DNA of 64,000 nt from Longispora fulva (GTDB lineage Bacteria; Actinomycetota; Actinomycetes; Mycobacteriales; Micromonosporaceae), in contig NZ_JADOUF010000001.1 of NCBI RefSeq assembly GCF_015751905.1, positions 3,348,001-3,412,000 on the forward strand, written 5' to 3'. Positions 1-64,000 of this stretch are shown here, in pieces (positions within the stretch are counted from its first letter, which is position 1; every line of letters starts with the position of its first letter). The position numbers and the translations under genes were made by a program. The notes beneath the pieces are model-generated. The model had not been told where the DNA came from. It saw nothing but the letters and a program-made list of their open reading frames with translations, and did not search any database.

Positions 1-299
1 GCACCTACCAGGTCGGTGGCCGGTTTGGCGGCATCGCACGACCGCGCCTTACTGCCGGGAGCGGCCGGCCCTGCCCGCAGGCCAGGTTCTGTCGGGAACG
101 GTCAAGGGCGCTGACAATCGCAGAGGCACCTTCTTCCACCGTGTCGGTTCGCAGTTCCGACTCGTTTCGGATACTGGTCCTTTACTCCGCCACACCATCG
201 ACCCTTGCGAATTAGGCCGACACTGTGGAGGCCGCGGGCACGGCTAGAGGCGGAGCGTTCCAATCGGGCGAAGTGTCCGTACTTCACTGGCACCCGATC
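1..299. other. Left edge, no supported gene
   Basis: I see no convincing coding region, RNA gene or repeat in this stretch. Short open frames exist, but their translations are Arg/Gly/Ser-rich composition artefacts with no recognisable domain. It is the left flank of the insertion sequence, ending in the TAA target copy at 300-302. Confidence 0.5.
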
Positions 300-354
300 T
301 AAGACCGTGTCTCAAGTCGGCGTCATAGCTGCCCGGTGAGTGCGTCTGGTGGGT

Positions 355-708
355 ATGAGTGATGTTGAGAAGTGGTGTCCGGAAGCGTTGTGGCAGCTCG
401 CGCGTGGGTTGATTCCTCCACACCCGAAACCTTGGCAGGGCGGCGGCCGGCGGCGCGTCGATGATCGGGCGGTCCTGGCGGCGATCCTTTACGTCCTGCG
501 ATCTGGCTGCTCGTGGTGGGCGTTGCCGGCCTCGTTCGGGGTGACTCGGCCCACGGCGCACCGCAGGTTTAGCGAATGGACGAAGGCCGGGTTCTTCGCC
601 CTGCTGCACCAGGCGATACTCGATCTGCTCGGCCAAGCCGGGCAGATCGACTGGTCGCGGGCCTCGGTCGATGCGATGCATGTACGGGCGGTAAAAGGGG
701 GGACCTGA
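355..708 (+). CDS. IS5-family transposase, OrfA (N-terminal half)
   Basis: This encodes the N-terminal part of the transposase: a helical DNA-binding region (residues about 1-75, with the typical CSWWALP turn) running into the start of the DDE catalytic fold. The motif SVDAMHVRA near the end carries the first catalytic Asp. ATG 355 is preferred because GGTGG lies just upstream; a GTG at 340 is in the same frame. The frame stops at 706-708, soon after a run of four A and six G (693-702). That run is the likely slippage site giving the OrfA-OrfB fusion, as in many IS5 members. Confidence 0.85.
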   Translation: MSDVEKWCPEALWQLARGLIPPHPKPWQGGGRRRVDDRAVLAAILYVLRSGCSWWALPASFGVTRPTAHRRFSEWTKAGFFALLHQAILDLLGQAGQIDWSRASVDAMHVRAVKGGT

Positions 709-1175
709 CCGGGCCGAGCCCGGTGGATCGGGGTAAACCCGGGTCGAAGATCCACGCGATCAGCGAACGCGAGGGCCTGCCGCTGAACGTGGAGGTCTCG
801 GCCGGCAACACCCCTGACATGAAAGTCCTCGAACAGGTCGTCGATGGTGTCCATCCGGTCCGTGGCCGCACCGGGCGTCCCCGGCGGCGGCCTTGGAAGC
901 TGCACGCAGACAAGGGCTACGACTACCGGGTGTGCCGGGTCGCGGTGCGCCGGCGCGGGATCATCCCGCGGATCGCCCGCCGCGGCATCGAGTCCAAGAC
1001 CCGACTCGGCCGCCACCGCTACGTCATCGAACGCACCCTGCAATGGGTCACCCGGTTCCGGCGCCTGGTACGCCGCTACGACCGCAAGGCCAGCCACTTC
1101 GACGCCTTCGCCCGCCTGGCCTGCGCCCTGATCTGCTACCGCCGACTCATCAAACTCGGACTACTCGCCAGTTGA
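693..1175 (+). CDS. IS5-family transposase, OrfB (C-terminal half, reached by -1 frameshift)
   Basis: This is the catalytic C-terminal part. After the slippery run the product reads TGPSPVDRGKPGSKIH, the normal continuation of this family. HADKGYD carries the second catalytic Asp and VIERTLQW the catalytic Glu, followed by the usual R-x-x-R-Y-D-R helix. The start given is the point where the -1 frame joins OrfA, not an initiation codon; the open frame extends upstream to 576 but the extra part does not resemble transposase. The frame ends 9 bp before the outer end of the right inverted repeat, inside that repeat, which is usual for compact insertion sequences. Confidence 0.85.
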   Translation, partial: KRGDLTGPSPVDRGKPGSKIHAISEREGLPLNVEVSAGNTPDMKVLEQVVDGVHPVRGRTGRPRRRPWKLHADKGYDYRVCRVAVRRRGIIPRIARRGIESKTRLGRHRYVIERTLQWVTRFRRLVRRYDRKASHFDAFARLACALICYRRLIKLGLLAS

Positions 1176-1187
1176 GACACGGTCTAA

Positions 1188-1556
1188 GGCAGCGTAAGGG
1201 CGAGCAGGTTATGGATGTATCCCCGAGAGGATGCTCGGTGAGCATATAGTGCCGACAATCGCTTCAGGATCGGTGTCACATCTACGATCTCCGCAGCGCG
1301 AGTAGCGGCGTAGGGCGCGCCGTGAAGTCCAGCCCTAGCACGAGGCTCTGAAGCCAGAGCCAACCACCAACAGCGATACCGAGGTAAGAGATGCCCGTCG
1401 ATCGAACGCCACCGATCAAACTCCTCCGAGACGGCGTCAACTCACGGGCCCAGAACATTCCCTCTGGCGACAACAAGGCCTCAATCGATGCCGAGATCGC
1501 CTACAGTGAGGTTGTCCAGTTACCGCAGCAGCCATCTAATTCAAAGGTGAACCTCG
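1188..1556. other. Spacer between insertion sequence and membrane protein gene
   Basis: No gene is supported here. Base composition is visibly less G+C-rich than most of the window and resembles the downstream gene, suggesting both belong to one acquired segment. A good ribosome binding site (AAAGGTGA, 1543-1550) lies at its right end and serves the gene starting at 1557. Confidence 0.4.
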
Positions 1557-2651
1557 ATGAGCGATGATCGCGGCGATAGCTACCGGATCCATTGGCCACT
1601 GGTGGCAACCTGCTTCGCAATAGGTGCCAGTCTAGCCGTGATTGCATTTTTCGTACCGAAAAATTGGTCCAGCCAACTAGTAATACAGTCGATCTTAATT
1701 GAGGTTGGCTCAACAGTGGGACTCTTTGGGCTTCTTGCTACCCTCACACCAAAAATCTACCGCGTCGTGGTTGACATCTCCGAACGTGCCGCAGAAAATG
1801 TTGCCGACCAGGTTGACGCTCGCCTTCAGGCACAATCAGATGGCACCTCAATGAACCTGGCCGAACTGCAGGATCGAATTAAAGAACGCCAGCAACGCCG
1901 AGCCCAAATGCAAGATCAAGTAGTTGAAGCGTTGGATATTGTATCATTCGAATCCGTCGCAATGGCTCTTCACGAGGCAAACCGCAACGACGCAATCGAC
2001 CAGGGTCGGATCACCGTAGCCGCCAACGCTGGCGCTGAGCGCACTTCGGCGACATTTTCTTGGGGAAGCGTACCAAAGGACTTCAAAAGAGGGCCCGCGC
2101 CGCGGCTCTTGATTGAGGTTCGCACGGGCATGAGGCAGGACTCTAACCCGCCAACGAAAATCGAGACCGTGTGGGAGCGGGGACAAGCAGCGGACGAAAT
2201 AGCCGACATTATCATTCAGGAGTTGTACAAGGCGGGTCAGTGGAGAGGGGAGGAGAGCCTAAACTTTCCATTGACGCTCGAAAATTTCCAAAAGGCCTTG
2301 AAGATTGCCATTGCAGCCAAACGCAAAGACCAGAATTCCTGGCAACTTCAAGGCACGCCCATTGAGCTATTCAATGATGAATTGATAATTACGACTGCCG
2401 GCATCGAAGCCCCAGGGCATGACTTCATCCTCAGAGGCGAGGAATTCCCATATTTGAACGGCCGCTGGCGACCAACTCGACCTAAATTCGTGAGCCCGTC
2501 CGACTGGGAGCAGACGATCCGCATCGGGCAAGAAATATTCCCTCGCAGACAGTACCTCATGGATTTGTTTTCGCATCGCTTTATTCCATGGGGAAGTTCA
2601 CCCATGCACGAGCCCCCCGTCGCAATAGAAACCATTCCGAGTCACGTTTGA
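1557..2651 (+). CDS. Hypothetical two-helix membrane protein, lower-GC and probably acquired
   Basis: The protein has 364 residues and matches no family I recognise. Two hydrophobic segments (about 12-33 and 41-63) anchor the N-terminus. A charged, Gln/Arg-rich stretch around 70-125 looks coiled-coil. The remaining 240 residues are soluble alpha/beta, without visible catalytic motifs. The start ATG is well supported by AAAGGTGA six bases upstream. Codons such as AAA, ATT, TTA and AAT are frequent, unlike the rest of the window, which together with the adjacent insertion sequence points to horizontal acquisition. A membrane-tethered sensor or defence-related role is possible, but nothing in the sequence proves it. 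Confidence 0.7.
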   Translation: MSDDRGDSYRIHWPLVATCFAIGASLAVIAFFVPKNWSSQLVIQSILIEVGSTVGLFGLLATLTPKIYRVVVDISERAAENVADQVDARLQAQSDGTSMNLAELQDRIKERQQRRAQMQDQVVEALDIVSFESVAMALHEANRNDAIDQGRITVAANAGAERTSATFSWGSVPKDFKRGPAPRLLIEVRTGMRQDSNPPTKIETVWERGQAADEIADIIIQELYKAGQWRGEESLNFPLTLENFQKALKIAIAAKRKDQNSWQLQGTPIELFNDELIITTAGIEAPGHDFILRGEEFPYLNGRWRPTRPKFVSPSDWEQTIRIGQEIFPRRQYLMDLFSHRFIPWGSSPMHEPPVAIETIPSHV

Positions 2652-3042
2652 TCGTCATGCAACAAGATAGACTGCGGGAGCCACCCATTCAAGCCAGACA
2701 GAGCACCCCCAGAAAGGGCCGCCTACAGCCGTCCCGAGGCGAAGTGGGTACGCCCCAGCAGGAAATGCGAGACGAGATATGCGAGGTGCAACGCCACGCA
2801 TATGTTCGATAGGTATCCGCCGAGTCAAGGGGCTGGAAATCCGACTGGCTTGCCTAGGTCAGGAGCAGCTCGCGTTCCGGCAAGTCGGTGATGCGTATTG
2901 GGGATCGCACTGCGTTCACGTCCTTCACCGAAATCGGCGACGCGCGCAGGAGGAAACCACCGCCAATGCTCGCCATCGCTTTATGGTTCACGTGGTCACC
3001 AACTCAATCCATCACATCCTGCGCTTGGCCGCGCACGAGTCG
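2652..3042. other. Intergenic region, no supported gene
   Basis: Short open frames cross this stretch, but none has a plausible product or ribosome binding site. I found no tRNA-like cloverleaf, inverted repeat pair or attachment-site duplication. It marks the transition from the lower-GC acquired patch back to normal chromosomal composition. Confidence 0.4.
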
Positions 3043-3480
3043 TTAGCGCTCTTCCCAGTCGGCGACGCTCAGCGACTCGCCGCTGTCGAGCAGTTCCAGG
3101 CCCCGGACGGTGTTGGGCGAGGCCTTCTCCGGGGGCTCCTCCATCGGGAACCACCGGATCTCCGCGCACCGCTCAGGGTCGGCGTTGACCGGCTCGCCCT
3201 GCAACTCCGGCACGTTGAGCGCGTGGAACACGAACGCCATGTTCGCGCGCTCCGGGCCGTGCCGGCGGTGGATGACGCCGACGAACTCCAGCTCCTCGGC
3301 GGTGAGCTGCACGTCGACCTTCTCCCGGGCCTCGCGGACCGCGGCGTCGAGGACGTTCTCGTCGCCGACCAGCGGGCCGCTGGGCACGGACCACTGGCCG
3401 GTGCCCTTGTGCAGGGTGAGCAGGACCTCCTCGTCACGGGTGAGGATGATCAGGACGCCGAGCGCGTGAAGATGGGCCAC
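3043..3480 (-). CDS. NUDIX hydrolase-like protein
   Basis: This 145-residue protein has the NUDIX alpha/beta/alpha fold, whose members hydrolyse nucleoside-diphosphate-linked substrates. A Nudix box starts at about residue 35, with G-x5-E-x7-RE correctly spaced (GPLVGDE, then REAREK). The usual REUxEExGU ending reads REAREKVDV, so the second Glu is Lys and the Gly is Asp. Metal binding may therefore be altered. The start is a GTG at 3480; the open frame runs far upstream, but that part is low-complexity Arg/Gly. No strong ribosome binding site precedes it, so a leaderless transcript is possible. It is divergent from the secreted metalloprotease gene at 3725. Confidence 0.75.
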   Translation of the reverse strand: MAHLHALGVLIILTRDEEVLLTLHKGTGQWSVPSGPLVGDENVLDAAVREAREKVDVQLTAEELEFVGVIHRRHGPERANMAFVFHALNVPELQGEPVNADPERCAEIRWFPMEEPPEKASPNTVRGLELLDSGESLSVADWEER

Positions 3481-3724
3481 GCCGTCAAGATAACGGCAGC
3501 TCAGCGCGGCCCGACGGCCGGGGATCACCGCGCGCGCCCCGGGACCCGGGACCACGGCTCCTGACCGCTTCCGCGCGCCCCGCTGTCGGGACCGACGCCG
3601 GACGTTCGCGGGCCGGTCTCCGACTGTGCCACCAGAGGGAGCGCCACGTTCCCCTTCACAGTCCACTTTAGACAGTGGTCGGTTTCGACCCCCGGACCGG
3701 CCACCGCGACGCAAGGAGAGACGC

Positions 3725-6049
3725 GTGTTCGCACAACGATCGATCCTCCGCACCCTGGCGACGACCACCGTACTGTGCCTGGCCATCGCCGGGCTCACCT
3801 CGACCACCGCGCACGCGCGGCCGCCAGCGCCCACCGGCTGCACGCTGCGCCCCAACCCGCACACCCCCGCCCCGTCGGAATGGACGAGCTGCCTGTCGGT
3901 CAGCGCCACCCTGGCCACGCCGCCGGCCGTCGGCCAGGTCGTCTCGTTCACCTTCGACGTGACCGCCGAACACGCCGCCGACGCGGTCACCGTCGAGGCC
4001 GACCTGCCCGGCACCCTGCGCTGGGTCACGCCGCCCACCGGCTTGACCAGCACGGACCGCGCCTCGGCGAACCCGCAGGACCACGGCCGGATCGCCCGGG
4101 CCTCCGGCACCCGCGCCCTGCCGGCCGGGACCGTGCGCTACTCGGGCACGGTCACGGCGACCGAGCCGGGTCCGGCGGAGATCCGGGTCCGGGCGAGCCG
4201 GACCGTGCCGGGCGGCACCGACGCCGCCCAGGACACCGTCTTCCTCACGGTCGGCAGGCCCGGGGAGCGCTCGGTGCGCGACATCCGGCCCGCCGCCACC
4301 GGGGCGACAACCCCGATCACGGGGGTACCGGTGCCCGCCGCCGCGCCCCGGCACACCGCCCTCCCGGCCACCCCCGAGCCGGCCGGCCAGGCCGGGGGCA
4401 CGGCCCTCGCCGCGACCTCCTGTGTCACCGGCGGCTGGTTCTATGTCGACCACCTCGGCGCCACCCGACCGTCGATCAACACCCGGGTCGAGGCCTGGGA
4501 CGGCGGCACCCTGCTCGCCAGCGGGTTCACGGCCTGGCCCGACGGCCGGTACAACCTGTGCTTCGCCAACGCCGCCGCCGGGCGGAACGTGCGGGTGCAC
4601 TTCGCGATGTGGAACTGGGTGTGGCGGCTGCGCGCGACCGGGACGAACAACGACTACGTGTTCGACTCGGCGGCCGCGTTCGTCCCCGACGGCGGCAACC
4701 GCGAGTTCGGCGACCTCAAGCCGACCGACCCGACCATGATGCGCGGCCTGCACGCGTTCGACGAGGTCGACGACGCGTGGGGCTGGCACCCGGGCCCGTG
4801 CTGGTCGAGCAACCACAGCGTCAACTGCCGGCAGCTGAACATCAACTGGTCGCCCACCTCCACGGACGGCACCTACTACTCCCCGCAGGACAACGACGTC
4901 CACCTCGCGGCGGCCGACCCGGACGCCCCGATGGTCGTGGTGCACGAGACGGCGCACGCCATCATGGACGAGACATACAACGACGCGATGCCGCCCGAGC
5001 CGAACTGCGCCCCGCACTACATCCAGATCGCGTCGTCGGCCGGCTGCGCCTGGGTGGAGGGCTTCGCCGAGTGGTTCCCGGTGAACGTCTACCACGACCC
5101 GTACTTCCGGTGGCCGAACGGTTCCTCGCTCAACCTGGAGAACACCAGCTCGTTCGGCGCCGGGGACACGGTCGAGGGCCGGGTGGCCGGCGCGATGATC
5201 GACATCACCGACACCGGCACCGAGGCCCCCTGGGACAGCTACGTCGAGGAGCCTCGCGGCGGGCCGATCTGGACCACGTTCACCCGGCACCCGGTCGGCA
5301 CGTTCGCCGAGTTCTGGAACCAGCGGGCCGCCGACGGGTTCAACGTCGCCGACAACGGGGCCCTGGCCTGCCTGTACCAGAACGCCATCGACTACGGCTT
5401 CCGCAACCCGCTCGCCGACTACTCCCCGCTGACCCGCCCCACCCCCGCCCCGCACAACTACGGCTACGCCACGACGACGCGCTACTGGTCGGCGGTCGCC
5501 GTGCGCCCACCGACCGCCGGTGGCGACTACGCCATCGACCTCTACGGCGACCGGGGCCAGAGCACGCTCCTGGACACCAGCACCACGGCCAACCACACGA
5601 TCAACTTCATCGCGGTGGACTCCGATCTGCGCCCCCGCACCAGCTACTACCCCCGGATCCGGCCCACCGGCACCGGGACCGGCGACTACCAGATCGAACT
5701 CGCGCAGGGCAGCGACATCCTGCAACCCGCCGCCCCGCAGAACCTGACCATGTCCGCCACCGACCTGGTCGCGGTCCGCGACGCGTTCATCGCGCGGGGC
5801 ACCACCGCGACCCTGACCGTCACCCCGTCGAACGCCGGCCAGGACGTCGAACTGTTCCTGCTGGCCGACGACCGGCCCGACGGGACGTCGACCGGGATCG
5901 TGCCGCGCGCCCTCACGGCGGCCACGTCCTCGTCGGCGGGCCCCGGCGGCACCGAGCAGATCGTCTGGACCGCGCCCCGCAGCGGCTGGTACGGCGTGCT
6001 GGTCGTCAACAAGGCCGGCTCGGGCGCCTACACCCTGAGCCGGTACTGA
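3725..6049 (+). CDS. Secreted zinc metalloprotease with N-terminal beta-sandwich domain
   Basis: A GTG start at 3725 follows AAGGAG (3712-3717). The 774-residue product begins with a Sec signal peptide whose cleavage is predicted after Ala31 (AHA|RPP). Residues about 35-180 look like a DUF11-type beta sandwich. A carboxypeptidase-regulatory-like domain follows (about 235-320), then the catalytic region with HETAH (His407, Glu408, His411). Glu445 in VEGFAEWF is a plausible third zinc ligand, giving a gluzincin-type layout. The C-terminal 200 residues are beta-rich and may be a pre-peptidase or binding domain. It is expected to act outside the cell on protein substrates. The exact peptidase family was not recognised. 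Confidence 0.85.
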   Translation: MFAQRSILRTLATTTVLCLAIAGLTSTTAHARPPAPTGCTLRPNPHTPAPSEWTSCLSVSATLATPPAVGQVVSFTFDVTAEHAADAVTVEADLPGTLRWVTPPTGLTSTDRASANPQDHGRIARASGTRALPAGTVRYSGTVTATEPGPAEIRVRASRTVPGGTDAAQDTVFLTVGRPGERSVRDIRPAATGATTPITGVPVPAAAPRHTALPATPEPAGQAGGTALAATSCVTGGWFYVDHLGATRPSINTRVEAWDGGTLLASGFTAWPDGRYNLCFANAAAGRNVRVHFAMWNWVWRLRATGTNNDYVFDSAAAFVPDGGNREFGDLKPTDPTMMRGLHAFDEVDDAWGWHPGPCWSSNHSVNCRQLNINWSPTSTDGTYYSPQDNDVHLAAADPDAPMVVVHETAHAIMDETYNDAMPPEPNCAPHYIQIASSAGCAWVEGFAEWFPVNVYHDPYFRWPNGSSLNLENTSSFGAGDTVEGRVAGAMIDITDTGTEAPWDSYVEEPRGGPIWTTFTRHPVGTFAEFWNQRAADGFNVADNGALACLYQNAIDYGFRNPLADYSPLTRPTPAPHNYGYATTTRYWSAVAVRPPTAGGDYAIDLYGDRGQSTLLDTSTTANHTINFIAVDSDLRPRTSYYPRIRPTGTGTGDYQIELAQGSDILQPAAPQNLTMSATDLVAVRDAFIARGTTATLTVTPSNAGQDVELFLLADDRPDGTSTGIVPRALTAATSSSAGPGGTEQIVWTAPRSGWYGVLVVNKAGSGAYTLSRY

Positions 6050-6056
6050 CGCCGGT

Positions 6057-6079
6057 GGCCGCCCCGCCCCGGGGCGGCC
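6057..6079. terminator. Bidirectional hairpin between convergent genes
   Basis: A perfect 10-bp stem (GGCCGCCCCG at 6057-6066 pairing with 6070-6079) closes a CCC loop. It lies 8 bp after the metalloprotease stop and 6 bp before the end of the converging alaX-like gene, so it probably ends both transcripts. There is no U-run, as is common in high-GC actinomycetes. Confidence 0.7.
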
Positions 6080-6084
6080 ACTCC

Positions 6085-6819
6085 TCAGTCGACGACGCGG
6101 ATGCGTACCCGTCGATTGGCCTTGCCCTTGTTCTCGATCTTCACCAGCTCGATCCGGCCGATCTGCGCCGTGGACGCCACGTGGGTGCCGCCGTCGGCCT
6201 GGGTGTCGAGCCCGATGATGTCCACGATCCGGATCTCCTCCTCGCCGGGCGGGATCAGGTTCGTCTGGGTGCGGATGATGTCGGGGATGGCCAGGGCCTC
6301 CTCGCGCGCGAGGACCCGCACGTCGACCCGGCGGTCGGCGGCGATCTCCACGTTGACGGCCGCCTCCAGCAGCGCCTTGAAGTCGGCCGGCACCTCGGGC
6401 AGGTTGAAGTCCATCCGCGCCTCGCCCGGCTCCATGTTGCCGCCCGTGACGAGCGCGCCGAAGTCGCGGAACACGACCCCGCACAGCAGGTGCAGGCCCG
6501 AGTGGGTGCGCATCAGCCGGCTACGGCGGTCGTCGGCGACCGCCCCGGTGACCGCGGTGCCGACCGGCGGGACCGGGTCGCCCTCGGCGGGCAGCAGGAA
6601 GAAGTCCTCACCCTTGCGGGTGCCCACGATCCGCGTCTCGACGCTCTGCCACAGCAGAACGCCGTGGTCCGGGGGCTGGCCGCCGCCGCCCGGGTAGAAG
6701 GCGGAGCGGTCCAGGACGATCCCGTCGGGACCGGACTCCAGGACGACGCACTCCCACGTCCGCAGGGTCGGGTCGAGCAGGTCGAGCCGGTCGGTCCGGC
6801 CGTGGTGTGTGATCCCCAT
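6085..6819 (-). CDS. Alanyl-tRNA editing protein (AlaX type)
   Basis: The 244-residue product is a free-standing relative of the AlaRS editing domain and should hydrolyse Ser (or Gly) mischarged on tRNA-Ala. An N-terminal beta-barrel-like part carries AFYPGGGGQPPDHG. The editing core has the zinc motif RTHSGLHLL (HxxxH) and the second half GGTHVASTAQIG. The residue normally Cys before GGTH is Asp here (ADGGTH), a replacement I recall from other actinobacterial AlaX proteins. Its length fits the AlaX-M class. ATG at 6819 is preceded by GGTGAG. Confidence 0.85.
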   Translation of the reverse strand: MGITHHGRTDRLDLLDPTLRTWECVVLESGPDGIVLDRSAFYPGGGGQPPDHGVLLWQSVETRIVGTRKGEDFFLLPAEGDPVPPVGTAVTGAVADDRRSRLMRTHSGLHLLCGVVFRDFGALVTGGNMEPGEARMDFNLPEVPADFKALLEAAVNVEIAADRRVDVRVLAREEALAIPDIIRTQTNLIPPGEEEIRIVDIIGLDTQADGGTHVASTAQIGRIELVKIENKGKANRRVRIRVVD

Positions 6820-6939
6820 CTCACCAGGTTAACGCGGGCCGAGGACCCCACCCTGGCAGGGCTCGCCCGTCGGCCGACAGGGGCGATGCCTCCACTGTGG
6901 TCCCCGGCAGGACCGCCGCCGTCCGGTCAGACCCTTCGC

Positions 6940-7173
6940 TCAGGTCGCCGCGCACGGCGTCGGGTGGGCCTGGTCCGGCGGCCGGTCCCGGCTCGCGGGC
7001 CAGACCCGCCCGTCCGGTCCGGCCACCTGGTCGGGTCCGCCGGCCCGGTCGCGGCAGACCGTGGAGCCGTCCGCGCGGGTCCGGCGCGGACGCCGCCGGT
7101 CCGTGTCCGCCCAGGCCGCGTCGATCGCGGCGAGGAGTTCCTCGATGCTGCCCGGCCGGTGTGGTGCGCTCAT
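6940..7173 (-). CDS. Small hypothetical protein (uncertain)
   Basis: A 77-residue frame opens with a helix-like N-terminus (SIEELLAAIDAAWADTD) that looks like real protein, then turns into Arg/Pro/Asp-rich sequence without clear structure. GAGGAT lies about 5 bases before the ATG. The three overlapping frames on the other strand look no better. It could be a real small soluble protein or a chance frame; no function can be proposed. Confidence 0.35.
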   Translation of the reverse strand: MSAPHRPGSIEELLAAIDAAWADTDRRRPRRTRADGSTVCRDRAGGPDQVAGPDGRVWPASRDRPPDQAHPTPCAAT

Positions 7174-7406
7174 CAGGGATCCTCGCCTCGGTGCCGCCGC
7201 AGGGTCGCGGGGTCATCCTCACCGACGCCGGCCCGGACGCCTCATGACGCGACTGTGCGCAACATGGCTCGCTCACCATCTGCGAGACATGGGCGGCGGA
7301 CGTATCCGACCAGGTCAGTGGCTCGTTGAAGGTGAACCGCGCGGGAATACAGGCGACGTCAAGCGTCCTGGGCTACGGTCCGCCCAGCCGACCCGCAGGA
7401 GCACCC

Positions 7407-7736
7407 GTGAAGAACCTCAACCTGGCCGTCCTCTTCCTCCTGGAACTGGCCACCCTCGCAGCCGCCGGGTACGCGGGCCTCACCCTCGACGCCGGCTGGC
7501 CGGTCCGGATCCTCGTCGGCCTGGGCGCCCCGGCGGCGCTCGTCGCGCTGTGGTGGCTGTTCGGCGCGCCCAGGGCCAGCCGCAAGACCCACGGCATGGT
7601 ACGGGTCGCGTTCGAGGTCGCCTGGTTCGGGAGCGGGGCCGTCGCGCTGGCCGTGGCGGGGCGGACCGTCCTGGCAGCGGTCTTCGCTGCGGTCTTCGTG
7701 GTCAGCAAGGCGCTGGCGCTGATCTGGCGGCAGTGA
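7407..7736 (+). CDS. YrdB-like DUF2568 membrane protein
   Basis: The 109-residue protein consists of four hydrophobic segments separated by short loops, with Arg-Lys-rich turns (PRASRKTHG) in the middle. This pattern and length match the DUF2568/YrdB family of small integral membrane proteins, whose function is unknown. The GTG start at 7407 follows AGGAG with normal spacing; an upstream ATG in the same frame lacks a ribosome binding site and adds non-conserved sequence. It stands alone, converging on the gene at 7839. Confidence 0.75.
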   Translation: MKNLNLAVLFLLELATLAAAGYAGLTLDAGWPVRILVGLGAPAALVALWWLFGAPRASRKTHGMVRVAFEVAWFGSGAVALAVAGRTVLAAVFAAVFVVSKALALIWRQ

Positions 7737-7838
7737 TCCGGCCAGGCCGCCGGGCCGCCGCTGGCAGCGCTGGCACCGACGGCCCCCACCGGCGACCCTG
7801 GTGGCCGATGGGGCCAGGATCGCCGGTGGGGCACACGT

Positions 7839-8366
7839 TCACTTCCGTGCGGCGCGGACCTTGTAGACCACTCCGCCGAGGACGAGGACCGCGATGATCG
7901 CCCCGATGGCGTACGGGCCCCAGTCGAATCCTGAGCGCTCCCCCGGCGGCGCCGCGGCTTCTACCGTCCGCTCCTGGTACACGGCCACCGGTTTGCCGGG
8001 CACGGCCTCGACCCGGGCCTGGGCGTACGCGGCGACGGGAGCTCCAGCCTCCACCGCCACGTCCCAGACGCCCGCCGGCAACGCGCTCGCCGCGACGAGC
8101 ACCCCCGGCCGCCCGGCCACGGCGGTCAGATAGTCGGGACCTGACATCCGACCGTCCGTGGCCGAGGCGGTCACCACGGCGGCGATGCCATCGGTGACGG
8201 GATGGTTGTCGTCCACCCAGGTGCCGGCCACCTCGAGCCGGCCCTGGGCGTCGGCCGTGATCTGCAGCCGCATCTGCTTGCCGTGCGCCCAGCCCGGCGT
8301 CGCCCCGAGGAGGACGGACGCCAGACCGAGCGCGACGGCGAACAGCACCCTGACCAGTCGGCTCAC
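7839..8366 (-). CDS. Secreted, membrane-anchored protein coupled to the upstream metalloprotease
   Basis: The 175-residue protein has an N-terminal signal peptide ending near GWAHGKQ, an extracellular beta-rich domain (about 30-140) and a C-terminal transmembrane helix (about 148-170) followed by KVRAARK. It should sit on the outer face of the membrane, tail-anchored. Its GTG start overlaps the stop of the metalloprotease gene at 8363-8366, so the two are probably co-translated. The domain after His vaguely resembles CopC/YtkA-like beta folds, but I cannot assign it. A partner or substrate-presenting role for the protease is only an inference. Confidence 0.75.
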   Translation of the reverse strand: MSRLVRVLFAVALGLASVLLGATPGWAHGKQMRLQITADAQGRLEVAGTWVDDNHPVTDGIAAVVTASATDGRMSGPDYLTAVAGRPGVLVAASALPAGVWDVAVEAGAPVAAYAQARVEAVPGKPVAVYQERTVEAAAPPGERSGFDWGPYAIGAIIAVLVLGGVVYKVRAARK

Positions 8367-10378
8367 GAGGAGGTCAGGCTCCAGCGCTGGGCGCGGGTGT
8401 GGGCGGGCGTCTGGAGCACCAACTGGCCGCCCTCCCCGATCCCCACGTCGAACCGGCCGTTGGACAGCGTGTACCCGTCGGCGGTCGCGGTGATCTTCCA
8501 CCGCTGCCCGGCCGACTGCGGGTCGCACGCGTACTGCACGAGCGGCACCCCGGCCGCCGGGTCACCCAGCGACGAGACGCACTTGCCGCTGGCCACCGAG
8601 CGGATCAGCACGGTGTCCCCGGCGGCGGGCGTGAGCACCCAGCGCTGGTTGGCGTAGCCGTGCGGCGCGTAGGCGATGATCGGCGTGCCGTCGGCGCGGC
8701 GGCTGGCCGTCAGGTCGACGTTCTGCCCGGTGTACGCGTTGGCCATCGTCAGTTCCTTGCCCGTCGGCACGCCGGCCGCCGAGGCGCTGGTGAACGTGAC
8801 CTCAGGCGTGTACGCGGCCGACCCGACCGTGATCGCCACCCGGTACTCGGTGCCCGGCCGCAGGCCGGTGACCCGCACGGCCGTCGACTGCACGGTGCCG
8901 ATCGCCCGGCCGTCGAACACCACGGTGTAACGGGTGCCCGGGGCGGCGGCCGGCCAGGTCAGGCCGACGCTGGTCTGCCGGATGTCGCGGACCGTGAGGG
9001 TGGGCTTCGGGTTGCCCGTACCGGTCGGCGTCGGGCCGGCGGTGCGGGTCGGGGAGCCGGTCGGCGACGGCTTCTCGGTCGGCCTGTCCGTCGGCTTCGT
9101 GGTCGGCTTCGTCGTCGGCGACGTGCTCGGGGACGGCGACGGGTTCGGGTTCGGGTTGCCGGTGCCCTCGATCAGCCAGCCGCTGCTCGCGACGTTCCAG
9201 TTCGACGCGAGGTAGCTGCCGGACTTGGCCGCGGTGGTGAAGTAGTCGTCGTGGTTGCAGTCCAGACGCTCCTCCATCGTCTTGTCCGTGCAGACCGAGC
9301 GCATCACGGTGCCGGGTCCGTCGTTGTAGCACATCAGGTCGTAGTCGTCCGTGCAGTGCCCGTACTTGCTGTGGTTCGGGGAGTTGTCCTGCACCGCGCC
9401 GAGGTTGTGGGTCAGCTCGTGCGCGGCGACGGCGGCGCCCCAGCAACCGGAGTCGACCCGGGAGTAGGAGGCCACGTTGTTGTTCGTGTTGTCCTGAGTG
9501 GGGCGGTGGTCGTTGTAGAGGGTGCCGATGCCGCAGTACACCTTGGACTCGGCGAACAGCACGTACTTGCGGTCCTTCGAGGAGTAGCCCAACTTCTTCA
9601 GCGCGTTGATCGTGCCGTCGAAGTTGCCGAAGGAGCCGGCCGGCAGCTCGACGGCGAGCACGTCGACGGTGCAGTCGGCGCTCGTGACGAACCGGACGTG
9701 CCGGGAGCCGCCGGTCTGCTGGGCGCTGAGGTCGTAGATCTTCTCGATGCCCGCGGCCCAGGTCCGGAACGAGTTCAGGTACTCGTTGAAGCGGTTGGCC
9801 TGGCCGGACTCGTAGCCGTACAGGAGCTGCACGCGCTTGCCGGTACGGCCGTCGCCGTCGCACACCACGCCGGACGCCGCCGGGGTGACGGGCGCGCCGG
9901 GCTCGGAGCCGGCGGCGGCGAGCAGCGGGCTGTCGCTGGCGACCGGGGCCAGCGCGCCAACGCTCTGGGCCAGCTCGGTCAGGGTGGGCACGGCGAGCAG
10001 GCCGGCCGTCGGGGCCTTGTCGGCGGCGCGGGCCGGGGCGACGGCCTTGACCTCGCCGCGCGGGTTCAGGCCGGCCGGGGCCGGGTCGGGGCCGTGGCTG
10101 CACTGGTCGCCGACGAGGTACTCGCCGACGCACTTGTTGCCCTTCGGCGCCGGCTTGAGGCCCTCGAAGACCAGGCCGGCGGCCGGGTCGTCCGCGGGAA
10201 CGCCGGTGAGCGCCTCGGGCTCCGACGAGGACGCGCTGATCAGCTCGCCCCAGGAGGTGTCGGTGAGGGTGGGGGTGACGGACAGTCCCAGCACGGCCAC
10301 GAGGCCGGTGACGAACAGTATCCGACGGAGACGACGACGCTGGGGAGCCGCATGATTCCGCGGCAGGGGGGATGACAC
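8363..10378 (-). CDS. Secreted zinc metalloprotease with FN3 and ricin-type lectin domains
   Basis: The 671-residue product starts at a GTG (10378) with AAGGGG upstream and has a signal-anchor segment at about 19-40. The catalytic region carries HELTHNLG (His320, Glu321, His324) and a downstream DLMCY Met-turn, which places it among the metzincins (reprolysin/M12-like). A Pro/Thr/Ser linker (about 404-460) leads to a fibronectin type III domain (460-540) and a C-terminal ricin-type beta-trefoil (540-671) with QRW repeats, suggesting carbohydrate binding. The likely role is extracellular proteolysis on glycan-rich material. Its stop codon overlaps the start of the anchored protein at 8366. Confidence 0.88.
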   Translation of the reverse strand: MSSPLPRNHAAPQRRRLRRILFVTGLVAVLGLSVTPTLTDTSWGELISASSSEPEALTGVPADDPAAGLVFEGLKPAPKGNKCVGEYLVGDQCSHGPDPAPAGLNPRGEVKAVAPARAADKAPTAGLLAVPTLTELAQSVGALAPVASDSPLLAAAGSEPGAPVTPAASGVVCDGDGRTGKRVQLLYGYESGQANRFNEYLNSFRTWAAGIEKIYDLSAQQTGGSRHVRFVTSADCTVDVLAVELPAGSFGNFDGTINALKKLGYSSKDRKYVLFAESKVYCGIGTLYNDHRPTQDNTNNNVASYSRVDSGCWGAAVAAHELTHNLGAVQDNSPNHSKYGHCTDDYDLMCYNDGPGTVMRSVCTDKTMEERLDCNHDDYFTTAAKSGSYLASNWNVASSGWLIEGTGNPNPNPSPSPSTSPTTKPTTKPTDRPTEKPSPTGSPTRTAGPTPTGTGNPKPTLTVRDIRQTSVGLTWPAAAPGTRYTVVFDGRAIGTVQSTAVRVTGLRPGTEYRVAITVGSAAYTPEVTFTSASAAGVPTGKELTMANAYTGQNVDLTASRRADGTPIIAYAPHGYANQRWVLTPAAGDTVLIRSVASGKCVSSLGDPAAGVPLVQYACDPQSAGQRWKITATADGYTLSNGRFDVGIGEGGQLVLQTPAHTRAQRWSLTSS

Positions 10379-10553
10379 GCGATACCCCTTAGGGAGGGAG
10401 TTAGGGATCGGCCACGGGTCACCTTATGGTCGTTTCGGCCAGGGTCTAAGCCTTCTTAGGCAGATTTAATGTACGGACCGTCCACATCGCGCACAGGGCA
10501 TGCTCGGATACTCTCCGTGTGCGTCGGAGGTGACGGAACGTGTGCACACGCAC

Positions 10554-10592
10554 CGGGCCGGGCACACCCTCCGTAGGGGCGCGCCCGGCCCG
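10554..10592 (-). terminator. Hairpin downstream of the ferritin-like gene
   Basis: Ten-base arms CGGGCCGGGC (10554-10563) and GCCCGGCCCG (10583-10592) flank a 19-base loop. The hairpin lies 14 bp past the stop of the gene at 10606 on the minus strand and upstream of the metalloprotease promoter region, fitting a transcription terminator. Confidence 0.6.
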
Positions 10593-10605
10593 TGGACCGG
10601 AACCG

Positions 10606-11619
10606 TCACACGATGCGGAACTCGGGTCCGTACCGCAGGGCCGGCTCGTTCGGAAGCGGCATCGCCATCAGCTTCGCCGCGAGCGGGCCCAGGTCCCACA
10701 TCTTGCCGACCGAGGCGCCGAGGTCTCCCGAGCTGCCCTTGCGCCAGGCGCTGTCCAGGAACGTGATCATCGCGGTGTACGCCTCGTTGAACTGGCGCAG
10801 GGCGGACTTCGCCGGCTCCTTCGGGTCGGGCCACGTCGGGCCGGTCAGTACACCCATCGGGTACGTCGCCGGGAACTTCAGCTTCTCGTCGACCCCGGTG
10901 AACTCCCACTGGTCGCCGACCTTCTGCAGCCGCCGCTCGTGGTAGATCTCGCCGAACTTGTAGTAGTGGGCCAGCTGGCCCTCGACGTGCGGGTCGTTCG
11001 GCAGCTTGTCGGTGCCCTCCCCCTGCTCCTTGATCACGTCGATCCTGTCCGTGATGTCCTTCACGGTCCGCAGGACGTCCAGGTGGTTGGGGCCGATCTG
11101 GAACGTCTGCTGTTTCGCGGTCTGGATCGTCGGCGCCGGGCTGAGTTGCTGGAACGCCTGGCTGATCCCGCTGTAGAAGTTGCCGATCGTGGGTTTCGCC
11201 GACCTGGCGTACGCGAGCGGGTTCTCCGGCTCCTCGATCTGCATGAACGTCCGCACGGACTCCTTCGTCAGCCCCGACAAGCTGACCGTCAGGTCCGGCC
11301 ACACGCCACCGGGCAGGTGGCCCGGGTAGTCCAGGGACCTGGCCGCGGCCAGGACGTTCGGGACGGTGCCGACGGCGGTGAGCATGTTGCACACCAGGCC
11401 CAGGTGGTACATCTCGTCCATCACGACACTGTGGATGAGACTCGTGGTCTCGCCGGACTTCTGGATCGACCAGTACGCGCACAGGTACGGCGGCAGGGTC
11501 GACAGCTCCAGCGCGACGGCGGTCTGCAGGCAGTTGCGGATCCAGTCCAGGTCACGGGCCGGCTCGGGCACCTCCAGCAGGACGGCGATCGACATCGGTT
11601 TCTGCGCGACTGTGGTCAT
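10606..11619 (-). CDS. Ferritin-like domain protein, VioB/iminophenylpyruvate dimer synthase type
   Basis: The 337-residue protein fits the ferritin-like domain found in VioB and related imino-acid dimer synthases. The N-terminal helix bundle has ALELSTLPPYLCAYW and MDEMYHLGL, giving the Glu and ExxH pattern of a di-iron-like helix bundle. Residues 60-200 contain the further helices and the typical FYSGI region. The ATG at 11619 is preceded by AGGAAG. The other violacein or indolocarbazole enzymes (amino-acid oxidase, monooxygenases) are not nearby, so it is an orphan here and its substrate is unknown. Confidence 0.8.
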   Translation of the reverse strand: MTTVAQKPMSIAVLLEVPEPARDLDWIRNCLQTAVALELSTLPPYLCAYWSIQKSGETTSLIHSVVMDEMYHLGLVCNMLTAVGTVPNVLAAARSLDYPGHLPGGVWPDLTVSLSGLTKESVRTFMQIEEPENPLAYARSAKPTIGNFYSGISQAFQQLSPAPTIQTAKQQTFQIGPNHLDVLRTVKDITDRIDVIKEQGEGTDKLPNDPHVEGQLAHYYKFGEIYHERRLQKVGDQWEFTGVDEKLKFPATYPMGVLTGPTWPDPKEPAKSALRQFNEAYTAMITFLDSAWRKGSSGDLGASVGKMWDLGPLAAKLMAMPLPNEPALRYGPEFRIV

Positions 11620-11809
11620 GGCTTCCTGTCTGTTCGGGGCCCCGGTGCGGCCCGGTGGCGGTCGGGAGCGGACATGGGTGCCGCCCCGACCGGATGCCGG
11701 GGCGGACGCGCCCAAAATGTAACCTCACCAAACGGACTTAGTACGCCAAATTCCAAAAGTGCACCGGATGACTGTGGCGTGATGTCATTTGTGACTGCAC
11801 AATGACTTC

Positions 11810-12691
11810 ATGATGACCTTCGAGGTGTCGATCCCCGACCTGGGTCGCGCAGGCCTGCTGCGCGTGCCCGACGGCCCGGTCCTGGCCGGGATGGTCGCAC
11901 TGCACCCGGCGAACGACCCGGGCCGCGACCAGCCCACGTTCGAGCACCTCGCCGCCACCGTGGTCCCGCTCGGCTACGCCGTGCTCAGCTACGACCGCCG
12001 GGCGGACCCCGACGGCGGCGACGTGCCGTTCGCCCTCCAGGCCGCCGACGCCCTCGCCGCCCTGCGCTGGCTGTCAGACCATCAGGGAGTACCGGTGGGC
12101 CTGTGGGCCTTCAGCCAGGGCACCTGGGTCGCCGGCCTGGTCGCCGCGGAGTCGGACCTCGTCTCCTTCCTCGCACTGCTCGGCTGCCCCGGGGTCAGCC
12201 CGGCCACCCAGATGCGCTTCCACACCGACGAGCTACTGCGCCGGGCCGGCCACGACGCCACGGCCCGCGCCGAGGCCCTCGCGCTGCGCGCGGCCCTGGA
12301 GGACCTGATCCGGGGCGACCTCGACCGCGAACGGGCTGCCGCGCTGCTCGACGCGCACCGGGACCGGCCGTGGTTCCCCCTCACGTACCTGCCCGACGAC
12401 GTGCCGGTCGGCCTCCCGGCCTGGACCGACATGGACCACGACCCCGCGCCGGTCTACGCCCGGGTGACCTGCCCGGTCCTGCTGGTGTACGGGGCGGAGG
12501 AGAACTGCGTCCCGGTCGCGGCGAGCGTCGGCGTGTGGCGGCGGGCCGCCGAGGCCGCCGGCAACGCCGATCTGACCATTGTGGAGGTGCCCGGGATGGG
12601 GCACTGGCCCGCCGAGGGCAACCGCCGCGACGTGGCGGGCATCAGCCCCGACTACACCCGAGCGCTCGCCGACTGGTTCGCCAGGACGTGA
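11810..12691 (+). CDS. Alpha/beta hydrolase (dienelactone hydrolase-like)
   Basis: The 293-residue protein has the alpha/beta hydrolase fold. The nucleophile elbow is AFSQGTW with Ser102 (Ala replaces the first Gly of GxSxG). An acidic residue in YGAEENCVP and His265 in GMGHWP complete the triad. An insertion of helices between residues 135 and 205 would form the lid. Two adjacent ATGs (11810 and 11813) are possible starts. It is divergent from the ferritin-like gene across a 190-bp A/T-richer gap. No substrate can be inferred. Confidence 0.85.
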   Translation: MMTFEVSIPDLGRAGLLRVPDGPVLAGMVALHPANDPGRDQPTFEHLAATVVPLGYAVLSYDRRADPDGGDVPFALQAADALAALRWLSDHQGVPVGLWAFSQGTWVAGLVAAESDLVSFLALLGCPGVSPATQMRFHTDELLRRAGHDATARAEALALRAALEDLIRGDLDRERAAALLDAHRDRPWFPLTYLPDDVPVGLPAWTDMDHDPAPVYARVTCPVLLVYGAEENCVPVAASVGVWRRAAEAAGNADLTIVEVPGMGHWPAEGNRRDVAGISPDYTRALADWFART

Positions 12692-12716
12692 GCCACCGCC
12701 CCGGGCACGCCGACGT

Positions 12717-12739
12717 CCGCCCCGGCCGTCGCCGGGCGG
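12717..12739. terminator. Hairpin between convergent hydrolase and response regulator genes
   Basis: CCCGGC (12721-12726) pairs with GCCGGG (12731-12736) around CGTC, and the stem extends by three more pairs past a single bulged C. It occupies most of the 54-bp gap between two convergent stop codons. Confidence 0.55.
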
Positions 12740-12745
12740 TGACCG

Positions 12746-13423
12746 CTACCGGGAGGTGGGCCCGCCGCGCCAGCGGTAGAGGTGCTCGGGGCGGCCCGTC
12801 GAGCCGTAGCGCAGGCTGAGTTCGACCTTGCCGGAGTGCGCCAGGTCCGCGAGGTAACGCTGGGCGGTGGCCCGCGACACCCCGGTCGCGTCCGAGATCT
12901 CGATCGCCGTCATCGGGCTCGGCGCGTCGCGGACCGCCTCCAGGATCCGCTGCGCGGTGACCGCCGAGCGCCCCTTCGGCAGGCCGGCGGCGGGCGCGTC
13001 GGCGTCGTGCAGCAGGGCCGCGGCGCGGTCGATGTCCTCCTGGGCGAGTTCGCGTTCCCCGGCCAGATGCGCCCGGAACCTGCCGTACGCCGCGAGCCGG
13101 CTGCCGAGCTGGGCTGCGGTGAACGGCTTGACCAGGTAGTTGAGCGCTCCGCCGGCGAGCGCGGCGCGCACGGTGGCCGCGTCCGCCGCCGCGGTGAGCA
13201 TGATGACGTCGGCCGACAGTTCGCGCAGCACGGTGGTGCCCAGCCGGTCGGGCAGGTACTGGTCCAGCAGCACCAGGTCCGGCCCCAGCTCCGCGCACCT
13301 GGCCACGGCGTCGGCGGCCGAGTGGGCCACGCCGACGGAGGAGAAGCCGGGGATCTGGTCCACGAACGAGGAGTGCAGGGCGGCGACCCGGAAGTCGTCG
13401 TCGACCACGAGTACCCGGATCAC
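12746..13423 (-). CDS. Response regulator of the CitB/DcuR family
   Basis: The 225-residue protein has a receiver domain (1-120) with acidic pocket Asp8-Asp9, phosphoacceptor Asp54 (LLDQYLPD), Thr77 and Lys99, then a C-terminal winged-helix-like domain (about 155-215) containing ATGVSRATAQRYLADL. This layout matches the CitB/DcuR regulators that respond to carboxylates. The GTG start overlaps the stop of the kinase gene (13420-13423), so the pair is translationally coupled. The likely targets are the divergent ABC importer genes at 15132-17938. Confidence 0.88.
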   Translation of the reverse strand: MIRVLVVDDDFRVAALHSSFVDQIPGFSSVGVAHSAADAVARCAELGPDLVLLDQYLPDRLGTTVLRELSADVIMLTAAADAATVRAALAGGALNYLVKPFTAAQLGSRLAAYGRFRAHLAGERELAQEDIDRAAALLHDADAPAAGLPKGRSAVTAQRILEAVRDAPSPMTAIEISDATGVSRATAQRYLADLAHSGKVELSLRYGSTGRPEHLYRWRGGPTSR

Positions 13424-15009
13424 GCGGGGGCCTCCCAGCTCAGGGCGGTGGCGGGGCTCAGTACCCCCGGAAGCTCAGCGACGAACACGGCGCCGCGACC
13501 CGGGGTCGCCGGGCCGAGTCGCACGTCGCCGCCGTGGTGCCGGGCGGTCCGCAGCGCCAGTGCCAGGCCCAGCCCTCGACCGGGTTCGTCCTTTGTGGAC
13601 GCCCCTGCCTCGAACGGGTCGGCGATGGTCACCCCGTCGCCGCTGTCGGCGACGTAGACGTGCAGGTCGCGGTCCTCGGCGAGCAGGCTCACCTCGACCC
13701 AGCCCGGCTGGCGGGCCCCGGTGGCCGCCGCCCGGATCGCGTTGTCGAGCAGATTGCCGAGCACCGTCACGGTGTCCAGCGGGGACGTCAACTGGCCGGG
13801 CACCCAGGTGTCCTCGCCGAGCCGCACGGTCACCCCCGCCTCGGACGCCACCGCCGTCTTCGCCGCCAGCAACCCGTCGAGGTACGGATCCCCCACCCGC
13901 CCCTCGGGCGCGCCGAGCGCCGTGGTGGCCGTCAACTCCCGCAGGTACGCCTGCGCCCGGCCGACGTCCCCCAGGTGCAGCAGCCCGTCGAGGGCGTGCA
14001 GCCGGTTGGTGTGCTCATGCGCCTGGGCGCGCAGCGCGTCGGTGAGCGCGCGGGTCGCCTCCAGCTCGCGGGCCAGGTCGTCGAGGTTGGTGTGGTCGCG
14101 CAGGGTGAGGACGGTGCCCAGGTCCTGGCCGCCGCGTTCGACCCGCCGCCGGGTCACCACGACCACCTGCTCGCCCAGCAGGCGCAGGCCGCTGGTGAGC
14201 GGGGACCGGTCCTCCAGCAGGGCAAGCACCTCGGCGGTCGCCGGCCCGCCGACAGTCAGCGGCTCCGTGAGCAGCGCGGCCGCCTGGGCGGTGCACACGC
14301 TCACCCGGCCGGCGGCGTCCACGGCGAGCACGCCGTCGCGGACCCCTTCGAGGACGGCGACCTGCTCGCGAACCAGGTCTGCCAGTTCGGTGGGCTCCAG
14401 GCCCAGGGTGCGCCGCTTCAGCCGGACGGCGAGCAGCGCCGCCCCGCCGACGCCCACGCCGAGCGCGATCGTGGTGAAGATGCCGGCGGCACGGAGCAGG
14501 ACGTCCAACCGGTCGGAGATCTCGTCGGCGTGGATGCCGACGCTGACCTCGCCGACGATCGCGCCGGAGGAGTTCCGCAGGGGCACCTTGCCCCGGGCGG
14601 ACAGGCCCAGGGTGCCGCGTTCGATCGTGACGACCTCCTTGCCCGCGAGGGGCCCGGACGGGTCCGTGCTGACCACTTTGCCGATCAGCGCCGGGTCGGT
14701 GTGCGAGTACCGGATGCCCCGGACGTCGGCGACCACCACGAACAGGGCGTCGGTGGCGGCCCGGACCCGTTCGGCGGAACGCTGCACCTCGCCGTCGGGG
14801 TCCGGCGCGCCCGTGGCGACCCGCTCTGCCAGGCCGGGCTGCTCGGCGACGGACCGGGCGATGGCCAGGGCCCGCTGCTCGTACTCCTGTTCGATCTCCT
14901 GGCGGAGCAGCAGCGTGGCGAGCGTGAACCCGGCGGCGGCGACCACGGCGATGACAACCACCTGCAGCAGCATCGTCTGGGTGGCCAGTCGGAGGGGACG
15001 GCGCGTCAC
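13420..15009 (-). CDS. Sensor histidine kinase, CitA/DcuS type
   Basis: The 529-residue kinase has a TM helix near the N-terminus, an extracytoplasmic PAS-like sensor domain (about 40-170, with RGIRYSHTDP and GKVPL typical of CitA/DcuS), a second TM helix near 180-200, a cytoplasmic PAS domain (about 215-310) and the kinase core. His331 in AHEHTNRLH is the phosphorylated residue; NLLDNAIRAA and GRGLGLALA form the N and G boxes. The GTG at 15009 was chosen because translation upstream is not protein-like. Family members sense external di- or tricarboxylates; here the ligand is unknown. It is divergent from an ABC importer. Confidence 0.88.
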   Translation of the reverse strand: MTRRPLRLATQTMLLQVVVIAVVAAAGFTLATLLLRQEIEQEYEQRALAIARSVAEQPGLAERVATGAPDPDGEVQRSAERVRAATDALFVVVADVRGIRYSHTDPALIGKVVSTDPSGPLAGKEVVTIERGTLGLSARGKVPLRNSSGAIVGEVSVGIHADEISDRLDVLLRAAGIFTTIALGVGVGGAALLAVRLKRRTLGLEPTELADLVREQVAVLEGVRDGVLAVDAAGRVSVCTAQAAALLTEPLTVGGPATAEVLALLEDRSPLTSGLRLLGEQVVVVTRRRVERGGQDLGTVLTLRDHTNLDDLARELEATRALTDALRAQAHEHTNRLHALDGLLHLGDVGRAQAYLRELTATTALGAPEGRVGDPYLDGLLAAKTAVASEAGVTVRLGEDTWVPGQLTSPLDTVTVLGNLLDNAIRAAATGARQPGWVEVSLLAEDRDLHVYVADSGDGVTIADPFEAGASTKDEPGRGLGLALALRTARHHGGDVRLGPATPGRGAVFVAELPGVLSPATALSWEAPA

Positions 15010-15131
15010 CGCACCCACGCTACCTGCGAATACTCCCTGAGCAGAACGCGCAGAAAGCGATCTACGGAACTCAGGTGCGCAACGTGCGTAACCGCGCGGA
15101 AACCTCCCGGCCACCTCTACGGTTCCCGGCT

Positions 15132-15941
15132 ATGACCCAGAGCACACCAGCCATCCGGCTGCACCGGGCGACCAAGGTCTTCCCCGACGCGTCCGGAGGC
15201 TCCTTCACCGCCATGCGGAACGTCACGCTCGACGTGGCCCCCGGCGAGTTCGTCACCGTGGTCGGCCCGACCGGCTGCGGCAAGTCCACCACCCTGTCCC
15301 TGGTGTCCGGTCTGGAACCGGCCAGCGCGGGCGCCGTCGAGGTCGGCGGGGTGCCGGTCACGGCCATCCCCCGCAACGTCGGCTACATGTTCCAGCAGGA
15401 CGCGGTCCTGCCGTGGCGCACCGTCAGCGACAACGTCGGCCTCGGCCTGCGCTACCGGGGCGCGTCGAAGTCCGACGCCCGGTCCCGGTCACAGGACTGG
15501 ATCGAACGCGTCGGCCTGGCCGGCTTCGAGAAGTACTACCCCCACCAGCTCTCCGGCGGCATGCGCAAACGGGTGGCCCTCGCCCAGACGCTGATCACCG
15601 AGCCGGAGATCATCCTGATGGACGAGCCGTTCGGGGCCCTCGACGTGCAGACCCGCGAACTGATGCAGGCCGAACTGCTCCGGCTGTGGGCCGGCACCGG
15701 AGCCGCCGTCGTCTTCGTCACCCACGACCTGACCGAGGCCATCGCGCTCGCCGACCGGGTGGTCGTCATGACCGCCGCCCCGGCCACGGTCAAGACCATC
15801 GTCGAGGTGGACCTGCCCCGGCCGCGCGACGTCGACGAGATCCGCCTGCAACCGGCGTTCCTCCGCCTGTACCGCGCCGTGTGGCAGTCACTGCGCGAAG
15901 AGGTCGAGATCGCCCGCCAGAAGGGAGCCTCCCGTGGCTGA
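15132..15941 (+). CDS. ABC transporter ATP-binding protein, NitT/TauT type
   Basis: The 269-residue ATPase energises an importer. Walker A is GPTGCGKST (45-53), the Q-loop lies in YMFQQDAVLPW, the signature is LSGGMRKR, Walker B is IILMDEPFGALD and the switch His sits in FVTHD. The Q-loop and signature style match SsuB/TauB/NrtD. ATG 15132 begins the recognisable protein. Its end overlaps the permease start by 8 bp. It heads an apparent three-gene operon (ATPase, permease, binding protein) divergent from the two-component system. Confidence 0.92.
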   Translation: MTQSTPAIRLHRATKVFPDASGGSFTAMRNVTLDVAPGEFVTVVGPTGCGKSTTLSLVSGLEPASAGAVEVGGVPVTAIPRNVGYMFQQDAVLPWRTVSDNVGLGLRYRGASKSDARSRSQDWIERVGLAGFEKYYPHQLSGGMRKRVALAQTLITEPEIILMDEPFGALDVQTRELMQAELLRLWAGTGAAVVFVTHDLTEAIALADRVVVMTAAPATVKTIVEVDLPRPRDVDEIRLQPAFLRLYRAVWQSLREEVEIARQKGASRG

Positions 15942-16755
15942 GCTCGTCCTGACCGAAACTCCCGTCCTGCGCGCCGTCCGCGGACCCCGCCGGCTACGGG
16001 TGCACCTCACCCGGCTCGCCCTGGTCGCGCTGTGGCTCGGCTCCTGGGAGCTGGCGTCGACGTACTGGATCGACCCGTTCTTCTACTCCAAGCCCAGCGC
16101 CATCTGGCACAAGCTGGTCGTCTGGTTCACCGAGGGCACCGCCTCCGGATCGGTGTGGGCCCAGATCTCCGTCACCCTGCAGGAGGCGGTGTGGGGCTTC
16201 GTGCTCGGCGCGGTCACCGGCGTCGTGATGGGCGTTCTGCTCGGCCGGGCCCGGTTCCTCGCCGACGTGCTGGCCCCGTTCATCAAGGCCGCCAACGCCA
16301 TCCCCCGGATCGTGCTGGCCTCCCTGTTCGTGATCTGGTTCGGGCTGGGCATGAGCTCGAAGGTCGCCACGGCGTTCGTCCTCGTCTTCTTCGGCGTGTT
16401 CTTCAACGCCTTCCAGGGCGCCCGCGAGGTGTCCAAGGTCGTCGACGACAACGCCAGGATCCTGGGCGCGTCCCGCTGGCAACTCCTCGGGACCGTGGTG
16501 CTGCCCAGCGCCACGTCGTGGATCCTCGCCAGCCTGCACACCGCGTTCGGGTTCGCGCTGATCGGCGCGATCGTCGGCGAGTACGCCGGGGCCGACAAGG
16601 GGCTCGGGCTGCTGATCGCCCAGTCCCAGGGCGCGTTCGACGCGCCCGGCATCTACGCCGCGATGATCATCACCACGGTGCTGGCGTTGCTCGCGGAGTC
16701 GGTGCTCACGGTGGTCGAGCGGCGGTTGACCCGCTGGCAGCCCCGTCAGACGTAG
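15934..16755 (+). CDS. ABC transporter permease, NitT/TauT type
   Basis: The 273-residue integral membrane protein has about six helices and the cytoplasmic EAA-type loop (DDNARILGASRWQLLGTVVL) that contacts the ATPase. The helix pattern and the motifs LVIWFGLG and GEYAGADKGLG are typical of the SsuC/TauC permease family. The GTG start lies inside the 3' end of the ATPase gene, indicating coupled translation. It works with the ATPase (15132) and lipoprotein (16904). Confidence 0.92.
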   Translation: MAELVLTETPVLRAVRGPRRLRVHLTRLALVALWLGSWELASTYWIDPFFYSKPSAIWHKLVVWFTEGTASGSVWAQISVTLQEAVWGFVLGAVTGVVMGVLLGRARFLADVLAPFIKAANAIPRIVLASLFVIWFGLGMSSKVATAFVLVFFGVFFNAFQGAREVSKVVDDNARILGASRWQLLGTVVLPSATSWILASLHTAFGFALIGAIVGEYAGADKGLGLLIAQSQGAFDAPGIYAAMIITTVLALLAESVLTVVERRLTRWQPRQT

Positions 16756-16903
16756 TGGTCCGTTCCGCCGGCGGCACCGTCAGTTCCGCTCCCCCGCCCG
16801 CGGCACGCTCCGTTTCGCTCCTCCGCCAGCGGCCCGCTCCGTTCCGCGGCCGGCACCACTGGTTCGCCCCTCGCTCATTCGCCCCCTCACCAAGGAGTTC
16901 ACC

Positions 16904-17938
16904 ATGCGTAGGTCCCTCATCCTTCTGGCGGTGCCCGCCCTGGCCCTCAGCCTCGCGGCGTGCCGCGGTCAGGCCCCGGCAGCCAAGGATTCCGCCGAAC
17001 AGCCCGTCAGCATCAAGATCATGGTCGGCGGCCTCGACAAGGTCATCTACCTGCCGGCCAAGCTCACCGAGCAGCTCGGCTACTTCAAGGAGGCCGGCGT
17101 CGACGTGTCGCTGCTCAGCGAACCGTCCGGCGCGCAGGCCGAGACCGTGATGCTGGCCGGCGAGGTCGACGGCGTCGTCGGCTTCTACGACCACACCGTG
17201 GACCTCCAGGCCAAGGACAAGTGCGTCACCAGCGTCGTCCAGTTCGCCGACGTGCCCGGCGAGGCCGAGATGGTCGCAGCGGACAAGGCCGCCACCCTCA
17301 CCTCGGCCAAGGACTTCACCGGCAGGAAACTGGGCGTGACCAGCCCCGGCTCCTCGACCGACTTCCTCACCCGCGGCCTGGCCGTACGCAACGGGGTCGA
17401 CCCGTCGAAGTACACCACCGTCAAGGCCGGCGCAGGCTCGACGTTCCTCGCCGCGATCGACAACGGCGGCATCGACGCCGGCATGACCACCGACCCGACC
17501 ATCGCCAAGCTGACCAACACCGGCAAGGCCAAGGTGCTCGTCGACATGCGGACCAAGGAGGGCACCCGGGCGGCGCTCGGCGGGCTGTACCCGGGCTCGT
17601 CGCTGTACATGCCGTGCGACTTCGTCGCCGCGCACAAGCAGACCATCCAGAAGATGGCCAACGCCTTCGTCCGGACGCTGGCGTTCATCAACACCCACAG
17701 CGCCGCGGAGATCGCCGCCAAGATGCCCACCGACTTCGCCGGCTCCGAGCCGAAGCTGTACGAGCAGGCGATCAACGACTCGAAGGGCATGTTCACCGCA
17801 GACGGACTGATGCCCGCCGACGGGCCGAAGACGGTGCTCGACGTACTCAAGGCGTCCAACGAGGCGGTCAAGGCCAAGGCCGACAAGATCGACCTGAAGC
17901 GGACCTTCACCACGGAGTTCGTGAAGGCCGCGCACTGA
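16904..17938 (+). CDS. Substrate-binding lipoprotein of the NitT/TauT importer
   Basis: The 344-residue protein has a lipoprotein signal peptide with lipobox LAAC (Cys20). The mature part is a type II periplasmic-binding fold of the NMT1/SsuA class: YLPAKLTEQLGYFKEAGVDV near the start and GVTSPGSSTDFLTRG in the middle. It would capture the ligand outside the membrane. NMT1-type proteins bind sulfonates, nitrate, pyrimidine precursors or aromatic acids, and the sequence does not decide between them. A 148-bp gap with repeated TTCCG/CCGCTCC tracts separates it from the permease gene; it probably belongs to the same operon. Confidence 0.9.
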   Translation: MRRSLILLAVPALALSLAACRGQAPAAKDSAEQPVSIKIMVGGLDKVIYLPAKLTEQLGYFKEAGVDVSLLSEPSGAQAETVMLAGEVDGVVGFYDHTVDLQAKDKCVTSVVQFADVPGEAEMVAADKAATLTSAKDFTGRKLGVTSPGSSTDFLTRGLAVRNGVDPSKYTTVKAGAGSTFLAAIDNGGIDAGMTTDPTIAKLTNTGKAKVLVDMRTKEGTRAALGGLYPGSSLYMPCDFVAAHKQTIQKMANAFVRTLAFINTHSAAEIAAKMPTDFAGSEPKLYEQAINDSKGMFTADGLMPADGPKTVLDVLKASNEAVKAKADKIDLKRTFTTEFVKAAH

Positions 17939-18057
17939 CGTCGCCGTCCGTAGCGGGTCGGGCGCCCGACCCGACGGGACAGCGTGGACCTCCGGCCCCA
18001 GATAGGGTCGGGGGTCACCGCTGCGGACGCCGTACGCGGGACGACAAGGGAGTAGCG

Positions 18058-18696
18058 ATGCAGGTCGCCGTGGTCACGTTCGACGGGTTCAACGAGCTGG
18101 ACAGTTTCATCGCCTCCGCGATGATCAACCGCTGCCGCCGCGAGGGCCTCACCGCCTACATCACCACCCCCTCACCTGTCGTCACCTCCATGAACGGGGT
18201 CGAGGTGACCGGGCAGCGACCCCTGGAGTTCGTCTCCGAGGCCGACGTCGTCCTGATCGGCAGCGGCGTCAAGACCCGCGACGTGGTCGCCGACGACAGC
18301 CTGCTCGCCGCGCTGCCCCTCGACCCGGCCCGGCAGCTGATCGGCTCGCAGTGCTCCGGGGCGCTGGTGCTCGCCCGGCTCGGCCTGCTCGCCACGATGC
18401 CCGCGTGCGCCGACCTCACCACCCGGCCCTACGTCGAGGCGTGCGGCGTCACGGTCCTGGACGCGCCGTTCCACACAGAGGGCAACATCGCCACGGCCGG
18501 CGGGTGCCTGGCCTCGCAGTACCTGGCGGCGTGGGTCATCACCCGCACGTTGGGCGAGGACGCCGCGCGCGGGGTCATCGAGTATGTCGCGCCGGTGGGA
18601 GAGCAGGAGGCGACCGTCGAGCGGGTGCTGCGAGCCATCCGGATGGAGGAGTCGGCACTGCGGTCCGGGGCCTCGCGCACGTCGGCGACGGTGTAA
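18058..18696 (+). CDS. DJ-1/PfpI family protein
   Basis: The 212-residue protein has the class I glutamine-amidotransferase-like fold of the DJ-1/PfpI superfamily. The nucleophile elbow is GSQCSGALVLA with Cys99, and an acidic residue near the N-terminus (FNELD) fits the conserved Glu. ATG 18058 is preceded by AAGGGAG. Members act as amidases, isonitrile hydratases, glyoxalases or regulators. There is no AraC-type helix-turn-helix, so a direct regulatory role is less likely. It follows the transporter operon after 120 bp and may be transcribed with it. Confidence 0.85.
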   Translation: MQVAVVTFDGFNELDSFIASAMINRCRREGLTAYITTPSPVVTSMNGVEVTGQRPLEFVSEADVVLIGSGVKTRDVVADDSLLAALPLDPARQLIGSQCSGALVLARLGLLATMPACADLTTRPYVEACGVTVLDAPFHTEGNIATAGGCLASQYLAAWVITRTLGEDAARGVIEYVAPVGEQEATVERVLRAIRMEESALRSGASRTSATV

Positions 18697-18701
18697 CGGA
18701 C

Positions 18702-18740
18702 GACCGCCCTCGAGGCGGCGGTCTCTTCCCGGCACCGGGA
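18702..18740. terminator. Double hairpin between convergent genes
   Basis: A 7-bp stem GACCGCC (18702-18708) / GGCGGTC (18717-18723) is followed by a second, TCCCGG (18727-18732) / CCGGGA (18735-18740). They lie in the 79-bp gap between the converging PfpI-like and spermidine-synthase-like genes. Confidence 0.65.
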
Positions 18741-18775
18741 GCGCCTGAACCGCGCGCAGATCTGGCCCGTGCCGG

Positions 18776-19630
18776 TCAGCCCGGGAACATGCCCGCCGGC
18801 GGGGGCGGGGACGCGACGGCCTCGGCGTCCGAGACCGGCCTGGCTCCCCCGGTGAAACGGTCGAGTTCCTCCCCGTGGAGCAGCCGGGCCGGGAACGCGT
18901 CCCGGGCGGCCGCCGACGCCAGCTCCGCGACCGGCAACGGGGCCGAACTGGCGACGAGCACGACGTTGCCGTACCGGCGGCCGCGCAGGACCCCGGGCTC
19001 GGCGAGCAGACACACGTCGGCGAACACCGCGCGCAGCGTGGCGACCTGGCCGCGGGCGAAGTTCAGGGGCGCGCCGTCGGCGAGGTTGGCGACGTACCGG
19101 CCGCCGGGGCGCAGGACCCGGGCCGTCTGGCCGGCGAACTCGACCGACGTGAACGGGGCGGGCACCCGTGAGCCGCCGTAGACGTCGGTGACGACCAGGT
19201 CGTAGCGGGCCGGGCCGGAGGACTCGACGGCGGCGCGGGCGTCGCCGACGCGTACCCGGATATCAGCTCCTCTGGGGGTGGGCAGCACCCGGCGCACCAG
19301 GGCGACCACCGCCGGGTCGAGTTCGACGACCTGCTGGGCGGAGCCGCGCCGGGTGACCGCGACGTAGCGGGGCAGGGTGAGCGCGCCGCCGCCGAGGTGC
19401 AGCACGCGGAGCGGCACGCCGGGCGGGGCGGCGGCGTCGACGACCGAGGCGAGCCTGCGCATGTACTCGAAATGGATCGTCGCCGGGTCGTCCAGGTCGA
19501 CGTGCGACTGGGGGGTGCCGTCGACCCGCAGCGTCCAGCCGCCGGGCCGGTCGGCGTCGGGGACGACCTCGAGGAGGCCGTGCTCGCTCGGTTCGCTGAT
19601 GGCGGCCGGTCCGCGGCGTGTCCTGCTCAC
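18776..19630 (-). CDS. Spermidine synthase-like (polyamine aminopropyltransferase fold) protein
   Basis: The 284-residue protein has a Rossmann-like aminopropyltransferase/methyltransferase core. VLHLGGGALTLPRYV is the nucleotide-binding glycine motif, VVELDPAVV the acidic residue after strand 2, and DLVVTDVYGG the post-strand-4 motif where classical spermidine synthases keep an acidic catalytic residue. There is no clear polyamine-binding gatekeeper set, so it belongs to the spermine/spermidine synthase-like group of uncertain substrate common in actinobacteria. The GTG start at 19630 was chosen because upstream sequence is not protein-like. Confidence 0.8.
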   Translation of the reverse strand: MSRTRRGPAAISEPSEHGLLEVVPDADRPGGWTLRVDGTPQSHVDLDDPATIHFEYMRRLASVVDAAAPPGVPLRVLHLGGGALTLPRYVAVTRRGSAQQVVELDPAVVALVRRVLPTPRGADIRVRVGDARAAVESSGPARYDLVVTDVYGGSRVPAPFTSVEFAGQTARVLRPGGRYVANLADGAPLNFARGQVATLRAVFADVCLLAEPGVLRGRRYGNVVLVASSAPLPVAELASAAARDAFPARLLHGEELDRFTGGARPVSDAEAVASPPPPAGMFPG

Positions 19631-19807
19631 GCTGCCAGTATCCGCACCGACCCGTAGCCGTTCGCTGTGGGGCACTGTTGGAGACTTGCTGCCCTTGCCA
19701 TATGGCTCCGGAGATGATCGGCGCCGGGCAGCTCTAGTCTGGGTCTCAGGGCAGTTCAGCACTGGACGAGCTTCCCAGACTATTGGAATCCGGGACCGTG
19801 TGAGTTC

Positions 19808-20680
19808 TCAAAACGAACTCCACTGCTCCCGGCCCTCCCCAAACTGCAAGCTCCGTACCCGATGATGGAGTTCGTCTGCCACGTCCGGCCGAATTTCGGC
19901 GATCCGCAGCGGAGCGCTGAGCGTGTGCAGGTCGCGCATGTCCCGGAGAGTGGCGTAGCCACGCCACCTGCGGACATCCCACCCGTAGCTGGCGGCGAAC
20001 TCGCTTAGCTTCGCCTCCGGCCGGCCGTAGCGCACTCCCTGGTAGGTGGGGATCAGATCGAGTTCGCGCGGTCCCGTGCTGACCGAGTCCCAGTCGCCGA
20101 GCACCACCTGTTCGCCGTCCCAAAGCAAATTGCCGGTACGGGCGTCGGCGTGGATAAGGCCGTGCCCGAGCGCCGAGTCAAGCGAGTCGTACGCCTGGAG
20201 CAGATCTGCGGCCCGCTCCTGGAGGAAGGTGTACTCGTCCTGCCAGAGCACGGCAGGACCACAGCGCTCCAACTCGTCGCGGAAGGATTCGAGTGGCTGG
20301 TACTGCGGCACCGGGAACGGCGGCGAGCCATGCTGGTGAAGCTCCCGCACGATCTCCGCAAGTGCTCCCGTTGACGGCAGCGTCCGGTCGCCCTGCGGGT
20401 AGTAGCGCCAGAAGGTGACGACGTGTTCTCCGTGCAGGACTGGCTGCTCGACGTCGAGTGGTTCAGTTGCCGGGAACCCATGGCTGCGGAGCCAGCGTGC
20501 CGTCGCGATTCCGAGTTCGGCGCCGATGCTGCGCTGCTTGCTTGCCATCCGAGCGACTGCGGCGGCTGCCGGCAACACATACACCGTGTTGACGTGCCTA
20601 CGGATGAGCTTGGCGCCTTCGGCGTTGAGCCCTACCTGTGCGCTTGCGGCAGCCAGGGCGTCTCGTTCGGAACTGTTCAT
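19808..20680 (-). CDS. Phosphotransferase of the APH (aminoglycoside kinase-like) family
   Basis: The 290-residue protein has the kinase-like APH fold. LIHADARTGNLLWD contains the catalytic loop (Asp179, Asn184) and VVLGDWDSVSTG the metal-binding Asp (Asp196). The N-lobe lacks an obvious glycine-rich loop, typical of APH. Its start overlaps the stop of the XRE regulator by 4 bp (20677-20680), so the two are co-translated. This regulator-kinase pairing recurs in actinomycetes, but the phosphorylated substrate is unknown; antibiotic resistance cannot be assumed. Confidence 0.85.
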   Translation of the reverse strand: MNSSERDALAAASAQVGLNAEGAKLIRRHVNTVYVLPAAAAVARMASKQRSIGAELGIATARWLRSHGFPATEPLDVEQPVLHGEHVVTFWRYYPQGDRTLPSTGALAEIVRELHQHGSPPFPVPQYQPLESFRDELERCGPAVLWQDEYTFLQERAADLLQAYDSLDSALGHGLIHADARTGNLLWDGEQVVLGDWDSVSTGPRELDLIPTYQGVRYGRPEAKLSEFAASYGWDVRRWRGYATLRDMRDLHTLSAPLRIAEIRPDVADELHHRVRSLQFGEGREQWSSF

Positions 20681-22020
20681 GTCGAGGAGATCGCTCGGGT
20701 GCTGGTCAGGAAGCCGTCGATCTTCTCGCGCAGCTCCGCGCCTACTGCGGACTGCCCCAGACCGCCACGGTCGAGCTGCGCCTGTACCCGGCGCAGGGGC
20801 TTCTGGAGTCCCGCGATCCGTTGTTCCTCGGGCAGCTGCATGACGCTGGTGAGCGCTTCGTCGGCGGCTCCCGCGTCCTGGTCGCGCCGGGGTTTGATGA
20901 GCTGTGCCTGCGCCAGGTAGATCCGAGACAACGCCAGGTCGCCGTACGAACGGAGTTCAGGGGCTGCGGCTTCGTAGCTGGCGATCGCTCCGAGCGCGTG
21001 GCGCTCAGCCAGCAGTCCGTCAGCCATGAGCGCCGCAGTACTGGCGGCGTAGTAGTTCTGCTTGGCCTCCGGGAACATCAGGATGCCGCCCAGGCCGTCG
21101 AGCTCGTTGTCGAGCGTGACGCGTTCACGTTGCACCGCCGCCTCGGCGAGCGCCCGTCGAGCCGCTGAAGCATTGCCCCACGAGGCGTAGGCGCGGGCCT
21201 TGAGTGCGGTCAGCCGGACGGTGCTGGTGCCGGCGGTGGCGTAACGAGCGCCGCGTTCGGCGCACTCGACCGCCTTGTCAGGCCGGTCGAGGCAGTAGGC
21301 GATCAGGCTCTGTGTCCCGAACACCCACGCCATGAGCCCATGATGCCCCGCCTCGCTCGCCAGCCGACCTGCGACCCGGGCGTGCCGCGCCGCTGCCCGC
21401 CGGTCGCCCAGGTCAATCGAGGCGTGGGCCAACATGCCGCAGGCGACGCCCGCAACGAAGAGCAGCGTTCTGGTGTCGGCCGCCCGGCGCCGCTCACTGA
21501 GCAGTCGGCAGGCTCGATCCCGCACGCCGACCAGCTCGTCGAAGATGCCCTCCATGGGCCGATGCACATATTCGCGTGCCAGCCAGCCAAGATCTTCGGC
21601 GAACTCCTCGACCGTGCCAGCTCCCAACGAACGAGCCTCCCAGTCCGCGAGGAACACCTGTGATTGGTTCGCTGCGAGGATCAGCCGCTGCCGCACCGTC
21701 CCAAGGTGCAAGTTCCGCGTGGCCGCAGAGCGCTCAGTTCTGGCGATCCGCGCCGCGAGCTCACGCTGATGGCGAACTTCGGCCTCGACTTCGTCGTATC
21801 CCGCCGTTAGCGTGCCACCCGCCCCAAGGACCGCGTCGCATGCTTCCCAGAATGCTCGGGCTGGCCTCTGGCGTCCCGTCTCCACGTTGGCGATGGCGCT
21901 GCGGCTGTAGGCGATCAGCGGGGCAAGCTGGTGTTGGTTGTAGCCGGCGGCAAGGCGAGCCATGGCCAGACGCCGGCCCAGGGCCCGGCGCGTTTCGGTG
22001 ATCTTGTTCTGGTCGATCAT
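20677..22020 (-). CDS. XRE-family transcriptional regulator with TPR-like C-terminal region
   Basis: The 447-residue protein begins with a Cro/C1-type helix-turn-helix (about 10-70: LGRRLAMARLAAGYNQHQLA, then SRSAIANVETGRQ). The remaining 350 residues are Ala-rich helices with TPR-like repeats, as in large Streptomyces-type regulators that bind a signal peptide or protein there. GGAGG lies about 10 bases before ATG 22020; a TTG six bases upstream is an alternative start. It overlaps the downstream phosphotransferase by 4 bp and may regulate its own operon. Confidence 0.88.
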   Translation of the reverse strand: MIDQNKITETRRALGRRLAMARLAAGYNQHQLAPLIAYSRSAIANVETGRQRPARAFWEACDAVLGAGGTLTAGYDEVEAEVRHQRELAARIARTERSAATRNLHLGTVRQRLILAANQSQVFLADWEARSLGAGTVEEFAEDLGWLAREYVHRPMEGIFDELVGVRDRACRLLSERRRAADTRTLLFVAGVACGMLAHASIDLGDRRAAARHARVAGRLASEAGHHGLMAWVFGTQSLIAYCLDRPDKAVECAERGARYATAGTSTVRLTALKARAYASWGNASAARRALAEAAVQRERVTLDNELDGLGGILMFPEAKQNYYAASTAALMADGLLAERHALGAIASYEAAAPELRSYGDLALSRIYLAQAQLIKPRRDQDAGAADEALTSVMQLPEEQRIAGLQKPLRRVQAQLDRGGLGQSAVGAELREKIDGFLTSTRAISST

Positions 22021-22376
22021 GGGCAAATGACCTCCGCGACCAGTTAACGGACGACAGATGCGGTTGTCAACGGATTGTCACCGACCGCTGACATTCCCGG
22101 GTGACATCTGATCCGCGCGTAGACGATCCGCCACGAGATCGGCCGCAGGGCAACATCCTCCCCAGGTCGCACCTGGCGGCCGTTCTCCCAGATCTGGCAC
22201 CGGGACGGGTGCCGGGCTCCGGACAGATGTCGGCATGCGCGCCCCGGCCCGATGTCCGCCCCCGCTCGTCTCGGTGCCCTCCAGGGGAGGAAACCGCGGT
22301 GCGTCGAGCGTGAAGGACAAGCGGCATGGGCGAATTCAGGAGAGCCCCAGGTCCTCGCCCAGAAGCCCGCCGTGGG
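22021..22376. other. Intergenic region upstream of the XRE regulator
   Basis: This region lies between the 5' end of the XRE gene and the 3' end of the GNAT gene, both on the minus strand. It must hold the XRE promoter. Two overlapping minus-strand frames of about 80 codons exist but start with TTG and read as Pro/Gly/Arg-rich artefacts. No repeat or RNA gene was found. Confidence 0.45.
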
Positions 22377-22910
22377 TCAGGCCGGCGGCCAGTGCTCCGC
22401 GAGCAGCCCGAACAGCAGGTCGTCGGTCCATTCGCCCTTGATGAAGGTGTAGGCCGGCCGCAGCCCCTCCCGGCGGAACCCCACCCGTTCCAGGAGCCGG
22501 GCGGACGCCCCGTTACGGGCGTCGCACTCGGCGGACACCCGGCGCAGCCCCCGGCCGAACAGGTGCGCGAGCAGCCCCCGGACGGCCTCGGTGGCGTAGC
22601 CGTGGCCGTGGCGGTCGGCGGCGAGGGTGAAGCCCAGGTCGGCCTGCATCAGGTTGTCGTCGAGGCGGCAGCCGAGGTCGCCGATCAGCACGCCCTCGGA
22701 GCGCAGCTCGACGGCCCACTGGAACCAGCCCGGCGCGCCCGGGTCCCCCGCGGCGAACCGGCGGACGAGGTCCGCGGCGTCGGCGGGCGTCAGCGGCGTG
22801 GTCCACGACTGGTAGCGGGCGATGGCCGGGTCGGAGCGGTAGGCGGCCAGTGCCGGGGCGTCGGCGGGCCGGAAGCGGCGGAGGACGAGGCGGTCGGTGT
22901 CGAGGTGCAC
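22377..22910 (-). CDS. GNAT N-acetyltransferase, RimJ/RimL type
   Basis: The 177-residue protein is a complete RimJ/RimL-like GNAT. It opens with the characteristic LDTDRLVLRRFRPADA, and the acetyl-CoA pyrophosphate loop is RHGHGYATEAVRGLL (Q/RxxGxG/A pattern), followed by NGASARLLERVGFRREG. These enzymes acetylate N-termini or small amines. It diverges from the RiPP operon, sharing the 92-bp intergenic region, but is a common housekeeping-type gene and is not clearly part of the cluster. Confidence 0.88.
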   Translation of the reverse strand: MHLDTDRLVLRRFRPADAPALAAYRSDPAIARYQSWTTPLTPADAADLVRRFAAGDPGAPGWFQWAVELRSEGVLIGDLGCRLDDNLMQADLGFTLAADRHGHGYATEAVRGLLAHLFGRGLRRVSAECDARNGASARLLERVGFRREGLRPAYTFIKGEWTDDLLFGLLAEHWPPA

Positions 22911-22964
22911 GAGCGCAGTATGCCGGCTATGGTCCAGCGAATTCCCGCGCCATCTGACACAACA

Positions 22965-22994
22965 TTGACAGAGATGATTCCCTCGGGCTAACGA
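22965..22994 (+). promoter_or_regulatory. Candidate promoter of the RiPP operon
   Basis: TTGACA (22965-22970) is a consensus -35 element, followed after 18 bases by TAACGA (22989-22994) as a weak -10. The predicted start of transcription falls at about 23001-23003, on the GTG of the YcaO gene. No Shine-Dalgarno sequence precedes that GTG, so a leaderless mRNA is plausible. Confidence 0.5.
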
Positions 22995-23002
22995 GCGTTA
23001 AC

Positions 23003-24358
23003 GTGACCCCCAACGTGAGCCGAGCGCACGTTCTCCGGGAGGGTCGGATGCTGGTGGGTGGGCTGGAGAGCCTGGTCTCTCCGTACGGACTGGTGGGGCA
23101 GGTCGCCCGACTGTCCATCGCCGACGGTGAACCCCGGTTCCCCGTGGTCAGCGGCAGCGTCGGCAACCTGGGCGCAGTCCTCGACATGCAGGTCGGCCTC
23201 GCCGCGCACGACCCCGGCATGGGCAACATCGACGGCGCCGGCGGCGACCTGGACCCGGAGCGCGCGGCGTTCCTGGCGATCGCCGAGTCGCTCGAACGGT
23301 ACTCGTCGTGCGCCTGGCGGCCGGAACGGATGGTCTGGGCCAGCGCCCACGACCTGGGCGTCGACCTGTCCCGCTGGCCGGCGTGCTCCCCCGCCGAGCT
23401 GGCCGACCCGGACAGCACCCTGCTGGCCCCCGACCCCGACGGGCCGATGCGCTGGGTCGAGGGCTGGTCGCTCACCCACGACCGGCCGACGTACGTGCCG
23501 GCGCTGCTGGCCTGGCTGAAGAACCCGCCGCAGTCGCGGGCCGAGCGGTTCGCGCACATGGTGTCCACCGGCTGCGCCACCCACACCGACCCGGTCGCGG
23601 CCGTGGTCGGCGGCCTCCTGGAGGTGGTGGAGCGCGACGCGATCACCCTCGCCTGGCTGCACCGGCTGCGGCTGCCCCGCCTGGAGGTCCGGCCCGGCGA
23701 ACTGTCCGCGGACCAGGAGGCGGCCGTCGCGCGCGGCACCGTGCAGCACCTGCGGATGGAACTGTTCGACGCGACCACGGACCTCGGGATCCCCGTCGTG
23801 TACGGGCTCCAGCTCGCCGACCACGACCCGGCACTCGCCCAACTCGTGTCCGCCACCTGCGACCCCGACCCGGGCCGGGCGGTGGCCAAGCTGTACCGGG
23901 AGGCCACCTCCGTGCGGATCGCCCTGCGCAGCATGATCGCGACCGGGGCCCGCGACTACGCCGGGGACTCGATCAGCGTCGTCGCCGGGGCGCTGCGGAT
24001 GGGCCGGCGCGAGCAGCGGTCCCGGTTCGGCTTCCTGCTCGACGGCGACCGGCCCACCCACTCCCTCGCCGACCTGCCCCGTCCACCGTCGACCGCACCG
24101 GTGGCGGTCCTGCGCTGGCTGCTGGAGCGGCTCACCGCGCGCGGCTGCGAGGTGATCGTCGTCGACCTCACCACCGACGAGGCCGCCCAGGCCGGCTCGA
24201 CCGTCGTGCACGTGCTGGTGCCGGAGCTGATGCCGCTGTCCTTCGACCCGCACGCGCGCTACCTGGCCCACCGCCGGCTGTACGACGGGCCGGCGCGGAT
24301 GGGGCACCCGGTCCTTGTCGAGGAGGAGCTCAACCGTGACCCGCAACCCTTCGCCTGA
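23003..24358 (+). CDS. YcaO-domain cyclodehydratase (azoline-forming)
   Basis: The 451-residue protein is a YcaO-family enzyme, which uses ATP to activate backbone amides so that Cys, Ser or Thr side chains cyclise to azolines. ATP/Mg-binding motifs are present: AESLERYSS (Glu95, Glu98, Arg99) and LEVVERDA (Glu207, Glu210, Arg211). The C-terminus ends in DPQPFA, close to the Pro-rich PxPxP-like tail of peptide-modifying YcaO proteins. It has no fused E1-like domain, so it needs a partner, and the next gene encodes one and overlaps it by 23 bp. Its GTG start may be leaderless. Confidence 0.92.
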   Translation: MTPNVSRAHVLREGRMLVGGLESLVSPYGLVGQVARLSIADGEPRFPVVSGSVGNLGAVLDMQVGLAAHDPGMGNIDGAGGDLDPERAAFLAIAESLERYSSCAWRPERMVWASAHDLGVDLSRWPACSPAELADPDSTLLAPDPDGPMRWVEGWSLTHDRPTYVPALLAWLKNPPQSRAERFAHMVSTGCATHTDPVAAVVGGLLEVVERDAITLAWLHRLRLPRLEVRPGELSADQEAAVARGTVQHLRMELFDATTDLGIPVVYGLQLADHDPALAQLVSATCDPDPGRAVAKLYREATSVRIALRSMIATGARDYAGDSISVVAGALRMGRREQRSRFGFLLDGDRPTHSLADLPRPPSTAPVAVLRWLLERLTARGCEVIVVDLTTDEAAQAGSTVVHVLVPELMPLSFDPHARYLAHRRLYDGPARMGHPVLVEEELNRDPQPFA

Positions 24359-25007
24359 GGGAGTGCCCCGCCTGACCCTGCTGGCGGTGGGGGACTTCGG
24401 CGCCCGAATCGCCGCGCGGCTCGCCGACCGGTACCCGGGCAGCGAGGTCACCGACGCGACCGGCGGCGCGCATCTGGCCGACTGGCCGGCGCTCGACGTC
24501 CTCGTGGTGGCGGCGGAGTACGACGACCCGGGGCTGGTCGAGCTGGCCGAGCGGGCGGCGTTCGCGTGGCGGCGGCCGTGGTTCCCCGTGCTCCTGGAGC
24601 AGGCGCAGCTGCGGTGCGGCCCGGTGGTGGTGCCCGGAAGGACGGCGTGCCACGGATGTTTCCGTCGGCGGCGGCGTCAGCACGCGAAGAGCCCCGAGTT
24701 GTGGGCCGACACCCCGGCGCCCGTGCTGCCCGGGACGCGCCCACAGGTGACGGGGTGGGCGGAGCACCACCTGGGACTGGGTGTCGGGTTGGCGGTGCGG
24801 GCGGTGCACGACGCGGTGCGGCCGACCGACGAGGCGCCCGGTGGCTGGGTGCGCACCGTCGGGCTCGTCGACGGCGGGGTGCAGCGGGCGGGGGTGGTGG
24901 CCGTGGACGGCTGCGTCCGGTGCCGCGACGCCATGGCCCGGGACCGACGACGTGCCGTGCTCATCACGACGCTGCGGGCCGCGGCGTCTGCGACAGGGGG
25001 CGAGTGA
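24336..25007 (+). CDS. E1-like cyclodehydratase partner protein (short form)
   Basis: This 223-residue protein resembles the E1-like partner (TIGR03882-type) that brings the precursor to YcaO. It opens with a Rossmann-like strand (LTLLAVGDFGARIAARLADR) and has two zinc-type CxxC pairs: Cys105/Cys108 in CHGCFRRRRRQ and Cys193/Cys196 in CVRC. There is no clear N-terminal leader-recognition domain, so leader binding may be left to the next protein. GTG 24336 follows GAGGAGGA inside the end of the YcaO gene. The stop overlaps the next ATG (TGATG-type junction). Confidence 0.82.
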   Translation: MTRNPSPEGVPRLTLLAVGDFGARIAARLADRYPGSEVTDATGGAHLADWPALDVLVVAAEYDDPGLVELAERAAFAWRRPWFPVLLEQAQLRCGPVVVPGRTACHGCFRRRRRQHAKSPELWADTPAPVLPGTRPQVTGWAEHHLGLGVGLAVRAVHDAVRPTDEAPGGWVRTVGLVDGGVQRAGVVAVDGCVRCRDAMARDRRRAVLITTLRAAASATGGE

Positions 25008-26650
25008 TGGCCGACCAGCCGATCAGCGCGCAGACCATGGCCCGGGCCGCCCGGCACGACCCGCAGTTCGCGGTTCCGGCCCGGCCCCGGGTCCGGCGCG
25101 GCCTGGTTATCCGTCGGCACGACGACCGGCTCGTGGTCGAGGGCGCCCCGACCCGGCACGTGCTGCGCGGCCGGGCGGCGACCCAGCTGGTGCCGCGGCT
25201 GCTGCCGCTCCTCGACGGGGTCCGCGACCATCCGGCGATCGCCGCCGATCTCGGGGTGAGCGAGCAGACGGTGTTCACGGTGCTGAGTCTGTTGTGGACC
25301 TGCGGCGTGGTCGAGGAGGCCGCGCCGCCCGGCGCCGATGTGTCCCGGGTGCCGGGGCACCTGGCCGACTACCTGTCCCGGATCGGGGACGCGACCGAGG
25401 CCAACGCCGCCTGGGAGGACGCCGCCGGCCGCCTGGCCGCCGCCCGGCTCCGGATCGAGGGCGACCCCCGGCTGGTCGCGGCGCTGCGGACCCAGCTGGC
25501 CGGGACCGTGCCGGACCTCGACGCCGCCGAACCGTCGCTGGTGGTCGTGTGCGCCACCCCGGACAACCCCGTCGATCGGGTACTGACGTCGCAGTGCTGG
25601 TCCCTCGGCACCCCCGTCCTGCACGTGGGCCTGTCCGGTGACGTGGTGGAGATCGGCCCGTACGTGGACCGCCGGCTCGGCCCGTGCCTGGACTGCCTCC
25701 TGGACGACGCCGACCCACCCGAAGAGTCCACAGTAGAGGATGTCGAGCTGGGCGCGGCCCTGGCCGCCGCCGACCTGGTGGCCCTCCTCAGCCGGGCCGC
25801 CCGGGTCGGACTGCCCGGCAGGTGGCGGCGGATCGGCCTCAACCGGCTCGCCCAGTCGGGCCGCAGCGGGGTCAGCCGGCCCGGCTGCCCGGCGTGCTCG
25901 GCGGTCCCCGACGAACCCCGCCCCACCCCGGTGTCCGCCCGCTACGAGGCCGCCGTCGCCCTGCCGCCCAAGGAGTACGCCGACGCCAAGGCGCACCAGG
26001 TGCACTACCAGCCGGCGAACGTCGCCCTGCAACGCGGCCACAAGACGTGGCCCGTCGCTCCCCGGCAGAAGATCCCCCCGGCCGACCTGGACCTGCTCAC
26101 CGCGCCCGCCGCGCCCCTGGACCCCGAGCGCCTGGCGTTGCTGCTGGCCGTGGCCGCCGGGTGGCGGCACGAGACCCCGGACCGGGTCTGGCGGTGGACG
26201 GCCAGCGGCGGCAACATCGGCTCCGTCGTCGCGCACGTCCTCGTCCGCGACCTCGACGGCGTCCCGCCCGGCGTGTACGGCTACGTCCCCGCCGGCCACG
26301 AACTGGCCCTGCTGCGGCCGGGCACCCCCGCCCCGTGCTCGCCGGACTGCACCGCGCCGGTGTGCCTGCTGTGCACCGGTGACCTACCCAGGGTCGCGTC
26401 GAAGTACGGCGCGTTCGGGCTGCGGGTCGTGCTCCTCGACGCCGGGTGCGCCCAGGCCGCCGTGCTGTCGGCGGCCGACGCGCTCGGCGTACGGGCCCGG
26501 GTCGCGGTCGACATCGACGACGAGCGGCTCGGCGACCTGCTGGGCATCGACCTGGACGCCGAACCGTTCACGGGCGTGATCCACCTGGCGGAACCCGACG
26601 CGCACCACCCGGAGCCGAGCGCGGGACACCAGCGAGAGGAACGGCGATGA
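25007..26650 (+). CDS. E1-like leader-binding protein fused to a degenerate nitroreductase-like domain
   Basis: The 547-residue product has three parts. Residues 25-105 look like a winged-helix recognition element (VLRGRAATQLVPRLLPLLDG, then ADLGVSEQTVFTVLSLLWTCG). Residues 110-310 are E1-like, with zinc-type pairs Cys227/Cys230 and Cys294/Cys297. Residues 345-535 resemble a SagB/nitroreductase fold (ERLALLLAVAAG, then PGVYGYVPAGHELALLRPG), but the FMN-binding RxSxR motif is missing. It is probably the scaffold that binds the leader. Its end overlaps the next gene by 4 bp. The combination with a second E1-like protein and a separate dehydrogenase is unusual. Confidence 0.8.
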   Translation: MADQPISAQTMARAARHDPQFAVPARPRVRRGLVIRRHDDRLVVEGAPTRHVLRGRAATQLVPRLLPLLDGVRDHPAIAADLGVSEQTVFTVLSLLWTCGVVEEAAPPGADVSRVPGHLADYLSRIGDATEANAAWEDAAGRLAAARLRIEGDPRLVAALRTQLAGTVPDLDAAEPSLVVVCATPDNPVDRVLTSQCWSLGTPVLHVGLSGDVVEIGPYVDRRLGPCLDCLLDDADPPEESTVEDVELGAALAAADLVALLSRAARVGLPGRWRRIGLNRLAQSGRSGVSRPGCPACSAVPDEPRPTPVSARYEAAVALPPKEYADAKAHQVHYQPANVALQRGHKTWPVAPRQKIPPADLDLLTAPAAPLDPERLALLLAVAAGWRHETPDRVWRWTASGGNIGSVVAHVLVRDLDGVPPGVYGYVPAGHELALLRPGTPAPCSPDCTAPVCLLCTGDLPRVASKYGAFGLRVVLLDAGCAQAAVLSAADALGVRARVAVDIDDERLGDLLGIDLDAEPFTGVIHLAEPDAHHPEPSAGHQREERR

Positions 26651-27390
26651 GCGCGATCAGCCTGACCGTCGACGTCCTGCGGTCCTTCCGCGAAGAGGAC
26701 CGGCCGGCGTCGGCGCAGAACCCGCCCGGCACGCCGGGCGTCCACGGACCCACGCCGCCGCCCGACCCGATCGGCCCCCCGATCGCACTCCCGACGCCCG
26801 CCGCGCCCCGGTCCGGCGTCCTCGCCGAGGTGCTCCGGCAACGCCGCGCCATCCGGTACTTCCGCCCCGAACCCGTCGACCTGGCCACCCTGCTCGGCGC
26901 GGTCACCGAGGGCCTCGCCGCCGACCGGTCCCGCTGGCCGGGCGAACACCCCCTGGTCCCCGTCGTCGTCGCGCAGAACGTCACCGGCCTGCCACCGGCC
27001 GTCTACCGGCTCGACGGGGACACGGCCTCCCCCGTGATGGCGCTGTCCGGCCCGGCGGCGTACGAGGAACTCACCCTGCAGAAGGAGTTCGCCACGGCCG
27101 GCGCGATCGTGTCACTGCTCGGCGACCTGGAGGCCGCCGGGCACGCGCACGGCGGGGCCGGGTTCCGGACGCTGATGACCAGGGCCGGCGCGGCCGGGTA
27201 CCAGATGTGGCTGGCCGCGATCGCCCACGGCCTGGTCGGCAGCGTGTTCGCCGGTTTCCTGCCGGCGGCGATCCGCACCCCGCTGCGCTGCGACGGCGTG
27301 ACCCGGCACCAACTGTTCGCGCTGGCCGTCGGCCATCCCGGCGTGGACCTCCCGACTTCCGCCGGTGCCGGACCGGCGGACGAGACCTGA
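26647..27390 (+). CDS. SagB-like FMN-dependent azoline dehydrogenase
   Basis: The 247-residue protein is a nitroreductase-fold oxidase that converts azolines to azoles in this type of pathway. RRAIRYF (near 67-73) is the FMN-binding RxxxRxF motif, and AGYQMWLAAIAHGLVG with the following FAGF is the C-terminal half of the flavin site. A 60-residue Pro-rich N-terminal extension precedes the domain. It starts within the ATGA overlap with the previous gene, 18 bp before the precursor gene. The catalytic Lys-Tyr pair of some SagB enzymes is not obvious. Confidence 0.85.
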   Translation: MSAISLTVDVLRSFREEDRPASAQNPPGTPGVHGPTPPPDPIGPPIALPTPAAPRSGVLAEVLRQRRAIRYFRPEPVDLATLLGAVTEGLAADRSRWPGEHPLVPVVVAQNVTGLPPAVYRLDGDTASPVMALSGPAAYEELTLQKEFATAGAIVSLLGDLEAAGHAHGGAGFRTLMTRAGAAGYQMWLAAIAHGLVGSVFAGFLPAAIRTPLRCDGVTRHQLFALAVGHPGVDLPTSAGAGPADET

Positions 27391-27408
27391 GGAGAGGGGG
27401 TGAATCCC

Positions 27409-27606
27409 ATGGATCTGGAACTCGAGCTGTTCGCCGAGGTCGCCGACGGCCCGTTGGTGATCGAGGAACTGCCCGACGGCAACTCGCTGTCGGTCGTCGC
27501 GTGCATCATCAGTTGCGCCGTGACGCACGCGTGCGCCACTGAGTGTCTCGGCACGGCCAGCACCGTCACCTGCGGACCGTGCGCGTCGTCCATCGTCGGA
27601 CACTGA
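27409..27606 (+). CDS. RiPP precursor peptide, Cys/Thr/Ser-rich core
   Basis: The 65-residue peptide has an acidic leader (residues 1-31) and a core rich in cyclisable residues: Cys32, 36, 42, 46, 55 and 58, Thr39, 44, 49, 52 and 54, Ser35, 51, 60 and 61. The leader (FAEVADG, then EELPDGNS and VVA) resembles thiopeptide leaders, which commonly read F-E-x-A-D, E-x-L, G-x-x-x-x-V-x-A. Cleavage near Ala31 would release a 34-residue core. ATG 27409 follows GGAGAGGGGG; an in-frame GTG at 27400 would add three residues. Leader comparison is from memory of the family, not a search. Confidence 0.85.
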   Translation: MDLELELFAEVADGPLVIEELPDGNSLSVVACIISCAVTHACATECLGTASTVTCGPCASSIVGH

Positions 27607-27616
27607 CAGACGGGTG

Positions 27617-27653
27617 CCTGGTTCCGGGATGTCACCACCACCCCGGAACCAGG
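27617..27653 (+). terminator. Hairpin just after the precursor gene, likely attenuator
   Basis: Perfect 12-bp arms CCTGGTTCCGGG (27617-27628) and CCCGGAACCAGG (27642-27653) enclose a 13-base loop. The hairpin begins 10 bp after the precursor stop and ends 33 bp before the protease gene. Such structures after RiPP precursor genes typically stabilise the short message and lower expression of downstream genes. Confidence 0.8.
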
Positions 27654-27686
27654 ACCTGCGTGCAGTATGACCGCGACGGGAGGACC

Positions 27687-28748
27687 GTGTCGTACCCCAG
27701 ATTGCGCGACGGCGTCCAACTGCTCGTCGGCATGGACGACCTGCCCCTGGCCTACGACGGCCGGACGGGCCGCTACCACCGGCTCAGCCGCGCGGCCGTG
27801 GCCACCCTCCGGCTCCTCGACGGCACCCGCTCCGCCGAGGAGGTCACGCACGCGCTCGCCGCCGCCCGCCGGCAGGAACCAGGGACGGCCCGCGCCGAGC
27901 TGGACCTGTTCCTCGCCACCCTCGACCGCGCCGGTCTGCTGCACGGCCCGGCCGCGCCCGGCACGCCACCGGCCCGCCGGTCCCTGCTGCTGCCCCGATT
28001 CGTCGTCACCCGCGCGCTCCCCCGGGCCCTGGAGCCCCTGGCTGACCGGCTGCGGACCGGCCGGCGGGGTGCCGTGGCGATGGCCGTCCTCGCCGTGGCC
28101 GGGGTCGCCGGCACGGCACTCGGGATCGCCGGGTTCCTCACCGCCGCCCGGCCGCCCGGCTGGAGCTGGGCGTTCGCCGTCGCCGCTGCCCTCCTCGTCC
28201 TCCAGGTGTGCGTGCACGAGGCGGCGCACGCCCTGGTCTGCCAGGTGCTACGGGCACCGGTCCGGGGCGCCGGGTTCGCGCTGCTGCTGTGGCTGTTGCC
28301 GGTGGCGTTCGTGGACCGCACGGACGCCTACCGGGTCCGGTCCCGGCGCGGGCGGCTCGCCCTGACCCTGGCCGGACCGCTGTGCGACGGAGTGTGCATG
28401 GGGGTCACCGCCGCGCTCGCGCTCACCGGGCACGGGACCGCCGTCGCCGGGCACCTGCTGGTGTTCCAGACGTTCGCGCTGCTGCTCAACGTGAACCCGC
28501 TGCTGCCCAGCGACGGGTACGTGGCCGTCGAGGTCCTGTTCGGGCTCGTCGACCCGCGCGGCCGGGCCCTCTCGCTCCTGGCCCACACGGTGCGGGGGCG
28601 GACTCTGCCGCCGCACCTGGCGAGCCTGCCCCGGCGTACCCGTCTGGTGTTGGTGGGTTACGGGGTCGTCTGTGTGGCGTATCTGGGGCTGGTCGCGGCC
28701 ACCGCCGTGTCCGGGCTGCTGTCGCTCGCGGCCCGACTCCTCAGCTGA
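27687..28748 (+). CDS. PqqD-like plus M50 membrane metalloprotease, probable precursor-processing enzyme
   Basis: The 353-residue protein starts with a PqqD-like segment (1-80: LAYDGRTGRYHRLSRAAVAT), a fold that often binds RiPP leaders. After a Pro-rich linker come about six membrane helices with the site-2 protease motif HEAAH (His177, Glu178, His181) and NPLLPSDGY, matching the second M50 motif with its metal-binding Asp. A leader-peptidase role, possibly coupled to export, is inferred from the cluster. GTG 27687 follows GGGAGGA. No dedicated ABC transporter is in the cluster. Confidence 0.82.
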   Translation: MSYPRLRDGVQLLVGMDDLPLAYDGRTGRYHRLSRAAVATLRLLDGTRSAEEVTHALAAARRQEPGTARAELDLFLATLDRAGLLHGPAAPGTPPARRSLLLPRFVVTRALPRALEPLADRLRTGRRGAVAMAVLAVAGVAGTALGIAGFLTAARPPGWSWAFAVAAALLVLQVCVHEAAHALVCQVLRAPVRGAGFALLLWLLPVAFVDRTDAYRVRSRRGRLALTLAGPLCDGVCMGVTAALALTGHGTAVAGHLLVFQTFALLLNVNPLLPSDGYVAVEVLFGLVDPRGRALSLLAHTVRGRTLPPHLASLPRRTRLVLVGYGVVCVAYLGLVAATAVSGLLSLAARLLS

Positions 28749-28762
28749 TCACGTACCCGAAA

Positions 28763-28781
28763 CGTCACCCGGCCGGTGACG
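28763..28781. terminator. Hairpin at the convergent end of the RiPP operon
   Basis: CGTCACC (28763-28769) pairs with GGTGACG (28775-28781) around CGGCC. It lies 14 bp past the M50 gene stop and covers the last codons of the converging CHAP gene, so it can end transcription from both sides. Confidence 0.55.
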
Positions 28782-29349
28782 CGAAGCCCTCGATGGTGCC
28801 GGCGACCCGCGGCACGAACCGGCGCTCGGTGACCCCGCCGGTCACGTTGCCCTCGACCGTGGACACCCAGCCCAGGTGCGCGGCCACGACGACGCCGACG
28901 TGGTCGGACGCGCCGTCGGGGACCTCGAACGCCCCGTCCCGGTACACGATCAGGTCCCCCGGCCTGGGCGTGTAGTCGGAGTCCGCCGGATGCCAGGTGC
29001 CGTGCCGCTCGCCGTACTTCCGGCCGGAGCGGGCCCAGCTGTCCAGCTCGTCGGCACCAGGCACTCCTGCACCCTTCCACACGTACCGGGCGAAGTCGGC
29101 GCACCACGGGCCGCGGCTCCACCCGGCCGGGCAGCCCTTGGCCTGGCCCCGCGCCTGGCCGGAGTAGAAGATGCAGTCGTCGACCTGGTGGTTGCGGCCC
29201 GCGTCGTCGAGCTCGGTCTCCGCGACCTCGACGGCCCGCCCGGCGGCGGCGCTCGCCGGACTCGACACCGGCCAGGCGAGAACGGCCACCGCCGCCAGCC
29301 CGACGGCCACCACGACGGCTCCGACGACCGGCCATCTCCTGCGCGCCAT
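28765..29349 (-). CDS. Secreted CHAP-domain hydrolase-like protein
   Basis: The 194-residue protein has an N-terminal signal or anchor helix (6-28) and a CHAP/NlpC-like cysteine-peptidase domain. Catalytic candidates are Cys83 in WCADFARYVW and His150 in SDHVGVVVAA, with GDLIVYRDG between them, as in peptidoglycan amidases and endopeptidases. ATG 29349 follows GGGGAGG. It converges on the RiPP operon and is more likely a cell-wall enzyme than part of the pathway, although some RiPP clusters recruit secreted peptidases. Confidence 0.82.
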   Translation of the reverse strand: MARRRWPVVGAVVVAVGLAAVAVLAWPVSSPASAAAGRAVEVAETELDDAGRNHQVDDCIFYSGQARGQAKGCPAGWSRGPWCADFARYVWKGAGVPGADELDSWARSGRKYGERHGTWHPADSDYTPRPGDLIVYRDGAFEVPDGASDHVGVVVAAHLGWVSTVEGNVTGGVTERRFVPRVAGTIEGFASPAG

Positions 29350-29413
29350 CCACACCTCCCCGTTTGGTCGGCCAACGGTAGCCGACGCCCGCCGCGGCCG
29401 GATAGTCTTCCGG

Positions 29414-30448
29414 ATGCGCAGCTCCCGGTACGCCACGGTGTCCACAGCTCTCGCCCTGCTCGACGACGACCAGCTCGCCCGGCTGGTGGACGCGGCCCCG
29501 GCCACCGGCGTCGGCATCGGCGGCACCTCGGCGCACCTGGACGTCGACGGCGTGCCGGTGTTCGTGAAACGGATCCCGCTCACCGACCTGGAGCGCCGCC
29601 ACGTCCGGTCGACCGCGAACCTGTTCGACCTCCCGGTTCACAGCCAGTACGGCGTCGGCGGGCCCGGCTTCGGCGCGTGGCGCGAACTGGCCGCGAACAC
29701 CATGACCACCAACTGGGTACTGGCCGGCCAGACCGAGGCCTTCCCGCTGCTCTACCACTGGCGGGTGCTGCCCGGGGCACCCCAGCCCTCCGAGGAGCAC
29801 GCCGACATCGACGCCACGGTCGCCTACTGGGGCGGCTCGGCGGCGGTCCGGGCCCGGCTCACCGCGGTGGCCGCTGCGTCGGCCAGCCTCGTCCTGTTCA
29901 GCGAGTACGTGCCGCACAACCTGAGCGAATGGCTGCGCGGACACGCCGACGTGCCGGCGGCGTGCGCGATGCTGGAGGGCCAGATGCGCGAGGCCGTCGC
30001 CTTCATGAACGCCCACGACCTACTGCACTTCGACGCCCACTTCCGCAACCTGCTCACCGACGGGGAGCGCCTCTACGTCACCGACCTGGGCCTGGCCACC
30101 TCGCCCCGGTTCGACCTGTCCCCCGAGGAGGCGGCATTCGTCGACCGCAACGCCGGCCACGACGCGGCGTACGCGCTGATGCTTCTCGTCAACTGGCTGG
30201 TGACGAACGTGTGCGGGGTGCCGGTCGCGGCCCAGGGCGGCCCGGTCGAGCGCAACGCGTACATCCGCCGGTGCGCCGAGGGGGTCGCGCCAGTGGGGGT
30301 GCCGGCGGAGGTCGCGGCGCTCGTGGTCCGGTACGCGCCGGTGGCGGTCGTGATGAACGACTTCTACTGGGAGCTGTTCGGCGGCAACCCGGCCGCGCCG
30401 TTCCCGGCCGGGCGTGTGGCACGGGCTATGGCCAAGTGCCACGGATGA
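29414..30448 (+). CDS. Kinase-like (APH/protein-kinase fold) protein
   Basis: The 344-residue protein has an ATP-grasp-free kinase-like fold. IGGTSAHLDVDGVPVFVKRI resembles the glycine-rich loop and the ATP-binding Lys of the N-lobe. LLHFDAHFRNLLTD provides the catalytic loop (His205, Asp207, Asn212), and VTDLGLA the metal-binding Asp. The C-lobe retains a VNWLV helix. The substrate is unknown; small-molecule and protein kinases of this kind are both common in actinomycetes. It is divergent from the CHAP gene with only 64 bp between them. Confidence 0.78.
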   Translation: MRSSRYATVSTALALLDDDQLARLVDAAPATGVGIGGTSAHLDVDGVPVFVKRIPLTDLERRHVRSTANLFDLPVHSQYGVGGPGFGAWRELAANTMTTNWVLAGQTEAFPLLYHWRVLPGAPQPSEEHADIDATVAYWGGSAAVRARLTAVAAASASLVLFSEYVPHNLSEWLRGHADVPAACAMLEGQMREAVAFMNAHDLLHFDAHFRNLLTDGERLYVTDLGLATSPRFDLSPEEAAFVDRNAGHDAAYALMLLVNWLVTNVCGVPVAAQGGPVERNAYIRRCAEGVAPVGVPAEVAALVVRYAPVAVVMNDFYWELFGGNPAAPFPAGRVARAMAKCHG

Positions 30449-30488
30449 CGGGCACACCGGGGCCGTAGCCACGGCGTGCCCGTACCGG

Positions 30489-32995
<2,507 letters not shown>

Positions 32996-33011
32996 CTAAG
33001 TAAGCCTCTGA

Positions 33012-33046
33012 CTACTCCAAATCGCCGGGGGGCCAGTTTGGAGTAG
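33012..33046. promoter_or_regulatory. Inverted repeat between divergent genes
   Basis: CTACTCCAAA (33012-33021) pairs perfectly with TTTGGAGTAG (33037-33046) across a 15-bp spacer. It lies 71 bp upstream of the repeat-protein gene and 105 bp upstream of the sigma factor gene. An operator for a dimeric regulator is the simplest reading. Confidence 0.5.
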
Positions 33047-33150
33047 CCGATCCAGAGTCCCGCCACCATGTGGTGACCTGGGTCACATCTGCCACCGTCC
33101 CCGTCGATCCGCCGTGTTCCTATCGCTGACAAACAATGAGGGCGGTGGGC

Positions 33151-33663
33151 ATGGCGGACGCGGACGAGTTCGACGTCTTCTTCCGGCAGACGGGCCAGCG
33201 GGTGCTCCGCTACGCCTACGGGCTGACCGGCGATCGAGCCGAGGCGCAGGACCTGACCCAGGAGGCGTACGCGCGCGCCTGGGAGCGCTGGTCGCGGGTC
33301 CGCGGCTATGACGACCCCGAGGCGTGGCTGCGCCTCGTCGTGACCCGGCTGAGCACTGACCGGTGGCGACGATTGCGGGTGCGGTGGGCCGCGGCTTCGG
33401 CCAGCCGGCCGCCGGAGCAGGCCCCGCCGCCCTCGGAGGACACGATGGTGCTCGTCGCTGCCCTGCGTCACCTGCCTGCGACCCACCGACAGGTGATCGT
33501 CCTGCACTACCTGCTCGACCGCTCGGTCGCCGATATCGCCACCGAGATCGGCAAGGGCGCCGGCACCGTGAAGTCCTGGCTGGCCCGGGGGCGCGCCGGC
33601 CTGGCCGCCCAGTTGGCCGAGACCCCGCACGAGACCACGACCGGAGGTTCCGATGTCCGATGA
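33151..33663 (+). CDS. ECF sigma factor (SigE-like)
   Basis: The 170-residue protein has region 2 (about 10-75: FDVFFRQTGQRVLRYAYGLT, then AQDLTQEAYARAWERW) and region 4 (about 105-160: LPATHRQVIVLHYLLD, then SVADIATEIGKGAGTVKSW) of an ECF RNA polymerase sigma factor. It has no C-terminal extension. ATG 33151 follows GGTGGGC; an in-frame ATG at 33136 lacks a binding site. Its 3' end overlaps the next gene by 11 bp, which encodes a likely membrane regulator. Confidence 0.9.
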   Translation: MADADEFDVFFRQTGQRVLRYAYGLTGDRAEAQDLTQEAYARAWERWSRVRGYDDPEAWLRLVVTRLSTDRWRRLRVRWAAASASRPPEQAPPPSEDTMVLVAALRHLPATHRQVIVLHYLLDRSVADIATEIGKGAGTVKSWLARGRAGLAAQLAETPHETTTGGSDVR

Positions 33664-35065
33664 CCTCAAGGCGCTGTTCGGCGCGCTGCGGGCCGACGCC
33701 GACGAACTCCGGCTGCCCGCGCCGTCGGCCGCCCGGCGGATCGGCACCCGCCGCCGACGGGTACGGCTCGGCGCCGGGCTGGCCACCGTGATCCTGCTGG
33801 TGGCCGGAGTGACGGTCGGCGCGTCCTGGTGGGGCCGAACCCCGGCCGACCCGGTCGGGTTCGCACGGCTGCGTCCCGTGGGCGTGCCCGTGGCGGAGTC
33901 GGGGGTCGGGGCGGGCGGTGCGGTGAAGGCCCGGACCGTGGACGGCCGCACGATGTTCGTCTGGCCCGACAAGAGCGGCGAACTCCGGCTCACCGTTGTC
34001 GACCTGGCCACCGGGACCGCCGCGCGACCGACGAGCAGCCTCGGCCGGTACTCCTTCGTCAGTGGCATGTGGACGGTCGCCGGCGTCCTGGTGCTCACCG
34101 TCAGGGGCGGGTCGGACGCCAGGAGCTCCGAGATGCTCGTCGTGGACCCCGCGACCGGGACGACGCTGTGGCACCGCGCGATCCAGCCGACCGCGGAACG
34201 GAGCGAGTTCTTCCTGGCCGGGCTGGTGGTGAACTCCGTCGCCACCCAGCGCACCGAGCTGCTCGACTGGCGGACGGGCGCGACCCGCTGGTCGGTGCCG
34301 ACCACGGGACTCCAGAACGTGCTGAGCGTGCGGTCCGTCGCCGGCCTGGGCGTCAGCACCGACCATCGGCTGTTGCTGGTCGGCCAGGACCACGTGCTGC
34401 GGGTGTACGACGTGCGCGACGGTTCGCTGCTGCTCACCGGTCCGACGGTCGACGGCTCGGTGCAGGCCTACGACGGCAAGGCCTACGTCCTGGGCCTCGG
34501 CCCCGACGGCGTCAGCGGGCGGCTGTCGGTCTTCGACCTGGACGATCCGGGCCGGGGTCTCCGGCTGCTCTACACCGCAAGGACGGAGGTGACGAGCGTG
34601 GCCAACTGCGCGCCCGGGCTGGTGTGCGCGCTGGAGCAGGCGGTCGTCGAACCGTCCGGCGCGGCCGTGGACAGCGCCGTGGTGGCCGTCGACCTGAACG
34701 GCGGCGGCGAACGCTGGCGGTACCGGCTGACGATCCCGTTCGGCGTGCTGGGGATGGCCGGGGACCGGGTGCTCGCGCCGGGCGTGGTGCTCGACCCGGG
34801 GGGCCGGAAGCTCGTCGGGCCGCCGGCGGAGCACCTGTCCCTCACCGGCCCCACGGTCGACGGCGGGCTGCTGGCCTACTCCGTGCCGGCGTCCGGGCCC
34901 GCCACCCGCAGCGTCGATCTCGACGTGTACGGGGTGCTGCTGGCCGACGGGAAGGTGACCACCCTCGGCACGGTGACCGTCCTGCCGAACTCCTGCTCCG
35001 CCGACCAGCGGTTCCTGGCCTGCGCCACGGACCGGGGCTTCGAGGTGTGGCAGTACCGGACATAA
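33653..35065 (+). CDS. Membrane-anchored beta-propeller protein, probable anti-sigma partner
   Basis: The 470-residue protein has a short cytoplasmic N-terminus (1-38), one transmembrane helix (about 39-58) and a large extracytoplasmic domain of repeated beta strands with PQQ-like/WD40-like motifs (LLDWRTGATRWSVP, LRVYDVRDGSLLL, AVDLNGGGERWRYRL). The overlap with an ECF sigma factor and this topology suggest that the N-terminus holds the sigma factor at the membrane while the propeller senses an external signal. No zinc-binding HxxxCxxC motif is visible, so it is not a classical ZAS anti-sigma factor. Confidence 0.78.
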   Translation: MSDDLKALFGALRADADELRLPAPSAARRIGTRRRRVRLGAGLATVILLVAGVTVGASWWGRTPADPVGFARLRPVGVPVAESGVGAGGAVKARTVDGRTMFVWPDKSGELRLTVVDLATGTAARPTSSLGRYSFVSGMWTVAGVLVLTVRGGSDARSSEMLVVDPATGTTLWHRAIQPTAERSEFFLAGLVVNSVATQRTELLDWRTGATRWSVPTTGLQNVLSVRSVAGLGVSTDHRLLLVGQDHVLRVYDVRDGSLLLTGPTVDGSVQAYDGKAYVLGLGPDGVSGRLSVFDLDDPGRGLRLLYTARTEVTSVANCAPGLVCALEQAVVEPSGAAVDSAVVAVDLNGGGERWRYRLTIPFGVLGMAGDRVLAPGVVLDPGGRKLVGPPAEHLSLTGPTVDGGLLAYSVPASGPATRSVDLDVYGVLLADGKVTTLGTVTVLPNSCSADQRFLACATDRGFEVWQYRT

Positions 35066-35324
35066 CGGGCGGTGAGCACGTTCGGGTCGGGATGTCCGCC
35101 GCCCCGGGTGACCGGCCCCACGCCGGTCTCCGGGGCGGCTTCCGGATCGCAACCGCGTCGCCGTAGCCGACCACTCACCCGGCGTAGTCACAGGGGCACC
35201 AAACCTCCTCCGGACGGTTGGGAACGATGTGCGAACGGCCACGAAAGGCCGCCAGGACTTGGCGTCCATCGATGTCAGCGGCGAGGGTGGGCAGGCCCAG
35301 TCCCCCGACTACGGAGGGTGTCGC

Positions 35325-36101
35325 GTGCGACATACCAACGAAACCGAAGAGATTGATGGCCCGGGTAATGCCGCAGGTCACAGCACCACCTTCGAGAAGT
35401 TCACCATCTGGCTGCACCGCACGGGACTACTCCGCGTGACGCGCCGGCACTACATCACCGCAGGAATCCTGCTGGTCGCCGGGATCGTGGCCGCCGTCAC
35501 CGCCCTGTCCCAGGCCCCCGCCGCCCCCTCCGCCGCGCCGGCCGAGAAGCGTGCGATCGCCGACCGTGCCGACCGCGCCCACCGGGCCGCCGTCGCCAGC
35601 CCGGCACCGACCGCCGCCGCACCGACCACGGCGGCTCCCGCGCCGCCCGCGCCGAAACCCGCGTGGGTGTCGCCCGTCAGCACCTACGCGTTCACCAGCC
35701 CGTTCGGTGTGCGCTGGGGCGCGCCGCACGTCGGCGTGGACCTGGCCGCCAGTACCGGCACGCCGGTCATGAGCGCCGCCGCCGGCACCGTGGAGATCGC
35801 CACGACATACGACTGGGGCGGCTACGGCTTCGTCGTCATCATCGACCACGGCAACGGCATCCAGACCCTGTACGGCCACAACTCCCAGGTCAACGTGACC
35901 GAGGGGCAGCACGTCGAGGCCGGCCAGACGATCGCCCTGATGGGCAGCACCGGCAACTCGACCGGCCCGCACTGCCACTTCGAGGTGCACACCGGCGGCG
36001 GAGCGGTCCTCAACGGCAACGCCGTGGACCCCGAACCGTTCATGCTGGCGCACGGCGTGAACCTGCGCACCCTCGCGCAGTCGGTGGAACCGAACCACTA
36101 G
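35325..36101 (+). CDS. M23 family peptidase, membrane-anchored
   Basis: The 258-residue protein has a TM helix (about 45-65), an Ala/Pro linker, and a LytM/M23 zinc peptidase domain (about 110-235). His135 and Asp139 in PHVGVDLAAS and His216/His218 in HCHFEVH form the metal site and catalytic His. It should cleave peptidoglycan cross-bridges or act as a degenerate activator outside the membrane. GTG 35325 was preferred because GGAGG lies 8 bp upstream; an in-frame GTG at 35229 is also open. A strong hairpin terminator follows. Confidence 0.88.
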   Translation: MRHTNETEEIDGPGNAAGHSTTFEKFTIWLHRTGLLRVTRRHYITAGILLVAGIVAAVTALSQAPAAPSAAPAEKRAIADRADRAHRAAVASPAPTAAAPTTAAPAPPAPKPAWVSPVSTYAFTSPFGVRWGAPHVGVDLAASTGTPVMSAAAGTVEIATTYDWGGYGFVVIIDHGNGIQTLYGHNSQVNVTEGQHVEAGQTIALMGSTGNSTGPHCHFEVHTGGGAVLNGNAVDPEPFMLAHGVNLRTLAQSVEPNH

Positions 36102-36114
36102 GCGACCCACCCAG

Positions 36115-36145
36115 AAGGACCCCGGCTCCCCTCGCCGGGGTCCTT
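36115..36145. terminator. Strong hairpin terminator
   Basis: Perfect 11-bp arms AAGGACCCCGG (36115-36125) and CCGGGGTCCTT (36135-36145) flank a 9-base loop, 14 bp after the M23 gene. The A/T-ended stem serves either direction; the MBL gene converges from the right. Confidence 0.8.
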
Positions 36146-36219
36146 CGCCGTCGCGAGTGGACTCCGGCCGGTGGTACACGGCGCCGTCCCGGGCGGACCC
36201 GGCCGGGCGTACGCGTCGG

Positions 36220-37023
36220 TCAGTGGCCGGCCGGCTCGAAACTGGCCAGCATCTCCTCCAGGGCACGCTGGTCGGGTCCCACGAACGGGTCGGCCTCCGG
36301 AGCCGCTGTGAGCATCTCGAAGAACTCCTCTGCACGCCCGGTCGCCGACGGCAGGTGGGTGCTCAGGATCATCGACGGATCCATCCCGCGCAGCGGTTCG
36401 ATCGTCGCGCCATACCTCGCCCGGTCCGTGTTGTGCACCCACGGACTGTCCACGGTGGCCCACAGCAGTTGCCCGGCCCGGAGCACGTCCGGCGGCACGT
36501 CGCCGACCCCGCTCCCCGCCGCGATCTCGGCGCTGGGCAGCACCGCGCCGAAGCAGTCGGAGCTGACGCACACCCGGGAACGGTCGTCGTAGAAGCCGAC
36601 CGTCGCGGGGTTGTCGTACAACGGGGGCCGGAAGCCGGTCAGGGTCCGGTCGCCGACGTCGATCGACTGGCCGGGGTTGAGCAGGAACACCCGGTCGAGC
36701 GGGAGCGGACGTTCCGTGGACATGATCCCGGCGCCGACGAACGTGGTGATGACCCTGGCCTGCGGGGCCGCTTCCAGCAATGCGAACAGTCCGCCGGTGT
36801 GGTCGCGGTCCGGGTGGGTCAGCCAGATCCAGCGCACGTCGCGCGGGTCCATGACCGAACCGAGGGCCGCCACGAAGTCCCGGTCCGGGAGGCTGAGACC
36901 CGTGTCGACGACGACCGGCTCGGCCGCGTGCAGCACGAACGCGTTCACCGGCAGGAAACCCAGACCGGGAACGGGCAGATGGTCATTCAGCACACTGAAG
37001 GCACCGAGGCGGTGGATCTCCAT
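36220..37023 (-). CDS. MBL-fold metallohydrolase
   Basis: The 267-residue protein has the metallo-beta-lactamase fold: VVVDTGLS near the start, WLTHPDRDHTGG (HxHxDH motif with Pro-Asp in place of the first x-His pattern), SSDCFGAVLP carrying the bridging Asp, and STHLPSA with a C-terminal His. The motif THPDRDH is a common variant in this superfamily. The substrate is not evident; flavodiiron-like sensors and lactonases are possible relatives. ATG 37023 follows GGGGAGGG. Confidence 0.82.
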   Translation of the reverse strand: MEIHRLGAFSVLNDHLPVPGLGFLPVNAFVLHAAEPVVVDTGLSLPDRDFVAALGSVMDPRDVRWIWLTHPDRDHTGGLFALLEAAPQARVITTFVGAGIMSTERPLPLDRVFLLNPGQSIDVGDRTLTGFRPPLYDNPATVGFYDDRSRVCVSSDCFGAVLPSAEIAAGSGVGDVPPDVLRAGQLLWATVDSPWVHNTDRARYGATIEPLRGMDPSMILSTHLPSATGRAEEFFEMLTAAPEADPFVGPDQRALEEMLASFEPAGH

Positions 37024-37259
37024 GGGACCCTCCCCTGCTCGTAGGGCGAGGGGCACCCTTCAGACTAGCGACCCCGGGGACGCGACGCGCCGGAACGGCC
37101 GGGGTTGACAGCCCCCGTCCACCCGGGTGATCCTGGCCCGGTCAGTGCGCCCGGTCCCGGGCGCCGCCGGGGTCGAGAGGCGCTGCGACGGACCTTGTCC
37201 GCCACGCTCGACCCGCCGGTTGTGGCCAAGGGCGCCTCCTTTCACCGGGAGGCGGTCCC

Positions 37260-37964
37260 ATGATGGAGCGCGTAGTCGGACGGGTGGCCGCGCTGTGGCG
37301 CTACCCGGTCAAGTCCCTCGCCGGCGAATCCCTCGACGCGGTCGACGTCTCGTGGCACGGCCTGGCCGGCGACCGGCGCTGGGCGTTCGTCCGCGACGAC
37401 GCGGCACACAACGGATTCCCCTGGCTGACCGCACGGCAGCGCGCCGACCTGGTGCTGTACCGGCCGTCGTTCGCCGAACCCGACCAGGCGGACGCGTCGG
37501 ACGTGGTCGTGCGTACCCCCGAAGGCAAGGATCTTGATCTGTGGGAACTCGCGGCCGAACTGGGCGGCGGGATCAGGGCCATGAAACTGGACCGGGGCAC
37601 CTTCGACGCCCTCCCGCTGTCCCTGATCAGCACCCGGACCGTCGTCGACCTCGGCGCGACGCTCGACGCCACCCCGGACATCCGGCGGTTCCGGCCGAAC
37701 CTGGTCGTCGAGGCGGCCGCGGACACGCCGTTCCCCGAGGACGCGTGGGTCGGCCGGGTACTGCGGGTCGGCGGCCTGCGGATGCGCGCCGACCGGCCGG
37801 ACCGGCGGTGCGCCGTCATCACCATCGACCCGGACACGGCGGAGCGCGACCCACGGATACTGCGCGCCGTCGTCACCGAACGCGACCTGTGCCTGGGCCT
37901 GTACGGCGCGACAGTGGAGCCGGGCAGAGTAGTCGTCGGCGATCCGGTCGTCCTGGAGTCCTGA
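37260..37964 (+). CDS. MOSC domain protein
   Basis: The 234-residue protein has a MOSC N-terminal beta barrel (about 1-100: ALWRYPVKSLAGESL, GLAGDRRWAF) and a MOSC domain (about 115-230: RFRPNLVVE, and RCAVITIDPDT, whose Cys would bind molybdopterin or receive sulfur). Family members include mARC-like N-hydroxylated substrate reductases. The start is one of two adjacent ATGs, 37260 being first. It stands as a single gene. Confidence 0.87.
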   Translation: MMERVVGRVAALWRYPVKSLAGESLDAVDVSWHGLAGDRRWAFVRDDAAHNGFPWLTARQRADLVLYRPSFAEPDQADASDVVVRTPEGKDLDLWELAAELGGGIRAMKLDRGTFDALPLSLISTRTVVDLGATLDATPDIRRFRPNLVVEAAADTPFPEDAWVGRVLRVGGLRMRADRPDRRCAVITIDPDTAERDPRILRAVVTERDLCLGLYGATVEPGRVVVGDPVVLES

Positions 37965-38111
37965 ACCGACCTGGCCGGACCGAAACAGTGACCGCTTTCA
38001 TGCGCTGCTGGGTGTCTCTGTGCGCGTCGCGTCGCACCCGCACGTCACCCGGAACGACCTTGACCGGCTCGTCGTGGCGTTGGCCAGGCGCATTGTGACG
38101 ACGGACGCCTG

Positions 38112-38141
38112 TTGTGGACTGCCGAACCACCGGTGTAGGTT
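38112..38141 (+). promoter_or_regulatory. Candidate promoter for the histone-like gene
   Basis: TTGTGG (38112-38117) and TAGGTT (38136-38141) are separated by 18 bases, an acceptable sigma-A-type arrangement 80 bp before the start codon. No other promoter-like pair is as good in this gap. Confidence 0.4.
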
Positions 38142-38222
38142 GGCGCCCAATGTCGACCGCGTGGGGTCTCGGGGGCCCCACGACGTCGGAAAGCCCGCGA
38201 CAGCAAGGCAGGACTGACCCCC

Positions 38223-39542
38223 ATGACGAGTTACACCATCACCATCACCCCCGACGACGGGGACCTCGCGACCACCAGTGTGCGGGTGAACGCCACCGAT
38301 TCCGTCGTACACATCACCGAGCTGCTGATCAGCGCCGGCGCCGGCAAGGGCCTGGCCGCGGCGCAGTTGCCGGCCGTCAATCTGGACCTCCTCCTGCAGG
38401 CGGTCACGCCGGCGGTCGTCGCGGTTCCGGCCCTGGACCGGGCCGCGGTGCTCGGGTCGGAGGCCGGGGACGTGCCGGCGGTGGCCCAGGACGGAACGGG
38501 AGCCGAGGCCGAAGCCGGTGCGGTGATCGAGACTCCGTCGACGGTCGAGGCCCCACCGGTCGTCGTGGCCGAGGCTGTGATCGAGGCTCCGGCAGCGGTG
38601 ATCGCCGGAACCGAAATCGACACTCCGGCGGCGGACGCCGGGGCGGAAGTCGACACTCCGGTGGCGGTCGAGGCCGCGGAGGAAGTCGCCGGCGCGGTGT
38701 CGGCGGAGGTCGCCACAGAGGCCGTCACGTCCATTGTGGAGGATGTCGCGCCCGTCGCCGCAGGCCGCAAGCGCCGCGCTGCCGCGCCGGTGGCCACGGC
38801 CGCCACCGAACCCGCGACGGCCGGCCGGAAGCGCACGCGCGCCGCGGCGCCGGAGGCCACGGCCGCCACCGAGTCGGCGACGACCGGGCGCAAGCGCAAG
38901 CCGGCCGCGGCTTCGGAGCCCAAGGTCGCCGCGAAGGCGCGCAAGGACGCCAAGGCCGCGCCGGTCGCCGCCGCCAAGCCCGGCGGACGCGCGGCGAAGG
39001 CCGAATCCGCGTCGACCAAGCGCGGCGCGAAGGCTGAGGCGTCGACCCCGAAGCGGGGAGCGAAGGCTGACGCCCCAGCCGCCAAGCCTGAGGCCCCGGC
39101 GGCCAAGCGTGGCGGCAAGGCGGACGCTCCGACCGGTGCGAAGGCGACCGCGGCCACCGCCCGGGTCAAGGCCGACGCCCCGGCCGGCAAGCGCGGCGCG
39201 AAGGACGGCACCTCCCCGGCGGCCAAGCGTCCGGCGAAGGCCTCCGCGACGACCGAGCGCCCGGCCAAGACCGTGGCCGCACGCCCCGCCAAGCCGACCG
39301 CACGCACGGCGACGGCGGCGGCCACCCCCGCCGCGGCCAAGCGCACCAGGGCCAAGGCTGCCGACCCCGCTCCCGCCGAGGCCAACGGTCGCGCCTACCG
39401 GCGGATGCCCGACGACCTGGCCGAGGTGTTCACCCAGGCCGGTACGGTCACCGGAGTCGCCGACCACTACGGCGTCCCCCGGCACACGGCCCAGAACTGG
39501 GTCGGCCGCGCCCGCAAGCAGGGCACGATCGCCGCAGGCTGA
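38223..39542 (+). CDS. Histone H1-like Lys/Ala/Pro-rich nucleoid protein with C-terminal helix-turn-helix
   Basis: The 439-residue protein has an acidic/hydrophobic N-terminal domain (1-75), an acidic Glu/Ala/Val region (80-175), a long basic tail (about 180-385) with repeats like AAKRGAK, AGRKR and PAKRP that resemble eukaryotic H1 and bacterial Hc1/HU-type tails, and a C-terminal helix-turn-helix (390-437: VTGVADHYGVPRHTAQNWVGRARKQG). The basic tail should bind DNA without sequence specificity. The whole suggests a nucleoid-associated or replication/regulatory protein. The N-terminal domain is unassigned. Confidence 0.78.
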   Translation: MTSYTITITPDDGDLATTSVRVNATDSVVHITELLISAGAGKGLAAAQLPAVNLDLLLQAVTPAVVAVPALDRAAVLGSEAGDVPAVAQDGTGAEAEAGAVIETPSTVEAPPVVVAEAVIEAPAAVIAGTEIDTPAADAGAEVDTPVAVEAAEEVAGAVSAEVATEAVTSIVEDVAPVAAGRKRRAAAPVATAATEPATAGRKRTRAAAPEATAATESATTGRKRKPAAASEPKVAAKARKDAKAAPVAAAKPGGRAAKAESASTKRGAKAEASTPKRGAKADAPAAKPEAPAAKRGGKADAPTGAKATAATARVKADAPAGKRGAKDGTSPAAKRPAKASATTERPAKTVAARPAKPTARTATAAATPAAAKRTRAKAADPAPAEANGRAYRRMPDDLAEVFTQAGTVTGVADHYGVPRHTAQNWVGRARKQGTIAAG

Positions 39543-39551
39543 GCCGGTGCG

Positions 39552-40460
39552 TCACACCTCGGCGAGGTAGTCCGCGAGTGCGTTCTCCGACGCGGTGACC
39601 ACGCCGATGTAGCCGTCCGGCCGGACGAGGACGTGCGCGCCCGTGCCGTACGCGGCGCGGATGTGGCCGGCGTCGTCGACGAGGTCCGCGCCGACCCGGT
39701 ACCGCCGGACGGTCGGGTCGAGCGGGCCCACGTCCGGGGCGCCGTCGAGAGACAGCAGGGTGGGGTGCGGGCCCCGGTACACGTCGAAGAGTCGGGTCGC
39801 GGAGCCGTCCGCGGCCCGGCACGGCGCGTCGGGAGCCCGCTCGCCGCCCCGGTCGCCGCGCGCGAGGGGCCCGCCGGCATAGCCGAGCAGCAACTGACTG
39901 GTCTCCTCGTCGCGCTTGTACGCCTTGCGCCCACCCTTGGACGCCATGTCGTGCAGCCGGGTACTCAGCCCGAGCATGCTCTCCGCGATCGGCCGGCGTT
40001 CCTGTTCGTAGGTGTCCAACAGCGCCGTGGGCGCGCCGGCGAGCACCCGGGCGAGTTTCCAACCCAGGTTGTAGGCGTCCTGCACGCCGGTGTTGAGTCC
40101 CTGTCCGCCGGCCGGGGAGTGCACGTGGGCGGCGTCGCCTGCGAGGAAGACCCGGCCGACGCGGTAGCGCTCCACCATCCGGATGTTGACCCGGTAGACA
40201 GAGGCCCAGCTGACCCCGGTCAGACGGACGTCGCGGCGTCCCGACCGCGCGAAGTACCGCTGAAGGGTCCGCAGCGAGAAGTCCGGGCTTCTTGTGCATG
40301 TGCGCCGTCCACACCGGAACCGGTCCGGCGTTGATCCGGATCGGCGGGTACACCTCACCGGTGCGCAGGATCTCCCCGATCACGCCGAGGTCGTCGAACA
40401 CCTCGAGGGTCCTGGGCTGCAACCCTTTGCCGCGCGAGCCGGCCAGGTGCGCGGAATCCG
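39552..40460 (-). pseudogene. Decayed FAD-dependent aromatic monooxygenase
   Basis: The left frame (39552 to about 40285) encodes the C-terminal part of a PcpB/phenol-hydroxylase-like flavoprotein, with FLAGDAAHVHSPAGGQGLN (the GD motif). The right part, in another frame, encodes GKGLQPRTLEVFDDLGV, the segment that normally lies near residue 40. The N-terminal GxGxxG motif and about 200 residues between the two parts are missing, and there is a frameshift near 40285. It directly follows the cupin gene and was probably once part of its operon under the Rrf2-type regulator. Confidence 0.82.
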
Positions 40461-40499
40461 GGTCGCCGGTGCGGCCGTCGCAGGGCGGAGCGTGGCCGT

Positions 40500-40967
40500 T
40501 CAGGCGTGCCGGGCGGCCCAGACGGCGCTTTCGGCGTAGTGGTTGTCGTAGAGGTCCTGGGTCTGCCCGACCTGCTCCCAGGTCGCCTCGCCGACGTGCA
40601 CCTTGTCCAGCAGCCGGTAGTAGTCGAACCGCGGCTTGCCCGGGGTGATCACGACCAGGAAGTCGGCGTCGTGCCCGGCCGCCGGGGCGAAGGCGTGGGT
40701 GGTGCCCGGCGGGACGAAGAGCGCGTCGCCGGCGCGCAGGGTGTGCACCTCGTCCTCGACGAGCATGTCGAGGACGCCGTCGAGGATGAAGAACAGCTCG
40801 CCGGACCGGCTGTGCTGGTGTGGCGGGGCGCCGACGTTGCCGTCCCGCAGCAGGGTGCGGTTGGAGGTCAGGGCGCCGCCGGTGTGCTCGGGGTCGAGCA
40901 GCAGGGTGATCACGCTCGCCGGGTCGGCGTCGAGGACCTCGGCCTGGGATCGGCGTACCAGTGTCAT
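40500..40967 (-). CDS. Cupin domain protein
   Basis: The 155-residue protein is a single-domain cupin. PPHQHSRSGELFFILDGVL and PGTTHAF supply the metal-binding His/Glu set of the two cupin motifs. Its length and the C-terminal helix (YYRLLDKVHVGE) resemble small quercetinase-like or regulatory cupins. It is divergent from the Rrf2-type regulator; operator 40994-41014 lies 26 bp upstream of its start, so control by that regulator is very likely. Confidence 0.85.
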   Translation of the reverse strand: MTLVRRSQAEVLDADPASVITLLLDPEHTGGALTSNRTLLRDGNVGAPPHQHSRSGELFFILDGVLDMLVEDEVHTLRAGDALFVPPGTTHAFAPAAGHDADFLVVITPGKPRFDYYRLLDKVHVGEATWEQVGQTQDLYDNHYAESAVWAARHA

Positions 40968-40993
40968 TGTCTTGCTCCTTCGTTTCGGTGATT

Positions 40994-41014
40994 CCTAGAC
41001 ATTAGATGTCCAGG
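40994..41014. promoter_or_regulatory. Operator site 1 for the Rrf2-type regulator
   Basis: A 21-bp near-palindrome with arms CCTAGAC and GTCCAGG around ATTAGAT. It lies just upstream of the cupin gene and matches site 2 closely on the opposite strand. One base of the left arm departs from perfect symmetry. Confidence 0.75.
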
Positions 41015-41052
41015 ATTAGCGCGCACAATGAATCATGATGGGCGTCACAAAT

Positions 41053-41073
41053 CCTGGACATGTAGAGTCCAGG
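41053..41073. promoter_or_regulatory. Operator site 2, overlapping the ribosome binding site of the Rrf2-type gene
   Basis: A 21-bp palindrome with perfect 7-bp arms CCTGGAC and GTCCAGG around ATGTAGA. It ends one base before the ATG of the regulator gene, so it overlaps the CCAGGA ribosome binding site; binding here would give autorepression. Centre-to-centre distance to site 1 is 59 bp. Confidence 0.8.
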
Positions 41074-41074
41074 A

Positions 41075-41554
41075 ATGCGGATGAGTCAAGGCGTCGAGTG
41101 GGCCCTGCACACGTGCCTCAACCTGAGCTGGCTGAACACCCCGGTGCCGACGGGCACGCTCGCGGCGTTCTACGAGCTGCCGCCGGCCTACCTGAACAAG
41201 CAGCTCCAGGCACTGTCCCGGGCCGGGATCCTCACGTCGACGCCGGGGCCGCGCGGCGGCTTCCACCTGGCCCGCCCGGCCGAGGAGATCACCCTGCTGG
41301 ATGTCGTCACCGCGATCGAGGGCCCCGACGAGCTGTTCCGATGCGACCAGATACTCGACAAGGGGCCTGGCGAACACACGGGCGTCGACTACCGGCAGTC
41401 CTGCGCGTTCGCCCGAGCCATGAGTGGCGCCGAGCTCGCCTGGCGCCGCGAGCTCGCCGCCAGGTCCGTGGCCGACGTGCGGGCCGACGTGGAGAGGGCA
41501 CACCCCGAGTCCCCGGCCAACACCCGGGAACGGATCACCGAACTACGCGGGTAG
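41075..41554 (+). CDS. Rrf2-family transcriptional regulator
   Basis: The 159-residue protein has an Rrf2 winged helix (about 1-80: GVEWALHTCLNLSWLN, then LPPAYLNKQLQALSRAG and GGFHLARPAEEITLLDVV). Cysteines are present (Cys9-equivalent region, Cys89 in FRCDQ and Cys109 in QSCAFA), but the three-Cys iron-sulfur cluster motif of IscR/NsrR is not clearly spaced, so it may sense thiols or aldehydes instead. It probably represses both itself and the divergent cupin via the two operators. Confidence 0.88.
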   Translation: MRMSQGVEWALHTCLNLSWLNTPVPTGTLAAFYELPPAYLNKQLQALSRAGILTSTPGPRGGFHLARPAEEITLLDVVTAIEGPDELFRCDQILDKGPGEHTGVDYRQSCAFARAMSGAELAWRRELAARSVADVRADVERAHPESPANTRERITELRG

Positions 41555-41559
41555 ACGCT

Positions 41560-41580
41560 CGGCCCGGATGTGGGCCGGGC
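41560..41580. terminator. Hairpin between convergent genes
   Basis: CGGCCC (41560-41565) can pair with GGGCCG (41572-41577), or GCCCGG with CCGGGC, in the 34-bp gap between the regulator gene and the FAD monooxygenase gene, which converge here. Confidence 0.5.
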
Positions 41581-41588
41581 ACCCTGAC

Positions 41589-42782
41589 TCACGGCCGGTG
41601 AACGCCTGTCCGCAGGTGCTGGTAATCGGGCAGGGTGATGGCCTCGGCGGTCTTGCGGGCCATGGTGGCGGCCATCTGCTTGCCGGGCAGGTAGGGCATG
41701 ATCCGCATGTACTGGTTGAGGAGCGCCGTCACGACCTTCCCCTCGGGCACCATCAGCTTGCTGACCCCCTCACCGGACTTCTGCGCGCTCTCGGCGTACG
41801 GGCGCATCACCCGCTCGTAGGCGTCGAAGGCGACCCGGTGGTCGCCGCGCGCCGCGGCCAGTTCGCCGGCGAGGACGTACGCGCCGACGATGGCCAGGCC
41901 CGAGCCCATTCCCGACAGCAAGCACGGCGAGTACGCGGCGTCGCCGAGCAGCGCGACCCGCCCCTTCGACCAGCGGTCCAGGCGGATCTGGGCGACGGAG
42001 TCGAAGTAGAAGTCCGGCGCGTCCCACATCCTGTCGAGCAGCGTCGCGGTCTCCCAACCGACGCCGGCGAAGGCCTCGGCGAGCAGGGTCTTCTGCCGTG
42101 TGACATCGCGCCGGTCGTACGTCAACGGCGGCGACCCGAACAGGAACATGGCCCGGGCCTCGGCGTTGTGCCGGGCGCTGTAGACGGCGACCATCTTGCC
42201 GGCCGGCCGGTACGCCAGCCCGGTGTGGTCCAGGTCGAGATAGTTGTCCAGCGGGAACACCGCGCAGTGCACGCCGAGGTGGCGCACGAACTGGCTCTCC
42301 GGGCCGAACGTGAGCGCGCGGACGTTGGAGTGCAGTCCATCGGCGCCGATCACCAGGTCGAAGCGGCGGGCCGGGTGCCGCTCGAAGGTCACGGTCACGC
42401 CCTGGGCGTCCTCGGCGAGGGAGGTGACACTGTCGTCGAACAGGTACTCGACGTCGGCCGCGTCGGACAGGATCCGGGCGAGGTCGCCACGGAGGATCTC
42501 GACGTCCCCGGCGAACAGGTCGGCCGGGATACTGCCGAGCTTCCTGCCGGCGGCGTTCACGTAGGACATGGCACCCATGCCGGTCCGGTTGCGCTCGACC
42601 TCGTCGAGGATGCCCATCTGGCGCAGTACCGAAAGGTGCGCCCGACCTCGGAAGTCGACGGCATGGCCGCCGTCGCGCAACCGTGGAGCGCGCTCCACTA
42701 TGGTGGTCGAGAAGCCGTATCTGCGCAGCCAGTGCGCCAGGGCGGGGCCGGCGACGCTCGCGCCGGAGATCAGAATGTCCAT
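41589..42782 (-). CDS. FAD-dependent monooxygenase (PHBH-like)
   Basis: The 397-residue flavoprotein has the FAD-binding GASVAGPALAHWLRRYGF motif at the N-terminus, the middle DG motif FDLVIGADGLHSNVR and the GD motif RVALLGDAAYSPCLLSGMG. This is the complete class A flavin monooxygenase set, typical of enzymes hydroxylating polyketides, tetracyclines or aromatic compounds. ATG 42782 begins the recognisable protein; no clear ribosome binding site is seen. It is not contiguous with the pseudogene, which is a different subfamily. Confidence 0.85.
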   Translation of the reverse strand: MDILISGASVAGPALAHWLRRYGFSTTIVERAPRLRDGGHAVDFRGRAHLSVLRQMGILDEVERNRTGMGAMSYVNAAGRKLGSIPADLFAGDVEILRGDLARILSDAADVEYLFDDSVTSLAEDAQGVTVTFERHPARRFDLVIGADGLHSNVRALTFGPESQFVRHLGVHCAVFPLDNYLDLDHTGLAYRPAGKMVAVYSARHNAEARAMFLFGSPPLTYDRRDVTRQKTLLAEAFAGVGWETATLLDRMWDAPDFYFDSVAQIRLDRWSKGRVALLGDAAYSPCLLSGMGSGLAIVGAYVLAGELAAARGDHRVAFDAYERVMRPYAESAQKSGEGVSKLMVPEGKVVTALLNQYMRIMPYLPGKQMAATMARKTAEAITLPDYQHLRTGVHRP

Positions 42783-43056
42783 GCCATCAAGATCACCATG
42801 GTGGGCGACGGGGATCAACGACGAATACCGCGGGGCACCGATAACCGTGTGGTTATGGCCCGGCGGGCGGCGACCCGTCCCTCATGTGGCCTGGCCCGCG
42901 ACCACATGATCGTCGAGCACGCCATCGTGCCGTCCGGCGCCTGCACCAGGACGTGCAGGTCGCCGCGACAGGACCCGACACGGCCGTCGCGCCACTTTCC
43001 GGAACCCACCGCGGCGGCCAACAGGGTCGTCGTCGTACCCCTCAGACGTGGCGATC

Positions 43057-43419
43057 TCAGCTCTGAGCCGGGCGCCGCGGTTTGAACCGGCGAACCTCCT
43101 GGGGCCAGCCGCACGCCTCCGCGATCTTTCCGGCCCACATCCTGGCCGTCTCCTCATCGGCCACGTCCACCACAGTCAGTCCGCCCAGGAACTCCTTGCT
43201 CTCCACGTAGGGCCCGTCAGTGAACAACACCGTGCCGCTCGTGGCGTCGGCACTGAACACCGGCCCGTCCTCCTCCTCCAGACCACCGGCGAAGACGTAC
43301 GCCCCGGCGGCCTTGATCTCATCCACCACCGCCCTGGCCAGCGGCCCGCGCCCCCGGAACCACTCCTCGGAGTGCTCACCGACCCACTGCTGGTTGAAGT
43401 AAATGAGATATTCGGGCAT
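43057..43419 (-). CDS. YCII-related (DGPF) protein
   Basis: The 120-residue protein belongs to the YCII-like superfamily: MPEYLIYFNQ at the start, VLFTDGPYVESKEFLGGLTV with the DGP motif, and a conserved VVDVADEETARMWAGKI helix. Members form small dimeric alpha/beta barrels, sometimes fused to or next to ECF sigma factors; the enzymatic role is unclear. ATG at 43419 is used. Confidence 0.85.
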   Translation of the reverse strand: MPEYLIYFNQQWVGEHSEEWFRGRGPLARAVVDEIKAAGAYVFAGGLEEEDGPVFSADATSGTVLFTDGPYVESKEFLGGLTVVDVADEETARMWAGKIAEACGWPQEVRRFKPRRPAQS

Positions 43420-43627
43420 GTCTACTCCCTCAACTCGGCCGGACCCTGCATCCGTTCCCACCTACGCTACGAACAGCGCCCAACGGATCCGACACCTTCG
43501 GGCCAGAAATCTTCCACGCCCGGCCGAGGACGTGGTCCCGACCCGGTTGTCACGCGGTGGCGACGACGACCGGCTCCCCGGTGTCGAGGCGTCCCGGCAG
43601 GTCCTCGACGACGACGTCGGGTCCCGG

Positions 43628-43876
43628 TCAGCCCAGTCGCACCGGAAGCGCGATCTCCATCCCCGCGTGCAGGCGACCGGCCACCCTCTTCAGCGCCCGC
43701 AGCGCCCCGAACTCCCGGGCGAACTCGGCCTCCACCGGCCGGTTCCAGTGGATCCCGACGAGCGGGCCCTCGGTGGAGCCGCGGAACGCGTACCGGTCGA
43801 GGTGTCCGTCGCGGTCCACCGTCAGCTCGAAACTGTCCGGGGCGAGCAGGAGCACCCCGATCAGGGTCATCGTCAT
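43628..43876 (-). CDS. Small hypothetical protein
   Basis: An 82-residue frame with believable amino-acid composition: an N-terminal hydrophobic strand (MTLIGVLLLAPDSFELTVD) and a helix near 50-70. There is no family I recognise. AGGG precedes the ATG. It lies between two YCII-type genes on the same strand and may be a companion protein. Confidence 0.5.
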   Translation of the reverse strand: MTMTLIGVLLLAPDSFELTVDRDGHLDRYAFRGSTEGPLVGIHWNRPVEAEFAREFGALRALKRVAGRLHAGMEIALPVRLG

Positions 43877-44055
43877 CCCTGGTCACCGACCCGGGCGGGG
43901 AGAACACTCGACGGTCGAGGTGTGCTGTGCACGCTGCGCTTCTTCCTGTACCGGACGGTAACCACCCCCCGACGCTAGAACCAGGCGCTCGACGTTTTCC
44001 GTACGTTCGCTGTCAGCCCAGGTCACAGCCGGGAGGGCGCGCTCCCGGTGGCGGA

Positions 44056-44334
44056 TCAGGCGAGTTCGACGAGTGGCCCGCGGGACGGTGTGAACTCCAC
44101 GACCTGCGCCGTCGCCACCGCGTCGCGGAGGAACGGCTCCTCGGCCAGGGCCGCGTCCAGCACGTCCCGGGCCGCGTCGCGGACCACGATGACGCCGCCC
44201 TCGCGCGGGATCCGCCGTCCGGATCCGACCAGCAGGCCTGCGGCGTAGTGGTGCTCCAGCCAGCCGTTGTGTTCGTCGAGTCGGGCGTCGATCTCGGTGA
44301 GCGGGGCGGTGTAGGTGAGCGTCACGATGTACAT
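44056..44334 (-). CDS. YCII-family protein (short)
   Basis: The 92-residue protein is a YciI-like domain: MYIVTLTYTAPLTEIDARLDEH at the start with the catalytic-type Arg and His region HNGWLEHHYAAGLLVGSG, and GGVIVVRDAARDVLDAAL. In E. coli-type YciI a conserved His-Asp pair is present; here the His residues at HNGWLEHHY fit. Function in actinomycetes is unknown. Confidence 0.82.
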   Translation of the reverse strand: MYIVTLTYTAPLTEIDARLDEHNGWLEHHYAAGLLVGSGRRIPREGGVIVVRDAARDVLDAALAEEPFLRDAVATAQVVEFTPSRGPLVELA

Positions 44335-44377
44335 GCACCCGATCGTAGGGTCCGCGACCGCGCTCCGACGAGGCTCG

Positions 44378-44712
44378 TCAGCTGCGCCGCCAGAAGAGCG
44401 GACGCACGAGATCCGAGCGAAGCATTCTGAAGAATCCATATTGACGACGGAGGTGTTCGGAGCCTCCCTCGCCAGTTCTATTGGTCACCGTGAGGGCGAG
44501 AAGGGAATCCAACCGACGCCAGCGCCGGCAGCGAACATGATCGCGGAAGTGTTGATCAGAAACCATCCGACCCTGGCCGACAAGCCCGCTGCCATGCCGA
44601 GTCCACTGGCAATCAGGCCGAGGATACCCGCGCCCAGGACCTGTAGGGCGGTCACAGCGATCCGATACAACGCGCCCGACCGGATCCGTCGCAAGAAGTT
44701 TTCAGATTCCAT
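44378..44712 (-). pseudogene. Small membrane protein, frameshifted paralogue of the gene at 45179
   Basis: The first frame (from ATG 44712) encodes a two-helix membrane protein beginning RRIRSGALYRIAVTALQVLG, but stops at 44485. The next frame downstream continues the paralogue exactly: the sister protein at 45179 reads WISALALT where joining the two frames here gives WISLLALT, and both end in a short W/R-rich tail (RPLFWRRS versus HPFSWWRR). One missing base in the ATTCCC stretch near 44506 explains the break. It could be a true mutation or a sequencing error. Confidence 0.78.
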
Positions 44713-44785
44713 CTTCACTCGCAAGGTCTCCGGGGGCAGGGGCTACAGATATTGGAGTCTCCCGCGAATATCGACCAGTCACTCG

Positions 44786-45151
44786 TTAGCGCGAAGGATG
44801 AAAACGCACTTCGCCCACGTCGTGTGTCTCGACGTGGCGGGCGCTGTCGCCGTAGCCCTGCCACACGAACACGAGCTCCTCGAAACCGCCGATACACAGT
44901 TCCGGGCCATCCACAACCAGTACGTCTCCCACGAAGATGAGGTACTGGCGGTTGTCCAGCTCCAACAGCAATCGCCCCGGGCGCTGTTCCGCCCATGTCA
45001 GTTCGTGGGCGTTGTCGAACGGCCGACCGAACCAGCGGTCGGGAAGCTGCATGCTCGCGGTGAGTTCTCGACCGAACCATGCCTTGATCTTCTCCAGATC
45101 CGTGTCAGCGGTCGCCGTCCTTCTCCCTCCCCGCGCTAGCCCAGTCCGCAT
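44786..45151 (-). CDS. Hypothetical soluble protein between two paralogues
   Basis: The 121-residue protein (ATG 45151; GTG 45160 also possible) is alpha/beta with a central hydrophobic strand region (YLIFVGDVLVVDGPELCIGG) and no motif I recognise. Its size and acidic character resemble immunity or adaptor-like proteins, but that is a guess. It sits between the frameshifted and intact copies of the small membrane protein gene on the same strand, so the three may form one unit. Confidence 0.6.
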   Translation of the reverse strand: MRTGLARGGRRTATADTDLEKIKAWFGRELTASMQLPDRWFGRPFDNAHELTWAEQRPGRLLLELDNRQYLIFVGDVLVVDGPELCIGGFEELVFVWQGYGDSARHVETHDVGEVRFHPSR

Positions 45152-45178
45152 GCATGGCACCGGGCAGGGATCGACAGT

Positions 45179-45574
45179 TTACCTGCGCCACCACGAGAAC
45201 GGATGCATCAGGTCTGTGAAGAACATTCCCGTGAACACCATCTGACCCTGGCGGTCGACGAGTTTCCGCTTCCGGAGCATTCCCGAGAAAGTCAGAGCAA
45301 GAGCCGAAATCCAATAGAGAAAGCCGCAGAAGAAGAGGGCGAACAGCAAGACGAACAGAATCGGCCTGCCCGTCGACATCGGCAGTCCACCGGCGATACT
45401 CAGTCCGGTGACGAGTAGGAACGCGATAAGTGCGCCCATCACGTGTAGACCGGTGACCATCGCCCGGTACAGCAGCCCTGACCTCATGCGCCTCCACCCA
45501 TTCAGGCCCGATCGGCGACTCAGGAAGGAGCGCCGCCCATTCCCTGGACGGCACTCCTCTTCCCGCACACGCAC
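45179..45574 (-). CDS. Small two- or three-helix membrane protein, intact paralogue
   Basis: The 131-residue frame carries hydrophobic segments in the middle (MVTGLHVMGALIAFLLVTGL, then ILFVLLFALFFCGFLYW) and a C-terminal FFTDLMHPFSWWRR. A GTG start at 45574 is given; ATG 45487 with GGAGG close upstream is the alternative and aligns better with the N-terminus of the paralogue at 44378. Function is unknown. It serves as the reference that reveals the frameshift in its sister. Confidence 0.65.
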   Translation of the reverse strand: MRVREEECRPGNGRRSFLSRRSGLNGWRRMRSGLLYRAMVTGLHVMGALIAFLLVTGLSIAGGLPMSTGRPILFVLLFALFFCGFLYWISALALTFSGMLRKRKLVDRQGQMVFTGMFFTDLMHPFSWWRR

Positions 45575-46082
45575 CTATAGGCTCGGGAATATTACGGCCC
45601 GAAACCTAGAGGTCAACAAAACCCCAGGTCAAATGGCATAACAAGTTGTCACCGAGGATGTCCGGTGCCTGTCGGGGTGAGAGGTTCCGCAGTAGCTCAG
45701 AGTGATGGAGCAGGTGAATTCCGCGACGGAGCCTCACGCTCCGCTGTCGACGAAGAGCGGTCGCGGTCGCGGTCGCGGCGAACACATTGACGAGTACCAG
45801 CGTCCGGTGTCGCCCCGTCAGGGACCCGCGGACCGGTGGCGACCTTCCCCGACCGGCCCGCGGGCGTGGACCTGAGGAGCTTGATCGGAGACACCCCGTG
45901 GTCCGGCGCCCCCGGGTGGGGACGACCCTCGGTCTCAACGAGTCACCGACGGAGCGGGTGTCCCGATCCGGGTCGCGGCGCAGATAGTGAAAAAGACCCA
46001 TCCGGGGCGGGACCTGCAACGAATCGAAGCGGGTGTCCACGCCCACCCATTCCACACCGGTTCCTGCCCCCCGGAGGCCCTG
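45575..46082. other. Intergenic region without a supported gene
   Basis: About 500 bp lack a convincing gene. Overlapping Arg/Gly/Pro-rich frames exist on both strands, but none has domain-like sequence or a binding site. A short CGGTCG/GCGGTC repeat occurs near 45763-45779. The 3' end carries the GGAGG for the gene at 46083. Confidence 0.45.
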
Positions 46083-46289
46083 ATGCGCCTGATGCCCCGC
46101 CACCACGACCGGCCCTCCTGGTCGGCGCTGGCCGACACCGCCCGCCGGGTCCTCGACGACCATCATCGATTGGAGGACTCCGGGCAGTGCGCCAGTTGCC
46201 TGCACCACTTCGGCCGGACAACCTCGTGGCCGTGCCCGGCGGTGGACCTCGCGCACCTGACCCTCGCCCATGCCGCCCGGCAGCGGTGA
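46083..46289 (+). CDS. Small zinc-finger-like protein
   Basis: The 68-residue protein has one helix (SALADTARRVLDDHHRLE) and then CASCLHHFGRTTSWPCP, a Cys-x2-Cys ... Cys arrangement with His residues that could bind one zinc ion. Short proteins of this shape are common in Micromonosporaceae and similar genomes. ATG 46083 follows GGAGG; a longer frame upstream has no support. Confidence 0.6.
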   Translation: MRLMPRHHDRPSWSALADTARRVLDDHHRLEDSGQCASCLHHFGRTTSWPCPAVDLAHLTLAHAARQR

Positions 46290-46375
46290 TCGTCGATCGC
46301 CCTGTCGGATGGACGACCGCCGGACGCCGCGTCGGCGGTGCGATACTGGCCGCCTGACGAGGTGAGGGTGGTGCC

Positions 46376-46909
46376 ATGGGCTCCCAGGAAGCCGCGGTCG
46401 CCGTGCTCGTCCCGATTGTCACGGCCGCGGTCGGCGGGGCCGGCATCGTGTTCCAGGACTGGTGGAACCAGAGGTCCCGGGCCGGCCGGCGGTCGGCGGC
46501 GTTCACCGACGCCGCCCGGCAGGTGGAGTTCGCCGTCGCGTGGTGGAAGGCCCGCGAGCTGCTCGGGCCCGTACCGGACGGGGACGCCGAGGCCCGCGAG
46601 CGGACGCTGAGCCGGCTGCGGGCCGCCGCCGAGCTCGTCGACCGGACCGAGCACCCGGTGGCCGGAAGCCGCGGCCCGGGAACCATCCGCCGGCTACTCC
46701 TGCTCTACGGCTTCACCCGCTGGTCGGCCCGCCTGCTGCGCCTCGCGTACTACGCGGCGCTGGTCCTCCTCTTCCTCATCACCACCGTCGTCCTCGACGA
46801 GCCCGGCAGCGCCGAACTGACCTGGGACTTCTACTGGGCCTTCCTCGTGGCCGTCCTCGCGCTCGGCCTGCGGTTCTGGGCAGCGACCCTCAACCCGCCC
46901 ACTGAGTAG
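46376..46909 (+). CDS. Hypothetical membrane protein, three to four helices
   Basis: The 177-residue protein has an N-terminal hydrophobic helix (about 7-25), a charged alpha-helical middle (30-100, rich in Arg/Glu/Ala) and two C-terminal helices (about 118-140 and 150-168: YYAALVLLFLITTVVL, and FYWAFLVAVLALGLRFW). No known family is evident. ATG 46376 is preceded by GAGGTGAGGG. It stands alone upstream of the chitinase gene. Confidence 0.6.
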   Translation: MGSQEAAVAVLVPIVTAAVGGAGIVFQDWWNQRSRAGRRSAAFTDAARQVEFAVAWWKARELLGPVPDGDAEARERTLSRLRAAAELVDRTEHPVAGSRGPGTIRRLLLLYGFTRWSARLLRLAYYAALVLLFLITTVVLDEPGSAELTWDFYWAFLVAVLALGLRFWAATLNPPTE

Positions 46910-46983
46910 CGCAGCCTCCGCTTCAGGTGGTCGGGGCTGAGCACATCGGCACCCTTGACTGCCCCTTGTCGACGGGCCCCCTC

Positions 46984-47013
46984 TTGACGTGGGTCATTGG
47001 GCGCGCGTACGGT
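46984..47013 (+). promoter_or_regulatory. Candidate chitinase promoter
   Basis: TTGACG (46984-46989) and TACGGT (47008-47013) are 18 bases apart, a reasonable sigma-A-type promoter. The expected transcription start falls at about 47020, immediately before the palindrome at 47021-47041, so a bound repressor would block initiation. Confidence 0.5.
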
Positions 47014-47020
47014 TCCCCCA

Positions 47021-47041
47021 ATTTAGTAAACCTTCCTAAAT
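47021..47041. promoter_or_regulatory. Operator-like palindrome upstream of the chitinase gene
   Basis: A 21-bp imperfect palindrome with arms ATTTAG (47021-47026) and CTAAAT (47036-47041), T/A-rich in an otherwise GC-rich region. It does not match the DasR consensus (ACTGGTCTAGACCACT). It sits right downstream of the promoter and 55 bp before the start codon. Confidence 0.6.
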
Positions 47042-47096
47042 GAACTCGGATCGCCTCCCCTCAGCGCACCGTCCACCCCGGAAGGATCCACCCCTC

Positions 47097-48611
47097 ATGC
47101 AACGCATCCGATCGATCGTCGCCGCCTCGGCGGTGGCGGCCGTGGCCGCGGCCTCGGCGTTCCTGGTCGGCTCCGTGCCGGCCCACGCCGCCGGCACCCC
47201 GCTGCCGGCGCACGTCTTCGCGCCCTACTTCGAGGCGTGGACGGGCGACAGCCTCAGCGCCCTGTCCCAGCAGTCCGGCGCGAAGTACCTGACCATGGCC
47301 TTCCTCCAGACCGCGTCGAAGGGGTCGTGCACCGCCTACTGGAACGGCGACAGCACGATGCCGATCGCCACCTCCACCTTCGGCGCGGACATCGCCACGA
47401 TTCGCGGCACTGGCGGCGACGTGGTGCCGTCGTTCGGCGGGTACACGGCGGACAACACCGGTACCGAGATCGCCGACAGCTGCACGGACGTCAACGCCAT
47501 CGCCGCGGTGTTCCAGAAGGTCGTCACCACCTACAACGTGACCCGGATCGACCTCGACATCGAGGACAACTCGCTGACCAACACCGCCGGCATCGACCGG
47601 CGGAACAAGGCCATCAAGCTGACCGAGGACTGGGCGGCGGCGCAGGGCCGGACCCTGCAGTTCGTGTACACGCTGCCGACCACCACCCACGGCCTGGCCG
47701 ACAGCGGGCTGGCGGTCCTTCGCAGCGCGGTGGCGAACAACGCCCGGATCGACATCGTGAACATGATGACGTTCGACTACTACGACAACCAGCCGCACCA
47801 GATGGCCACCGACACCAAGACGTCGGCGGCCGGGCTGCACGGCCAGCTCACGCAGCTGTACCCGTCGAAGTCGCCCGCCCAGATCTGGAACATGATCGGC
47901 GTCACCGAGATGATCGGGGTCGACGACTTCGGGCCGGCCGAGACGTTCAGCACCGCCGACGCGGCCACCGTGCTGAGCTGGGCCAACGCCCAAGGCATCG
48001 CCGAGCTGTCCTTCTGGGCGCTGCAACGCGACAACGGCGGCTGCCCGGGCGGCACGGCGAACGACAACTGCTCCGGCATCCCGCAGACGACGTGGCAGTT
48101 CAGCCAGACGTTCGCGCCGTTCACCAGCGGGGGCACCACCCCGACGTCGGCGCCGCCCACCTCGCAGCCGCCCACGACCGCGCCCCCGACGAGCCAGCCG
48201 CCCACGACCCGACCTCCGACGTCCGCCCCGCCGACGTCGCGGCCGCCGACCTCGGCGCCGCCGACCAGCACCCCGCCGAACCAGTGCGCGGCGGCGGCCT
48301 GGAACATCGCCTCGGTGTACAACGGCGGGGCTCTGGTGTCCTACGCCAACCGAACCTGGAAGGCCGCGTGGTGGACCCAGGGCGAGACGCCCGGGGTGGC
48401 CGCAGTGTGGCTCGACCAGGGAGCGTGCGGGCCGCAGACCACCGCCCCGCCCGGGACGTGCACGGTCGCGGCGTGGGTGTCCAGCCGCGCCTACAACGGC
48501 GGGTCGGTCGTGTCCTACAACACCCACAAGTACCGGGCGAAGTGGTGGACCCAGGGCGAGACGCCCGGGACAGCTTCTGTGTGGGAGGACCAGGGGGTCT
48601 GCAACTCCTGA
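47097..48611 (+). CDS. Secreted GH18 chitinase with two chitin-binding domains
   Basis: The 504-residue protein has a signal peptide (cleaved near AHA|AGT, residue 31-32), a GH18 catalytic domain (about 35-340) with the motif D152-L-D154-I-E156, where Glu156 is the catalytic acid, and a Pro/Thr linker (345-405). Two tandem CBM5/12-like modules follow (about 408-455 and 462-504), each with W..Y-N-G-G-x-V-S-Y and W-W-T-Q-G-E-T-P motifs. It degrades chitin outside the cell. ATG 47097 follows GGAAGGA at a relaxed distance. Confidence 0.93.
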   Translation: MQRIRSIVAASAVAAVAAASAFLVGSVPAHAAGTPLPAHVFAPYFEAWTGDSLSALSQQSGAKYLTMAFLQTASKGSCTAYWNGDSTMPIATSTFGADIATIRGTGGDVVPSFGGYTADNTGTEIADSCTDVNAIAAVFQKVVTTYNVTRIDLDIEDNSLTNTAGIDRRNKAIKLTEDWAAAQGRTLQFVYTLPTTTHGLADSGLAVLRSAVANNARIDIVNMMTFDYYDNQPHQMATDTKTSAAGLHGQLTQLYPSKSPAQIWNMIGVTEMIGVDDFGPAETFSTADAATVLSWANAQGIAELSFWALQRDNGGCPGGTANDNCSGIPQTTWQFSQTFAPFTSGGTTPTSAPPTSQPPTTAPPTSQPPTTRPPTSAPPTSRPPTSAPPTSTPPNQCAAAAWNIASVYNGGALVSYANRTWKAAWWTQGETPGVAAVWLDQGACGPQTTAPPGTCTVAAWVSSRAYNGGSVVSYNTHKYRAKWWTQGETPGTASVWEDQGVCNS

Positions 48612-48798
48612 CCGCCTCCGGGGCGGGCATAGCGTTCTCCCGCGGTGTCCACAGCGGAGGGATCGGTCGAACTCGCCCCGGGCGCGGCACCGTGGAACCG
48701 TGCCGCGCCGGGGCCTGTCCTGCCAAAAACAGTACGGCGGACGCGTCGTGACCAGCAAGACCATTTACCGGGTACGCGTTCCCCGTGCGGAACGCCGG

Positions 48799-48823
48799 CG
48801 GGCGGGCCGGTCGGGCCCGCCCG
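48799..48823. terminator. Hairpin between convergent chitinase and VOC genes
   Basis: Arms CGGGCGGGCC (48799-48808) and GGCCCGCCCG (48814-48823) form a perfect 10-bp stem with a 5-base loop. It lies just before the end of the converging VOC gene and well after the chitinase stop. Confidence 0.65.
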
Positions 48824-48844
48824 TCGCGCCGTCCGCCGCCGCGG

Positions 48845-49228
48845 TCAGTAGGGCAGCGGGGTGGAGATGCTGATCAGGTTGCCCTCCGAGTCGTGCAGCC
48901 ACGCGGACCTCGTGTCGCCGTCGGACAGGATGCTGTTCTCCGTCTTGAAGCCCGGCATGTCGTAGTCCTCGAACACCACACCGTGCGCCTTCATGCCCCG
49001 CACCTCGGCCTCGAGATCGTCGACCTCGAAGGCGACCTGGGTGTGGGTGCCGCTGGCCCGCCCGGTCGACGGGAACAACAGGACCTTCGTGCCGGCCTTG
49101 AGGTCGTAGAGCAGCCCCTGCTCCGTCTCCATGGCGGGTTTGAGGCCGAGGATCTCCGCGTACCAGCTCTTCGCGCGCTCGATGTCCGAGGCCGGCAGTG
49201 TCGCGACACCGCGTCCGGTAATCGTCAT
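48845..49228 (-). CDS. VOC (glyoxalase-like) superfamily protein
   Basis: The 127-residue protein has the vicinal-oxygen-chelate fold as two beta-alpha-beta-beta-beta units: GRGVATLPASDIERAKSWYAE at the start and AWLHDSEGNLISI at the end. Metal ligand positions include Glu in the final strand. It could be a glyoxalase, a bleomycin-binding type or an extradiol dioxygenase-like protein; no single choice is favoured. ATG 49228 follows AAAGGGG. Confidence 0.83.
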   Translation of the reverse strand: MTITGRGVATLPASDIERAKSWYAEILGLKPAMETEQGLLYDLKAGTKVLLFPSTGRASGTHTQVAFEVDDLEAEVRGMKAHGVVFEDYDMPGFKTENSILSDGDTRSAWLHDSEGNLISISTPLPY

Positions 49229-49347
49229 GTTAATCGCCCCTTTCATCCCTATTGGGCCCGATTTGAATACTACTCGCGTTCGGGAGTGGTCGCGGAGCCC
49301 GTTAGGACTCGGTAACCATTCCCGCGAGGCCGTCCGGTGTGGAGGAA

Positions 49348-50607
49348 TCAGGCCGCGACCGGTACCGGGCGGCGGACCTCGACGGGGTGCACCGCCGCGC
49401 CGGGCAGCCGGCGCTCGAGGCGGACGAGCAGGCCCGCACCGAGCAGCGCCGCACCCCCGAGGCCGACCCAGATCTGCCAGTCGCCGAGGCCGAGCAGGAA
49501 CGTGATCAGGACCGGGGCGACGGACTGGGCGATGGCCCAGGACAACTGGTAGGCGGACAGGTATCGGCCGCGCAGGTGGTCCGGGGCCGCGTGCACCGAC
49601 AGACCCTGGGCCGGGGTGGAGTGCAGGAGCTCCGCGCCGGTGTAGAGGGTCGCGACGACGAGCACCGCCCCGATCATGGTCGGCCCGGTGGGCAGGAACG
49701 GGAGGAGCGCGAACGCCGCGAACGACGCGGCGAACGCCACCCCGCCGAGGGCCGCCGCCCTGGTCCGCCGGGCCCGAAGCGCGAGCCGGGACACCGGGAC
49801 GCCGAGGGCGGCGACGAGCACGGTGTTGACCGCGAACACCGTTCCGGCCAGGGCCTCGGGGAGGCCGAGCGCCTGGTGCAGGTAGACGGGCATCGCGAGT
49901 GCGAGGGCGACGTAGCTGAAGGCCAGGAGGAAGTTCGTGGCGGTCAGGGCGAGGTAGGGACGGTCGGCGAACACCGCCCGGTAGCCGGTCGCGTCCCCGC
50001 CAGACGCCGTGGCCCTCGCGGGGGAGGCTTCGGAGGCGGCGCGCGAGAGGGCGGCGCGGTAGCCCGGCGAGGCGCGCAGGATCAACGGGATGGCCACCGC
50101 GAAACTGGCGGCGTTGAGCAGCGCGATCGCGAGGTAGCCGAGGTCGCCGTCGAGGAGCAGGAGCCCGCCGGCCAGCACGCCGCCCACCCCCATCCCGCCG
50201 TTGCGAACACTGCGGTTCAGCGCCAGCAACCGGTCGCGGTCCGCGCCCGCCGCGATCTCGCTGATGAACGCCGGGGTGGCCGGGGCCGACGCCTGCTGAC
50301 CGAGGGCCGTGGCGGCCGTGACCAGCAGGAACAGGGGGAAGGAGTGCGCGAGCGGGTAGCACGCGAAGGCGAGGGCGCGCAGGACGAAGCTGGCCAGGAG
50401 TACCCGGCGGGCGCCGAGGCGGTCGATCAGGGAGCCGGCGAGCGGCGACAGCGCCAGGGCGGCGAACCCCGCGGCGGTCAGGCCGGCGCCGACGGCAGTG
50501 AGGGACAGGCCGCTGACGCTGTGGAAGAACAGCAGCGAGAACGGCATGTACAGGCCGGTCCCGACGGCGTCGATCAGCATGCCGGTGACGAAGGCGCGGC
50601 GGTTCAT
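49348..50607 (-). CDS. MFS transporter, probable drug exporter
   Basis: The 419-residue protein has twelve membrane helices and MFS signature motif A between helices 2 and 3 (GSLIDRLGARRVLL), typical of drug:proton antiporters. The start at 50607 was chosen because GGAGG lies six bases upstream; an in-frame ATG at 50622 is weaker. A perfect 18-bp palindrome at 50639-50656, 31 bp upstream, suggests repression by an MarR-type or similar regulator not encoded nearby. Confidence 0.88.
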   Translation of the reverse strand: MNRRAFVTGMLIDAVGTGLYMPFSLLFFHSVSGLSLTAVGAGLTAAGFAALALSPLAGSLIDRLGARRVLLASFVLRALAFACYPLAHSFPLFLLVTAATALGQQASAPATPAFISEIAAGADRDRLLALNRSVRNGGMGVGGVLAGGLLLLDGDLGYLAIALLNAASFAVAIPLILRASPGYRAALSRAASEASPARATASGGDATGYRAVFADRPYLALTATNFLLAFSYVALALAMPVYLHQALGLPEALAGTVFAVNTVLVAALGVPVSRLALRARRTRAAALGGVAFAASFAAFALLPFLPTGPTMIGAVLVVATLYTGAELLHSTPAQGLSVHAAPDHLRGRYLSAYQLSWAIAQSVAPVLITFLLGLGDWQIWVGLGGAALLGAGLLVRLERRLPGAAVHPVEVRRPVPVAA

Positions 50608-50638
50608 CGAATTCCTCCCCATGTTGCTTGACGGTGAT

Positions 50639-50656
50639 TAGCTTAGCCCTAAGCTA
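50639..50656. promoter_or_regulatory. Perfect palindrome upstream of the MFS gene
   Basis: TAGCTTAG (50639-50646) and CTAAGCTA (50649-50656) around CC, an 18-bp palindrome with 8-bp arms, A/T-rich against a GC-rich background. This is typical of MarR/TetR-type operators. No regulator gene is adjacent. Confidence 0.75.
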
Positions 50657-50732
50657 CTTGTGATCAAGGGTGTCGGCGGACACAGCGGAGCAGGTCAGGT
50701 CCGTGCGAGGAAGGCGTCGCAGGCGTGCGAGG

Positions 50733-51767
50733 TCAGGCCCAGGCCAGCAGGGCCTCGACCGGCCAGGTGTTCACGATCCGATCGGCGGGCACCCCGCAGC
50801 GAGCCGCCCGCTCGCAGCCGAACCGCAGCCAGTCCAACTGGCCCGGGGCGTGCGCGTCGGAGTTCACGGCGAACTGGCAGCCTGCCTCCACGGCCAGCCG
50901 CAGCAGGCGCTTGGGCGGATCCAGCCGGTCCGGCCGGGAGTTGATCTCGACAGCCACGCCGTGCTCGGCGCAGGCCGCGAACACCGCCGGGGCGTCGAAC
51001 TCGCTCGGCGGCCGGGTCCGCCCGCCGGCCCGGACCCCGCCGGCCCGCACGATCCGACCGGTGCAGTGCCCGAGGATGTCGACGTGCGGGTTCGCCACCG
51101 CCGCCAGCATCCGGGGCGTGAGCACCTCCGACGGGTCGCGCAGTCCGCTGTGCAGACTGGCGACCACGACGTCGAGCCGGCCGAGGAGTTCGTCGGACTG
51201 GTCGAGGGAACCGTCGGCGAGGATGTCGACCTCGATCCCGGTGAGCACCCGGAAGCCGGGCGGCACCGTGGCGTTCAGCGCGGCGATCGCGTCGAGCTGG
51301 GCGGCGAGCCGGTCCGCCGACAGACCGCGCGCGACCGTCAACCGCGGCGAGTGGTCGGTGACCACCAGGTACTCCCGGCCCAGCGCGATCGCCGCCGCCA
51401 CCATGTCCGCGATCGGGGAACCACCGTCCGACCAGTCCGAATGGCTGTGGCAGTCCCCGCGCAGCGCGGCGACGAGCGCCTCGGTGGCCGCGTCGACCGG
51501 CGTGTCGGCCGTGGCGAGCATCCGGCGCAGGTAGACGGGTTCCTCACCGGCGAGGGACTCGGCCACGCACCGGGCGGTCACCTCGCCGATCCCGGGGACC
51601 TTGGTGAGGGTGCCGTCCAGCGCGCGGCGGGACAGCTCGTCCCCGGCGAGGTCGGCGACGACGTCCGCGGCCCGGCGGAACGCCTTCACCCGATAGCTGG
51701 CCTCGCCGGCCCGTTCCAGCGCGAAGGCGATCGCGAGCAGGTCGGCCACCGGATCACGTGCGGTCAC
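50733..51767 (-). CDS. PHP-domain protein with N-terminal helix-hairpin-helix
   Basis: The 344-residue protein begins with a PolX-like 8-kDa helical segment (about 10-70: DLLAIAFALERAGEASYRVKA and LTKVPGIGEVTARCV, a helix-hairpin-helix). A PHP phosphoesterase domain follows (about 103-335), with DCHSHSDWSDGG, TDHSPR, ASLHSG, DILGHCTGR and NSDAHAPG carrying the metal-binding His and Asp residues. There is no polymerase domain, so it resembles the C-terminal half of bacterial PolX rather than a polymerase. Likely a nuclease or phosphatase. Confidence 0.87.
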   Translation of the reverse strand: MTARDPVADLLAIAFALERAGEASYRVKAFRRAADVVADLAGDELSRRALDGTLTKVPGIGEVTARCVAESLAGEEPVYLRRMLATADTPVDAATEALVAALRGDCHSHSDWSDGGSPIADMVAAAIALGREYLVVTDHSPRLTVARGLSADRLAAQLDAIAALNATVPPGFRVLTGIEVDILADGSLDQSDELLGRLDVVVASLHSGLRDPSEVLTPRMLAAVANPHVDILGHCTGRIVRAGGVRAGGRTRPPSEFDAPAVFAACAEHGVAVEINSRPDRLDPPKRLLRLAVEAGCQFAVNSDAHAPGQLDWLRFGCERAARCGVPADRIVNTWPVEALLAWA

Positions 51768-51889
51768 GGGCGCCCTCCTCCCCCTCCGAGCCTGCCACGC
51801 GGTCCCGGCGCGGCAGGCCGGAACGGGCGGACCGGCGACGTTCGCCCGTTCGACGGCAGGCGCGGCCGGGCGGGACTAGATTGGGCGGC

Positions 51890-52294
51890 ATGGGATCTGG
51901 TACCCGGGACGATCCGTGGCAGCTGACCACCCCGCCGGGCAAGGCCGGCTACGAGATGTGGCGCGACGAGGCGGCCGACCCGCCGGCCCTCGTCTGCCAG
52001 GTCGGCGGCACCCAGCTGCGCTACCACCTGCGGGCCGTCGAGGACCTGCACGCCATGCTCGTGGCGCACGGGGACTGGATGGACCTCGGCGGCACCGACG
52101 AGCAGAAGGACGCGCCCGAAGGCACGGTCGAGGCGTGGGGCCGCTCGGCCGACAACCCGGTCGGCGGCTGGTACGGGCTGAAGAAGGGGCTGCGGGGCCG
52201 GTTCGGGGTGTACCTGCCGCCGCTGTTGGAGGCGTTGGGCCTCGCCGAGGTCACCCACGAGGCCCGCAACAACCGGATGCGCGCTACGTCCTGA
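51890..52294 (+). CDS. Hypothetical protein, small soluble
   Basis: The 134-residue protein has believable composition (GTRDDPWQLTTPPGKAGYEM at the start, LGLAEVTHEARNNRMR at the end), with two alpha/beta regions and no TM segment. Similar small proteins occur widely in actinomycetes, usually with no known role; I do not recall the family with confidence. Its 3' end overlaps the converging NRPS gene at 52284 by 11 bp. Confidence 0.7.
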   Translation: MGSGTRDDPWQLTTPPGKAGYEMWRDEAADPPALVCQVGGTQLRYHLRAVEDLHAMLVAHGDWMDLGGTDEQKDAPEGTVEAWGRSADNPVGGWYGLKKGLRGRFGVYLPPLLEALGLAEVTHEARNNRMRATS

Positions 52295-53660
52295 CCGCCC
52301 TGCCGTCCCGGGCGACGGCGTGCGACAGCAGAGCGGGAAGCTCCGCCATCGGCACGTCCCGGAACGCCGCCTCCACCAGTAGCCGCTCCAGCGCCCACAG
52401 GAACCGCTCGATCAGCTCCGGCGGCAGGTACGCCGTGTCCCCGGTCAACGACACTCCCAACCGCCCCGGCTCCCCCTCCACGTGCAGGCAGAACCGGCAC
52501 GCCAGCTGATCGAGCCGCTTCGACCAGACCACCGTCGTCTCCGCCATCGCCGCGCGGACCAGGTCCTCCCCCGGCGGCGGCCCGGAGAACCCGGCCAGGT
52601 CGGCGAAGCGCACGTCGTTGAAGCAGCAGTACGGATGCACGGGCTCGCCCCGTTCCACGCCGATCCCCGCGACGGCCGCGTCGAGGGCCACCTGGTCGTA
52701 GCTGGCGTGCCGGAACGCCGACAAGGCCGCCTGCCAGCCGGGGCGCAGCAGCTCGCCGAACGTCGCCGCCTCCAGGTCCAGGACGAACAGGCCGTCCTGG
52801 GCGAGGGTGGTGACCATGTCGCGGTCGGCGGCGGCGAACCGGTTGTTGACGATCGGCATCATCGCGCACACCCGCTGGCCGGTGACCGCCCCGACCAGGG
52901 CCGCCGCGGCCGTCATCAGCACAGTGGAGCTGCTCGCGCCGTGCCGCGTGGCCAGCAGCCGGGCCGCGTGGTCGGCGGCCCGGGAGGTGAGCAGGGCGCA
53001 CCAGTACGGCTGCTCGCGCGGTGCGGCGCGGCGCTCGGCGAACATCGTCGGCGGCACGCGGCGCAGGCCCGTCGTCCAGTGGCTCAGGGCGGCGCGGCCC
53101 GCCCGCCGGCCCGCCGGGGACAACTGGTGGCCGGCGAGGTCGTAGGGCTGGCGGCCGGGCGGGGTGTGCAGGACGCCGCGCAGCAGGAGCAGCCGCAGGT
53201 CGCGCACGACCACGTCCGCGCCATTGCCGTCCGCGGCGAGGTGGCAGAAGACGACTATCACGGTACTGACGAGCCCGTCGCCGACCAGCAACGCCACCCG
53301 CACCGGCCACTCGGCCGGATAGTCGAACGTGTCGGCCTCCAGCCGGTCGCGGACCGCCTCCGGGTTCTCGGAGTCGGCCAGTTCCAGCACGTCCAGCTCC
53401 CCTGCGGCGCTGATCCGCTGGCGCGGTTCGCCGTCGGACACCGGGAACACGGTGCGCAGGGACTCGTGCCGGGCCACGAGGTCGGCGACCGCCCGGCGCG
53501 CCCGTTCGACGGGTACCGGCGTGCGCAGCCGCAGGATCCGGCCGAAGTTGAAGAAGTGGTCCCCGGGGACGGTGCGCATGATGGCGTTCCAGATCGCCCG
53601 CTGGCCCCAGGTGAGCGGGGCGTCGCCCGCGCGCCCGCCCTGGAACGTCACCCTGGTCAC
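52284..53660 (-). CDS. Stand-alone condensation-like protein with altered HHxxxDG motif
   Basis: The 458-residue protein has the NRPS condensation-domain fold (C-domain/acyltransferase superfamily). The catalytic signature HHxxxDG reads CHLAADG, with Cys139 in place of the first His and His140 as the second, the one normally essential. The DFGWG-type region near the C-terminus is not obvious. It may be a degenerate or specialised acyltransferase releasing or capping a carrier-bound chain, or a silent domain. The ATG overlaps the carrier-protein gene stop (53657-53660). It ends the NRPS operon. Confidence 0.83.
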   Translation of the reverse strand: MTRVTFQGGRAGDAPLTWGQRAIWNAIMRTVPGDHFFNFGRILRLRTPVPVERARRAVADLVARHESLRTVFPVSDGEPRQRISAAGELDVLELADSENPEAVRDRLEADTFDYPAEWPVRVALLVGDGLVSTVIVVFCHLAADGNGADVVVRDLRLLLLRGVLHTPPGRQPYDLAGHQLSPAGRRAGRAALSHWTTGLRRVPPTMFAERRAAPREQPYWCALLTSRAADHAARLLATRHGASSSTVLMTAAAALVGAVTGQRVCAMMPIVNNRFAAADRDMVTTLAQDGLFVLDLEAATFGELLRPGWQAALSAFRHASYDQVALDAAVAGIGVERGEPVHPYCCFNDVRFADLAGFSGPPPGEDLVRAAMAETTVVWSKRLDQLACRFCLHVEGEPGRLGVSLTGDTAYLPPELIERFLWALERLLVEAAFRDVPMAELPALLSHAVARDGRAVRT

Positions 53661-53902
53661 CGCTGGTCCGCCCGGGCGGTCACGTGCTCGACGAGTCCGT
53701 CGAGGGTGTGCAGGAACGTCGCGTCCGCGTCGAGGTCGAGGGCCAGGCCGTAGCGGTCCTCCACGGCGTCCACGAGGCGGAGAATGGTCAGGGACGTCAC
53801 GCCGATGTCCGGCAGACTGTCGGCGGCCAGTACCTCCGCCCGGCTGACCTCGCCGTCGCTGGCTGCGCTGACCAGGGCGGCGAGCTCGTCTCGTACCGTC
53901 AT
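53657..53902 (-). CDS. Free-standing carrier protein (ACP/PCP)
   Basis: The 81-residue protein is a four-helix carrier. The phosphopantetheine site is Ser37 in DIGVTSLTIL, matching the D-x-G-x-x-S pattern. It is acidic, as expected. As the operon also encodes a stand-alone acyl-adenylate ligase, it is the natural acceptor for the activated acyl starter. ATG 53902 overlaps the previous stop by 4 bp. Confidence 0.9.
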   Translation of the reverse strand: MTVRDELAALVSAASDGEVSRAEVLAADSLPDIGVTSLTILRLVDAVEDRYGLALDLDADATFLHTLDGLVEHVTARADQR

Positions 53903-56900
53903 CGGGGGTCCTTCCGTTCGATGGCCGCGACCACCCCGGCGATGGTGGGGGTGTCGTAGAAGACGTCGAGGGCGACGTCGGCGCCCAGCCGTTTGCGGAT
54001 CCGGGCGGAGATCTGGGTGATGGTCAGGGAGTGGCCACCGAGATCGAACAGGTCCTCGTCGGAGCCGATGTCGCCGACGCGCAGCACCTCCTGCCAGATG
54101 GCGCGCACGGTGTCCAGCACGGACGCCACTCCGGAGGTGTCGGGTGGCACCAAGGCCGTGCGGGGCGCGGCCGTGGCGACGCGGGGCGGGGCCGGGAGCG
54201 CCGCGCGGTCGAGTTTGCCGTTCGGGGTCAACGGCAGGGCCGGCAGCGCGACGAACACGCCCGGCACCATCGGCGCCGGCAGTACCCCGGACAGCCGGGT
54301 CCGCAGCTCCTCGGCCGTGGCGGCCCCCACCGTGTAGCCGACGAGCGTGTCGCCGCGGACCGCCACCGCCGCGCCGGTCACCCCGGGACAGCCGAGGAGG
54401 CACGCCTCGACCTCGCCGGGTTCGATCCGGTGGCCGCGCAGTTTGATCTGGTCGTCGAGGCGGCCGAGGAACACGAGGTTCCCGTCGGGGCGACGCCGGG
54501 CGAGGTCGCCGGTGCGGTACAGCCGCGCGCCTCCCACCGTCGCGAAACGTTCGGCGGTCAGGTCGGGGCGCCGGTGGTAGCCGCGCGCCAGGCCGGTGCC
54601 GCCGATCCACACCTCTCCGGGGGTACCGTCGGGCACCGGCCGGCGTTCCTCGTCGAGCAGCTGAACCGTGGTGTTCGCGATCGGGGTACCGATCGTGACG
54701 TCCCCGGGATCGTCGACCTCCGCGAGAGTCGACCACACGGTCGTCTCCGTCGGTCCGTACACGTTGAGGAGTCGGCGCACACGGGGCCTCAGCTCCCGGG
54801 CCAGAGCCGACGGGAGCGCCTCGCCGCCACACAGGGCGACCAGGGTCGCACCCCCCGGCGCGGCGTCGATCGGGTCGGTCGTGCCGGGGTCGGTTTCGCC
54901 GAGGCCGGCGTCGAGGAGCATGCGCCAGCCGGACGGGGTGGCCTGGGCGACCGTGACCCGCTCGTCGCCGATCAGGCGGACGACCGCCGCGCCGTCGCGG
55001 GCGTCGCCCTCCGGCACGAGAACGACCCGGTCGCCGCCGACGAGGGGACAGAGGAGTTCCAGGATCGAGATGTCGAAGGACAGCGACGTCCAGGCCAGCC
55101 AGGTGTCGCCGGTGACAGTGGTGCGCATGGCCGCCAGGAGGTTGGCCAGGGCGCGGTGCTCGATCACGACGCCCTTGGGGCGGCCGGTGGAGCCCGAGGT
55201 GTACAGAACGTAGGCCACGTCGTCGGGCCCCGGAATGACAGCGGGCGCCTCCGAGGACGGTCCGGCGGAGTCCGCTGGTCCGTCGACATCGGCCGCATTG
55301 TCGAGGTCGGGGCTGGCGAAGTCCTCGACGAGCACCGTGACCGGGTGGGTGGCTTCGGGTTGCGCCACCGTCGGGGCGAGGTCACGGGAGGTCAGGAGGA
55401 CCGGTGCGCCGCAGTCGGCGAGGATCAGGGCCTGGCGTTCGGCCGGGTAGCCGGGGTCGACCGGGACGTACGCGCCGCCGGCCCGCCACACCGCGAGCAC
55501 CGCGACGAGCAGGTCCACGGAGCGGGGCAGCCGGATCGCGACCAGGGTGCCGGTCCGCATGCCGGCCGTGCGGAGCCTGCGGCCGAGGTCGCGGCTGGCG
55601 GCGTCCAGTCCGGCGTAGCTGAACCGGTGTTCTCCGCAGGACGCGGCCGGCGCGTCGGGGCTGGCCGCGAGCTGTTTGTCGAAGGCGTCGAGCACCGTGT
55701 CGTACGGCAGGTCGACGGACGGGCCGTGCTCCCCAGGGGACGGGCCGGCGAGCGGGGCGTCGGTCGACCGTGCAGTGACGGGTGTGGTGGCCAGCGGCAG
55801 GTCCGCGACGGCGACGGTCGGGTCCGCCACGGCCGCCATGAGCAGGGTGCGCAGGTCCGCGGCGATCCCGGCCGCCGCTGCGCCGTCCAGGACGGCGGGG
55901 TCGTGGCGCAGGCTCACGGACAGTCCGGGGTGGTGGTCGAGGATCTGCAGGTGCAGGGGGTTGCGGGCCGCGCCGCAGAACACCATCCGGTCCACTGTGG
56001 CCCGGACGACGCCGGGGAACTCCGGGTCCGCGGGCGCCGCACGGTAGCTGACCGAGACCGGGGCCATCGCCGCCCGGGGCGCGAGCCGGCCGACCGCCCG
56101 GGCGAGGGGCACGGTGCGGTGCGGGTAGAGCGCCCGCAGCGCCGCCCGGCCGGTCGTGACGACGTCGGCGAAGGAGTCCGTCGCGGCGGCCGGGGCGGTC
56201 ACGGGCAGCTCGTTGACGTACAGGCCGATCTGGTCGCGTTGCTCCGGCGTGCGGGTGGACAGGTCGACGGCGACGGTCGGGGCCGGGTTGCCGTACCGGG
56301 CGAGGAGCGCGCGCACCGCGCCCAACAGCACCTCGAACCGGGTGACGCCGAGGGTGCGGGCCGTCCCGGCGAGGGCGTGGTCGAGGTCCGCGCTGATCGG
56401 CACGTCCAGGGCCCCGCCCTCCCGCGGACCCGTTCCGGCCGCGGCGGGCGGCACGCCGGGCAGGACGACGCCGGCGGGTTCGCGCCACCGCCCGGCCCAG
56501 AACTCCCGGGCCGCCGCCACCTGACGCCCGGAAACCCCCGCATGCCCGAGGTCTGACCGTGGCGAGTCACCGGGCTGCGGCCCCGCGCCGGTGCGGTGGG
56601 CGTAGGACGAGGCGAGGGTCGCGGCCAGCAGGTCCTTCGAGTGGCCGTCGAACACCACGTGGTGGACCACGACGACCAGGAGGTGGTGGTCGGGGGCCAC
56701 GACCAGGGTGAACCTGGCCAGGGGCCCGGATTCGAGGTCGAAGGGCCGGCGGATCTCGGCGGCCACGACCGCGGCCGGGTCCGCCCCGGCGAGCAGCGTC
56801 ACGTCCGGCGGGACGAGCGCGGGGACCAGCAGAGGCTCCCCGTCGTGGTCGCGCAGGGCCAGGCCCAGCGCCGGGTGCGCGGCGACCGCGTCCCGGCACG

Positions 56901-57030
56901 CCCCGAGCATCGCGTCCGGGTCGAGGACGCCGTCGAAGCGGATGGTCAGGGCCAGGTGGTGCGCCGGGCCGCCGTACCCGGCGCGTTCGGTGATCCAGAG
57001 GCCGTGCTGGGCGGCGGTGGGCGTCGTCAA
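53899..57030 (-). CDS. NRPS module C-A-T
   Basis: The 1043-residue protein has a condensation domain (about 1-440; His123-His124-V-V-F-Asp128-Gly129), an adenylation domain (about 470-960; YTSGSTGRPKG with Tyr610, and FDISILELL), and a carrier domain (about 965-1040; Ser1001 in LGGHSLT). My reading of the ten specificity positions is D-I-L-Q-A-C-V-V-W-K, nearest to the glycine code DILQLGLIWK, so a small amino acid is likely but unconfirmed. The start is TTG 57030, overlapping the ligase gene stop (TTGA), the only unusual start in the operon. No thioesterase is present. Confidence 0.9.
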   Translation of the reverse strand: MTTPTAAQHGLWITERAGYGGPAHHLALTIRFDGVLDPDAMLGACRDAVAAHPALGLALRDHDGEPLLVPALVPPDVTLLAGADPAAVVAAEIRRPFDLESGPLARFTLVVAPDHHLLVVVVHHVVFDGHSKDLLAATLASSYAHRTGAGPQPGDSPRSDLGHAGVSGRQVAAAREFWAGRWREPAGVVLPGVPPAAAGTGPREGGALDVPISADLDHALAGTARTLGVTRFEVLLGAVRALLARYGNPAPTVAVDLSTRTPEQRDQIGLYVNELPVTAPAAATDSFADVVTTGRAALRALYPHRTVPLARAVGRLAPRAAMAPVSVSYRAAPADPEFPGVVRATVDRMVFCGAARNPLHLQILDHHPGLSVSLRHDPAVLDGAAAAGIAADLRTLLMAAVADPTVAVADLPLATTPVTARSTDAPLAGPSPGEHGPSVDLPYDTVLDAFDKQLAASPDAPAASCGEHRFSYAGLDAASRDLGRRLRTAGMRTGTLVAIRLPRSVDLLVAVLAVWRAGGAYVPVDPGYPAERQALILADCGAPVLLTSRDLAPTVAQPEATHPVTVLVEDFASPDLDNAADVDGPADSAGPSSEAPAVIPGPDDVAYVLYTSGSTGRPKGVVIEHRALANLLAAMRTTVTGDTWLAWTSLSFDISILELLCPLVGGDRVVLVPEGDARDGAAVVRLIGDERVTVAQATPSGWRMLLDAGLGETDPGTTDPIDAAPGGATLVALCGGEALPSALARELRPRVRRLLNVYGPTETTVWSTLAEVDDPGDVTIGTPIANTTVQLLDEERRPVPDGTPGEVWIGGTGLARGYHRRPDLTAERFATVGGARLYRTGDLARRRPDGNLVFLGRLDDQIKLRGHRIEPGEVEACLLGCPGVTGAAVAVRGDTLVGYTVGAATAEELRTRLSGVLPAPMVPGVFVALPALPLTPNGKLDRAALPAPPRVATAAPRTALVPPDTSGVASVLDTVRAIWQEVLRVGDIGSDEDLFDLGGHSLTITQISARIRKRLGADVALDVFYDTPTIAGVVAAIERKDPR

Positions 57031-58513
57031 CGTCGGGGCTCCCGTTCCGGTAGCAGGGTGCGGAGTTCCCGCTTGAGAACCTTGCCGCCGGCGTTGCGCG
57101 GCAGGGCGTCGAGCACGAGCAGGCGGGTCGGCAGCTCGTGCTCGGCGAGGTGGTCGGCAAGGAACCCGCGCACCGCCCGGAGCGTGAGCTCCGCCGGGCC
57201 GTGGGCGTTCGGGCCGGACCCTTTTCGGGGTACGACGGCCGCGGCGAGCACCATGCCGAGCACCGGATGGTCCACCCCGAACACCGCGGCCTCGACCACG
57301 TCCGGGTGCTCGTGCAACGCGGCCTCCACCTGCAGCGTGGACACCTTGAACGCCCCGGACTTCACGACGTCGGAGTCCCTGTCGACGAGGTGCAGGTACC
57401 CGTCGGGGTCGAGGTAGCCGAGGTCGCCCATCCGGACCCAGCCGGATCGGAACACGTCCCCGCTCGCAGCCGGGTCGCCGAAGTAGGCGCGCGGCACGGG
57501 CGAGCGCAGCCACACCTCGCCGACCTGGCCGGCCGGCAGGGGCGTGCCGTCGGGGTCGGCGATCCGCAGGTCCCCGGCGGCGGCCCGACCGAGGGAGGCG
57601 GGCCGGGTGGGGTCGAAGACCATGGTGGTCTGGGCGGGGGCCGCCTCGGTGGAGGTGTAGTAGTTGACGATCGTCGCGTTGGGCAGCGCCTCGGAGAGTT
57701 CCCTGGCCACAGCGGGCGGAAGGGCGGCTGCGGTGGAGCCGAGGAGCAGGACGCAGGACAGGTCGTGGCGTTCGTGGGCGCGGGCCGACAGGAGTTCGAT
57801 GGCCATCGCCGGGACGACGAACACGGAGCCGACCTCGTACTCGGCGATCAGGCGGGCGAAACGGCCCGGGGTGAACCGGCCGAGCACCAGGGCCGTCGGG
57901 TGCGCGTTGAGGGCGTTGAGCAGCATGGCCTGCCCGGCGTTGGTGCCGATCGGGAAGGCGTGCAGGAAGTGCTCGGAGTGGCCGAGCGGGCGGCGGCGGG
58001 GGTCGGTGGCGAAGCCCAGGGTCAGGTTGGCGTGGCTGGCCGCGACGGCTTTGGGCCGGCCCGTGGTGCCGGAGGTGTACAGCAACTGCGCGAGATCCCC
58101 GGTCGGGCCGGGGGCCAGCGGCGCGGTCGGCCCGGCGTCCAGACCCTCGAACGGCAGCGCCCAATGCACCCCCTCCGGTGGAGCGAGTTCCCGGCCGTGC
58201 ACGACCGCCGCCGCCCCGCTGTGCTCCAGCACGTGCCGGATCTCGGCCCGCCCGATCCGGTCAGACACCGGCACCGCGACCCCGCGGGCGGCGAGCACCC
58301 CGCAGTACGCGACGGCGTAGTCGATCCACTCGCCGCCGGCGAACGGCAGCACGACCCGCTGGCCGGGCGCCAGGCCCCGCTCGACCAGCGCCCGCGCGAC
58401 CGCCCCGGACCGGACCGCCCAGTCGGCGAACGTCAGGGTGCGCGCGCCGTGCCGGATGGCCACCTTGTCGGGGCGCTCGGCGGCGCGGGCGGCCAGTACC
58501 CCCGGAATGGTCG

Positions 58514-58517
<4 letters not shown>
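57027..58517 (-). CDS. Acyl-adenylate ligase (stand-alone)
   Basis: The 496-residue enzyme has the ANL-fold: LLYTSGTTGRPKAVAASH (P-loop-like motif, Tyr147), YYTSTEAAP, MGDLGYLDPDGYL and a C-terminal GGKVLKREL with the catalytic Lys. It would adenylate a carboxylic acid and transfer it to CoA or to the free carrier protein. It lacks the FAAL-specific insertion as far as I can see, so an acyl-CoA synthetase is equally possible. The ATG overlaps the stop of the upstream mega-gene by 4 bp. Confidence 0.88.
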
Positions 58518-63985
<5,468 letters not shown>

Positions 63986-64000
63986 GCGGTCCTCCCTGGA

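Follow-up and report, generated by a model that had tools for sequence, protein, structure and literature searches.

The closest described system is the spongiicolazolicin cluster of Streptomyces sp. CWH03 (L126), which has a published linear azole product and shares with the locus studied here five of six genes, in the same order, and the leader type (identities of 45/30/34/38/36% for the YcaO, E1-like, E1-SagB, nitroreductase, and PqqD-M50 proteins). Unlike the window, CWH03 has a LanB-like gene (929 aa, matched by our family LanB profile and missed by Pfam) and an elimination gene (PF14028, 117 bits), with four precursor genes placed 3′ of both. Cleavage after ...SA would give ends of 29 and 28 residues in two of these precursors, and cleavage after ...P would give 29 in the other two; by arithmetic, the 29- and 28-residue ends match the lengths published for spongiicolazolicins A and B. 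The four ring-forming genes are also known as the split azole module common to the berninamycin-type thiopeptides geninthiocin B, sulfomycin, and berninamycin (GenG2/G1/E2/E1, SulD/E/F/G); beyond it, these have a LanB and a pyridine synthase as well as a thiopeptide core, and some carry a second, fused YcaO. The module gene lengths that we find in the geninthiocin B strain YIM 130001 (L081) agree with those reported (448/212/543/234; PMC6306032). Complexes of sulfomycin SulD/E/F/G are described in PMC10634744, and our likening of the present module to them is by description only. Heterocycloanthracin and thiocillin/micrococcin follow a common logic of YcaO, RRE/E1 scaffold, and dehydrogenase; according to PMC10634744 and PMC4603692, their YcaO carries its E1-like partner as a fused domain, and micrococcin relies on a single dehydrogenase protein.

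The window, that is, the whole 64-kb stretch of Longispora fulva DNA analysed here, carries a six-gene operon of 5.8 kb on the plus strand (23003–28748; Table 1). The original prediction took its gene set to be undescribed and a candidate new system. That claim is unsupported, since the four ring-forming enzymes are the module known from berninamycin-type thiopeptides and five genes, together with the leader type, are found in CWH03; what is new here is the absence of a dehydratase combined with a single precursor holding six Cys, and no new class is involved. Judged from sequence, the operon probably belongs to the spongiicolazolicin-like family, as a branch that lacks the dehydratase and makes a thiazole-bearing, Dha-free linear azole peptide.

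Table 1. Features of the azole-peptide operon and its surroundings (window coordinates)
Feature	Position	Strand	Evidence
Possible weak promoter TTGACA-N18-TAACGA, 5′ of first gene	22965..22994	+	By eye
YcaO cyclodehydratase, GenG2/SulD-like	23003..24358	+	TIGR03604, E 3.4e-91
Small E1-like (ocin-ThiF type) partner, GenG1/SulE-like	24336..25007	+	TIGR03882, 45.3 bits
RRE-like N-terminal block + E1-like + SagB-like flavin dehydrogenase, GenE2/SulF-like	25007..26650	+	Families and Foldseek
Stand-alone nitroreductase-type subunit, GenE1/SulG-like	26647..27390	+	PF00881, 35 bits
Precursor peptide, 68 aa	27400..27606	+	Leave-out leader profile, E 1e-8
12-bp perfect hairpin without T run, between precursor and protease genes	27617..27653	+	RNA fold
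PqqD-like domain fused to M50 intramembrane metalloprotease	27660..28748	+	PF05402, 32.4 bits

All the parts initially listed are present on one strand, with the amendment that the second E1-like protein (25007–26650) also ends in a SagB domain, so that the operon encodes two nitroreductase-type subunits. Three of the five junctions overlap (24336–24358, 25005–25007, and 26647–26650), but gaps of 9 and 53 bases (the latter with the M50 start taken as 27660) flank the precursor gene, and the last gene stops 5′ of the operon end first given, 28781. The precursor has the 65 residues expected if it starts at ATG 27409, the gene caller's choice, and 68 from GTG 27400; the YcaO may likewise start at GTG 23003 or at ATG 23048 (again the gene caller's pick), and PqqD-M50 at GTG 27660 or 27687. 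All six ORFs are intact and have a coding-like GC3 of 0.87–0.96, and the enzymes agree with the family in 141 of 146 columns that are highly conserved. Scans for promoter consensus sequences (22700–29000) and for terminators gave nothing above threshold, and there is no transporter among the operon genes.

Profile searches matched the expected family for each protein, the SagB and M50 models below their cut-offs, and the azole chemistry originally predicted is thus backed by matches to all three of the YcaO, E1-like, and SagB families. The YcaO also matches PF02624 (E 1.5e-59) and keeps 60 of 61 columns conserved in at least 95% of the family; the small E1-like protein lies above the TIGR03882 cut-off of 36.9 bits and keeps 10/10 conserved columns. 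A YcaO and an E1-like/ocin-ThiF partner adjoin a precursor, an arrangement expected of a linear azol(in)e-containing peptide (LAP) locus. A PDB sequence search with operon proteins P0002 and P0003 gave weak matches.

The E1-SagB fusion keeps 30/32 conserved columns; its matches to TIGR03605 (E 7.4e-16) and to TIGR03882 (E 5.5e-7) fall below cut-off. Its AlphaFold2 model (mean pLDDT 90.4) matches the LynD entry 4v1t (E 1.4e-15), ThcOx (E 6e-12), and McbBCD chains in Foldseek. The stand-alone nitroreductase (PF00881 cut-off 23.5 bits; pLDDT 88.0; 12/12 conserved columns) matches nitroreductases, BmdC, ThcOx, and McbBCD chains. We scored the division of motifs on 39 aligned sequences of each subunit, with one single-chain SagB as control. 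R396, W397, N403, G405, K466, and Y467 of the SagB domain are present in 39/39 sequences, and an RR(S/T/A)xR motif past residue 320 in none; in the nitroreductase, R66 is found in 39/39 and the fuller RxxxR(x)F/Y pattern in 23/39, while KY or SGG/GGN is found in 0/39. The control (L140), which is encoded at another site of the genome, combines RRSTRDF, RTVPSGGG, and RKYG in its one chain. Because each protein has motifs that are absent from the other, we propose that the SagB domain and the stand-alone nitroreductase would form one flavin dehydrogenase with its active-site motifs split between them, the nitroreductase being the putative flavin-phosphate-binding half; the motifs are interpreted by general knowledge of the family. 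It should be noted that the dehydrogenase assignments sit under the curated SagB cut-offs.

The precursor is a real gene and not a chance ORF, as judged by a leader profile that was built without it and still ranks it first of 433 small window ORFs (next-best E 0.27). Its leader reads ...LVIEELPDGNSL, and the predicted core of 38 aa has 6 Cys and 10 Ser/Thr. No second copy appears in the genome below E 2. Residues 9–58 reach 21.8 bits against the NF033482 thiocillin family (cut-off 25).

In the last protein, the PqqD domain lies above its cut-off (23.4 bits) and the Peptidase M50 model below (18.6 vs 27.2 bits), but the protein keeps 29/31 conserved columns and has both NVNPLLPSDG and an HExxH motif (HEAAH, residue 205 of P0006). 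Membership of the daptides was rejected: the daptide M50 model NF041824 matches at E 3e-27 but with 95.7 bits against a curated cut-off of 300. A review names M50 proteases for epipeptides and pearlins, and the M103 family for LAPs; the literature listings searched describe no PqqD-M50 protease acting on azole peptides, the spongiicolazolicin paper, whose cluster has one, being outside their scope.

To place the operon among its relatives, we scanned contigs for two short peptide patterns, keeping the 80 best of 100 relatives, and ran family searches over overlapping sets of 250 and 354 genomes. Among 80 genome loci, the four ring-forming genes recur in order in 74, and the M50 gene is present in 59. 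A LanB-like gene accompanies the M50 gene in 53 of the 59 (Streptomyces, Nonomuraea, Sphaerisporangium, Planobispora, Actinomyces, Bacillus, and others), and the other six are all Actinoplanes. The closest sequences are those of a LanB+M50 cluster of Streptomyces narbonensis, L054 (YcaO 62%, E1-SagB 49%, and M50 49% identical). Like the window, the LanB+M50 clusters have the leader motif EELPxGNAL and, in most cases, precursors between the nitroreductase and M50 genes; unlike it, they have LanB-like and elimination genes 3′ of M50. Their cores are mostly Ser/Thr/Ala-rich with an SCP motif, and the leader profile finds three to six matches per locus in 37/53 and one in 15/53.

No LanB, elimination gene, or pyridine synthase was found in the 64-kb window, where the original prediction had noted neither a LanB-type dehydratase nor a [4+2] enzyme, and searches of the rest of the 8.68-Mb genome with PF14028, TIGR03891, and the family LanB profile found no fitting spare LanB. 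PF04738 by itself would have been insufficient, because it recognises three of six LanB-like genes tried (L035, L059, and L119) and misses L054, L082, and L126, whereas each of four elimination genes tried is matched by PF14028; the family LanB profile, seeded with genes placed ahead of a TIGR03891-like gene, finds the LanB of CWH03 at E 8e-73. The operon has the azole module, the PqqD-M50 protease, and the CWH03-homologous leader of spongiicolazolicin/goadsporin clusters, and lacks their split LanB glutamylation and elimination genes. A dehydratase outside the window, which would have changed the predicted class, could in principle act in trans on the 10 Ser/Thr of the core to give a goadsporin/spongiicolazolicin-type product with dehydroalanines, as the LanB-like and elimination genes of the nearest relatives would suggest, and LanB-type genes do exist at 2724877 and 3236123. 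We regard this as improbable: PF14028 and TIGR03891 match only at the first, a lanthipeptide cluster near 2.73 Mb with a LanB and a small peptide gene (FxLD-like, a label from sequence), ∼0.65 Mb from the operon, and the sole match to the family LanB profile is a thioesterase-LanB fusion beside NRPS/PKS genes (E 7.3e-11).

A thiopeptide, with its pyridine synthase and dehydratase encoded elsewhere, would fit the berninamycin-type module and the weak thiocillin-family match of the precursor, but the berninamycin-like pyridine synthase query from relative G136, which finds itself there, finds nothing in the window genome, NF045556 is also without a match (in a search in which no control gave one either), and the core is unlike the berninamycin-like ones of L081 and L141, whose Ser-rich tail it does not have. 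No M50 gene was seen in L081. With neither the pyridine synthase nor a fitting LanB of the berninamycin type, membership of the thiopeptides was rejected, and we consider such a product extremely improbable; the linear class originally predicted is the one that the gene content suggests.

The Actinoplanes clusters (L099, L107, L112–L114, and L120; copies L036–L043, L151, and L152), which have no LanB at the locus, show the same six-gene order, but their precursors, read in three frames since the codon-usage gene caller picks the wrong frame there, are Gly-Cys repeats with 12–20 Cys in the counted loci and 24 in L120, in contrast to the non-repetitive window core. The Cys share of Cys+Ser+Thr is 0.36 in the window precursor, 0.06–0.48 (median 0.13) in 53 LanB-bearing loci, and 0.76 or more in Actinoplanes; the median of 0.875 for 14 LanB-less loci counts five Actinoplanes loci twice (under a G-handle and as named copies), and the whole comparison leaves out 34 of 101 sources that lack a leader-profile match, including L120, whose precursor exists. 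Because the contrast rests on Actinoplanes and the window lies within the LanB-bearing range, we do not use it as proof, and the core alone does not prove that dehydration is absent.

In the tree, the window falls among LanB-bearing clusters, apart from Actinoplanes; the clusters most similar to it that have all the genes also have a LanB-like one. An AU test rejected a single origin for the two LanB-less M50 groups. It used 79 rows, the 88-row tree less nine that were partial or had long branches (L034, L051, L049, L132, L128, L064, L108, L101, and L130); because the LanB-less group was named after the first tree had been seen, the p value should not be read as coming from a planned test. That the two groups are not sisters, that the window core is not repetitive, and that there is no metal-linked gene among the operon families make it quite improbable that the operon yields a poly-thiazole or thiol peptide for metal binding instead of an antibiotic, as could be guessed for the Gly-Cys-rich Actinoplanes cores; a review does describe the spongiicolazolicins as having no antibacterial activity. 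A broader scenario, which we hold to be rather unlikely, is that the dehydratase was lost at least twice in the family, each loss turning a Ser/Thr-dehydrating azole system into an all-azole, Cys-driven one with a core shifted to Cys, with PqqD-M50 as the sole processing/export step, a two-subunit SulFG-like dehydrogenase, and possibly a non-antibiotic (e.g., metal-binding) peptide.

The search of 354 family genomes gave 12 that encode a protein strongly related to the 547-aa one, and the full set of the window subtype is found only in the window. In the nearest relative (L034, in G037), a remnant, YcaO, M50, and core are gone and the E1-SagB protein keeps 25/32 conserved columns, so the lineage may be decaying. 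A cluster that has already lost its dehydratase, transporter, and further precursors and makes no product is nevertheless unlikely, given the intact, coding-like ORFs, the conserved columns of the enzymes, and the well-conserved leader.

For the linear, Dha-free azole peptide that we favour, we infer the chemistry, the cut site, and the export as follows. The leader (ELELFAEVADGPLVIEELPDGNSL) would dock on the RRE-like block of the 25007–26650 protein, and the small E1-like protein would present the core to the discrete YcaO, which, with ATP, would cyclise Cys, and some of the Thr/Ser, with the backbone into azolines. The SagB domain and the stand-alone nitroreductase would oxidise these to azoles, and the PqqD-M50 membrane protease would rebind the leader and cut near ...DGNSL|SVV; since the operon has no transporter, the protease may also help export the product. 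There is no macrocyclising or [4+2] enzyme among the operon genes or, by the pyridine synthase searches, in the genome. Neither Ser/Thr dehydration nor a macrocycle would be expected, and the predicted product has ∼38 residues and up to six thiazoles. For the predicted core (SVVAC...VGH), the calculated monoisotopic mass is 3621.64 Da unmodified and 3501.49 Da with six thiazoles, at 20.03 Da lost per ring. One azole module serves thiopeptides, spongiicolazolicin-like peptides, and the dehydratase-less clusters of the window and Actinoplanes, a spread that provides a natural test of which parts of this chemistry need dehydration. If the scenario of repeated dehydratase loss is true, this is a very small, self-contained thiazole-peptide operon. 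Its six genes, transporter-free, offer a handy test bed for the heteromeric dehydrogenase and for studying how a PqqD-M50 protease removes a leader.

The gap between the precursor and M50 genes contains a strong hairpin: the RNA fold of 27598–27690 has −46.6 kcal/mol (z −4.05), with 0/200 shuffles as good. The hairpin may govern how much precursor mRNA is present relative to protease mRNA, or may make the transcript more stable.

The sequence data suggest that the operon is a dehydratase-less, single-precursor member of a spongiicolazolicin-like azole family, built on a split azole module of the sulfomycin/geninthiocin type. The second of the two E1-like proteins in the original prediction, 547 residues long, is indeed E1-like but not merely so, as it also carries a C-terminal SagB domain (E1-SagB). 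Its AlphaFold2 model (mean pLDDT 90.4) matches the heterocyclases LynD (4v1t) and TruD, as well as MccB, ThcOx, and McbBCD chains; in the model, residues 27–104 form an N-terminal strand-and-helix block that could be RRE-like, judging from its appearance. For the nitroreductase (model pLDDT 88.0), the matches are nitroreductases, BmdC, ThcOx, and McbBCD chains. Both dehydrogenase parts (SagB domain and nitroreductase) score under the curated SagB cut-offs, a point against the overall reading. The M50 domain of the last protein retains HEAAH and NVNPLLPSDG.

Features of the operon and of two neighboring genes (window coordinates)
Feature	Position	Length	Strand	Remarks
Six-gene operon	23003-28748		+	YcaO, small E1-like, 547-aa protein, nitroreductase, precursor, PqqD-M50
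Nitroreductase		247 aa	+	fourth operon gene
Precursor	27400-27606	68 aa	+	fifth operon gene
PqqD-M50 protein		362 aa	+	sixth operon gene
TPR protein	30489-31958		-	2-oxoglutarate oxygenase-like C-terminal part (read from sequence; Pfam shows TPR only)
Repeat protein	31955-32977		-	long GTGTDDGTG repeats, no Pfam match; adjoins TPR protein, the pair lying 2 kb from operon

The gene set had been put forward as an undescribed system, a claim we abandon: the azole module is of the type found in the geninthiocin B cluster, and Streptomyces pacificus CWH03 (locus L126) is a published spongiicolazolicin producer. Because loci L081 and L126 both come from strains with published products, the operon belongs to known chemistry. 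In L081, from the geninthiocin B producer Streptomyces sp. YIM 130001, gene lengths of 448, 212, 543, 234, 357, and 46 equal those printed for genG2, genG1, genE2, genE1, genD, and genA in PMC6306032. The review PMC8838263 describes spongiicolazolicins A and B from Streptomyces sp. CWH03 as having 29 and 28 residues; the four L126 precursors, cut after ...SA or ...P, leave 29, 28, 29, and 29 residues, and we infer which two correspond to A and B from these lengths and the common ...SA only. Titles, abstract openings, and passages of the open-access literature yielded no description of a LanB-less cluster with a PqqD-M50 protein.

To place the operon among its relatives, we used a pattern scan of 84,980 species genomes with alignment of the 547-residue protein; gene types in the resulting loci (the best 80 of 100) were assigned by profiles built from those loci. 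Among these best 80 of 100, the order YcaO, E1, E1-SagB, nitroreductase is kept in 74 and an M50 gene is present in 59, 53 of which also have a LanB-like gene, the remaining six being Actinoplanes. Tandem precursors (3–6 hits) with SASTASCP-type cores occur in 37 of the 53 LanB-like plus M50 loci (within L054–L132; best 80 of 100), from hosts that include Streptomyces, Nonomuraea, Sphaerisporangium, Planobispora, and two Bacillus, and most Actinomyces members have one repeat-bearing precursor instead. Loci L046, L047, L048, L049, L051, and L133 have all four genes of the azole module but neither LanB nor M50; as read from sequence, L046 and L048 contain a DUF692-like gene, and L046, L047, L049, L051, and L133 an ABC-transporter-like gene.

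Within the window's family, 12 of 354 genomes match the 547-residue protein at E 1e-40 or better, the window's own among them; the surroundings in the 11 others are a remnant (genome G037), a berninamycin-like plus an Actinoplanes-type cluster (G136), and nine of the Actinoplanes type. The berninamycin-like thiopeptide cluster of G136 (L035 and L141) has the core SCTTSGCACSSSSSSSS, a second, fused YcaO, a LanB, and a TIGR03891 gene. Actinoplanes and same-family operons (L036–L043, L099, L107, L112–L114, L120, L151, and L152) share the window's gene order, have no LanB-like gene within the locus, and encode precursors of Gly-Cys repeats (e.g., CGGCHGCHGCHGC) with 12–20 cysteines (24 in L120).

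The 64-kb window, G000:C1:3348001-3412000, contains no LanB, elimination gene, or pyridine synthase. In its genome, a single 8.68-Mb contig, PF04738 matches at 2724877 and 3236123–3238042, and TIGR03891 and PF14028 match only at 2726995 and 2729079. The 2724877 region is a lanthipeptide cluster that also encodes a small peptide, labeled FxLD-like from its sequence. Gene 10 of locus L053 (G000:C1:3236123-3238171; 1035 aa) has a LanB-type stretch and a thioesterase-like start (read from sequence) and adjoins NRPS/PKS genes. PF04738 is a poor test alone, since it fails to detect LanB-like genes in L054, L082, and L126, and we therefore searched with a profile built from the spongiicolazolicin-like family's own LanB-like genes. 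This profile finds the CWH03 gene, which had been left out of it, at E 8e-73, and in the window genome nothing beyond the NRPS-linked stretch (E 7.3e-11). NF045556 found no pyridine synthase in the window genome, in a search in which no control matched; the berninamycin-type pyridine synthase of G136, used as a query, finds itself in G136 and nothing in the window genome. With no LanB fitting the family and no hit to the G136 enzyme, the predicted class, a linear azole peptide, holds.

Against a dehydratase-less reading, the nearest complete clusters possess a dehydratase. In an 88-row tree of E1-SagB, the window pairs with the G037 remnant (support 97), nested in a 54-row set (support 100) in which 50 rows have a LanB-like gene, the exceptions being the window, L034, L064 (on an 8.6-kb contig), and L118. 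Nine Actinoplanes-type rows form a separate group (support 100); a single grouping of these with the window, named after the first tree was seen, costs 130 log-likelihood units and is rejected (p-AU 1.8e-78; 79 rows). The simplest reading is that the dehydratase would have been lost separately in the window's lineage, the window and G037 rows being program-flagged long branches. The G037 remnant (L034), of the window's subtype, retains E1, E1-SagB, and nitroreductase but has lost YcaO, M50, and the precursor core; a leader start, MNPVELDLYAED, continues on from the nitroreductase frame. Conserved E1-SagB columns are kept at 25/32 in G037 and 30/32 in the window. We did not adopt the view that the window cluster itself is dead, since its enzymes keep 141 of 146 conserved columns.

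A leader profile made from 13 precursors of other loci, with the window's left out, ranks the precursor first among the window's 433 small ORFs (E 1e-8; runner-up 0.27); a search with the leader alignment including it found no second copy below E 2 across the whole genome. The leader ELELFAEVADGPLVIEELPDGNSL is similar to ELYAIDGDLAIEELPQGNALG of related clusters. Assuming the cut site that would yield spongiicolazolicins in L126, the predicted core is 38 residues long and contains 6 Cys and 10 Ser/Thr; these ten Ser/Thr also speak against a dehydratase-less cluster, as does a Cys share (0.36) that is not outstanding against LanB-bearing clusters (0.06–0.48). A 12-bp hairpin 3' of the precursor (z −4.05) lacks a T run and would probably limit transcription rather than end it.

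In the SagB domain, R396, W397, N403, G405, K466, and Y467 are invariant in 39/39 aligned sequences and the RR(S/T/A)xR motif is present in 0/39; the nitroreductase has R66 in 39/39, the fuller RxxxR pattern in 23/39, and KY or SGG/GGN in 0/39. The single-chain SagB of L140, from the same genome and the one comparison protein, combines RRSTRDF, RTVPSGGG, and RKYG. We take the RR(S/T/A)xR, RxxxR, SGG/GGN, and KY motifs to bind flavin and catalyze oxidation, and their division suggests why two flavoenzyme subunits would be needed. For sulfomycin, PMC10634744 attributes an RRE to SulF and describes a complex of SulE, SulF, and SulG and a larger one with the cyclodehydratase SulD. As the operon has no transporter gene, the PqqD-M50 protein may both cleave and export the product, by analogy with the epipeptide protease EpeP, a single M50 protein proposed to cut and export (passages of PMC10885120).

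The genome has two further YcaO loci. L140 (G000:C1:1708855) is a second azole cluster; besides YcaO, an E1-like protein, and the single-chain SagB, it encodes a tandem pair of nearly identical precursors that end in CGGGNCCC(T/S)SCCSW. In L139 (G000:C1:2201151), a third YcaO adjoins a 41-aa peptide and two genes whose sequences read as TfuA-like and as a radical-SAM/B12-like protein of 599 aa; the locus looks like a thioamide RiPP cluster.
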